Shown piece after piece: positions 1 to 38,484 of a stretch of DNA of 38,484 bases; positions within the stretch are counted from its first letter, which is position 1, and each line of letters opens with the position of its first letter. The translations under genes and the position numbers were made by a program. The notes under the pieces were generated by a model. That model ran no database searches, was not told the DNA's origin, and was given only the letters and a program-made list of their open reading frames with translations. The stretch is taken from assembly GCA_003154775.1 (NCBI GenBank), contig PMES01000047.1, positions 1 through 38,484 of the forward strand, written 5' to 3'. The stretch comes from Acidobacteriota bacterium. GTDB lineage: Bacteria > Acidobacteriota > Terriglobia > Acidiferrales > UBA7541.

Positions 1-716
1 CCTACTTCGTCTGAATCCACGCCATGCAGGAATTCCACCGCATCCTTGTTTTCCAGCGCGATGAGTTGTTCCCCGGCCGCCGACAATCCGTTGATCTTAA
101 TCCCCGAAGCCAGATCGAGAGGAAATCCGCGTATCTCAAAATCCTGATAATAGCCGACCGGAGCATAGTCTTCTCCGACGGAAGCATCATTTTTCGCCAC
201 GTCGGAAAGCAACCGCGCCTGCTGATCATCCAGCAAGCTTCGTGTTACGACCAGTCCGGAAATGGGCAACTCCTGTAGCGGCTGGCTGCTCAGGTTTCCG
301 ATAACCATGGCGGTTGGTTTGTAGTCGTCCGCCACTTCGCCGTGCACGATGACAACCTTCCGCGCGGATTCCACCACCAGCCTGACCGGCAAGTTGTAGG
401 CAGATCCGACGGAGACGCCGATTTTGTTCGCCCGAAATACCTGGAAGCCCGCGGCGGACACTTCCACCGCATAGGAACCCGGAGGCAGATTCTGCAATTG
501 AAACTCACCGGATGTACCGGATGCGGCAGTCCACGTTTGGCCAGTGGCCTCGTTCGTCGCTTTTGCTTCCGCGTTGGCGACCACACCCCCAGACGCATCC
601 GTAACCACGCCGGAAATCGTGCCCGTCGATGTTTGCGCTTCGGCAAGCCGGCTCTGCGGCATGGCAAATGCCAGTAACACCACGAATGCCACTTTGACAA
701 TCCGGCGAAAACTCAT
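1..716 (-). CDS. TonB-dependent receptor, N-terminal part (cut by window edge)
   Basis: 238 codons are readable from an ATG at 716 down to the left edge, with no stop, so the C-terminal beta-barrel lies outside the window. Residues 1-27 form a signal peptide (MSFRRIVKVAFVVLL, cleavage near AEAQ). Residues about 30-110 look like a carboxypeptidase-regulatory-like/CnaB beta-sandwich (GTISGVVTDASGGVV, then LPPGSYAVEVSAAGF). Residues about 145-238 resemble a TonB plug of the siderophore-receptor type, with the motif FEIRGFPLD at 193-201. Such proteins take up substrates across the outer membrane using TonB-ExbBD energy; the substrate cannot be read from this part. AGAGAG about 10 nt upstream can serve as ribosome binding site. 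The gene is divergent from the aldehyde dehydrogenase. Confidence 0.8.
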   Translation of the reverse strand, partial: MSFRRIVKVAFVVLLAFAMPQSRLAEAQTSTGTISGVVTDASGGVVANAEAKATNEATGQTWTAASGTSGEFQLQNLPPGSYAVEVSAAGFQVFRANKIGVSVGSAYNLPVRLVVESARKVVIVHGEVADDYKPTAMVIGNLSSQPLQELPISGLVVTRSLLDDQQARLLSDVAKNDASVGEDYAPVGYYQDFEIRGFPLDLASGIKINGLSAAGEQLIALENKDAVEFLHGVDSDEV

Positions 717-824
717 AACTTGATTCTCTCTGAAATCAGGGAAAACGACCACCATTCCTATTCGCTCCAATGGGGCGCGGGCGATGGATCAACAGACAGT
801 GCTGCAGGGGCAGCAAATCCCTAT

Positions 825-873
825 TTTAAAAAAGTAAGGTTCTGCACTAGAATCCGCAAGGGCCGCAAGGCCC
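825..873 (+). promoter_or_regulatory. candidate promoter and 5' UTR hairpin before the aldehyde dehydrogenase
   Basis: TTTAAA at 825-830 and TAGAAT at 848-853 are separated by 17 nt, a weak sigma70-like match. Just downstream, GGGCC (860-864), loop GCAA, and GGCCC (869-873) form a short GNRA-capped hairpin. GAGGAG at 887-892 is the ribosome binding site for the ATG at 901. A further perfect 6-bp inverted repeat, TGCTGC/GCAGCA at 800-815, sits in the same divergent gap and could be an operator. All of this is by eye. Confidence 0.25.
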
Positions 874-900
874 CGCCCACCATCCCGAGGAGCACAGGCC

Positions 901-2277
901 ATGGCCATTGCCACCATCAACCCGGCGACCGGCGAAGTCGTCAAGAGATTCGACGCGCTCACCGACGCCCAGGTCGACGACAAAATCACGAAAGCTGCCG
1001 CCGCGTTTCACGGCTTCCGCAAAACTCCTTTCGCCGATCGCGCCCGCTGGATGACCAAAGCCGCGGAAATCCTCGAATCCGAAAAAGAAGCCATCGGCCG
1101 GCTTATGACCCTCGAAATGGGCAAGACCCTCTCTTCCGCAATTGCCGAAGCGGAAAAATGCGCTGCCACGTGCCGCTACTACGCCGAAAATGCCCCGCGC
1201 TTTGTTGCCGACGAGCCCATTGCCACCTCCGCCGCAAAAAGCTTCATCCGTTACCAGCCCATCGGCATCGTCCTCGCTGTCATGCCCTGGAACTTCCCGT
1301 TCTGGCAGGTGTTCCGTTTCGTCGCGCCGGGCTTGATGGCCGGAAATGTCGGCCTTTTGAAACACGCGTCCAATGTTCCGCAGTGCGCGCTGAAGATCGA
1401 AGAAATCGTCCGCCGCGCCGGTTTTCCCGAAGGTGTCTTCCAAACCCTTTTGATCGGCGCTTCTCAGGTGGACCGCATCCTCAATGATCCGCGTGTCGCC
1501 GCCGCCACACTCACCGGCAGCGAGCAGGCTGGCATCCAGGTGGGCATTTCCGCCGCCAAGCGCATTAAGAAAGTCGTCCTGGAACTTGGCGGCAGCGATC
1601 CCTTTATCGTCATGCCCAGCGCCAACCTCGAAGAAGCCGCTGCCACCGCCGTCAAAGCCCGTGTCATGAATAATGGCCAGTCCTGCATCGCCGCCAAGCG
1701 CTTCCTTGTTCACGAGAAAATCGCCGATCACTTCGAGAAGGAATTTGTCAGCCGCATGCAGTCGCTCAAGCTCGGCGATCCCTTCGATCCCAAAACAGAT
1801 GTCGGCCCGCTCGCCACTCCGGATGCCGTCAAGGATCTCGACTCCGACGTCCAGAAATCCATTCAGGGGGGCGCAAAGCTTCTCACCGGCGGTAAGCAGA
1901 TCGTTGGCGCTGGAAATTTTTATCTGCTTACGGTTCTTACCAACATCCCCAAGGATTCCCCGGCCTATCGCGAAGAGCTCTTCGGCCCCGTCGCTTGCCT
2001 CTTCCGCGTGAAATCGATTGAAGAAGCCGTCGCCGTTGCCAACGACGTCCGCTTTGGCCTCGGCGCCAGCGCTTGGACCAACAACCCCGCCGAACGCGAA
2101 TTTTTCATCAATGAACTTGAAGCGGGCATGGTCTTCATCAACCAAATGGTGGTCTCCGATCCCCGCGTTCCCTTCGGCGGCGTCAAAGCCTCCGGCCACG
2201 GTCGTGAGCTTGGACCCTACGGCATCCGCGAATTCACCAACATCAAGACCGTCTGGATCCGCGAACCGGCGAAGTAG
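901..2277 (+). CDS. NAD(P)-dependent aldehyde dehydrogenase, succinate-semialdehyde dehydrogenase-like
   Basis: 458 aa, the normal length for the Sad/GabD branch of the aldehyde dehydrogenase superfamily, which oxidises an aldehyde such as succinate semialdehyde to the acid in the cytoplasm. The opening INPATGEVV is typical of this branch. MPWNFPFWQ (about 128-136) is the cofactor-binding segment. LELGGSDPF carries the general-base Glu228, NNGQSCIAAKR carries the nucleophile Cys262, and PFGGVKASGHGRELG is near the C-terminus. GAGGAG lies 8 nt before the ATG. The CoA ligase downstream on the same strand begins about 150 nt later, so the two could be co-transcribed and feed acids into CoA thioesters, but this is inference. 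Substrate is not fixed by sequence alone. Confidence 0.9.
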   Translation: MAIATINPATGEVVKRFDALTDAQVDDKITKAAAAFHGFRKTPFADRARWMTKAAEILESEKEAIGRLMTLEMGKTLSSAIAEAEKCAATCRYYAENAPRFVADEPIATSAAKSFIRYQPIGIVLAVMPWNFPFWQVFRFVAPGLMAGNVGLLKHASNVPQCALKIEEIVRRAGFPEGVFQTLLIGASQVDRILNDPRVAAATLTGSEQAGIQVGISAAKRIKKVVLELGGSDPFIVMPSANLEEAAATAVKARVMNNGQSCIAAKRFLVHEKIADHFEKEFVSRMQSLKLGDPFDPKTDVGPLATPDAVKDLDSDVQKSIQGGAKLLTGGKQIVGAGNFYLLTVLTNIPKDSPAYREELFGPVACLFRVKSIEEAVAVANDVRFGLGASAWTNNPAEREFFINELEAGMVFINQMVVSDPRVPFGGVKASGHGRELGPYGIREFTNIKTVWIREPAK

Positions 2278-2424
2278 CCCCCGCCATTCGCACCGTGCCG
2301 ATTGACGAGCGAACGGGCGAAGGAGCATCATTTTGCCTCGGGCTTTTTCGGGGCGGCGCTCCTCGCTTGCAGCCCATGGCGCCATGTTGTCTTGCAGTCT
2401 TCATTTTTCAAGGGAGTGAGTCTC

Positions 2425-4554
2425 GTGCCAAAGACCCTCGCGAAGAAGCACACCGAAGGCAAATCCCGCGCCAAGAAGCACGGCCTGACCGAAGCGCAGA
2501 TCGCTGTCCATTGGAAGGAAGAAGCCTACATCCGGCCTCCCGCGCGATTCATCGCTCAGGCCAATCTCAACGACAACTCCGCCCTGGAGCGCTTCAGCGA
2601 GAAGAATTTCCCCGAATGCTTCCGCGAATACGCCGAACTCCTCCACTGGGATCAGTATTGGCACACCACGCTGGACACCGATCATCCGCCCTTCTGGAAG
2701 TGGTTCGTCGGCGGCCGCTTGAACGTGGCTTACAACTGCGTGGATCGCCATCTCGCCAAATACAAAAACAAAGCCGCGCTGATCTTCGTGCCGGAGCCCG
2801 AAGAAGAAAACCACATCGTCATTACCTACCAGGAGCTCTATCGCCGCGTTAACGAAGTCGCCGCCGTGTTGCAAGGCTTTGCCGGTCTCCAAAAGGGCGA
2901 TCGCGTCACCATTCACATGCCCATGATTCCGGAGCTGCCCATCACCATGCTGGCCTGCGCACGCCTCGGCATCATTCATTCCGTCGTCTTCGGCGGCTTC
3001 TCCGGCGAAGCCTGCGGCCTGCGCGCCGCCGATTCCGGCAGCCGCGTCCTGATTTACGTTGATGGCTACCACCGCAACGGCCGCTGGGTCGACCACAAGG
3101 CCAGCGCCGATATCGCCGTCGAAGCCGCCAAGAAAGAAGGCCAGGTCATTGACAAGGTGCTCGTCTGGAAGCGCTATCACCACAAATACACTTCCGACGC
3201 GCCCATGATTATGGAACGCGACTTCTTCATTGACGACATTCTGAAGGATTACCGCAACGCCGTGGTTCCCCCCGTTTCCATGGACGCCGAGGATCCGCTC
3301 TTCCTCATGTACACCAGCGGCACCACCGGCAAACCCAAGGGCTGCCAGCACCGCACCGGCGGTTACCTCGCCTACGTCACCGGCACCGCAAAGTATTACC
3401 AGGACATTCATCCCGAAGACGTGTACTGGTGCATGGCCGATATCGGCTGGATCACCGGCCATTCCTACATCGTCTATGGCCCGCTCGCTCTTGCTGCCAC
3501 CAGCGTCATTTACGAAGGCGTCCCGCAATTCCCTGATGCCGGGCGTCCCTGGCGCATCGCCGAACGCCTCGATGTGAACATCTTCCACACCTCGCCCACC
3601 GCCATTCGCATGCTTCGCAAAGCGGGCGCCGAGGAGCCCAAAAAACATAACTACCGCTTCAAGCACATGACCACCGTCGGCGAGCCCATCGAGCCGGAAG
3701 TCTGGCGCTGGTATCACGAAGTGGTTGGCAAGGGCGAAGCCGTCATCGTGGACACCTGGTGGCAGACGGAAACCGGGGGTTTCCTCTGTACCACCAAGCC
3801 CGCGCTCGACCCCATGAAACCCGGCAGCGCGGGTCCCGCCTGCCTTGGCATCTATCCCATCATCTGGGACGAAGAAGGCAAGGAAGTCGCTGCCGCGGAC
3901 CATGCCGCCGGCAACATCTGCATCCGCAATCCCTGGCCCGGCATCATGCAGACTATCTGGGGCGACCCGCACCGCTTCGTCAATCAGTACTACAAGAAAT
4001 ACAACAAGAACCCGCAGAGCAAGGATTGGCGCGATTGGCCCTACTACGCCGCGGACGGCGCCGTTCTTCCCCCTGACGGCTACTACCGCATTCTCGGCCG
4101 CGTGGACGACGTCATCAATGTCGCCGGCCACCGCCTGGGCACCAAGGAACTCGAATCCGCTTGCCTCACCATTCCTGAAATCGCCGAGGCCGCTGTCGTT
4201 CCGGTTGTGGACGAGGTGAAGGGTCGCGTCCCCGAAATCTACATCTCCCTCAAGCCCGGCGTCCTGCCGAAGAGGCAGATCATCGAGAAGGTCACCTCGA
4301 CCATTGAAACCATGATCGGCAAAATCGCGCGGCCCAAGCGCATCCACATCGTTCCGGATATGCCCAAGACCCGCTCCGGCAAGATCATGCGCCGCGTCCT
4401 TGCCGCCATCTCCAATCGCATGGATACCGGTGACCTCACCACGCTCGCCAACCCCGACATCGTCGAGCAGGTTCGCCAGATCGTGCAGGGACGCGAAATC
4501 ATGCCGCTCAACGAAGGCCCCGAAGATATCAAGCTCTTCGGCGACGAGCGCTGA
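2425..4554 (+). CDS. acs: acetyl-CoA synthetase-like AMP-forming acyl-CoA ligase
   Basis: ANL-superfamily ligase that activates acetate (or a short acid) to acyl-AMP and then acyl-CoA. The frame is open back to an ATG at 2302, but that reading would add an unlikely 41-residue leader. A GTG at 2425 preceded by AAGGGA with 9 nt spacing is preferred and gives 709 aa, still longer than the usual roughly 650. Numbered from that start, the ATP-binding loop YTSGTTGKPKG is at 296-306, DTWWQTETGG at 443-452 (second Trp is the residue that restricts the pocket to acetate in classical Acs), GRVDDVINVAGHRLGT near 558-573, and PKTRSGK with the catalytic, acetylatable Lys653. The hinge region reads AADGA instead of the usual TGDGA and there are extra segments near 250-280 and 515-540, so it is a diverged subfamily; propionate is a possible alternative substrate. 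Confidence 0.88.
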   Translation: MPKTLAKKHTEGKSRAKKHGLTEAQIAVHWKEEAYIRPPARFIAQANLNDNSALERFSEKNFPECFREYAELLHWDQYWHTTLDTDHPPFWKWFVGGRLNVAYNCVDRHLAKYKNKAALIFVPEPEEENHIVITYQELYRRVNEVAAVLQGFAGLQKGDRVTIHMPMIPELPITMLACARLGIIHSVVFGGFSGEACGLRAADSGSRVLIYVDGYHRNGRWVDHKASADIAVEAAKKEGQVIDKVLVWKRYHHKYTSDAPMIMERDFFIDDILKDYRNAVVPPVSMDAEDPLFLMYTSGTTGKPKGCQHRTGGYLAYVTGTAKYYQDIHPEDVYWCMADIGWITGHSYIVYGPLALAATSVIYEGVPQFPDAGRPWRIAERLDVNIFHTSPTAIRMLRKAGAEEPKKHNYRFKHMTTVGEPIEPEVWRWYHEVVGKGEAVIVDTWWQTETGGFLCTTKPALDPMKPGSAGPACLGIYPIIWDEEGKEVAAADHAAGNICIRNPWPGIMQTIWGDPHRFVNQYYKKYNKNPQSKDWRDWPYYAADGAVLPPDGYYRILGRVDDVINVAGHRLGTKELESACLTIPEIAEAAVVPVVDEVKGRVPEIYISLKPGVLPKRQIIEKVTSTIETMIGKIARPKRIHIVPDMPKTRSGKIMRRVLAAISNRMDTGDLTTLANPDIVEQVRQIVQGREIMPLNEGPEDIKLFGDER

Positions 4555-4693
4555 CTCACCGCCCGCGAACGACTTAGTCTTTGAAGCCCGGCCCCTAACA
4601 AGAACAACACGTTTTTCCACAATCCCGCATTCGCCTGTGGCCAACCGCTTTCCCGCACGCTAAAATGGATCGTGTAGTTGAAAGGAGAACTGT

Positions 4694-4918
4694 ATGGCCA
4701 GGACGAGGGTCAGTGCCTCGCCGCAAAAAAAGCAGTCTGTCGCTGCCAAGATCAACCCCACGCAGGATGAAATCGCTCTGCGCGCTTATCACATTTATTT
4801 GGAGCGCTGCTGCACACCTGGAAACGCCTTCGATGATTGGGTTCGCGCAGAACGCGAACTCATCGAGAATAACGGGAAGCCGCGCCGCAAGCCGGCTCCC
4901 AAGTCCGCCGTAGCGTAG
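4694..4918 (+). CDS. DUF2934 family small protein
   Basis: 74 aa, beginning at an ATG with a strong AAAGGAGAA ribosome binding site. A basic N-terminus (about 25 residues) precedes a core that reads EIALRAYHIYLERC, then DDWVRAERELIEN. This is the pattern of the DUF2934 family, short proteins of unknown function in which a helix carrying A-Y-x-x-Y/W is followed by a D-W-x-x-A-E motif. It ends with a basic tail (KPRRKPAPKSAVA). No partner is evident; it stands alone about 140 nt after the acyl-CoA ligase. Function unknown. Confidence 0.8.
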   Translation: MARTRVSASPQKKQSVAAKINPTQDEIALRAYHIYLERCCTPGNAFDDWVRAERELIENNGKPRRKPAPKSAVA

Positions 4919-5072
4919 CCGCGGCTCTCATTTAGGTCCCGCCTGACCCTCGCTCCCCCAGAGGTCGCCCCTTCGCGTGCCCGCTTTCCTCTTAGTTCAC
5001 TTCAGCCGATACGCCGTTTGCTCTTCACCTAGACACCTGACATAGAGACAGACTTGGTTTAATCTTCTCATC

Positions 5073-5216
5073 ATGAAGAAGAAGCCCGGATTCGGCTCCT
5101 TCCTGTTTCAACTGCTCCAAGCCGCACGCAGAGCTGCTTTTACGATATGGGTCATTCTGTTGGCCCTCGCGTTGATCTCTTGGATTCTGCGGGGCGCGCT
5201 GCGCCGGCTCTTTTAG
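5073..5216 (+). CDS. possible 47-aa single-pass membrane protein
   Basis: A short frame from ATG 5073 to TAG 5216 encodes a Lys-rich start (MKKKPGFGSF), an amphipathic stretch, one hydrophobic segment (TIWVILLALALISWIL, about 24-39) and a basic end (RGALRRLF). The positive ends and single helix are typical of small membrane proteins, but there is no convincing ribosome binding site upstream. It lies in the otherwise empty gap 4919-5278 between the DUF2934 gene and the end of the convergent protease gene. Could be chance. Confidence 0.3.
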   Translation: MKKKPGFGSFLFQLLQAARRAAFTIWVILLALALISWILRGALRRLF

Positions 5217-5278
5217 ACCGTGAGCCTTGGAACCCCGCGCTTCCCCTCTCAGGCCTGCCGAATTCACTTCGTCGCTTC

Positions 5279-6424
5279 TCACCGGCTCGTCAACGCCGCT
5301 CCCAGCTCGCTCCGCGTCTGGATCACCCGCAAAATCGCTTCCCGCGTCACCATCCCCACAATGTGCGCGCCTTCTTCTACTTGCGTCACCACCGGCATCT
5401 GATTCACATCCGCGGCGATCAGCCGTTCCAGCAATCTCTGCAGCGGCTCGTCCGGCGCAGCCCATAATATCTTTTCCCGCGGCACCATCACCGCCTGCAC
5501 CGAATTCATATTCCACTCTTCGCGCGGCACGTGGCTCAGCGCACCCACATTCATCAACCCCACCAGCCGGTCGTCCATAGTCACCAGGTGCACGCGCCGT
5601 CCCGTCCGCAGCACTTCCCCGCTGTACTCCTCCAGGCTCGTATTCGCCGGAATGATCGGAACTTCCTGGTTCATCACATCGGAAGCGCACAATCCCGTCA
5701 GCATCTCCTGAATCGTCACTTGCGCCACGCTCGCCTGTGCCGCGTTCAGCAGAAACCACCCGAGGAATCCCATCCACAAGGCGTTTTGCCAATCGCTGCG
5801 CAGCGCGCTCCACACCCCGAGGGAGATCAGTCCAAACGCAATCAGCTTCCCGCTGGCGCCCGCCACGCGCGTTGCCCGCGCAAAATCCTTCGTCGCTCCC
5901 CACACCATCGCCCGGAACACCCGCCCTCCGTCCAGCGGAAATCCTGGCAGCAGGTTGAAAACCGCCAGCATTCCGTTTGTAAGCGCCAGTTGGCTGGCCA
6001 CAGCGCCCAGCATCTCGCTGTCCGGAAAGAGCAGCGTCACGCCATAAAACACGCCCGCAAGAAACGCGCTCGCCAGCGGCCCGGCCACCGCAATGTTGAA
6101 TTCCTGAATCGCCTGGGAAGGGTCCCGCGCAATCCGCGCCAGTCCTCCAAAAAGAAATAGCGTGATCGAGAGCACTTTGATCTTGTAGTGCTGCGCCACA
6201 ACGCTGTGCGCCAGTTCGTGAAATACCACCGAACTGAAAAACAAAATGCTGGTCACTACCCCCAGAGTCCAGTGTTGCGGCCCTGTCCAGCGCGGGTGCT
6301 GCTGCGCAAAAAAATTGGATTGCGAGAACGTGATCAGCCCAAAGACAAGGATCCAGCTCAGATCCAAATAGATGGGTATACCCAAGATTCGGCCAATCCG
6401 AATGCCCTGCGATTGAAACATCAA
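5279..6424 (-). CDS. site-2 protease family (M50) zinc metalloprotease with CBS domain pair
   Basis: 381 aa. The N-terminal half is a multi-spanning membrane protease core: the zinc motif HELAH at 69-73 within a hydrophobic helix and the second metal motif NLLPGFPLDGGR at about 157-168, whose Asp165 completes the site. The C-terminal half (about 245-375) is soluble and has the feel of two CBS repeats (ASDVMNQEVPIIP, then VPREKILWAAPDEPLQRLLERL and VVTQVEEGAHIVGMVTREAIL). This is the SpoIVFB/Rip3-like group, which cleaves transmembrane segments; CBS domains usually sense adenine nucleotides. Two Met codons open the frame. No anti-sigma factor or other obvious substrate gene is adjacent. Confidence 0.88.
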   Translation of the reverse strand: MMFQSQGIRIGRILGIPIYLDLSWILVFGLITFSQSNFFAQQHPRWTGPQHWTLGVVTSILFFSSVVFHELAHSVVAQHYKIKVLSITLFLFGGLARIARDPSQAIQEFNIAVAGPLASAFLAGVFYGVTLLFPDSEMLGAVASQLALTNGMLAVFNLLPGFPLDGGRVFRAMVWGATKDFARATRVAGASGKLIAFGLISLGVWSALRSDWQNALWMGFLGWFLLNAAQASVAQVTIQEMLTGLCASDVMNQEVPIIPANTSLEEYSGEVLRTGRRVHLVTMDDRLVGLMNVGALSHVPREEWNMNSVQAVMVPREKILWAAPDEPLQRLLERLIAADVNQMPVVTQVEEGAHIVGMVTREAILRVIQTRSELGAALTSR

Positions 6425-6647
6425 CGTGAGCCTCGTCTATTCCCTGAATCCTAGACTACCGCCGAACCCCCAAGACGCAAAACCCTAACCGACACTCGCT
6501 CCCCAAAACGCGTCCCGCAAAACACGCCGTGTCTCCCAACCCACGACTGCCTGGCTTCTTAACTTTCCTAACGTCCCACGAATCAATCAGTTATAAACGG
6601 CCTCCCATGTGCCACCTCCTTCTACGAACGCACCAAGGAGCGCACAA

Positions 6648-6845
6648 ATGGACACCTTACTCAGTTTCGCAACCGTCCTGACCGCAACAATCCTGGCGCT
6701 GTTTGCCGCACTCGGCCTGCACTGGCTCCTACTTCGCGCCGCCTTTCTTCTGATGCAGCCCGCCACCGCCAGCCGCCGCGCCGCACAACCCGCGATCGTG
6801 CACGGCACTCGCCTGGTCGCCCACGCCTACGCCCAGCGCCGCTGA
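6648..6845 (+). CDS. small membrane protein (65 aa), first of a pair
   Basis: The reading frame is open from 6609, but AAGGAG at 6635-6640 with 7 nt spacing points to the ATG at 6648. The product has a hydrophobic N-terminal helix (LLSFATVLTATILALFAALGLHWLLLRAAF split over about 3-32) and a basic C-terminus (ASRRAAQ, AYAQRR), predicted to be a single- or double-pass inner-membrane protein. It is followed after 26 nt by a second small membrane protein with an equally strong ribosome binding site, so the two are probably one transcript. No recognised family. Confidence 0.55.
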   Translation: MDTLLSFATVLTATILALFAALGLHWLLLRAAFLLMQPATASRRAAQPAIVHGTRLVAHAYAQRR

Positions 6846-6871
6846 TTCGCCATGCGGAAAGGAGCAGCACC

Positions 6872-7015
6872 ATGTTCGCATTGCAGCTTTTCTTCGTGAT
6901 TGCCGGCCTCAGCCTTTTCGGCACTGCCGGAATTTTAGTGGCCTACGACGTCTACATGGCTACGCGCCTGAGCTGCCTGCTCCAACGAACCGGGCATGCG
7001 CCCCTGAAGTCCTAG
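6872..7015 (+). CDS. small membrane protein (47 aa), second of a pair
   Basis: ATG 6872 is preceded by GGAAAGGAG at a good distance and the frame closes at TAG 7013-7015. Residues about 2-25 form one hydrophobic helix (MFALQLFFVIAGLSLFGTAG), followed by a short tail ending GHAPLKS. It is too short for most gene finders. The consecutive strong ribosome binding sites of this gene and the one upstream suggest translation of both. Function unknown. Confidence 0.5.
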   Translation: MFALQLFFVIAGLSLFGTAGILVAYDVYMATRLSCLLQRTGHAPLKS

Positions 7016-7245
7016 AAGATCGGGGAAGCGGCGCGAACCGCTTCCCACGAACACCGGCCAAAACCCCTGCGGGTGGCTCGGATCGCGTCGCTGGAGGAAT
7101 CGCCATGAGCAGAAAGCCAAGCACCGCCGCGCTTGATTCTTTCGGCCACAGATTGTTCCCAACCCGGCGCCGCGCCCCGCGCCACCCGGCCGGTGAAAAA
7201 ATCCGCTGCCCCGTTCCGACAGTCTCCCGCCAATTCGCAGTGGAT

Positions 7246-7290
7246 TGTCATCCCAAAATTCATTGTCATCCCGAGCGAAGCGAGGGATCT
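7246..7290 (+). repeat. dispersed intergenic repeat (GTCATCCC...GGGATCT type)
   Basis: TTGTCATCCC occurs twice, at 7246 and 7264, and the second copy continues through GAGCGAAGCGAGGGATCT. The inner part is palindromic (GAGCGAAGCGAG). Related sequences with the same GTCATCC start and GGATC end are at 18745-18799 and 27994-28079. The element lies in the 370-nt gap 7016-7386, in which no other feature is clear, apart from GGAGGA followed by an ATG at 7105 in frame with the gene beginning at 7387. Confidence 0.6.
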
Positions 7291-7386
7291 GCTTTTCGCA
7301 CCAGGCCCGGCAGCACTGTCAGAGAGGAAAGAACAAAGGAAACAAAACTCGCTCAAGCCCAAATCGCAATATCTCAGGAGGAAGTC

Positions 7387-7881
7387 ATGAACCGCAATCA
7401 CACGAATCGCCCAACCCGCAATACGCAAATCATCCTCCCAGCAGTCTTGCGCATCACCCTGGCTCTGTTCCTAATCCTTCTGGGCATAACTTCCGCGCCC
7501 CCGGCCCACGCGCAAACCAATCCGCATCGCATTGTCAAAACCTACCCCATCAACCGCGCCAACGCCGAACATCTCCAGCGCTGGGTCAACGCCGGTCACG
7601 ACACCTGGTGCCGCGATCCCAAACTCGTCGCCGCCCACACCCTCGAACAATTCGCCCCCGGCCTCGCCGACTCCACCTATGAGCTCGCCGCCCAGCCCGT
7701 CGTCCACAAAATCTCTCACGGTCGCATCGCCATCTACACCTACCATTCCCTCGACGGCCAAACCACCTACCGCATCACCCTCCGCCGCCCCCCGTGGCTC
7801 CGCCCCACCGCCGGCTCGCTCCCTCAAACGGTCTGGCTTCCCCAACGCCTCGAAATCCTCAGCGATTCAATGATGGATTGA
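7387..7881 (+). CDS. exported protein of unknown function
   Basis: ATG 7387 follows AGGAGGAAGTC, an excellent ribosome binding site, giving 164 aa. The frame is open back to an ATG at 7105 that also has a GGAGGA upstream, but that extension translates the dispersed repeat and is unlikely to be native. Residues 1-43 are a long signal peptide (hydrophobic ALFLILLGITSAPP, cleavage after AHA). The mature part, about 121 aa, has a single Cys (TWCRDP) and a beta-rich C-terminal half ending RLEILSDSMMD. I do not recognise a family. A perfect 8-bp hairpin follows the stop. Confidence 0.75.
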   Translation: MNRNHTNRPTRNTQIILPAVLRITLALFLILLGITSAPPAHAQTNPHRIVKTYPINRANAEHLQRWVNAGHDTWCRDPKLVAAHTLEQFAPGLADSTYELAAQPVVHKISHGRIAIYTYHSLDGQTTYRITLRRPPWLRPTAGSLPQTVWLPQRLEILSDSMMD

Positions 7882-7917
7882 TACCTGCGATCGATGTCCG
7901 CGGGTGAGACGAGTTCT

Positions 7918-7950
7918 GGGGCGCCTGCTCCTTCAATCCTTCGGCGCCCC
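7918..7950 (+). terminator. candidate hairpin terminator
   Basis: GGGGCGCC at 7918-7925 and GGCGCCCC at 7943-7950 form a perfect 8-bp stem with a 17-nt loop about 37 nt after the stop of the exported-protein gene. There is no T-run behind it, so it would be a weak or factor-dependent terminator, or merely a palindrome. Confidence 0.35.
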
Positions 7951-8009
7951 TCCTGCCCTTCTCCGCCCAAGAACAGTGTTAGCATTCCAATGATTCACTG
8001 AGGTGACGC

Positions 8010-9158
8010 TTGCTGCGACTTCTTCCAGCGATCCTATTTCTCTTTATCTCGGCGGCTCTCTCCGTCGCGGCCCATCCCCAATCCTCTCCCAACGACAAGC
8101 CCTCCACCTGCGACTCCCTTCTCGCCTCCAAATCCAAGGTCTACGGCTTCCATCCCGCCCAACTAAACGAATCCCAAATCGACGCCAAAGGCAAGGAACT
8201 CGACGTCTTCTGGAAGCAGGTCCAGGCCGCCGGCCCCGAAGGCGCTGCTTGCCTTAAACTCATGCTCGCTGCGGAAACCACCGACCACAATTTCCAATTC
8301 GATGCCGGCGAATTCCTCTATCAGATGGACCCCTCGCCCGATTCCCTCAAGATCGTCCGCGATGCCATCGCCCAGGCCGATTTCCAGGAGACCGATCCCG
8401 CCAATTATCTTTCTCTCGCCCTCGCGCTTTCTCAAACTGGCGTTGACATTCAGCCGCTCGCCGCACGCCTCCTCCGCTATCCCAACGCCACCATACACAT
8501 TTCCGAGCACGCCCTCGATCTCGACGCGGACACCGCCGCGCTATTCCTCTACGGCAGCATGCCCGCCGCTCAGGCCACCAACGCCTTGATCGCCGAATTG
8601 CAGGCCCCCGAACTCTTCGTGCGCTCCGCCGCCGCCCACCTCCTCGCCGAACAACTCAACGAGGACGCCTTCCGCACCCTCAGCCGTTGGGATGGCGTGG
8701 ACAAAATCGAGGAAGAGTATCGCCGCAATGACGTCCATGCAGTCCTGAAATATCAGCCGCCCGATCCCGCCGACCTCGCGCAACCCAAATTCACCCGCGA
8801 GCAGGTTTTGAAAGTCATTGCCGCCCTGCCCCACACGCGCAAGGAATTCGACGACGCCATGAGCACGCGCGGCGCAGCCTTCGACAAAAAGCTCCACGAC
8901 GCCAACCTCACGCAAGAGCAGCTCACCAAAGCCGTCGCCGACAGCGAGCCCATCTATGGCATCGCCAATCACACCGCCTTCCTGAACAGCGCTGTAGCCA
9001 CTCTCCAACCCGAGGACTTCAAAACCCTCCAGGACGCCCGCCGCAAAGCCGTCTTCAACGTTTCCGATGAAAGCCTCGAAGAGTATCTGGCCTTCACCCA
9101 ATTGATGATCCGCCTGATCAACAAACTCGATCTGTACAAGGACTATCGCGCGCACTAA
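8010..9158 (+). CDS. exported helical-repeat protein of unknown function
   Basis: 382 aa from a TTG codon preceded by GAGGTGA; there is no better ATG before the signal peptide. Residues 1-22 are hydrophobic (LLPAILFLFISAALSVAA), consistent with export. The rest is almost wholly helical with spaced pairs such as FLYQMDPSPDSLKIV, ALIAELQAPELFVRSAAAHLLAEQL and LEEYLAFTQLMIRLINKLD, reminiscent of HEAT/TPR-like helical repeats, which usually bind proteins. No enzymatic motif is visible. It ends 34 nt before the next gene on the same strand and may be the first member of the operon leading to the NtrY/NtrX-like pair. Confidence 0.7.
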   Translation: MLRLLPAILFLFISAALSVAAHPQSSPNDKPSTCDSLLASKSKVYGFHPAQLNESQIDAKGKELDVFWKQVQAAGPEGAACLKLMLAAETTDHNFQFDAGEFLYQMDPSPDSLKIVRDAIAQADFQETDPANYLSLALALSQTGVDIQPLAARLLRYPNATIHISEHALDLDADTAALFLYGSMPAAQATNALIAELQAPELFVRSAAAHLLAEQLNEDAFRTLSRWDGVDKIEEEYRRNDVHAVLKYQPPDPADLAQPKFTREQVLKVIAALPHTRKEFDDAMSTRGAAFDKKLHDANLTQEQLTKAVADSEPIYGIANHTAFLNSAVATLQPEDFKTLQDARRKAVFNVSDESLEEYLAFTQLMIRLINKLDLYKDYRAH

Positions 9159-9191
9159 GGCTTCAGCGAGCACACAGCGCAAGGGGCCCGC

Positions 9192-10229
9192 GTGTTATCA
9201 TCTTTTCAGAACGCCGTGCTCCCAAGATCTGAGAACTCTCGCTCTCGACCGTCCCGCTTCTTCCTCGCGCTGCTTATTCTTTGTTTTGTTTCCCTGCCGC
9301 CAACCATGCCCGCTGACTCCAATTCGCTCGATGATGCCGCGCGTCAACTCGCGGACCGCATCGCCGCCATTCCCAATCTTCACGGTCCCCTTCGCGTGGA
9401 GTTTCACGCCGACGCGAATCTCGCCGCCGATTCCACCTGGCAGGACACCCTTCGCCAGGAACTCGAAAAGCGCCGTTTGACCATCACCGAAGAGCCTAGC
9501 GCTCCCCTCCTGAAAGTGGGCGCGGTCGAAACCCCCACCCAACTGGTGCTCACCGCCAGCACTCGTGTCGGTGATCGCGACGATGTCCGCATCGTTGCCG
9601 TAGCGCGCGCCGCTTTCACCGCTCCCGCGCTTGCCGTCGCTCCCGTGCGTATCGCTCGCCAGCTTGTCTACGAAAGTTCCGACCGCATCATGGACGCCTC
9701 CGCACTCGGCTCCGCCGCCGAAGGTGGCCTCGCCGTCCTCCTCTACCGCAACGCGGAACTGTTCGTTCTTCGCCTTGACTCCTCCGGTGCTGTCAAGCAA
9801 ACCGTCTCCCTCGCCGCCGCGAATCTTCACGCCACGCGCGATCCTCGCGGCGAACTCACCGATAAGGCCGCCACCGGCGAAGTGCTTCTCCCCGGAAAGC
9901 TCTGCGAGTTCACCTGGACCACGGGCGACGAACCCCGCTGCCGCGCAAAAAAAACCGAATGGCGCACGGCAAGCGTGCTCACCTCTCCCTGCGACTCGAG
10001 CAACTGGAAGCTCGAAGCCCGGGGCGATGACTGGTCCTCGCCCGATCTCCTACAAATCGTTCCGGACTCCTCCGCGCGTGCCGGCAGCGCTGCATTATTC
10101 AACGAGTTTCCCGGACCCATTCTCAGTATCAATGGCGAACGGGATCCCGGCAGCGCGCTCATTGTGGCCCGCAATTTGCATACAGGAAATTATGAGGTTT
10201 ACAAAATCACTCTGGTTTGCGGGAATTAG
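9192..10229 (+). CDS. exported protein of unknown function, first in the solute-binding/two-component run
   Basis: 345 aa from a GTG at 9192. A basic N-terminus (SENSRSRPSRF) precedes a hydrophobic segment FFLALLILCFVSLPP (about 23-37), a signal peptide or anchor. The following region up to about residue 140 is alpha/beta (DDAARQLADRIAAIP, then RVEFHADANLA and LRQELEKRRLTI), as in lipoproteins that assemble small alpha/beta domains. The C-terminal part is beta-rich and has four Cys (KLCEFTW, PRCRAKK, SPCDSS, LVCGN) that could form disulfides. The gene's end overlaps the solute-binding protein gene by 38 nt, indicating translational coupling. Family not recognised. Confidence 0.72.
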   Translation: MLSSFQNAVLPRSENSRSRPSRFFLALLILCFVSLPPTMPADSNSLDDAARQLADRIAAIPNLHGPLRVEFHADANLAADSTWQDTLRQELEKRRLTITEEPSAPLLKVGAVETPTQLVLTASTRVGDRDDVRIVAVARAAFTAPALAVAPVRIARQLVYESSDRIMDASALGSAAEGGLAVLLYRNAELFVLRLDSSGAVKQTVSLAAANLHATRDPRGELTDKAATGEVLLPGKLCEFTWTTGDEPRCRAKKTEWRTASVLTSPCDSSNWKLEARGDDWSSPDLLQIVPDSSARAGSAALFNEFPGPILSINGERDPGSALIVARNLHTGNYEVYKITLVCGN

Positions 10230-11763
10230 CGCCGTTCTGCTTTTTTCGCTCGCGGCACCCGCGGCAAGCGCCACCAAGCGCCCCCGCTATGGCGGAACTT
10301 TGCGCGTCGAATTGTTCGCAACCAGTGTTTCCCTTGACCCGCGTGAGTGGAAAAGCGGCTCGCTCTCCGCGCGCGACGACGAAAAACTGGCCGCGCTTGT
10401 TTACGATCGTCTCGTCACCCTCGACGATTACGGAAGATTCCAGCCGGCCCTGGCAGTCGAGTGGTCGCACGACGCCGCGGCGAGAAATTGGCAATTCAAG
10501 CTTCGCCCCGGCGTGATGTTTTCCGATGGCTCTCTTCTCACCGCCGCCGACGTAGTCGCCTCTTTGCAATCCCTGCTGCCCGCAGGCTTGCAGCTCACGG
10601 CAACCGACACCGCCATCTCCATTCACTCGCCTCATCCCGTTCCCGATCTGCTCGAACAACTCGCCTCTGGCCGCCATTTTGTGTTTCGCACGCTGCCTGA
10701 TGACACGCTTCTCGGCACTGGGCCTTTCTACGTCGCCGAAATCAGCCCCGCCGCTCCCTACGAAGCCAACCCCCTCGCTACAAAGCCCGCGCGCCTGAAG
10801 TTTCGCGCCAATGAACAATCCTGGGCCGGCCGTCCCTTCCTGGACGCCGTCGAAGTCACCCTCGGCGAGCCGCCCCTGCGCCAGCTCTTCGATCTGCAGG
10901 TCGGCAAAGCCGATATTGTCGAAGTCGCTCCCGACCTTGTCCGCAAAGCCCGCCAGGACAATCTTCGCGTGTGGAGTTCCGCGCCCAAGACGCTCCTCGC
11001 CTTGCGCTTCGACGAAGCCCAGCCCGCCTCCGCCGACGGCCATCTCCGCGAAGCCTTGGCCCTTTCCCTGGACCGTGACACCATGGCCAATGTGTTGCTT
11101 CAAAAGCAAGCCGAACCCGCCCCCGCCCTTTTGCCCGGCTGGCTCTCGGGATATGCTTTCCTTTTCGAGAGTCCTATGAATCTGGAACGCGCCAAGGAGA
11201 TTCGCGCCTCGCTTCCGGCCAACGAAGCAGGCGGCACCGAACCCCTGCGCTTGCGCGTGGATGCCGGTGGCGACCTGATGAAATTGCTTGGCGAACGCGT
11301 GGCCGTGAATGCTCGTCAAGCGAATCTGTCCGTGCAGGTCGTGACGCACTCCTCATCCGCAAGCGGTGGCGCGGCTCCGGTCTCGCCCGCCAATCCTTCC
11401 ATTGGTTTGCATCTTTTCGCCTGGCACTACGATTCCCTCTCGCCGCGCGCGGAGCTGGAGGCCATGGTGAACCAGCTTCATTTGGAGCAGGCGCCCGAAA
11501 CCACTCAGCCGCTCACCGATCCGGAGCAGCGCTACGCCCAGGAGCGCCGCATGCTCGAAGAACGCCGCGTGCTTCCGCTCGTGCTCCTCCCCGAATACGT
11601 CGGCATCGCCGCACCTGTGCGCAACTGGATGCCCGCGCGCTGGGGCGAATGGCGCCTTGCCGATGTCTGGCTCGAAAAAGGCGAGAGCGCTCCGGCCGCG
11701 CCGAATGGCGGTGCATCGCCCGATAATTCTGCGGCGTCGCATGGTAAGGGAGTGCACCAATGA
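10192..11763 (+). CDS. extracellular solute-binding protein, family 5 (SBP_bac_5)
   Basis: The frame is open from 9631, but the upstream part is a shadow of the preceding gene; ATG 10192 with AGGAAAT before it opens a proper signal peptide (MRFTKSLWFAGISAVLLFSL, cleavage near ASA). The mature protein begins KRPRYGGTLRVEL and shows the family-5 pattern: LVYDRLVTLDDYGRFQPALA, then FKLRPGVMFSDGSLLTAADV and REALALSLDRDTMANVLL. 523 aa is normal. This family binds peptides, nickel or other ligands for ABC importers. No permease or ATPase gene is nearby; instead the stop codon overlaps the start of a histidine kinase, so a ligand-sensing role is possible (inference). Confidence 0.85.
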   Translation: MRFTKSLWFAGISAVLLFSLAAPAASATKRPRYGGTLRVELFATSVSLDPREWKSGSLSARDDEKLAALVYDRLVTLDDYGRFQPALAVEWSHDAAARNWQFKLRPGVMFSDGSLLTAADVVASLQSLLPAGLQLTATDTAISIHSPHPVPDLLEQLASGRHFVFRTLPDDTLLGTGPFYVAEISPAAPYEANPLATKPARLKFRANEQSWAGRPFLDAVEVTLGEPPLRQLFDLQVGKADIVEVAPDLVRKARQDNLRVWSSAPKTLLALRFDEAQPASADGHLREALALSLDRDTMANVLLQKQAEPAPALLPGWLSGYAFLFESPMNLERAKEIRASLPANEAGGTEPLRLRVDAGGDLMKLLGERVAVNARQANLSVQVVTHSSSASGGAAPVSPANPSIGLHLFAWHYDSLSPRAELEAMVNQLHLEQAPETTQPLTDPEQRYAQERRMLEERRVLPLVLLPEYVGIAAPVRNWMPARWGEWRLADVWLEKGESAPAAPNGGASPDNSAASHGKGVHQ

Positions 11764-13619
11764 GTTTTCGCAGCAAAGTCTTCGCCATTTTCCTGGTCAC
11801 CGTGCTGGCTTCGGTTTCCCTCGTCGCTTACGGCGTGAGCTTCTACACGCAACGCTCTTTCGAAGCCATGGACACGCAGCGCTCCGAAGCGCTGGTCGCC
11901 CAATTCAACAAGGAATTTGCGCAGCGCGGCGAAGTCGTCGTCCAGCAGGTGGAGAACATCACCAACGCCGATGTTACCGTGCGCATGGCTCTCGATCTGG
12001 CGCGCCCCAACGCCGACGCTTCGCTCTATGTCCACGACGCCAACGGCGCCGCCCAGGAGCACGGCCTGAACTTCGTCGAATTTGTGAACACCGACGGCAC
12101 CCTGATCTCCTCGGCGCAATATCCCGCGCGTGTCGGCTACAAAAATGACTGGGTCAACAATGTCAAGGATTGGCGCGGTTCGCCCGCCTTCCTCAAAAAA
12201 GAAGAATTGCCCGATGGCGTCGAGCTTTCCCTGACTGCGGTGCGCACCCAATCCGTTGGCGACCGCAATCTCTATGTCATCGGCGGCCGCCGCCTGGACC
12301 AGAATTTCCTTGCCTCTCTCGTGCTTCCTGCCGGCACGCGCGCCCTGCTTTATCGCAATCTCGAAGCGAATTTCGTTCCCGCCGCGCTCGCCGACGCCTC
12401 CGGCCCCGTCCCGCAGGCCGACCTGTTGCAACCGCTCATCGAGCAGGTGCAGAAGCAATCCACCCCGCAAACTCTCATCAAGACCATTGACTGGACCTCC
12501 GACCCCGCTTCCTCCGAAACTTTTCACGCCATGCCCCTCACCGGGCGCAACGGCGAAGTGCTCGGCGTTCTCTTGCTCGGCAGTTCGCGCAAGGAACTGG
12601 TCACCCTGCACCGCGAAATTCTGAAGACCGCCGCGCTCGTTGCCCTCGCCGCTCTTCTCATCGGCCTGCTCCTAAGCTGGTGGGTCTCCCGGCGCATCAC
12701 ACGCCCCGTCGAAGAGCTCGCCAATGGCGCTCGCGATGTTGCCTCCGGCCGCTGGGACACCCACATTGACGTCAAAGGCAGCGACGAAATCGGCCAGCTC
12801 GCCGCCGCTTTCAACGACATGACCAAAACCCTCGCCTCGCAAAAGGAAAAGCTGGTACAGACCGAGCGCGTCGCCGCCTGGCGCGAACTCGCCCGTCGCC
12901 TGGCCCACGAATTGCGCAATCCGCTCTTCCCCCTGCAGATCACCGTCGAAAATCTCCAGCGCGCCCGCCAGCTTGGCCCGCAGCAGTTTCAGGAAGTCTT
13001 CAGCGAAGCCACCGCCACCCTTAAAGCCGAACTTGCCAATCTCAACACCATCGTCGGCCGCTTCAGCGATTTTTCCAAAATGCCCGCCCCGCAATTCACC
13101 AGGGTGAACGTCAACGAAGTGCTGCGCAACGCCGTGCGTCTCTTCGAACCGCAATTCACCGCTGTCGGCAAGCCCTCGATCGCCACGGAATTTTTCCTCA
13201 GCGAATCGCTGCCGGAGATTGACGCCGATCCCGATCTCCTGCACCGCGCGTTTCAGAATCTCGTGCTCAATGCTCTCGACGCCATGCCCGCCGGCGGCAC
13301 CATCACATTTAAGAGCAGCGATGCCGGCGAATCCGTGCGCATTGAAGTGGCCGACACCGGCAAAGGACTTACGCCCGAAGAGTGCTCGCGCCTCTTCACT
13401 CCTTACTACACGACGAAGCAGCTCGGCACGGGCCTCGGTCTGGCCATCGTGCAATCTGTCGTCAGCGATCATCATGGCTCGATTTCCGTTTCCAGCGAAG
13501 AAGGCCGCGGCGCCGCATTCCGCATCGATTTGCCCAAGCGCCAGTCCGGCGTTGTCGTCAAAGCCAGGGAAGACTCCGCCTCACACGAAGTCGAGTCCGC
13601 CCCAGCCGTCTCGGACTAG
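11760..13619 (+). CDS. NtrY-like membrane sensor histidine kinase
   Basis: 619 aa; the ATG overlaps the TGA of the solute-binding protein gene (ATGA). Transmembrane helix 1 is at about 7-27, a large extracytoplasmic domain at 30-285 (Cache-like in character), helix 2 at about 287-308, HAMP at 309-362, the dimerisation/phosphoacceptor domain with His383 in LAHELRNPLFPLQ, and a Bergerat-fold ATPase with QNLVLNALDAMP (499-510), DTGKG (532-536) and GTGLGLAI (556-563). The H-E-L-R-N-P-L-F-P-L-Q signature and the NtrX-like regulator that follows support NtrY kinship. Five palindromes separate it from that regulator. The ligand is unknown; the co-translated solute-binding protein is the obvious candidate partner. 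Confidence 0.9.
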   Translation: MSFRSKVFAIFLVTVLASVSLVAYGVSFYTQRSFEAMDTQRSEALVAQFNKEFAQRGEVVVQQVENITNADVTVRMALDLARPNADASLYVHDANGAAQEHGLNFVEFVNTDGTLISSAQYPARVGYKNDWVNNVKDWRGSPAFLKKEELPDGVELSLTAVRTQSVGDRNLYVIGGRRLDQNFLASLVLPAGTRALLYRNLEANFVPAALADASGPVPQADLLQPLIEQVQKQSTPQTLIKTIDWTSDPASSETFHAMPLTGRNGEVLGVLLLGSSRKELVTLHREILKTAALVALAALLIGLLLSWWVSRRITRPVEELANGARDVASGRWDTHIDVKGSDEIGQLAAAFNDMTKTLASQKEKLVQTERVAAWRELARRLAHELRNPLFPLQITVENLQRARQLGPQQFQEVFSEATATLKAELANLNTIVGRFSDFSKMPAPQFTRVNVNEVLRNAVRLFEPQFTAVGKPSIATEFFLSESLPEIDADPDLLHRAFQNLVLNALDAMPAGGTITFKSSDAGESVRIEVADTGKGLTPEECSRLFTPYYTTKQLGTGLGLAIVQSVVSDHHGSISVSSEEGRGAAFRIDLPKRQSGVVVKAREDSASHEVESAPAVSD

Positions 13620-13625
13620 GGTTTT

Positions 13626-13853
13626 GTAGTGGCCGACCTTCAGGTCGGTTCTTGGGTTCCTCTTGGGTTTTGTGGCACAGGCACTCCTGCCTGTGCTCTT
13701 GGGGTTTTCTTGGTTATGTAGGGTCCGCCTTCCGAGGCGGACCGCTCTTGGGTTTTCGTGGGTTTTGTAGTGGCCGGTCTTTAGACCGGTTCTTGGGTTC
13801 TTCTTGCTTTTGTAGAGGCCGCCTTCCGAGGCGGGCGCATTTCTCTTGGGTTA
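13626..13853 (+). repeat. array of five different palindromes with a shared linker, between kinase and regulator
   Basis: Five perfect inverted repeats follow one another: CCGACCT/AGGTCGG (13633-13648), CACAGGCA/TGCCTGTG (13676-13695), GTCCGCCT/AGGCGGAC (13723-13742), CCGGTCT/AGACCGG (13774-13789) and CCGCCT/AGGCGG (13819-13834). Stem sequences differ but each stays self-complementary, with loops of 2-4 nt. Each is preceded by a TTGTAG/TTGTGG/TATGTAG-like word and followed by CTTGGGTT or a close variant. The array fills the gap between the kinase stop and the regulator start. In mRNA it would give a row of stem-loops. Confidence 0.8.
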
Positions 13854-13885
13854 ACGACGTCTTAATCCGGCCAAAAAGGATCCCC

Positions 13886-15268
13886 GTGCCACGCAAAGCC
13901 CATCTCCTCCTGATCGACGACGCCAACACCCTCGCCTCCCTCGCCCGCGCCTTTCGCCTCGCCGGACACGAGGCCACCGTCTGCGACAACGCCCTCCGCG
14001 CCGCCGAACTTATCCAAAACGAGCGCTTCGATCTCATCCTCTCCGACGTGGTCATGCCCGGCAAAAGCGGCCTCGAACTCCTCGCAGAACTCAAGAAATC
14101 CGGCCTGCAAACCCCCATCGTCCTGATCTCCGGCCAAGCCAATATCGAAATGGCCGTGAAGGCCACCCGCCTCGGCGCCCTCGATTTTCTCGAAAAGCCT
14201 CTCACCACCGATAAGCTGCTCGTCACCGTCGAAAACGCGTTGCGCCTCTCGCGCCTCGAGGACGAAAACCGCGAACTCCGACACCGCCTCGGCAAGCACG
14301 AACTCGTCGGCTCCGGCCCCTCCATGAAAAAGCTCCTCGCGCAAATCGAACGCGTTGCCGCCAGCGAAACCCGCGTCTGCATCCTTGGCGAAACCGGCAC
14401 CGGCAAGGAACTCGTGGCCCGCGCCATCCACGAAAAGTCGCCGCGCCATGACAATGCCTTCGTCACTCTCAATTGCGCCGCCGTTCCCGCCGAATTGATC
14501 GAATCGGAACTCTTCGGCCATGAAAAGGGCGCGTTCACCGGCGCCGCCGGCCGCCACGTCGGAAAATTCGAGCAGGCCGAAGGTGGCACACTCTTCCTCG
14601 ATGAAATCGGCGACATGGCCCTGGCCATGCAGGCCAAACTGCTCCGCGTCCTCGAAGAAGGCGAAGTCGAACGCGTCGGCGGCGACAAGCCCATTAAGGT
14701 TAATGTGCGCGTGATCGTCGCCACGCATCGCAATCTCGACGAACTCGTCAAAAAGAACGAATTTCGCAGCGACCTCTATCACCGTGTCTACGTCTTTCCT
14801 CTGAATCTCCCTCCGCTACGCGAGCGTCCCGAGGATTTTCCGGATCTCGTCGCCCACTTCGCCCGCCAGGTCGCCGCGCAAAACGGCTGGAAAGAAAAAC
14901 TCTTCACGCCAGAAGCCATCGACGTACTGCGCCGCTACTCCTGGCCCGGCAACGTTCGCGAATTGCGCAATATCGTCGAGCGCCTCGTCCTCCTCGCCAA
15001 CGCAGACACGGTTACGCCCGACGACGTCCGCCTCACCCTGCCCGCCTCCGAATCCTCCATCGCCCCCGCTGCAAACGCCGACGCCGCGCAGGGCACTCTC
15101 GTCGAACGCACCGAAGCCTTCGAGCGTGAAACCCTCCTCGCCGAAATCCGCCGCCACAATTTCCACATGACCAACGTCGCCCGCGCCCTCGGCCTCGAGC
15201 GCAGCCACCTCTACAAAAAGTGTCAGCAACTCGGCATCGATCTCCACTCCCTCCGCAAACCCGAGTAA
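13886..15268 (+). CDS. NtrX-like sigma54-dependent response regulator
   Basis: The frame is open from 13382 through the palindrome array, but the protein proper starts at GTG 13886 (AAAAGGA 5-6 nt upstream), 460 aa. Receiver domain 1-120 with acidic pair DD11-12, phosphoacceptor Asp54 (LILSDVVMPG) and Lys104 (FLEKPL). AAA+ domain about 138-375 with Walker A GETGTGKE (168-175), the sigma54-contact loop GAFTGA (215-220), Walker B LFLDEIGDM and the arginine-finger region. Fis-type helix-turn-helix at the C-terminus (NVARALGLERSHLYKKCQQL). It should activate sigma54 promoters when phosphorylated by the adjacent kinase. Targets are not evident in the window. Confidence 0.92.
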   Translation: MPRKAHLLLIDDANTLASLARAFRLAGHEATVCDNALRAAELIQNERFDLILSDVVMPGKSGLELLAELKKSGLQTPIVLISGQANIEMAVKATRLGALDFLEKPLTTDKLLVTVENALRLSRLEDENRELRHRLGKHELVGSGPSMKKLLAQIERVAASETRVCILGETGTGKELVARAIHEKSPRHDNAFVTLNCAAVPAELIESELFGHEKGAFTGAAGRHVGKFEQAEGGTLFLDEIGDMALAMQAKLLRVLEEGEVERVGGDKPIKVNVRVIVATHRNLDELVKKNEFRSDLYHRVYVFPLNLPPLRERPEDFPDLVAHFARQVAAQNGWKEKLFTPEAIDVLRRYSWPGNVRELRNIVERLVLLANADTVTPDDVRLTLPASESSIAPAANADAAQGTLVERTEAFERETLLAEIRRHNFHMTNVARALGLERSHLYKKCQQLGIDLHSLRKPE

Positions 15269-15281
15269 CCCCGCGCCACGC

Positions 15282-15335
15282 CGTGGCACAGTCACTCCTG
15301 TTTACCCTGAGCCTCGAAGGGACTGTGCTCTTGGG
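15282..15335 (+). repeat. 54-nt dispersed repeat, copy 1
   Basis: Starts CGTGGCACAGTC and ends ACTGTGCTCTTGGG, so CACAGTC (15287-15293) and GACTGTG (15321-15327) can pair. It matches the copy at 22871-22924 in 48 of 54 positions without gaps by hand alignment. The second palindrome of the 13.6-kb array (CACAGGCA...TGCCTGTGCTCTTGGG) looks like a shortened member of the same family. Confidence 0.75.
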
Positions 15336-15376
15336 CTGCATTTGTCGTGACCGATCCCGCCCCGCGTGCCACCTCA

Positions 15377-15410
15377 CAAAAAAACACCGTGGCGGATCTC
15401 GCCACGGTGT
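15377..15410 (-). terminator. intrinsic terminator of the His-rich exported protein gene
   Basis: ACACCGTGGCG (15384-15394), loop GATCT, CGCCACGGTGT (15400-15410) form a perfect 11-bp stem. Read on the minus strand the stem is followed by a run of seven T (A-run 15378-15384 on the plus strand). It begins 30 nt after the stop of the minus-strand gene. This is the clearest Rho-independent terminator in the window. Confidence 0.85.
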
Positions 15411-15440
15411 TCGATACGCTCGACGAATTCTACCGCCTGT

Positions 15441-15902
15441 TTACCTGTGCGCTTCCACCCAGTGAATCGCTTCTTCCACATGACGGTGCGCCTTGTCAAT
15501 GTGACCCAGCGCCCGTTCTTGCAGGCCCTCCGCAAACCGGTTGTCCTCTTCCTTCGCAATATCCGCATGCGCCTTGTTCAAAAGCTCCAACGCGCGATGC
15601 AACCGCCCGGGCCAGTCCATGTGGGAATCAACGGGCGGGTGATCGTTCAGGTCTTTTCCGTCGTCGATCGAAGCCTTCTTGATCTCTCTGATGGCCTCAT
15701 CGATTTCATGTATGGCATCTTCTTCTTCGTGGCGTAGGTGACCCCCGTCGGGGCGCTGTAAATGAGCACGAGCCGTGCGCAAATCGCTTAGCGCGTGCAG
15801 ATAGGCGGGATGCCGGCCCTGGGCAAAAGTACTGTTGGCACTGAGCGCAAAAAATAGCACGAATACCATAGCTGGAATGAAAATTCGGGCAACAGCTTTC
15901 AT
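15441..15902 (-). CDS. His-rich, helical exported protein with an internal duplication
   Basis: Reading starts at ATG 15902 with AGGAG upstream; an open extension to 16037 is ignored because the signal peptide (MKAVARIFIPAMVFVLFFAL, cleavage after TFA) sits at this ATG. 153 aa, about 126 mature. The mature part is predicted nearly all helical and contains 15 His. Two halves resemble one another: LHALSDLRTARAHLQ...AIHEIDEAIREIKKA (about 35-77) and LHRALELLNKAHADI...ALGHIDKAHRHVEEAI (about 101-146), joined by DDGKDLNDHPPVDSHMDWPG. A four-helix bundle with metal-binding potential is plausible but unproven. Proteins of this pattern occur in Acidobacteriota as far as I recall; function unknown. 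Confidence 0.8.
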   Translation of the reverse strand: MKAVARIFIPAMVFVLFFALSANSTFAQGRHPAYLHALSDLRTARAHLQRPDGGHLRHEEEDAIHEIDEAIREIKKASIDDGKDLNDHPPVDSHMDWPGRLHRALELLNKAHADIAKEEDNRFAEGLQERALGHIDKAHRHVEEAIHWVEAHR

Positions 15903-16237
15903 GGATTTGTTTTCTCCTGGAATGAGTGTCTCTGTGCGCAGGGGTGCACCCCCCCAACGACTCGCGGAAGCGAACCACTCCGAGCACCTTGTACCTTCAA
16001 ACACAGTAGCAAACGAGAAGTTTCTGGTCGCTCCCATTCAGAAAGCTTGATTCCTACCTCTAACCGCCCTTTCGGACAGCCCCGCTCACGCCGCTTGTGG
16101 GCTGCAAGACGGGGGGCCCGCGCCTTTTTCTTCTCTGCGAGCCTCTGTGCTCTCTGTGGTGAATTCCTCTCCCCGGTTTTCCAGCAGCCTTCGCAAAGTC
16201 CTCACCCTGCGCCGCGCATCGTGGCAGAATACAAGCG

Positions 16238-17002
16238 ATGAATCCCTGGCTGATTGCCCCTTCCGTGATCGCCGCCGGCGCCGCGGCCATGACCGCCTAC
16301 GGCGCGGCCCACCCCCGCTCGCATCTTTTCGGTCCCGTCATTTCCCACACCGATGCTGCCGCGAAATTGGCGCTGACCTTCGACGACGGCCCCAATCCCG
16401 CGATCACCCCGAAACTTCTGGAATTGCTGGCCAGGCACAACGCCCGCGCCACTTTTTTCCTGGTTGGCAAATTTGTCCGCCAGTGTCCCGACCTCGTCAA
16501 GGAACTCGTCGCCCGTGGACACGTCCTCGGCAATCACACCGAATCCCATCCGAATCTCTTCTTCTGTGGACCGCAGGAAACGCGCGAAGAATTGCAGCGC
16601 TGCACGGACGCTATCGAGAAGCTTGTCTGGGCCAAGCCGCGATGGTTTCGTCCGCCCTTCGGTTTTCGCAGCCCCTGGCTCGGCGAGATCCTCCACCAGC
16701 ACGCCATGACCAACGTCACCTGGTCGCTTATTCCCGGCGACTGGCGCAGCAAGCCCGCCGACTGGCTCATCGACCGCATGAAGCCCATTGCCGCGAACGC
16801 TCAGGTCAATCTCCCGAAAGCCAAAGCGGGTAACACCACTTCCGGCGACATTCTTTGCCTTCACGACGGCAACCATACCCGCCTGAATGGCGACCGCCAG
16901 CACACTCTCAAAGCCCTCGAATTTTGGCTGCCTCGCTGGCGCGACCTGGGCCTTGAATTTGTTACAATGGACCAACTGATGCGGAAGGCGGTCGAGGCCT
17001 AA
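16238..17002 (+). CDS. polysaccharide deacetylase (NodB/CE4 family)
   Basis: 254 aa. The five NodB motifs are present: TFDDGPN (47-53; Asp49 base, Asp50 metal ligand), HTESHP (100-105; both metal-binding His), RPPFGFR (138-144), the DW segment in LIPGDWRSKP (about 164-173) and LCLHDG (206-211, catalytic His). All catalytic residues are intact, so it should be an active metal-dependent N- or O-deacetylase on a polysaccharide or peptidoglycan. The N-terminus has a short hydrophobic stretch (LIAPSVIAAGAAAMTAYG), a likely membrane anchor. The stop overlaps the start of the zinc-ribbon gene by one base (TAATG), so the two are translationally coupled. Confidence 0.9.
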   Translation: MNPWLIAPSVIAAGAAAMTAYGAAHPRSHLFGPVISHTDAAAKLALTFDDGPNPAITPKLLELLARHNARATFFLVGKFVRQCPDLVKELVARGHVLGNHTESHPNLFFCGPQETREELQRCTDAIEKLVWAKPRWFRPPFGFRSPWLGEILHQHAMTNVTWSLIPGDWRSKPADWLIDRMKPIAANAQVNLPKAKAGNTTSGDILCLHDGNHTRLNGDRQHTLKALEFWLPRWRDLGLEFVTMDQLMRKAVEA

Positions 17003-17316
17003 TGGACGAACGTGTGTTTTATAACGAAAAAGAAGAGACCCGCAAGGTCAAGTTGATCTGCCCCAGTTGTCGCGGCGAATTCGAAGCCCCGGTGCGCTGG
17101 AAGGTCTCGCGCAAGAAAAGGGAACTCCCCCGCGGCGCCAGCGAAGAAGACCGCCGCAAGTTTGCCAAATCCACTTCCTTCATGGTCCGCCTTGATGATC
17201 TCGTCGCTTGCTACAAGTGCCGCAAGCGCTTCGAGCTCACCGGCCAATCCACCGTCCTCATCAACGATAATCTCGGCGACCCCAACGAAGACCCCGAAAA
17301 TTTCGGCAATCGCTGA
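17002..17316 (+). CDS. small zinc-ribbon protein
   Basis: 104 aa. CPSC (20-23) and CYKC (70-73) are spaced as in a two-knuckle zinc ribbon, with basic residues between them (KVSRKKRELPRG). The C-terminus is acidic (NDNLGDPNEDPENFGNR). Such proteins often bind nucleic acid or act as accessory subunits. Coupled to the deacetylase gene by a one-base overlap, which is conserved-operon-like, but I cannot name the family. Confidence 0.75.
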   Translation: MDERVFYNEKEETRKVKLICPSCRGEFEAPVRWKVSRKKRELPRGASEEDRRKFAKSTSFMVRLDDLVACYKCRKRFELTGQSTVLINDNLGDPNEDPENFGNR

Positions 17317-17351
17317 GCGGATGTTTTATTAGCGGCCTGTGAGCGCTATTC

Positions 17352-17485
17352 GGTTATCAGCGATCAGTTATCAGCAATCAGGAACCAAGATTGCCGTTAC
17401 TCTTACCAGCCACTTCAACCTTATCCTCACCCTTTGCATCGGCTGAAAACCGCTTCCTGATCGCTGATCGCTGATATCTGATATC
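17352..17485. repeat. imperfect inverted repeat of about 32-nt arms
   Basis: The left arm (17352-17383) is built of TATCAGCGATCAG and TATCAGCAATCAGGA; the right arm (17455-17485) reads TCCTGATCGCTGATCGC then TGATATCTGATATC. The arms are largely complementary and about 70 nt apart. Each arm is itself made of short repeats of GATCAG/TATCAG. It fills the 195-nt gap between the zinc-ribbon gene and the next convergent gene and could act as a bidirectional terminator or be a small mobile repeat. Confidence 0.6.
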
Positions 17486-17511
17486 CCTCTGCCGCTCGCA
17501 CCAACCCAACC

Positions 17512-17712
17512 TCAAATCTCAGGATACATCTCAAAAAACGCATTGCTCGACTGCCGGAACGTCGCCTCGATCTCTTCCTTCGTTCCCTCGATCAGGTGCA
17601 TGGCAATGCGCGCCGTCCGCCCATTCTTCAACACCACCGTGGCCTCTTTCACCTCGCCCAGATCGTCCACCGGCAGCAGCCGCATCCCGTAAATCAGCGC
17701 TAGTTTCGCCAT
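17512..17712 (-). CDS. conserved-looking 66-aa protein of unknown function
   Basis: Starts at ATG 17712 with GAAGGGGA upstream. The sequence MAKLALIYGMRLLPVDD, then ATVVLKNGRTARIAMHLIEG, suggests a small beta-hairpin or barrel with a C-terminal helix (TKEEIEATFRQSSNAFFEMYPEI). No signal peptide and no recognised domain. It faces the zinc-ribbon gene and is divergent from the glycine-rich exported protein. Confidence 0.6.
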   Translation of the reverse strand: MAKLALIYGMRLLPVDDLGEVKEATVVLKNGRTARIAMHLIEGTKEEIEATFRQSSNAFFEMYPEI

Positions 17713-17875
17713 AAGGTTCCCCTTCTCGAATTCCGCGCCTACAGCCTAGCTTTCCCCTTCTCCTCGGTCAAATCGCGCCGTGGCCGCCTCTGGCCTTCCC
17801 TTCAAAGACGTGGGAAGCTATAGGCATCTTCGTACCGTAGCATCGCATCCGAAGGGCAGAGCATAGGAGGGAAAG

Positions 17876-18658
17876 GTGAAAGCTGCACGGACGTTTCTGG
17901 TTCTGACGACACTTTTCCTTTTCGGCTTGAGCTTCGGCCCGCGCAGTTTCGCGCAGGCTCCCGACGGGCCGCAGCCCGACCCGCCGCCACCCACGACGCC
18001 CGCCAAGCCCGCTGCCCCCCGCCCGGCCGGCACCGGCGCAACGCTCCTCGTCCCGTCCGGAACCCGTATTGGCGTCATCTTGGAGAATGGCATCTCCACT
18101 GCCACCGCCAAACCTGGCGATTCCGTCTACTTCCGCACCTCCTTCCCCATCACCATCAACAACAAGGTCATCATCCCTGTTGGCTCGTATCTCCGCGGCG
18201 AAATCACCGATACCAAGCGCCCCGGCCGCGTCAAAGGCAAAGGCGAATTGCGCCTGCGCTTGAACACTCTGGTTTTCCCCAATGGCTACACCATTGACCT
18301 GAATGCCGAACCTCACAGCGCCGACGGCGGCCAAACCAAAACCGACTCGGAAGGTAAAATGACCGGCCCCGGCGGCAAGGGTAAGGATGTAGCAACGGTT
18401 GCCACAACCACGGTTACGGGCGCAGGCATCGGTGCCATCGCAGGCGGCGGTAAAGGCGCTGGCATTGGTGCCGGAATTGGTGGCCTGGCCGGTCTTGGGG
18501 CCGTGTTGTTGTCGCGTGGGCCAGAGGCGCAGCTTCCCCGCGGCTCATCTATGGATCTGCAGTTGGAGCGCGACCTGCAACTCGACGCCGATCAGATTCA
18601 CTATACGCATGTCGGCGACGCCCACACCGTCATCATGCAGCCCGCCCCGCAAAACTGA
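17876..18658 (+). CDS. exported VirB10/TrbI-like beta-barrel protein with glycine-zipper segment (paralogue 1)
   Basis: 260 aa from GTG 17876, with AGGAGG 5 nt upstream. Signal peptide about 1-27 (LVLTTLFLFGLSFGP, cleavage after SFA), then a Pro-rich linker (DGPQPDPPPPTTPAKPAAP). Residues about 55-150 read LLVPSGTRIGVILENGISTATAKPGDSV, then IIPVGSYLRGEITDTKRPGRVKGKGEL, the pattern of the C-terminal beta domain of VirB10/TrbI. A glycine-zipper of about 35 residues follows (GAGIGAIAGGGKGAGIGAGI), typical of membrane insertion, then LPRGSSMDLQLERDLQL. There are no other secretion genes nearby, so it is not a type IV system component here; a cell-envelope role is inferred. A paralogue is at 25153-25887. 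Confidence 0.78.
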   Translation: MKAARTFLVLTTLFLFGLSFGPRSFAQAPDGPQPDPPPPTTPAKPAAPRPAGTGATLLVPSGTRIGVILENGISTATAKPGDSVYFRTSFPITINNKVIIPVGSYLRGEITDTKRPGRVKGKGELRLRLNTLVFPNGYTIDLNAEPHSADGGQTKTDSEGKMTGPGGKGKDVATVATTTVTGAGIGAIAGGGKGAGIGAGIGGLAGLGAVLLSRGPEAQLPRGSSMDLQLERDLQLDADQIHYTHVGDAHTVIMQPAPQN

Positions 18659-18744
18659 TCCAGTTTCCGCACTCTGCCTTCGCCGCGCTTCAAGAAAACA
18701 CACCGCTCCTCAGCGCTCCCATTTCACTCTCGTCCTACTCCTGA

Positions 18745-18799
18745 CTGTCATCCCGACCGGAGGCCCGCGCCGTTGGCGGGCCGTAGTGGAGGGATCCCT
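18745..18799 (+). repeat. dispersed intergenic repeat (GTCATCCC...GGGATCC type)
   Basis: GTCATCCCGACCGGAGG is followed by the palindrome GCCCGCGCCGTTGGCGGGC and ends GTAGTGGAGGGATCCCTC. It shares its ends with the elements at 7246 and 27994. It lies in the 235-nt gap between the VirB10-like gene and the convergent lipoprotein gene, which also holds a TTTGTGACCTCTGTG word that resembles sequence near 16140. Confidence 0.5.
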
Positions 18800-18893
18800 C
18801 CGCCGATTTTCTTTTCTTTGTGACCTCTGTGTTAAGCGTCCTCGTCTTCGCTTTCCGTACTCCGTACGCATTGTCTATTCCTGCCCGATCTCA

Positions 18894-19477
18894 CTACAAC
18901 CCTTCCGCCAATTCCCGCGCCAGTACCTCCGCTTTCTTCGCCATATTCGTCGCTCGTTGCCAGTCGCCGTTCCGCATGGCTTCTCGCGCCGCATCCATGA
19001 ACCCGCGGATCTTCGACGCCAAATCCGCCTGCGCCGCATTCAACGCCTTCCCGCGCGTCGCCGACAGATTCCGCTCCGCCGCGTCCAAGCTCGCCTGTGC
19101 ATCCGCTTTCGCCGTCTCCAACTCGCCCGTCGAAAGTTCCGGCACGATGGTTGGCTCGCTTGGCTTTCCCGCCGCCGCAGGTTCCGTTGCGGGTGACGCC
19201 GCCACTTTCGGCCTTGCCGGTGGATTCCGCGGCGGTCCCAGCCGCGCCGGAATCGGCGCTGGTTCCAGCCCCAGGTCCGGCGCTTCGCTCAACGCCCCTC
19301 CGCCGTTGGTGACGGAATCACCGGATGCGCCAGCACAAGATTCCCGAAGTGCGCCACAGGCCGCTTCTTCACCAAGCACCCGCTACAAACCATCACGCAT
19401 AAGCACATGGGCAGCAGTAGAATTCTCGGCCTGCGCATCCTTCGCTCCGTGGGACTCGGCGCTGGGTTCTTGGCCAT
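18894..19477 (-). CDS. lipoprotein-like gene with an apparent frameshift
   Basis: Two adjoining frames make one plausible protein. The first part starts at ATG 19477, only 2 nt after the kinase stop, and gives a basic N-terminus, a hydrophobic signal (ILLLPMCLCVMVC), a Cys-Gly-Cys region with an imperfect lipobox, and GNLVLAHPVIPSPT before a stop at 19289. The second part, open from 19379, begins to make sense after that point: APDLGLEPAPIPARLGPP, a Pro/Ala-rich stretch, then a helical end (LDAAERNLSATRGKALNAAQ, then REAMRNGDWQRATNMAKKAE) that stops at 18894. Adding one base to the four-C run at 19295-19298 joins the frames exactly. Either a real frameshift, a sequencing error, or programmed. 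Role unknown; the C-terminus resembles TPR-like helical pairs. Confidence 0.6.
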
Positions 19478-19479
19478 CC

Positions 19480-21336
19480 TTACGCGGCTAGCGGCAACTC
19501 AATCCGGAACGTCGTTCCGTGGCCAACCTCCGTGGTAAAGTCTATCGAACCGTTGTGAAGCTGCACGATTCGGAACGTGCTCGCCAATCCGATCCCGCTC
19601 CCTCCCGGCCGCGTCGTAAAAAACAACTGAAACACTTTCTGCCGGTTCTCCACGGGAATCCCCTTCCCCGTATCCCCCACGGTAATTTCCGCCATCTCTC
19701 CGCGCCGGCTCAGCGTCAATTGCAATTGCCCGCCAGTCGGCATCGCCTCCACCGCATTCAACACCAGGTTCAAGATCGCTTGCTTCAGCAGCGCCCGGTC
19801 CACGAACACTTCCGGAATTCCAATCGGAATCAATTGCGCCACCTGCACATTCGTCAGCGCCAGCTCCGGCCGCGCCACTTCCAGCACTTCCTTCAGCAGG
19901 TCCGCCAACTGTGTCGGCTCCAGGCGCACATCCATCGGCCGCGAAAAATCCAGGAACCTCTTCACCACCGCGTCTAGCCGGTCGATTTCCGCGTCCAGCA
20001 CATGCACCGCCTGCTGCGCCGCGCCATCCGTCTCCGGTGGCAAGCACTCCTTCAGATTCTCCAGCCACAGCCGCATCGAGTTCAGCGGGTTCTTCACTTC
20101 GTGCGCCACTCCCGCCGTGATCCGCCCCACCGCCGCCAGCCGTTCGCTCACCTGCAATTGCGTGTTGATGCTTTCCAGCGAATCCAAGTCCCGCAGCGTG
20201 ATCAACGCCCCCATGCGTTCCCCTTCACCCTGAATTTCCTGCACGCTCACGCGCACGCGCTTTTTCCCTTCCAGTGTTTCCACCTCCGTCTCTGAAGCCA
20301 CCTCGTGCAGCTCATCCCCCTCCAGGCGCAGCGCCTTGTGCAGCGGGTGCTCCGGCGGGAAAATATCCGTCACACGCCGTCCCAAAAAATTCGAAGCCGG
20401 CGCCCCCAGAAATTTCTCCGCCGCCGGGCTCACCATCACCGCGCGCGCATCCCGCGTGAACAGGATCAGCCCATCTTCCAGTCCGGCCATCACCGAATTC
20501 ATGTTCTCGCGCAGCGAACTGAAAATTTCGTGTACGCCCCGCAACTGCTGCCCCACTTGCGTGATCTTTCGTCGCACCTGTCCTAACTCGTCGGTGCTCT
20601 CCAAGCGCTCTCTTGTAATTGTTGCCGGTGTGTCGTAGACGCCCGATGAAATGCGATCCAATTGCGCCAAAATGTCCCGGATCGGCGTGAGCGCCGCACC
20701 GCTCACCAGCCCCGCCAGGATCGTGGACAGCCCCAGCGCCAAGACCACAATCGTCAGCCACCACCGCAGCCGTGGCTTGACGTCGTTCAGCAGCAATGTC
20801 GTCGAAACCGCTGCGCGCACTTCCCCGAACGGCTGCCCTCTCTCGCTGAAGGGATAATCCACCTCGTAAATCCGTGCGGATTGTTCCAGGATGCGCACCT
20901 GCCGCACAAACGGGCTTTGCACCAGTTGCGCCAGCGGCGGCCGCCGCGTCACCACTTTCCCCTGCAGTGACTCGTCGCTCGATACCATCACCACGCCGTC
21001 GTGGTCCACGATCGTCACTTCGTAAATGGACGGCAAATCCGTTGCCGACTGCAACCTGGCCTTCAGCCCTTCGCTGATCTCGAATGCCCGCTGCACATAA
21101 TCGTGCGTTTCCTGCGGATCGCTCGAAGCCGGCAGCACCCCCTGGGCCTTGGCATCATCCAGCGCGCGTTTCGCCGTGTCGAACACCTCGCGCGCCAATT
21201 CATTCGCGCGCTTGTCCGTGTCGTGCAGCACTTGCTGCATCAGCAGTTCCAAAAACACCAGCGAGAGCACCAGCGACGACAGCAGCACCAGCCCTGTCAT
21301 CACCATCGTCAATTTGGCGCGCAGCCCCAAGTGCAT
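19480..21336 (-). CDS. PAS-containing membrane sensor histidine kinase (AtoS/ZraS-like)
   Basis: 618 aa. Transmembrane helix 1 at about 12-33, extracytoplasmic domain to about 190, helix 2 at about 192-213, HAMP about 214-265, PAS about 275-385 (VMAGLEDGLILFTRDARAV), phosphoacceptor His412 in GVAHEVKNPLNSMRL, and the ATPase domain with LNLVLNAVEAMP, VGDTGKGI (553-560) and SGIGLAS. Domain order and the AHEVKNPLN box match kinases that pair with NtrC-type regulators. The gene starts 7 nt after the stop of such a regulator and is followed 2 nt later by the lipoprotein gene, so the three form an operon. The signal is unknown. Confidence 0.9.
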   Translation of the reverse strand: MHLGLRAKLTMVMTGLVLLSSLVLSLVFLELLMQQVLHDTDKRANELAREVFDTAKRALDDAKAQGVLPASSDPQETHDYVQRAFEISEGLKARLQSATDLPSIYEVTIVDHDGVVMVSSDESLQGKVVTRRPPLAQLVQSPFVRQVRILEQSARIYEVDYPFSERGQPFGEVRAAVSTTLLLNDVKPRLRWWLTIVVLALGLSTILAGLVSGAALTPIRDILAQLDRISSGVYDTPATITRERLESTDELGQVRRKITQVGQQLRGVHEIFSSLRENMNSVMAGLEDGLILFTRDARAVMVSPAAEKFLGAPASNFLGRRVTDIFPPEHPLHKALRLEGDELHEVASETEVETLEGKKRVRVSVQEIQGEGERMGALITLRDLDSLESINTQLQVSERLAAVGRITAGVAHEVKNPLNSMRLWLENLKECLPPETDGAAQQAVHVLDAEIDRLDAVVKRFLDFSRPMDVRLEPTQLADLLKEVLEVARPELALTNVQVAQLIPIGIPEVFVDRALLKQAILNLVLNAVEAMPTGGQLQLTLSRRGEMAEITVGDTGKGIPVENRQKVFQLFFTTRPGGSGIGLASTFRIVQLHNGSIDFTTEVGHGTTFRIELPLAA

Positions 21337-21342
21337 AACTTC

Positions 21343-22767
21343 TTACGTCTCCGTTTCCGCGCGTTCGCTGCCGTATTCCTTCAGCTTGTTGTGCAGGGTC
21401 TTCAGGCTCACGCCCAGCAGTTCCGCCGCGCGCGTCTTGTTGTTTCCCGTGGCCGCCAGCGTCTGCACGATCAATTCCTTCTCCATCATGTCCACTGTCG
21501 TCCCGATCGGAAATTTGAGGATGGATAGATCGCTCGGGCTTTTCGCCGACACTCGCCCGAACTCCCCCGGCAAACTCGCCCGCGAAATCAAATCTTTCTC
21601 GCTCATGATCGCCGCGCGCTCCAGAATGTTTCGCAATTCGCGGACGTTTCCCGGCCACGTGTGGCTCATAAAGATGTCCAGCACTTCCGCGCCGATCCCT
21701 CGCACGCTCTTCCCATGCTTCGCATTGATGTCGCGCAGCATGTGCTCGGTCAGCAGCGGGATATCTTCCTTGTGTTCCCGCAAAGGCGGCAGGTGAATGT
21801 GAAACACATTCAGCCGGAAATACAGGTCCTGGCGCAACTGCCCGCTGGACACAGCTTGCTCCGGATCCTTGTTGGTCGCCGCAAGCACGCGCACGTCCAC
21901 CGGCGTCTCCACCTTGCTTCCCAGCCTTCGTACCTTGTGGTCTTCCAGAACGCGCAGCAGCTTCGTCTGCGTCGGCGCAGGCATCTCCCCGATTTCGTCC
22001 AGCAGCAGCGTGCCGCCGTCCGCCAGTTCGAAGCAGCCAATCCGCCGCTCCGCCGCGCCCGTGAACGCACCTCGCTCATGCCCGAAAATTTCGCTCTCCA
22101 TCAGCGTTTCGGGTATCGCCGAACAGTTGATGGCCACAAAAGGCCCGCCCGCCCGCGGCGATAATTTATGGATGGTGCGCGCCACAACTTCTTTTCCGGA
22201 CCCCGTTTCGCCCGTGATCAACACCGAAGCCGAACTCGGCGCCGCCATCTCGATCACCCGCATCACGTCCTGCATCGGCTTCGTTCCGCCCACCAGTTCT
22301 CCAAGCCGCCCCGCCTCGCGCAATTGCCTCTGCAATACCGCCAGGTTCTGCGCGTCGCGCGCCTTGCTTAACGCGCGGTCCAGCAGCGCCCGCAGCACCG
22401 GCCCCTTCAGCGGCTTTTCGATGTACCAGAACGCCCCCGACTCAATCGCCGCTACCGCGCGCTCCTCGCTTCCCTTTCCGGTAATGATGATCGCCGGTAC
22501 ATCCTTCAGCTCGTCGCCCAACTGCTTCAGCAGGTCCAACCCGTTCATCCCCGGCAATTCCACGTCGGCGATCACCGTATCCGGTTGGAAATTGGAAAAT
22601 TTCGCCAGCGCCTCTTCGGCACTCGCCACGCCCAGCACTTCATAGCCCCACCTCTGCAGCAACTGCTCGTAACCCTTCCGCGCGTTGTCTTCGTCCTCGA
22701 CAATCAGCACGCGGTCTCTGTGTTCTCCGGTTTCCACCGTGCGTACGGCTCGTGTCTCGTCTGTCAT
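21343..22767 (-). CDS. sigma54-dependent response regulator (NtrC/AtoC family)
   Basis: The frame extends to 22836, but ATG 22767 (GAGG upstream) starts a protein of 474 aa that begins just before the receiver domain. Receiver: VLIVEDED (20-27), phosphoacceptor Asp68 (TVIADVELPG), Lys118 (YIEKPL). AAA+ domain: Walker A GETGSGKE (186-193), GAFTGA (233-238), Walker B LLLDEIGEM. The C-terminal Fis-type helix-turn-helix reads NNKTRAAELLGVSLKTLHNK. With GAFTGA intact it should open sigma54 promoters. It leads the operon with the PAS kinase. Upstream is the 0.9-kb repeat-rich gap. Confidence 0.92.
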   Translation of the reverse strand: MTDETRAVRTVETGEHRDRVLIVEDEDNARKGYEQLLQRWGYEVLGVASAEEALAKFSNFQPDTVIADVELPGMNGLDLLKQLGDELKDVPAIIITGKGSEERAVAAIESGAFWYIEKPLKGPVLRALLDRALSKARDAQNLAVLQRQLREAGRLGELVGGTKPMQDVMRVIEMAAPSSASVLITGETGSGKEVVARTIHKLSPRAGGPFVAINCSAIPETLMESEIFGHERGAFTGAAERRIGCFELADGGTLLLDEIGEMPAPTQTKLLRVLEDHKVRRLGSKVETPVDVRVLAATNKDPEQAVSSGQLRQDLYFRLNVFHIHLPPLREHKEDIPLLTEHMLRDINAKHGKSVRGIGAEVLDIFMSHTWPGNVRELRNILERAAIMSEKDLISRASLPGEFGRVSAKSPSDLSILKFPIGTTVDMMEKELIVQTLAATGNNKTRAAELLGVSLKTLHNKLKEYGSERAETET

Positions 22768-22870
22768 GCGGCTTCGCCTCGTCTGAATAAATACCACGAA
22801 TGGAGCAACTTCGGGTGGGCGATTCGACTCTAACAAGCCCCCTCCCGCTTGCCAAGCCCGCCGTCACCCT

Positions 22871-22924
22871 CGTGGCACACTCACTCCTGCTTGCCCTGAG
22901 CGGCGAAGGAACTGTGCTCTTGGG
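22871..22924 (+). repeat. 54-nt dispersed repeat, copy 2
   Basis: Reads CGTGGCACACTCACTCCTG at its start and ACTGTGCTCTTGGG at its end; 48 of 54 positions equal the copy at 15282-15335. It is followed by further CTCTTGGG-type words (near 22945 and 22984) of the same family. The copy stands about 100 nt upstream of the sigma54-activator gene, as the other copy stands just downstream of the other activator gene. Confidence 0.75.
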
Positions 22925-23095
22925 TTTCTCCTTGCCTCTGCTCTTGGGTTCTTCTTGCGTGTGTAGGGACACGGAACACGCGCCCTCTTGGGGTCCGCCC
23001 CGTGTAGCGCAGGGCGAGTCCGCGCCTGGCCGCCGCTTGCTGGCGGGAGCCCTGCGGCTTTTCTCCTGGGTTTGCCTTTTCTCTTCGTGCGGGTC

Positions 23096-23179
23096 CAGCG
23101 CCGTAGGCGCGGCATAGGTTAGCCCAGCCCGTCAGGGCTGGGCCCATCAGCAACCGCAATCGGCAGCGCCGTAGGTGCG
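23096..23179 (+). repeat. repeat pair around a strong palindrome
   Basis: CAGCGCCGTAGGCGCG (23096-23111) recurs as CAGCGCCGTAGGTGCG (23164-23179). Between them CCCAGCCC (23123-23130), loop GTCA, GGGCTGGG (23135-23142) make a perfect 8-bp stem. No coding frame with supporting signals covers this part of the gap. Confidence 0.6.
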
Positions 23180-23202
23180 CCACAATCCGTTCCGCTTCTC
23201 CT

Positions 23203-23243
23203 GTGCGATGAACTCTGCCCCATCGCACGTCTTTTGTGCGATG
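23203..23243. promoter_or_regulatory. GTGCGATG hairpin plus third half-site
   Basis: GTGCGATG (23203-23210) and CATCGCAC (23221-23228) form a perfect 8-bp inverted repeat with a 10-nt loop, and a third GTGCGATG follows at 23236-23243. The block lies 60 nt upstream of the near-consensus promoter at 23306 and could be an operator or a hairpin at the 3' end of another transcript. By position only. Confidence 0.35.
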
Positions 23244-23305
23244 AATCCCTCTTCTCCCTCGCCCGTTTCTCCCGCAAAAAATCCACTTTCCCTTGAATTA
23301 TTATC

Positions 23306-23334
23306 TTGACAAGTCCTTCCTGATAGACTATACT
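23306..23334 (+). promoter_or_regulatory. near-consensus sigma70 promoter
   Basis: TTGACA at 23306-23311 and TATACT at 23329-23334 with exactly 17 nt between them: a perfect -35 and a five-of-six -10. The expected start is near 23341. It has no gene directly behind it; an intrinsic terminator ends transcription after about 45 nt. Confidence 0.75.
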
Positions 23335-23340
23335 CTCTCT

Positions 23341-23389
23341 CGTGAATGCTTGCGTCCAACCGCCGGGCCTCGCCCGGCTTTTTCTTTTT
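23341..23389 (+). ncRNA. candidate short RNA ending at an intrinsic terminator
   Basis: From the predicted start near 23341 the sequence runs about 20 nt and then GCCGGGC (23362-23368), loop CTC, GCCCGGC (23372-23378) followed by TTTTTCTTTTT (23379-23389), a textbook intrinsic terminator. Promoter and terminator are only about 28 nt apart. The product would be a tiny RNA of about 45 nt or an attenuated leader. A GTG at 23342 opens a 102-codon frame, but it reads through the terminator and the AATCAACAC repeats and is not convincing as protein. Confidence 0.4.
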
Positions 23390-23468
23390 ATGCCCCAATC
23401 TCGAATCCGCGCTCCACTCTGCCGTCTCGCCCCACGCAATCCGCGCCCGATCTCCCTAAACGCTCCAC

Positions 23469-23610
23469 AATCAACACATCCATCAGAACCCTTCCCCAAC
23501 CCCTTCAGAATCAACACATACACAACTGCATCAAAACAAATGACCTACATCCCTCTTGAAATCAACACTTACAACACCCAATTCCCGCAACTCCCCCGAA
23601 ATCATCACTT
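23469..23610 (+). repeat. composite AATCAACAC repeat, left copy
   Basis: AATCAACACAT at 23469 and 23509, AATCAACACTT at 23560, AATCATCACTT at 23600: spacings 40, 51 and 40 nt. The word CCAACCCCT precedes the second unit. A second set in the same orientation is at 24840-24950, on the other side of the lower-GC gene. Spacers are C-rich and otherwise unlike coding DNA. Confidence 0.7.
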
Positions 23611-23704
23611 ATGCGAAATCCACTTTTCTCTACCGCCTCTGGCTCTTTAGCGTTTAATCCGGGATTGCATACTCCCGCAAGGGGAGGTCTATAATGCCCA
23701 AGGA

Positions 23705-24721
23705 ATGTGGAAACACATTAGGAATGCCATCGGCTGGGAAGGACTATCCTTTGTAACCCTCGCAAGTTTTGCATTCGGCTTTCTTTTTGCCAACAAGTTT
23801 CTTCCTGCTAAGGTTTGCTTTTGGCTGGCAGCTGCCTCACTCATTCTTCGTTTTGGTGCATATGCATCGAAAGAATTCGGGAAGATACGAATCTGGGCTG
23901 GCCTCATATTTTCATTAGTTGTTCTAAGCATCCAAATATTTATTGTTACTCCCTGGATTGACCGTGAAAAAATTGAGGTGGAGAGAGTGGCAAAGGCAAC
24001 ATCGCCAGAAATTCACATCACTCACGGGGGAGATTTAACGTCTTCACAGCCACATCAGCAAGATTTGAGCGAAATTCAGAAGGCTCTTGAAGAGATTAAG
24101 AAAAATACTGCACGCAAAGGGCAGCTCATCATTTCAGCGGCTCAAATGGCTGTTATTAAGGAGTTGGATGCCTTCATTGTAGAAGATGATGAGATGTCGC
24201 TTAGAAAGAAATTTGGTTTTCCGGAGATGGTGGAGAAAAACATCAGGGGGAATATCAATAATCTTCATCGATATAGAAGAACGGGGCAACTGACGCATTA
24301 CGTGTTACCCCCAGGTGAAACACTGATCGACAGTAGATTCGCTAATGGGCACATTCGTCGTCAAGGTGGGGCATTCTTGGCCGATTTCGATGACACAACG
24401 GTTTTCTTTATCCTGCTCCCTAAAGATCATTCAGATGCCGTGGCTCATCTCAAGAAAATCGAGAACTCGCCCGAATTACCGACATCGATTCTCGGGACCT
24501 TGAAAGAGTTCGATGCTGCGGTATCACAGAACAATACTTATTTGATCGAGGTGCAGAATGCTGCAATGAATGAAAGTCATGATTATTTTCTTGAGTACGA
24601 CAATCCCGGCTCGCCATATTTTCACAAAATAGACGACATTTACTTGGGTAAGTTTATCCAGCTAAGGCCGAAGGCTGACAAGGTTAGGGATGCGATTCGC
24701 AAGTTTCTAGGAGTGAACTAG
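23705..24721 (+). CDS. three-helix membrane protein with cytoplasmic domain, unknown function
   Basis: 338 aa. Three hydrophobic helices at about 12-30, 34-52 and 62-82, a charged linker, a short coiled-coil (LSEIQKALEEIKKNTARKG, about 121-139), and a soluble domain to the end (for instance ISAAQMAVIKELDAFIVEDD, then GGAFLADFDDTTVFFILLP). No family recognised. Hand counts give 23/60 G+C at 24061-24120 and 31/60 at 24301-24360 against 36/60 at 21361-21420, and codon use is less GC-biased than the neighbours, suggesting recent acquisition. Composite repeats flank it on both sides. AAGGA abuts the ATG with no spacing and TATAAT is at 23690-23695, so the start is uncertain; the mRNA may be leaderless. 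Confidence 0.75.
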   Translation: MWKHIRNAIGWEGLSFVTLASFAFGFLFANKFLPAKVCFWLAAASLILRFGAYASKEFGKIRIWAGLIFSLVVLSIQIFIVTPWIDREKIEVERVAKATSPEIHITHGGDLTSSQPHQQDLSEIQKALEEIKKNTARKGQLIISAAQMAVIKELDAFIVEDDEMSLRKKFGFPEMVEKNIRGNINNLHRYRRTGQLTHYVLPPGETLIDSRFANGHIRRQGGAFLADFDDTTVFFILLPKDHSDAVAHLKKIENSPELPTSILGTLKEFDAAVSQNNTYLIEVQNAAMNESHDYFLEYDNPGSPYFHKIDDIYLGKFIQLRPKADKVRDAIRKFLGVN

Positions 24722-24839
24722 GCGGGCGGGTGGCGAACACACAGACTGTTTGGACCAAAGTGGATGCCGTACCCTTTGGGGTTTGTTTTTCCAAGGGGTG
24801 CGGGTTTAGTGATAACTGTCACCCCCAATTGCCCCAAGA

Positions 24840-24950
24840 AATCGGTATCCTAAACCGCCTCCTCCAACCCCTATTGGAATCAACACTTCCAAATCTGTAT
24901 GAAAACAAGCCACTTCATCCACCTGTAGAATCACCACTTACAAGAAACAC
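24840..24950 (+). repeat. composite AATCAACAC repeat, right copy
   Basis: A degenerate AATCGGTATCC at 24840, AATCAACACTT at 24878 and AATCACCACTT at 24929, the last two 51 nt apart exactly as in the left copy, again with CCAACCCCT before the middle unit. The 51-nt units of both sides (23509 and 24878) share GCATCAAAACAA/GTATGAAAACAA and CATCC. The rest of the gap 24722-25152 holds a pair of CACACATGC words (about 25042 and 25080) but no gene I can support. Confidence 0.65.
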
Positions 24951-25152
24951 GGGGAGGGGGGCAACACCTACTCTTACTCTCTTTGCCTCCTTTGCTTTCT
25001 TCTCCTTCTCATTCGCACTCGCCGCCAAGTCGAATCCTTCTCACACATGCAAGTCATTCTTCCGTAAGTCCCATCATTTCCACACATGCGTAAAAACACG
25101 TGAGAATAGTGTCGGCGCGCCGACCTTCCCGCCTCTGCATTCCACCACTCTT

Positions 25153-25887
25153 CTACTCCTTCACCAGATACAACGCCCTTCCCAGTTCCAACTCCAGCTT
25201 GGCGCCCTTCGCCAGATCCAATTCCTGCCCGCGCCCCGCTTCCATCAAATACGCCTCCAGCGCCCCGAGCGCCGCAGCTTGGGCTCCCTCTTTCGTGTTC
25301 TTGTCCTTCACGCCCTTCAGCGCACCAACGGCCGCGCCAGTCGCCGCCGCCTGTCCTGCGTCCTTCTGAGAGCCGCCGCGCCCCTCGATCACGCCCTCCT
25401 GCGTCGCGCCCGCCTTGATGCTGTGATCCCCCGGCACAGCCACCACGTCCGCCACGATCGGCAGCCTCCCAAACTTCGTGTGAATCTCGTCAAACGTCAG
25501 CCAAATCTTCGCCCGCCCCGTGAGTCCCGCCGGCTCCACGCGGCTGATGTGTCCTGTGATCACCGCCCCGGCCGGCAAGTAGATGCCCTGCCCCGCCTCC
25601 AGCGGCTCCAGCGTGCGCACGCGAAACGCCTGGTTCTGCCGCGCCGCCCGCGTCGTCATTCCCTCCTCCAGCTTCACCAGGAATCGCGTCCCGGGCACCA
25701 CGCCATACACCTCTAGCGGCAACCCGTGCCGCTCCCCATCGGCCACGCGTCTCTCGGGAGGCTTCTCGGCATCTTGCACCTCCGTCGCTGCCGGTTCGCG
25801 CGGCTCTTGCGCGGCCACGGCTCCAGGCATCCACAGTCCTCCAGCCATGGCACCCAACACCACCCAGTTCCTCACGAGTCTTTTCAT
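25153..25887 (-). CDS. exported VirB10/TrbI-like beta-barrel protein (paralogue 2)
   Basis: ATG 25887 with a very strong AGGAGGGGGAG upstream; the open extension to 26004 is ignored. 244 aa. Signal peptide about 1-26 (WVVLGAMAGGLWMPGAVA, cleavage before QEP). The mature part has the same architecture as the protein at 17876-18658: GTRFLVKLEEGMTTRAARQN, IYLPAGAVITGHISRVEPAG, GLTGRAKIWLTFDEIHTKFG, an Ala/Gly-rich segment (AGQAAATGAAVGALKGVKD), and LDLAKGAKLELELGRALYL at the end. Its glycine-zipper is shorter and more Ala-rich. Isolated from other secretion genes. An envelope or outer-membrane-associated role is inferred. Confidence 0.75.
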   Translation of the reverse strand: MKRLVRNWVVLGAMAGGLWMPGAVAAQEPREPAATEVQDAEKPPERRVADGERHGLPLEVYGVVPGTRFLVKLEEGMTTRAARQNQAFRVRTLEPLEAGQGIYLPAGAVITGHISRVEPAGLTGRAKIWLTFDEIHTKFGRLPIVADVVAVPGDHSIKAGATQEGVIEGRGGSQKDAGQAAATGAAVGALKGVKDKNTKEGAQAAALGALEAYLMEAGRGQELDLAKGAKLELELGRALYLVKE

Positions 25888-26266
25888 GGCAAACTCCCCC
25901 TCCTGTGGCGGGCACAATTGGAGTTGCAGTCGTGGGGCCACGTCCCGCAAGTGAGCATTCCTTCCAATGCATTGATTTATAAGGAGATGTGCGCTTACAC
26001 CCAAGCGCCCGCCATGTCACCCTGCCTGCCGCAACCTGCACGTGTGTCCGCAAAGTCTGGCAGCCCGCTGCGACCTCGAAATCCACAAATCGCCCGTAAC
26101 CAATTTGCTTTTTTCGCCTCTCACGAAGGGAATCTGGTGTAACCGGCACACCCGCCTGGCGCACTTATTGGAAGGCGAGCTTGCTGCATCCAACAGGAGT
26201 GGCGTGGCGTACCATGTTTACTGCCGCTGTCGCCCGGAATCACCCGCTTGGAGGAAACGCACCATC

Positions 26267-27229
26267 ATGCTGATTCGCAAGGCGCCCGATTTGACCTACG
26301 CCGATGTCACCCCGAAATCGCTCTATCTCGACCGCCGCAGATTTCTCCGCGGCATGGGCATCGCCGGAGCCGCCGCGCTGGCCGGCGCACGCCTCTGGAA
26401 TCTGGCCTCTCCGCGCACACAGGCATTCGCCGCCACGAAATTCGACGGCCTGATCAAGAGTCCCTTCAGCACCACCGAAAAGCAGAACAGCTACAACGAC
26501 GTCACCCACTACAACAATTTCTACGAATTCGGCACCGATAAGTCCGATCCCTCCAAAAACGCCCAGAAATTCCAGACCGCGCCGTGGACCGTTTCCGTCG
26601 AAGGCGCAGTAAAGAAACCGCGCCAGTTCACCCTTGACGAAATCCTCAAGCTCGCTCCCCTCGAGGAGCGTATTTACCGCCATCGCTGCGTGGAAGCCTG
26701 GTCCATCGTAGTCCCCTGGATCGGCTTTCCCTTCAGCGCGCTGGCCAAGACGGTCGAGCCCACGCCGAAGGCCAAATACGTCGCCTTTGAAAGCTATTAC
26801 GATCCCAAGCAGATGCCCTGGGGCAAATATGCAGGCATCGATTTCCCCTATGTCGAGGGCCTCCGCCTAGATGAAGCCATGAATCCGCTGGCTCTTTTGT
26901 GCGTCGGCATGTACGGCGAGTCGCTCCCCAATCAGGATGGCGCGCCCGTGCGCATGGTTCTGTCCTGGAAATACGGTTTCAAGAGCGCCAAATCGCTGGT
27001 GAAAATCCGCTTCACCGAAAAGCAGCCGCCCACCACCTGGAACCGCATGGCCTCGAATGAGTACGGCTTCTACGCCAACGTTAATCCCAAGGTCGATCAC
27101 CCGCGCTGGAGCCAGGCCAAGGAACGCCGCCTGGGCGAATTCTTCAAGCGCGAAACCCTCATGTTCAATGGCTATGGCGAGCAGGTTGCCGGCATGTATA
27201 ACGGCATGGACCTGCGCAAAAACTACTGA
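26267..27229 (+). CDS. msrP: protein-methionine-sulfoxide reductase catalytic subunit MsrP
   Basis: 320 aa from ATG 26267 (GGAGGAAAC upstream); the open extension to 26042 is not used because the twin-arginine signal RRRFLRGMG lies at 23-31 from this start. The mature protein has the sulfite-oxidase fold of YedY/MsrP: the molybdenum ligand Cys141 in HRCVEAWS, followed by VVPWIGFPFSAL, ESYYDPKQMPWGKYAGIDFPYVEG split over about 175-198, and LCVGMYGESLPNQDGAPVRM. It repairs oxidised methionines of periplasmic proteins with a molybdopterin cofactor and takes electrons from MsrQ, whose gene follows 15 nt later. Confidence 0.95.
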   Translation: MLIRKAPDLTYADVTPKSLYLDRRRFLRGMGIAGAAALAGARLWNLASPRTQAFAATKFDGLIKSPFSTTEKQNSYNDVTHYNNFYEFGTDKSDPSKNAQKFQTAPWTVSVEGAVKKPRQFTLDEILKLAPLEERIYRHRCVEAWSIVVPWIGFPFSALAKTVEPTPKAKYVAFESYYDPKQMPWGKYAGIDFPYVEGLRLDEAMNPLALLCVGMYGESLPNQDGAPVRMVLSWKYGFKSAKSLVKIRFTEKQPPTTWNRMASNEYGFYANVNPKVDHPRWSQAKERRLGEFFKRETLMFNGYGEQVAGMYNGMDLRKNY

Positions 27230-27244
27230 GCTGCGATCCTGAAC

Positions 27245-27889
27245 ATGCGCACACTCCTCACCAGCAAATGGACCAAGGTCGTTGTCTTCCTTGTTTGCCT
27301 GATGCCCCTCGCTTCATTGGGATGGCGGGCCTTGCATAACGATCTCTCCGCCAATCCCATCGAGTTCATCACCCACGCCACCGGCGACTGGACGTTGCGC
27401 TTCCTCCTGTTCACTCTGGCCATCACCCCGCTGCGCAAAATCCTGCGCCTCCCCGATCTGATCCGTTTCCGCCGTATGCTCGGCCTGTTTGCCTTTTTCT
27501 ACGCGTGCTTGCACTTCACCACCTACATCTGGCTGGATAAATTTTTCGATCTCGCGGAGATGTGGAAGGACGTCGCCAAGCGCCGTTATATCACCGTCGG
27601 CTTCACCGCGTTCGTGCTGCTGATTCCTCTTGCCATCACTTCCACCACCGGCTGGATTCGCCGCCTCGGCGGCCGCCGCTGGCAGCAACTGCACCGCGCC
27701 ATCTACATCAGCGCCATCTGTGGTGTGATTCATTACTACTGGCTGGTGAAATCCGCGGTCCTTCGCCCGCTCACCTACGCCGTAATCCTCGCGCTTCTAC
27801 TGCTGTGGCGCATCGCCGCAAAATATTGGCCCCAGCCGCGCCCCGCCGCCGTCGATTTGCCGCCCAAGCCGCAGCGCGCCGAAGCTTGA
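27245..27889 (+). CDS. msrQ: heme-binding membrane subunit MsrQ
   Basis: 214 aa with about six membrane helices. Typical YedZ/MsrQ landmarks: DWTLRFLLFTLAITPLR (about 47-63), RRMLGLFAFFYACLHFTTY with His93-region heme ligand, and GRRWQQLHRAIYISAICGVI then HYYW with further His ligands. It is a b-type cytochrome of the ferric-reductase-like family that passes electrons from quinol or flavin to MsrP. The gene lies just behind msrP on the same strand, the standard operon order. The C-terminus is a short Pro-rich cytoplasmic tail. Confidence 0.93.
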   Translation: MRTLLTSKWTKVVVFLVCLMPLASLGWRALHNDLSANPIEFITHATGDWTLRFLLFTLAITPLRKILRLPDLIRFRRMLGLFAFFYACLHFTTYIWLDKFFDLAEMWKDVAKRRYITVGFTAFVLLIPLAITSTTGWIRRLGGRRWQQLHRAIYISAICGVIHYYWLVKSAVLRPLTYAVILALLLLWRIAAKYWPQPRPAAVDLPPKPQRAEA

Positions 27890-27993
27890 TCGGCGAATGT
27901 GCTCTACCTTGTGTTCATCGGCTTGCCCGAATTCCTCACGTGATACAGTTTTGCTCTCGACTTACGCACGACAACACGACACAAAAACGCAAT

Positions 27994-28079
27994 GTCATCC
28001 TGAGGGGCGCGTCGGGCGTTTACCCCGACCTGGTCGGGGCGCCCCGAAGGATCTCAACCGCAACACTGTGCGGGATGAC
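27994..28079. repeat. 86-bp MITE-like repeat with terminal inverted repeats
   Basis: GTCATCC at 27994-28000 and GGATGAC at 28073-28079 are perfect 7-bp inverted ends. Inside are the palindromes CCCCGACC/GGTCGGGG and GGGGCG/CGCCCC. The GTCATCC start and GGATC part are shared with the repeats at 7246 and 18745. No gene is contained. Confidence 0.55.
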
Positions 28080-28133
28080 GATGTTTTGCTGAACTTGAAC
28101 AACGGATAAACTGCCGCCCGTCAGAAAGCCCGG

Positions 28134-28844
28134 CTAGTCGGTATCGTTCGCGTGTCTCCCGAGGAACCTCCGGATCTTGTTCAGCGCTTCCGCGTACATC
28201 GTTTCGGTGACGCGCCCCGTCTGCGTGTTCTGCTGGCTGGGATGGTACACCCCGAAAAGACGCGGCAGGCCAGGCGCAATCTCCGCTTCCGCGCCGTGCG
28301 CGAATTTGTAAGCCGCGCGCGAACTGATCTTTCCATCCTGCTTCAGGATTTCCAGATAGGCGTCCCACGCGATTTTCCCCAGCGCCAGCACCGCCGCAGG
28401 CCGCAAAAGTTCCAGTTCACGCCTCAGATAGCCGCGGCAACTCAAAACTTCGCGTGGCAGCGGCTTGTTAGCCGGGGGCGCACAACGCACGGCGGCGGCA
28501 ACGTAAACATTGTGCAGCCGCAATCCATCCTCGCGATTCTGCGAAGTCGGCTGATTCGCGAAGCCCGCCTGGTGCAGCGCCTTGTACAAAAAATCCCCAG
28601 AGCGGTCGCCCGTAAAAACGCGCCCCGTGCGATTCGCTCCATGCGCCGCCGGAGCCAGCCCCAGGATAAACAATTGCGCGTTGGGATCGCCGAACCCCGG
28701 CACACCGCGTCCCCAATATTCCCACTCGCGGTACGCCCGCCGCTTTTCCCGCGCCACTTTCTCACGGTATTTCACCAGCCGCGGGCATTTCCGGCAGGTG
28801 CACACTTCTTCAGCCACAACGCGTAACACCGCTTCGCGCTTCAC
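28134..28844 (-). CDS. family-5 (UdgB-type) uracil-DNA glycosylase
   Basis: 236 aa from GTG 28844. Four Cys suit the 4Fe-4S cluster of this group: Cys17 and Cys20 (CTCRKCPRL), Cys121 (VRCAPP) and Cys136 (LSCRGYL). The uracil pocket motif GLAPAAHGANRTGR is at 62-75 followed by VFTGDRSGDFL, and HPSQQNTQTGR at 201-211 is the minor-groove loop. Motif 1 has Ala instead of the Asp/Asn of other families, which defines family 5, the branch that removes uracil, hypoxanthine and other deaminated bases. It starts 21 nt after the stop of the inositol-monophosphatase-like gene, so the two are likely co-transcribed. Confidence 0.92.
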   Translation of the reverse strand: MKREAVLRVVAEEVCTCRKCPRLVKYREKVAREKRRAYREWEYWGRGVPGFGDPNAQLFILGLAPAAHGANRTGRVFTGDRSGDFLYKALHQAGFANQPTSQNREDGLRLHNVYVAAAVRCAPPANKPLPREVLSCRGYLRRELELLRPAAVLALGKIAWDAYLEILKQDGKISSRAAYKFAHGAEAEIAPGLPRLFGVYHPSQQNTQTGRVTETMYAEALNKIRRFLGRHANDTD

Positions 28845-28865
28845 TTGCGTCTTTTCACTTTCCCC

Positions 28866-29654
28866 TCACCGGAAAATCTTCAGCACCTCTTCGTGCAGCA
28901 AGCCATTCGTGCTGACGAATCGTCCCTTGTAAATCGTGCGCTCGCCGTCAACGGTACTCGCTTTTCCGCCGGCCTCTTCCACAATAAGGCCCAGCGGCGC
29001 CAGGTCCCACGGCTTGGAGACCCAGTCCAGCGCCGCATCCGCCGCGCCTTCGGCCACCAGCATGTGTTGCCAAAAGCCGCCAATTGAACGGCTGCTGCGC
29101 GCCGCATCCGCCAGCCGACGTATCATCGCGCGCACCTCCATGTCTTTGCTAGGCCCCGTGCCCGTCGTGAACACCAGCGCGTCCGCAAGCCGCGCCACCT
29201 TGGAAACATGAATGCGATGGCCGTTTCGATAAGCGCCCTCGCCGCGATACGCCCACCAGCGCGTCCCCCGGCCAAGCTCCGGCGCCGACGCCATCCCCGC
29301 CACAATCTCCCCGTTCTCTTCAATCCCCATCAGGGTCCCAAACGTGGGAATACCGCGAGAGAATTCCTCCGTGCCGTCGATCGGATCAATGATCATGCGC
29401 GCGCGCCCGTTTTGCGCCGGCGCCTTCGCGCTTTCGCCGCCCATCTCTTCGCCCAGCACATCCAGCGGCAACCCGCTCGCCGTCACCTTGGCGCGCGCCA
29501 TCGCTTCCACTTCCTTGTCCGCCTGCGTCACCGCCGTGCCATCCCGCTTGCGTTCCACGCGCATTTCCGCCGCGCGAAAATACCGGCTCGCAATCGCGTC
29601 CGCCTCCTCCGCAATCGCTTCCAGCAACGCTTTGTATTTCTCTCCATATCCCAT
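28866..29654 (-). CDS. inositol-monophosphatase family phosphatase (possibly histidinol-phosphatase)
   Basis: 262 aa. The metal-binding motifs are complete: VLGEEMG (Glu69/70), DPIDGTEEF (90-98) and WDLAP (216-220), with GIPTFGTLMG between. This Mg-dependent fold covers inositol-1-phosphatase, fructose-bisphosphatase and HisN histidinol-phosphatase. The sequence cannot decide the substrate; the divergent neighbour trpC makes an amino-acid role such as HisN worth considering. Upstream the region 29655-29780 is the shared divergent promoter area with trpC. Confidence 0.88.
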   Translation of the reverse strand: MGYGEKYKALLEAIAEEADAIASRYFRAAEMRVERKRDGTAVTQADKEVEAMARAKVTASGLPLDVLGEEMGGESAKAPAQNGRARMIIDPIDGTEEFSRGIPTFGTLMGIEENGEIVAGMASAPELGRGTRWWAYRGEGAYRNGHRIHVSKVARLADALVFTTGTGPSKDMEVRAMIRRLADAARSSRSIGGFWQHMLVAEGAADAALDWVSKPWDLAPLGLIVEEAGGKASTVDGERTIYKGRFVSTNGLLHEEVLKIFR

Positions 29655-29780
29655 GGTTTAATCCTTTTTCCTCCGGCTCCGCGAAATTGCGCGTTCCAAG
29701 CGCCCGCCGCGAGTTGCCCACTGCCGCTATCTCGCATTTGACACGCTCTCGCCGTCTCCCTAGCATACAAACTTATCCCC

Positions 29781-30587
29781 ATGTCTGCCCACGCCAACAC
29801 CGGAACCGTGCTGGACCGCATCCTGGAATCACGCCGCGCCTGGGTCGAGCACCGCAAGCGCGTCTTGCCGGAAACCGCCCTGAAATATGGCGTGCAGGCT
29901 GCGCCGCCCGTGCGTGATTTTCCCGCCGCGCTCTCCCGCGATGCCATCAACGTTCTCGCCGAACTGAAGCCCGCTTCGCCTTCGCGCGGCGTTCTTCGCG
30001 ATCCCTTCGATGCCCCGGCCCTTGCGCAATCGCTCGAAGACGCGGGCGCCGCCGCTCTTTCCGTCCTCACCGAAGAAGAGTTCTTCCACGGCTCTCTGAA
30101 GAACCTGCGCGATGCGCGCAGAAGCGTCGCCCTGCCCGTTCTCCGCAAGGATTTCATTTTTGACCCCTGGCAAGTGTGGGAAACGCGCGCCAATGACGCC
30201 GACAGTTTTCTCCTGATCGTGACCGCTCTTGGCGATATTCAATTACAGGAGTTGATCGCTCTCGGACGCGAACTGGGCATGGAGCCGCTCGTCGAAGTCC
30301 ACACGCTTGAAGAGCTCACTCGCGCGATATCTGCCGGTGCGCGCATCCTCGGTGTGAACAATCGCGACCTGAAAACCCTCGCGGTACGCGTGCAAACCTC
30401 TTACGATCTGATCGAGCACATCCCGGACGATTGCCTCGCCGTCAGCGAATCCGGCCTGCGCACCCACGAGGACTTGCGGAAGCTCCGCGCCATCGGCTTC
30501 GACGCCTTCCTCGTTGGCGAGCACCTCATGCTCGCCCCCGACCCCGCCGCCGCCCTCACTCAACTCCTCACTCCGCCATCCCAGTAG
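29781..30587 (+). CDS. trpC: indole-3-glycerol-phosphate synthase
   Basis: 268 aa, the usual length of a monofunctional TrpC, which closes the indole ring in tryptophan biosynthesis. Motifs: ELKPASPSRG (61-70; Lys63), VLTEEEFFHGSLKNL, LRKDF (121-125, catalytic Lys123), LVEVH with Glu172, GVNNRDL (191-197), SESG (222-225) and LVGE (244-247), all expected active-site loops of the (beta/alpha)8 barrel. trpF, normally next door, is 7.2 kb downstream on the same strand beyond a methyltransferase-like gene and a metal-efflux cassette. Confidence 0.95.
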   Translation: MSAHANTGTVLDRILESRRAWVEHRKRVLPETALKYGVQAAPPVRDFPAALSRDAINVLAELKPASPSRGVLRDPFDAPALAQSLEDAGAAALSVLTEEEFFHGSLKNLRDARRSVALPVLRKDFIFDPWQVWETRANDADSFLLIVTALGDIQLQELIALGRELGMEPLVEVHTLEELTRAISAGARILGVNNRDLKTLAVRVQTSYDLIEHIPDDCLAVSESGLRTHEDLRKLRAIGFDAFLVGEHLMLAPDPAAALTQLLTPPSQ

Positions 30588-30589
30588 CC

Positions 30590-30660
30590 GCCTTTAGCAA
30601 AAGGTGGTAGCTTCCTGCCGCCAGCGCGAAGGCTTGGTGGCCAAGCTTATTCAGCTACCA
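30590..30660. repeat. cloverleaf-like palindromic repeat behind trpC
   Basis: TGGTAGCT (30605-30612) and AGCTACCA (30653-30660) are perfect 8-bp inverted ends; inside, GCTTGG (30632-30637), loop TGG, CCAAGC (30641-30646) form a second hairpin. CCGCCTTT/AAAGGTGG just before it gives a third with one G-T pair. The position directly after the trpC stop suggests a terminator or a REP-type repeat; there is no T-run. Confidence 0.5.
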
Positions 30661-30694
30661 GCGTAGCAAGATTCGTGGCCCCGCGCGCGGAGTC

Positions 30695-31375
30695 CTACCA
30701 AACGAAGGGCACAAGACGGAAGCGCGTGCGCAGGCAGTACTCGGGATAGCCGGGCAGTTCCTGGCGCAGGACTTTTTCCTCATTGAGCAGACGAAAAACG
30801 TAAAAGGGGATGAGCAGGGCAAAGGCAGGCCAGGCGATGTACGAGCCCAGCGCCAGCGGTGTGGCGAGCCACATCACCAGGCTGCCCGAATACAAGGGAT
30901 GGCGAACCATCCGGTACGGGCCGGTGGAAATCACTCTCTGGCCAGCCTCGACTTGAATGGTCCGCGAGGCAAAACTGTTGACCTTCATGACCCACACCAC
31001 CAGGAGGAGCCCCCCGAGAATCAGGGCCTGGCAAAGCAGCATGAGCCACAGCGGCACCGCACCCAGAGAGGTGCGCGTCCAGCCCAGGCGGTAATCCAGT
31101 CCGGGAAGCAGAAAAGCGGCAAGGAAGACCGGCTTCGACACTCTCATCAGGAGTTTCTGTTCGCTGATCTTCTCCTTGCTCTGCAGCCGGCGCTCGATCA
31201 ATTGCGGATCGTGTTTATAGAAATAGAGGAAAGCAAGGGTGCTGGGAATGAAAGTGACGCCCAATAAAATCCAGCCCTGCCAAAACTTCCACGAGCCAGC
31301 GGGAATAAACAACAGCGCAGCGCCGATGATCAGGACAAAAGAAAGGCGTACAACCAGTTTTGAGCGGAGACTCAT
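30695..31375 (-). CDS. isoprenylcysteine carboxyl-methyltransferase-like membrane methyltransferase
   Basis: 226 aa with about five hydrophobic helices (for instance LSFVLIIGAALLFIP and LLLVVWVMKVNSF). The C-terminal block VISTGPYRMVRHPLYSGSLV, then LNEEKVLRQELPGYPEYCLR, is the S-adenosylmethionine-binding signature of the ICMT/PEMT superfamily. Bacterial members methylate lipids or unknown small molecules; the substrate is not given by sequence. It is transcribed away from the efflux cassette, so common control is not implied. Confidence 0.88.
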   Translation of the reverse strand: MSLRSKLVVRLSFVLIIGAALLFIPAGSWKFWQGWILLGVTFIPSTLAFLYFYKHDPQLIERRLQSKEKISEQKLLMRVSKPVFLAAFLLPGLDYRLGWTRTSLGAVPLWLMLLCQALILGGLLLVVWVMKVNSFASRTIQVEAGQRVISTGPYRMVRHPLYSGSLVMWLATPLALGSYIAWPAFALLIPFYVFRLLNEEKVLRQELPGYPEYCLRTRFRLVPFVW

Positions 31376-31690
31376 CTCAATTGGGCATAGCTATGTTGGG
31401 TGCGGCCCACACTGAATTTCTCGCCCGGCCTTCCCGGGACACGGTATCTCAACAAGGCCCTGCCTCACAACGGGTCGTACTCGCCGATGCACGCGCAAGC
31501 CGGAAACTGACCAGGGTTTTGCCGTCGCTGCGATGAATGGCACTGGATTTTAGGGCCATTGCGGGCTGTGCTGGCGCGGTTGGCAGGCCATCGGGGGTGC
31601 TACTGATGAAAATCGTTTCACAGTGTCGCGAACAAGCAAGACGGGTGTAGTATGCTAGTATCTCGAGAGAAACAAGGAAATTCCGGCTAG
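31376..31690. other. 315-nt gap between divergent genes, no feature recognised
   Basis: Contains the shared upstream region of the methyltransferase-like gene and the metal-efflux cassette. A minus-strand frame at 31449-31706 has no ribosome binding site or recognisable motif. TATGCT near 31652 could be a -10 for the efflux operon but has no fitting -35. No metal-regulator-type palindrome stood out. Confidence 0.4.
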
Positions 31691-31966
31691 ATGCCTGGCA
31701 AAACAAAGCGAGTTTACTTCCTGGCTTTACTCCTCGGGGTCGTTTTTCTCGGGGCGCAATTGCATTGTTGTGCGGACCTGAGCTCCAACTCGGCGGATTC
31801 GCACGTCTGCCCGATCTGCTCCACGGCAGGGACGGCTATCGCCACTCCCTCCCTGATCATGGCGATGACGCCGGCAATCAACCGCTTGGTAGTCCTCAGT
31901 GTAATGCCCACAGTTACTGCAGTGGTTTTCCGCAACGTGGCGCCGCGAGCGCCTCCCGCCGTCTAG
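31691..31966 (+). CDS. small exported Cys-containing protein at the head of the metal-efflux cassette
   Basis: 91 aa from ATG 31691 (AAGGA upstream). Hydrophobic N-terminus (VYFLALLLGVVFLGA), then HCCADLSSN, HVCPICSTAGTA and a second hydrophobic stretch, ending ASRAPP-like (VAPRAPPAV). The mature part has a Cys pair HCC and a CPIC motif, suitable for metal or heme binding or thiol chemistry. It precedes the outer-membrane channel gene by 77 nt on the same strand. Small proteins of this type stand before RND efflux genes in related genomes as far as I recall; function unproven. Confidence 0.65.
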   Translation: MPGKTKRVYFLALLLGVVFLGAQLHCCADLSSNSADSHVCPICSTAGTAIATPSLIMAMTPAINRLVVLSVMPTVTAVVFRNVAPRAPPAV

Positions 31967-32043
31967 CGCACCGCGCTTCACCTCTCATTTCCAAACAGAA
32001 TTGTTGCGTGGCCCTCTGACAGGGACGCGCGAGGAGTCATCAC

Positions 32044-33357
32044 TTGAGGAAAGGAATGGTTTTGGTTACAGCACTGTTGATCTCGCCGGCGTTCGCGGCG
32101 GGCCAGCAGAGTGCTGCGCCTACTCCGGCGAACACGCCGCCGCAAGCCAACGCAACGCAGTCCGGCCCGGCTCGGATCGCGCTGGACGACGCCATTCGCA
32201 TGGCCCTCCTGCATAACCATGCGTTGCAGGCGCTGCGCTCGACCATCCAGCAGAGCCTGGCGGAAGAAGTCACTGCCAATCTCCGCCCCAATCCCACGCT
32301 GGGCCTCGATGCCCAGTTCCTTCCGATCTTCCAGCCCAACCAGTTCAGCTCGGACTACATCGACCAGCAGGCGCAATTCGATGCCGGCGTTGGCTATCTC
32401 TTCGAGCGCGGCAAGAAGCGCCAGCACCGCCTTCAGGCCGCGCAGGATCAGACCATCGTGGTGCGCTCGCAAGTTTCCGACAGCGAGCGCCAGCTCATCT
32501 TTAACGTGGGCCAGCAATTCATTGATGTTTTGCTGGCGGAATCGACCCTGGAATTCGCGCAGCAGGATCTGGACAGCTTCCAGAAGACCGTGGACATCGG
32601 CAAAGAGCGATTTCACGTCGGCGATCTGAGCGAAGGCGATTTTCTGAAGATCAAGCTCCAGTTGCTGCAATTCCAAAGTGACGTTTCCGCCGCCAAATTG
32701 GCCAAGCTGCAAAGCCTGGCCGCTCTTCGCCAATTGCTCGGCTTCGAGTCCGTTCCCGATGACTACGACGTGCAAGGCTCACTCGACTACCAGCCGGTCC
32801 ACGCCAATCTGAATGAACTGAAATCCCTGGCGGCCATCAACCGGCCCGACCTCCGCGCCGCGCAACAAGCCGTGGCCGCCGCGGAGAGCCAGTTGGCTTT
32901 GCAGCAAGCCAACGGCAAGATGGACATCACCGGCACCTTCAATTACACCCACACGGCCGGCGTGAATACCGGCGCCTTTTACTACAACATGCCCCTCCCC
33001 ATCTTCAATCGCAATCAGGGCGAAATCGCGCGCGCGCGCTACGCCATCACCCAGGCGCAAGAGCAGGCCAGCGAAACCACGCAACAGGTTTCCACCGACG
33101 TCGTCCAGGCCTACGAAAATCTCCATACCAACGATGAAATCATTCAGCTCTATCAGGGCGGCTACGTCGATGAGGCTAAACAATCGCGCGACATCAGTGA
33201 ATACGCCTACCGCAAAGGCGCCGCCAGTCTGCTCGACTATCTAGACTCCGAACGAACCTACCGGGCCAACCAGCTTGCCTACCGCCAGGCGCTCGCGAAC
33301 TACATGCTCGCGCTCGAACAGATGCGCCAGGCCGTGGGTACGAGGAATGTGACATGA
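32044..33357 (+). CDS. TolC-family outer-membrane efflux channel (CzcC/CusC-like)
   Basis: 437 aa from TTG 32044, which has GAGGAG 7 nt upstream; ATG 32056 is an alternative. Signal peptide about 1-20 (VLVTALLISPAFA). The mature part has the two helical-hairpin repeats of TolC proteins: ALDDAIRMALLHNHALQALR (about 40-60) and later LNELKSLAAINRPDLRAAQQ, each with long coiled-coil segments (VGDLSEGDFLKIKLQLLQFQ; IARARYAITQAQEQASETTQ) and beta strands ending in FNYTHTAG and the MPLPIFNRNQGE turn. It forms the outer-membrane duct of the efflux system; the stop overlaps the adaptor start (ATGA). Confidence 0.93.
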   Translation: MRKGMVLVTALLISPAFAAGQQSAAPTPANTPPQANATQSGPARIALDDAIRMALLHNHALQALRSTIQQSLAEEVTANLRPNPTLGLDAQFLPIFQPNQFSSDYIDQQAQFDAGVGYLFERGKKRQHRLQAAQDQTIVVRSQVSDSERQLIFNVGQQFIDVLLAESTLEFAQQDLDSFQKTVDIGKERFHVGDLSEGDFLKIKLQLLQFQSDVSAAKLAKLQSLAALRQLLGFESVPDDYDVQGSLDYQPVHANLNELKSLAAINRPDLRAAQQAVAAAESQLALQQANGKMDITGTFNYTHTAGVNTGAFYYNMPLPIFNRNQGEIARARYAITQAQEQASETTQQVSTDVVQAYENLHTNDEIIQLYQGGYVDEAKQSRDISEYAYRKGAASLLDYLDSERTYRANQLAYRQALANYMLALEQMRQAVGTRNVT

Positions 33358-34553
33358 AGCATTTCACAAGAAAACGCATGAACTTGCTGGGCCTTGTGGC
33401 CATCGCTGCCATCGCAGGTCCGCTCAGTGTTTTTGTCGCGGGGTGCGGCGCAGGGCCGGGTGAATCCGAATCCAACATGACTTCGTTCACGTCCTCCGAA
33501 TCGAAGGCAGACACCGCCGAACTCTTCAGCGTTCCGAAGGAACAGATGTCTCACATCCAGATTGTGGCCGCGGAAAAAGGACCTCTTCCGCGCACGCTCC
33601 GCCTGACGGGCGCGGTGGCGTACGACGCATTTGCAACCACCCCCGTTTTCGCGGCGATTGGCGGACCAGTCCACGAAATCCTCGTGGCGCCCGGCCAATT
33701 CGTGCAGGCCGGCCAGCCGCTCCTCACGGTTACCAGCCCGGACTACTCCGCGGCCCGCTCTGCCTACATCAAAGCCAAGGATTCCTACGCCCTCAGTGAA
33801 AGACTTTATACACGCGCGCAAGATCTCTTCGCCCACGGCGCCATCTCCGAGGCCGATCTCCAGCAGGCGGAATCCAACCAAACACAGGCTCACGCGGACA
33901 TGGAATCTTCCGCGGATGCCCTCCGCGCCCTGGGTCTGAAGGATCCGGAAGCCGTACTAAAACCGTCCGTGCAATCCACCGCACAGATACCAGTTATCGC
34001 TCCGGTCACCGGCGAAATTGTGGAACGGCTCGTGGGCCCCGGGCAACTTCTCGTTGGGGGCACGACCCAGTGTTTCACCATCTCCAATACCAACACCGTC
34101 TGGGTCCTCGTGAATGTTTTCCAGAGCGATCTCCCCTTCGTGCACATCGGAGACACCGTCGAAATCAACACCGAATCCTACCCCGACCTTTTTCACGGGA
34201 AGATTTCCTATATTGCGCCTGCGCTGGATCCCACGACGCGAACCCTGCAAGCGCGCATCGTAACCCAGAATCCCGGGAAGAAATTGAAGCGCGACATGTT
34301 CGTGACCACGCTCGTGGGCGCTGGGGCCATTCCCGACGCCATCACGGTTCCCGACGCCGCCGTACTGCGCGACACGGAAAACCAACCCTTTGTGTATGTG
34401 CAGACGAATGCCAACCAGTTTGCGCGGCGCGTGGTCACGCTCGGGAGCAGTAGCAAAGGCCGCACGCAGATCACCAGCGGCCTGAAAGAGGGCGAACACG
34501 TCGTCGGCGACGGCAGCCTGTTCCTGCAATTCAAGAATTCCCTGCAGCATTAA
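33354..34553 (+). CDS. RND efflux periplasmic adaptor lipoprotein (CzcB/CusB-like)
   Basis: 399 aa. N-terminal lipobox VAGC with Cys31, so it is probably anchored to the inner membrane by lipid. The barrel-sandwich (lipoyl-like) domain begins VAYDAFATTPVFAAIGGPVHEILV, split over about 86-110, and returns as PVIAPVTGEIVERLVGPGQL; between them is the helical hairpin (YIKAKDSYALSERLYTRAQD). The beta-barrel (WVLVNVFQSDLPFVHIGDTV) and membrane-proximal domain (FVYVQTNANQFARRVVTLG) follow. No His- or Met-rich metal-binding extension is present. It bridges the pump and the outer-membrane channel. Overlaps the channel gene by 4 nt and lies 24 nt before the pump gene. Confidence 0.92.
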   Translation: MKHFTRKRMNLLGLVAIAAIAGPLSVFVAGCGAGPGESESNMTSFTSSESKADTAELFSVPKEQMSHIQIVAAEKGPLPRTLRLTGAVAYDAFATTPVFAAIGGPVHEILVAPGQFVQAGQPLLTVTSPDYSAARSAYIKAKDSYALSERLYTRAQDLFAHGAISEADLQQAESNQTQAHADMESSADALRALGLKDPEAVLKPSVQSTAQIPVIAPVTGEIVERLVGPGQLLVGGTTQCFTISNTNTVWVLVNVFQSDLPFVHIGDTVEINTESYPDLFHGKISYIAPALDPTTRTLQARIVTQNPGKKLKRDMFVTTLVGAGAIPDAITVPDAAVLRDTENQPFVYVQTNANQFARRVVTLGSSSKGRTQITSGLKEGEHVVGDGSLFLQFKNSLQH

Positions 34554-34577
34554 GAGGAGCGCTTCGGAGCCATCTCC

Positions 34578-37500
34578 ATGATTCATCGCATCGTCCAACT
34601 CGCTCTTCAGCAGCGCTTCCTGGTGCTCATGCTCACGATCTTGATCATCGTGGCGGGTGTCTGGTCGTTCCAGCAAATGCCCGTGGATGCCTACCCGGAC
34701 CTCTCGCCGCCGATGGTGGAGCTGATCACGCAATGGCCCGGCCACGCCGCCGAAGAAGTTGAGCGCCTCACCACGCTCCCGCTTGAGCTGGCCATGAACG
34801 GCTCGCCGCGCCTGCACGTAATGCGTTCGATTTCCCTGTATGGGCTGTCGGACGTTATCTTGACGTTCGATGAAGGCGTGGATCCTTATTTCGCCCGCCA
34901 GGTTGTGTTCCAGCGCATCAGCGATGCCACGCTGCCGCAGGGTGTCACGCCGAGCATGGCGCCGCTCTTCAGCCCCAGTGGCCTCGTCTACCGCTACGTC
35001 ATCGAGAGTCCGGATCGCTCTCCGATGGAATTGCATACCTACGAGGACTGGATCATCGAGCGCGCTTACAAGAGTGTGCCGGGCGTGGCGGACGACTCCG
35101 GTTTCGGCGGGCCCACGATGCAGTATCACGTCCTGTTGGACCCCGTGAAACTCTACAACTATCACCTGCCGGTCGTTCAGATTGTTGCGGCGCTCAACGC
35201 CAACAATGGCAACACCGGTGGCGGCTTCTACACGCAAGGCGGGCAGTTCTACTACGTGCGGGGCCTCGGCCTCGTAAGAAATACGGAAGACATCGGCGAG
35301 ATCGTTGTCGCCAGCCTGAATGGCGTGCCCGTCCGGATTAAGGACATCGGCCGCGTGGTCATCGGCCACGCCCCGCGCCTCGGTATCTTTGGTTTCCAGA
35401 CCAAGCAGAAGAATGACGACGACGCCGTCGAAGGCGTCATCTTGATGCGCCGGGGCGAGCAAACACAAAACGTCCTCGAAGGGGTTGAGAAGAAAACCGA
35501 GGAGATCAACAAGACCCTCCTGCCGTCCGACGTGAAGGTTCGCCCGTACTACGACCGCAGCGACCTCGTTCGCGTCACCACGAACACCGTCGAAGGCAAT
35601 CTTCTTCGCGGGATGATCCTTGTCTTGATCGTCCTGATCTTCTTTCTGGTCAGCTTCCGCGCCGCGGTGATCACCGCGCTCACGATTCCTCTCGCTCTCC
35701 TCTTCGCCTTCATCTTTCTGAACTGGACCGGGGAAGCGGCCAACCTCCTTTCCATCGGTGCCATCGATTTCGGCATCATCATTGATGGCACCATCGTCAT
35801 GGTCGAGAACATCTACCGCGAACTCGGCCTGCGTTACGGCACCGAATACAAATTGAGCGACGTCATTCTGGCGGCTGCTCGCGACGTCGACCGCCCCATT
35901 TTTTATTCCGTGGCCGTCATTATCGCCGGCTACTTGCCCATCTATGCCCTCAGGGGTCCGGCCGGCAAGCTATTCCATCCCATGGCGGACACCATGGGAT
36001 TTGCGCTCCTCGGCGCGCTCATTCTCACGCTCACGGTCGTTCCTGTGCTGGCGTCTTACTGGTTCAAGAGTGGCGTCAAGGAAAAGCAGAACCGCATCTT
36101 CAATTGGATCCGCGATCAGTACGCCGGCCGCCTGGAATGGTGCCTCAATCACGCGGTGATCACGATCATCGCCGCTCTCCTGATTTTCGGCGCCACTCTC
36201 CTTCTTATTCCTCTCATCGGCGGAGAATTCCTTCCGCACCTCGATGAAGGCGCCGTCTGGGTCCGCGCCACGCTGCCTTACACGATTTCGTTTGAAGAAG
36301 CCGCCAAGTTTGCGCCGCAGGTCCGTAACCTGCTCATCCAGTATCCCATGGTCACGGTTACGGGCTCGGAGCTCGGGCGGCCCGATGACGGCACGGACCC
36401 CACGGGTTTTTTCAACTGCGAATTTTATGTTGGCCTCAAGCCGTACAAGGACAAATCCTGGTCGCAGACATCGGTCCGCACCAAAGAACAGCTCGTCGCG
36501 GACCTCCAGAAGAAGCTCGACTCCTATCCTGGCGTGATTTTCAATTTCACGCAGCCTGCGGAAGACGCCGTTGACGAAGCCCTTACCGGTCTTAAATCGG
36601 CGCTCGCCGTGAAAATCTTTGGGCCGGACCTTGACGTCCTCGAGAAAAAGGCCGTCGAAATCAAGAACGTCCTCGACAAAACGCCCGGTTTCACCGAACT
36701 CACGGTCGTCCGCGAACTCGGCCAGCCCAGCCTGATCATCGACGCCGATCGCGCAAAAATCGCGCGCTATGGCATCAATGTCGCTGATGTTGAAGCCGTC
36801 GTGCAAGCCGCTGTCGGCGGCCAGGCCGCCACCCAGGTGATTCAGGGAGAAAAACTTTTTGACCTCGTCGTGCGCATGGACCCGAAGTTCCGCTCTGACG
36901 CCCGCGAAATCGGAAATCTCCTCGTGCCAGCCCCCGCGGGCCAGCAGATTCCTCTTTCCGAACTTGCCACCATCAAGGAATCCACCGGGGCGTCCTTCAT
37001 CTATCGCGAAAACAACTCGCGCTATATCGGCATCCAGTTTTCGATTGTGGGGCGCAACCTCGAAGGCATCGTCGATGCCGGGCAGAAAAACATCGCCAAG
37101 AAGGTGAGCCTGCCGGAGGGTTACCGCCTGGATTGGGGCGGCGAATACAGTGAATTGCTGGATGCCAAGGCGCAACTCTATATCATTGGCCCGCTCGCCG
37201 TGCTGCTGATCTTTCTGATCCTTTTCGCTCTCTACGGCAACTTCAAATTTCCGGTCACCATCGCCCTCGGCGTGGTCATCACCGAACCGGTCGGCGCTTT
37301 GATCGCCCTGAAGCTCACGCACACGCCGCTCAGCGTCTCCAGCGCCTTGGGCCTTCTCGCTTTGCTCGGCGTGTCCGTTGAAACCGCGGTCATTCTGGTG
37401 AGTTACATTAACAAACTGCGCCTGGAGGGGAAGAGCATACGCGAAGCCACGCGGGAAGCCTCGCTCCTGCGCCTGCGCCCCATCATGATGACCGCTCTGG

Positions 37501-37676
37501 TGGCTTGCCTGGGGCTTCTTCCCGCCGCGATGTCCACCGGTGTGGGCAGCGACACTCAGAAGCCATTTGCCATCGTGGTCGTCGCCGGGCTGCTCTCCCG
37601 ATTGCTGCTCGGATTTTTTGTCAACCCAGTCCTCTACGAAATGGTCGCGCGCGAAGGCGACGTTCTGCAGGTGTAG
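34578..37676 (+). CDS. heavy-metal RND efflux pump (CzcA/CusA family)
   Basis: 1032 aa, full length, with the 12-helix, two-large-loop layout of heavy-metal RND pumps: helix 1 at about 13-31, loop 1 to about 340, helices 2-6 about 342-490, loop 2, and helices 8-12 from about 885. Helix 4 reads AIDFGIIIDGTIVMVENIYR, with the proton-relay acids Asp397, Asp403 and Glu410; the pattern DFG-x3-DG matches pumps for divalent cations (Zn, Co, Cd, Ni) better than the copper/silver group, with Thr where Ala is usual. N-terminus MIHRIVQLALQQRFLVLML is typical. Third gene of the channel-adaptor-pump operon. Precise metal cannot be assigned from sequence. Confidence 0.93.
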   Translation: MIHRIVQLALQQRFLVLMLTILIIVAGVWSFQQMPVDAYPDLSPPMVELITQWPGHAAEEVERLTTLPLELAMNGSPRLHVMRSISLYGLSDVILTFDEGVDPYFARQVVFQRISDATLPQGVTPSMAPLFSPSGLVYRYVIESPDRSPMELHTYEDWIIERAYKSVPGVADDSGFGGPTMQYHVLLDPVKLYNYHLPVVQIVAALNANNGNTGGGFYTQGGQFYYVRGLGLVRNTEDIGEIVVASLNGVPVRIKDIGRVVIGHAPRLGIFGFQTKQKNDDDAVEGVILMRRGEQTQNVLEGVEKKTEEINKTLLPSDVKVRPYYDRSDLVRVTTNTVEGNLLRGMILVLIVLIFFLVSFRAAVITALTIPLALLFAFIFLNWTGEAANLLSIGAIDFGIIIDGTIVMVENIYRELGLRYGTEYKLSDVILAAARDVDRPIFYSVAVIIAGYLPIYALRGPAGKLFHPMADTMGFALLGALILTLTVVPVLASYWFKSGVKEKQNRIFNWIRDQYAGRLEWCLNHAVITIIAALLIFGATLLLIPLIGGEFLPHLDEGAVWVRATLPYTISFEEAAKFAPQVRNLLIQYPMVTVTGSELGRPDDGTDPTGFFNCEFYVGLKPYKDKSWSQTSVRTKEQLVADLQKKLDSYPGVIFNFTQPAEDAVDEALTGLKSALAVKIFGPDLDVLEKKAVEIKNVLDKTPGFTELTVVRELGQPSLIIDADRAKIARYGINVADVEAVVQAAVGGQAATQVIQGEKLFDLVVRMDPKFRSDAREIGNLLVPAPAGQQIPLSELATIKESTGASFIYRENNSRYIGIQFSIVGRNLEGIVDAGQKNIAKKVSLPEGYRLDWGGEYSELLDAKAQLYIIGPLAVLLIFLILFALYGNFKFPVTIALGVVITEPVGALIALKLTHTPLSVSSALGLLALLGVSVETAVILVSYINKLRLEGKSIREATREASLLRLRPIMMTALVACLGLLPAAMSTGVGSDTQKPFAIVVVAGLLSRLLLGFFVNPVLYEMVAREGDVLQV

Positions 37677-37774
37677 CGAAACTGGCTTCATCTTGTCGCG
37701 GACCGGAAACGGACCCGCCACCAAATTGTCCGCACGGTGCCTTCACACGCCCCACTTCGCGTACACTATTCCTC

Positions 37775-38422
37775 ATGGTCCGCGTCAAAATCTGCGGCAT
37801 CACCAATCCCGCCGACGCCCGGCTGGCCACCGAACTTGGCGCGCACGCATTGGGCTTCAATTTTTACGAGAAGAGCCCGCGCGCGGTTTCTCCGGCCGAT
37901 GCCTGGAACATCCGGCGCAAGCTGGCGCCCTTCATCAGCGCCGTGGGCATCTTTGTGGATTGGAAACCCAGCGCCGTCACCGCTCTCGCAAAAGGCTTGC
38001 GCCTGGACGTGATACAGCTTCATGGCGACGAGTGCGCCCGCCACGTGGATTTCTGCGCCAAACGCTTGCCAGTGATCAAGGCTCTTCGCGTGGGCCCGGA
38101 ATTCTCGGAGAAGCTTTTCCCGCGTTTCCATTCGGCCTCCGCGTTCTTGCTGGACGCCGCCGCTGATGCGAACAAGCCAGAGCAATTCGGCGGCACGGGC
38201 AGAACCATTGACTGGTCCCTCGCGCGCAAACTCGCGGCTTCGCACCGCATCATCCTGGCTGGCGGCCTTACGCCGGAAAACGTCGCCGAGGCGATTCGCA
38301 CGGTGCGCCCTTACGCCGTGGACGTGGCCAGTGGCGTCGAGTCGCGGCCCGACAAGAAAGATCCTGGCAAACTTCGCGCCTTCTTCGCCGAAGTGGCCCG
38401 CGCCCAGCGCGACCCCGCTTGA
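37775..38422 (+). CDS. trpF: phosphoribosylanthranilate isomerase
   Basis: 215 aa from ATG 37775; the frame is open from 37505 but the upstream part overlaps the pump gene. Motifs: VKICGIT (4-10, catalytic Cys7), GFNFYEKSPRAVSP, VIQLHGDE, LLDAAADANKPEQFGGTGR (catalytic Asp and phosphate loop), ILAGGLTPENV and VDVASGVESRPDKKDPGKL near the C-terminus. It performs the Amadori rearrangement before the TrpC step. It starts 98 nt after the pump gene, and insertion-sequence-like repeats begin 15 nt after its stop, so any following trpB/trpA have been separated or lie beyond the edge. Confidence 0.95.
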   Translation: MVRVKICGITNPADARLATELGAHALGFNFYEKSPRAVSPADAWNIRRKLAPFISAVGIFVDWKPSAVTALAKGLRLDVIQLHGDECARHVDFCAKRLPVIKALRVGPEFSEKLFPRFHSASAFLLDAAADANKPEQFGGTGRTIDWSLARKLAASHRIILAGGLTPENVAEAIRTVRPYAVDVASGVESRPDKKDPGKLRAFFAEVARAQRDPA

Positions 38423-38436
38423 CGCGACCATCCGGC

Positions 38437-38484
38437 TGTTGTAGCAACATGAATTTGTCACCCTAATGGCAACATGAAAATGTC
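38437..38484 (+). mobile_element. possible terminus of an IS21-like insertion sequence (cut by window edge)
   Basis: GCAACATGAATTTGTC (38444-38459) and GCAACATGAAAATGTC (38469-38484) are direct repeats with a 25-nt period, separated by ACCCTAATG. A TGTTGTA precedes them. Several short direct repeats close to the end, beginning with TG, are a hallmark of IS21-family termini. No transposase is inside the window, so this is an inference from the repeat pattern. Confidence 0.4.

Follow-up and report, generated by a model that had tools for sequence, protein, structure and literature searches.

The locus described here raises the question of whether a foreign-looking gene that lies between two copies of a short dispersed repeat was brought there with the help of the repeat, or whether the repeats only mark a place where DNA is readily gained and lost. 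The DNA analyzed (the window) is a stretch of 38,484 nucleotides, contig 31 of a 4.63 Mb acidobacterial genome assembled in 150 contigs (G000). A preliminary description had proposed that repeat copies hold or mobilize an accessory gene of low GC content at this position, possibly an insertion hotspot. The features needed for the argument are as follows.

23280-23611, plus strand: left block with promoter, leader, terminator-like hairpin and four-unit array, defined by local alignment with L113 (3783-4115) of the relative G035; the island stops just past unit 4 (CACTTA).
23306-23334, plus strand: sigma70-like promoter from sequence, TTGACA (23306-23311), 17 nt, TATACT (23329-23334).
23362-23389, plus strand: terminator-like hairpin ahead of the array, GCCGGGC/GCCCGGC followed by a T-rich run, from sequence.
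23469-23610, plus strand: left array, units at 23469, 23509, 23560 and 23600 (spacings 40, 51, 40), without G-rich tail, from sequence and array model.
23612-24859, plus strand: cargo segment without homology to its G035 counterpart, from alignment.
23705-24721, plus strand: cargo gene P0001 (338 aa), low in GC, without a convincing family and absent from 60 relatives.
24860-24961, plus strand: right array, units at 24878 and 24929 (spacing 51) with G-rich tail CGGGGAGGGGGG at 24950-24961, from sequence, array model and alignment.

Exact copies of AATCAACAC form the first three units of the left array and the first unit of the right array, while the last units are the variants AATCATCAC (23600) and AATCACCAC (24929). 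The window contains five exact AATCAACAC matches where 0.17 are expected, a number reached in none of 100 shuffles; the fifth is a lone match at 34163. The two arrays share their orientation and CCAACCCCT stands ahead of a unit on either side (23493 and 24864), as first described. The unit spacings given for the left array and the right-hand spacing of 51 also proved correct, but a further right-hand spacing of about 38 did not, the sequence at 24840 (AATCGGTAT) agreeing with the unit at five of nine bases and being no unit. A direct repeat at 23574-23590 and 24821-24837 (82% over 17 nt) was considered and set aside as too weak for use. No Rfam family was found at the arrays, either at gathering thresholds in 10 sources or in a permissive search of 22700-25200. 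Matches elsewhere were Acido-Lenti-1, two tRNAs at other loci and a chance-level snoU25 inside P0001 (E 0.48). The Acido-Lenti-1 RNA (RF01687, 60 bits; 23097-23142, minus strand) adjoins the left array and is without counterpart in the G035 alignment, and by eye pieces resembling this stretch seem to be dispersed across these genomes.

P0001 is the sole long coding-looking ORF between the arrays and it is accessory, foreign-looking cargo. Its GC content is 0.441 (GC3 0.46), and the 695 other overlapping 1017-bp windows used for comparison had a mean of 0.604 (sd 0.018) and a minimum of 0.553, so that the low GC content noted for the gene (44% against 60% in its surroundings) lies below all of them. 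The gene was present in one of 61 genomes, its own; 35 of the other 60 belong to the same genus. It had no match in plasmids or in viral contigs, the latter in a search sensitive to close relatives only. Family searches gave best E values of 0.14 (Pfam), 0.028 (NCBIfam), 0.027 (PADLOC) and 0.016 (PHROGs), none of them convincing, and a single-sequence structure model was unusable (pLDDT 43). The label of membrane protein was not upheld; its basis is one strong hydrophobic segment (residues 63-81) together with N-terminal helices in a low-confidence model. No transposase model matched P0001; the cargo may still be a transposase-less derivative of such an element.

Turnover of the cargo at this locus is directly supported by comparison with G035, the closest relative examined, since the same two arrays enclose different genes there and homology breaks at the array edges. 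The orthologous locus has flanks which match at 95% on the left and 88% on the right, and between these flanks the only homology islands are 23280-23611 and 24860-24958 (two units and tail). The left block of G035 retains TTGACA, with a -10 sequence that is TACTAT/TATAAT-like, and the hairpin arms GCCGGGC/GCCCGGC are conserved. The cargoes of the two genomes have no similarity. That of G035 has a GC content of 50% and consists of a small ORF, one of 196 aa and one of 276 aa with a sub-threshold resemblance to DUF3800 (E 0.067). With an identity of 0.87 to each other, and none above 0.74 to any further copy compared, the left arrays are clear orthologues. The right arrays are probably but not surely orthologous, their identity being 0.85 while the G035 right copy and the copy on contig 5 of G000 are 0.83 identical. 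DNA on the outer sides of the islands (about 22866-23279 and 24959-25145) is also non-homologous, and the arrays may therefore be conserved islands in fast-changing DNA.

The same junction was then surveyed in the 20 of 34 further genus genomes in which both flanking genes lay near each other on one contig. The gap measured 148-355 bp in 12 of them and 567-5780 bp, with various genes, in the remaining eight; together with the different cargo of G035 this means that relatives do not always carry the same gene here; had they done so, it would have spoken against the proposal. Using the unit model, units were found at the junction in G028 only. The gap varied in seven relatives without detectable units, and we therefore consider the junction to be plastic with or without the repeat. 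In G028 a 317-aa gene (GC 0.503 against 0.597) lies directly upstream of the array, and its product has no similarity to P0001. By eye, a related G-tailed repeat stands at the junction in G023, and an XRE-type antitoxin-like ORF of 106 aa was seen in the G021 gap (L151). Another junction that differs is L262 (G035:C3) as compared with L264 (G000:C83), where G000 has a zinc-finger/array unit and G035 instead 3.6 kb of other genes plus an incomplete, diverged (73%) right-flank copy.

The repeat itself is a dispersed family of Candidatus Acidiferrum/Acidoferrum, encountered so far in this genus only. An array model built from the seven copies of the source genome retrieved there the seven strong copies and a few weaker matches, and at E <= 0.01 it matched 31 of 61 genomes; all 31 are among the 36 genus members, and the 25 genomes from outside the genus gave no match. 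The highest count in one genome was 65, weak and partial matches included. The unit pattern AATCANCACTT occurs 29 times genome-wide against once for the reversed pattern, and many of the 29, when inspected by eye, stand alone in sequence that looks coding. When named species genomes were scanned with the pattern, 35 stretches were obtained, from MAGs labelled Candidatus Acidiferrum typicum, Acidobacteria bacterium and Acidobacteriaceae, with three stretches in one Betaproteobacteria-labelled MAG which is G006, a genome placed in the genus. In the fetched loci the arrays carry two, three or four units at a distance of mostly exactly 51 bp and sometimes 40, with 48-50 bp and others in the minority. 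Arrays are mostly single and without cargo, and none matched phage or plasmid sequence. RNAalifold on seven copies gave no conserved fold (0 pairs). No description of the repeat was apparent among the papers listed by literature searches, a negative which is weak because sequences cannot be searched in text. In G008, arrays on contigs C86, C110, C74, C20, C322 and C11 come close to the contig ends, to a few hundred bases or less, perhaps through assembly breaking at repeats or through population variants.

One site bears on the mobility of the repeat. The array on contig 5 of the source genome is missing in G035 (G035:C18), where the flanks are 95% and 97% identical and the difference is one 121-bp block that contains the array with its tail and about 30 bp besides. 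CCGCCT is found at both ends of the block as a 6-bp direct repeat, and no inverted repeat was seen by eye, both at this single site. From this clean presence/absence difference we conclude that the repeat behaves as a small mobile unit; the difference could be an insertion in one genome or a deletion in G035. The promoter region upstream persists in G035 with TTGACA changed to TTAACA, and an unrelated extra stretch of 196 bp was present further upstream in that genome.

Flanks long enough for a census of surrounding signals were available for 55 of the 68 distinct arrays; a three-unit locus (L103) was counted twice and the left array of the window fell below the score cut. A G-rich tail was present within 50 bp of the array in 44 of 55 cases against two of 55 for a control stretch. 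The promoter pattern TTGAnn-16/18-TAnnnT was found on the strand of the array, no more than 400 bp upstream, in 24 of 55, while the controls gave 1/55 (opposite strand), 4/55 (downstream) and 4/55 (further upstream). By eye the arrays also have a leader motif in common. Two other sequences were noticed near arrays, a second conserved class (ACCGTCCCTCCGACCAGTTGTCCCGGCGTACCCC and variants) seen by eye upstream of arrays without a TTGACA promoter in G034 (L078, L085, L089, L091, L094), and a motif near GTTATNGTTAACYA just past the G-rich tail in several genomes (L103, L105, L107, L110, L115, L116), a GTTAAC-like motif being present in 14 of 55. We rejected the array as a regulator of one downstream gene, as neighbor orientations disagree (13 +/-, 10 +/+, 9 -/- and 4 -/+ among the 36 of 40 loci at which crude gene calling placed both neighbors).

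At three loci from three genomes (L025, L098, L107) promoter-like sequence and the array are separated by an ORF that begins with a Cys/His zinc-finger-like stretch. The family gave four matches in G000, one in G035, seven in G028, nine in G034 and 11 in G003 (E <= 1e-5), and in the class-wide sample it was present in four of 61 genomes from two genera (E <= 1e-6). Among 38 loci, 14 of them read as sequence and placement judged partly by eye, at least seven had an array or related repeat following the ORF, and at least six had it between the promoter and the ORF. These units (L025, L098, L107, L214-L251) combine promoter-like sequence and a shared leader with arrays on either side, and some members have stop codons. 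In the AlphaFold model of the protein (mean pLDDT 78, pTM 0.43) a short finger region is followed by helices, no solved fold in the PDB was matched (best E 3.5), and its zf-primase similarity (E 1.2e-4 to 0.016) is under the Pfam cut-off. The protein is a possible unit-binding partner of the arrays.

Whether arrays bracket cargo as a rule was judged from their pairing. The seven copies of the source genome include one pair where 0.026 would be expected for a pair this close, whereas for the 118 matches in G006, G028 and G008 a count by eye gave two pairs on the same strand at a distance of 0.3-6 kb, against 2.6 by chance. The cargo bracketed in G028:C29 proved to be a transposon of IS1595 type located within an array, with a transposase (PF12762, E 6.9e-31), a 186-aa passenger, matching terminal inverted repeats (none of 300 shuffles as good) and an 8-bp duplication, CTTTAACC. 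The pair in G006:C28, around a 1150-aa ORF, by eye resembles a duplication that includes about 170 bp of downstream flank. With pairing in these genomes no more frequent than chance, and with a transposon and an apparent duplication accounting for these two cases, a general ability of the repeats to mobilize cargo is unsupported. Of the preliminary proposal, an accessory, foreign-looking cargo that turns over at this locus is supported, but a general mechanism is not, arrays being mostly alone.

The explanation we prefer, to which as a whole we give a little less than an even chance, is that of a mobile BOX-like repeat with a cargo interval exchanged by way of the arrays. The bracketing repeats are copies of a genus-restricted, modular BOX-like interspersed repeat of two to four direct AATCANCACTT units and a G-rich tail, which behaves as a small mobile unit, and P0001 would be an accessory gene, gained recently, in the plastic intergenic gap that separates the genes of a response regulator and a secreted protein. 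The common ancestor of G000 and G035 would already have had two arrays in this gap, and at least one lineage would later have had the interval between them replaced through an exchange ending at the arrays. We infer that the most likely route was recombination, with the arrays as homology patches, with DNA bearing other cargo beside another array copy. The repeat family, the swap, its breakpoints and the site where one array is present or absent were observed directly, and a part of the arrays in the exchange goes beyond these observations. In favor of the explanation are the different cargo between both arrays in G035, the orthology of the left arrays, the restriction of P0001 to one genome, the dispersed genus-wide family, the clean 121-bp site, the further lower-GC gene ahead of an array at the G028 junction and the improbably close pair in the source genome. 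Counted against this explanation are the chance-level pairing in the three other genomes, the doubt about orthology of the right arrays, the non-homologous outer DNA, the weak inverted match in G035 and the possible deletion of the contig-5 array in that genome. The inverted match touches on a competing possibility, somewhat improbable in our judgement, in which the arrays landed in a tolerant gap and are landing marks only, the cargo having arrived by unrelated routes such as transposons with passengers or illegitimate insertion. The G028:C29 transposon and the G006:C28 duplication both fit such a history, as does the variable gap in eight of 20 relatives, seven of them without detectable units. 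The ends of the G035 cargo have an inverted match equalled in four of 300 shuffles, which overlaps the array itself and could hint at transposon ends. The window cargo, however, was without a terminal inverted repeat, its best inverted match of 9 bp being equalled in 94 of 300 shuffles, and the breakpoints fall at array edges on both sides.

It is doubtful that the array is mainly a regulatory or RNA element of small transcription units, such as a site bound by the zinc-finger-like protein in its own and other transcripts, with mobility and bracketing incidental. The enrichment of the upstream promoter pattern, the shared leader, the arrays 5' or 3' of zinc-finger-like ORFs and the near-fixed 51-bp spacing all favor this, but it leaves the cargo swap unexplained, no conserved RNA fold was found, and one array is missing in G035 though the promoter region stays. 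An integron-like platform, in which the left promoter and array are the receiving site for cassettes of a gene and a 3' array, and the zinc-finger-like protein or some recombinase recognizes the units, we regard as very unlikely. At this locus three different cargoes (G000, G035, G028) do lie directly upstream of a same-orientation array, the left promoter points towards the cargo, and zinc-finger-like ORFs are directly upstream of arrays at L025, L098 and L107. Yet an attC-like conserved fold is missing in the seven copies, among the 40 arrays examined it was rare for a same-strand gene to end beside the array, and some zinc-finger-like ORFs are downstream of the array. We hold it to be slighter still in probability that the arrays are the recombination sites of a new Candidatus Acidiferrum gene-exchange platform, in which promoter and array swap cargo carrying a 3' matching array and the zinc-finger-like family is the unit-binding partner.

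Known systems offer partial parallels. Integron cassettes hold genes between same-orientation attC repeats downstream of a promoter, an arrangement shared by the window gene, but the repeat here lacks a conserved fold and occurs as dispersed single arrays instead of cassette arrays. The G028:C29 element was assigned to its family by Pfam and set against the usual IS1595 features; it is such a transposon with passenger, while the window cargo has no transposase gene or detectable terminal inverted repeats. Because the features tested were absent, we do not assign the window cargo to the IS1595 elements or the array to integron sites. REP/RAYT systems combine repeats with a palindromic fold and a Y1 transposase partner, whereas our repeat is without a conserved palindromic fold and its candidate partner is zinc-finger-like, not a Y1 transposase. 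The two are alike in having short dispersed repeats and a candidate partner gene beside some copies (PMC2817692). The BOX elements of Streptococcus pneumoniae have variable internal modules between end modules, occur in many copies, are nearly confined to close relatives and cluster with other repeats (PMC3049150). The present repeat resembles them in its composite build with variable module number, its many dispersed copies, its restriction to close relatives and its clustering with other repeats; it differs in its direct units mostly 51 bp apart, its G-rich tail, the lack of a conserved RNA fold and its ties to promoter-like units and the zinc-finger-like family, with a few pairs bracketing cargo.

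The locus lets accessory-gene turnover in soil acidobacteria that are hard to grow be followed at base level, and it has led to the description of a dispersed family of repeats whose units keep a nearly fixed spacing, which is linked to promoters and for which a candidate partner protein can be named. Should the arrays be active exchange sites, they would provide a route of gene capture outside integrons and transposons; if they are not, they still make up a BOX-like family that can be traced through 31 genomes of the genus.
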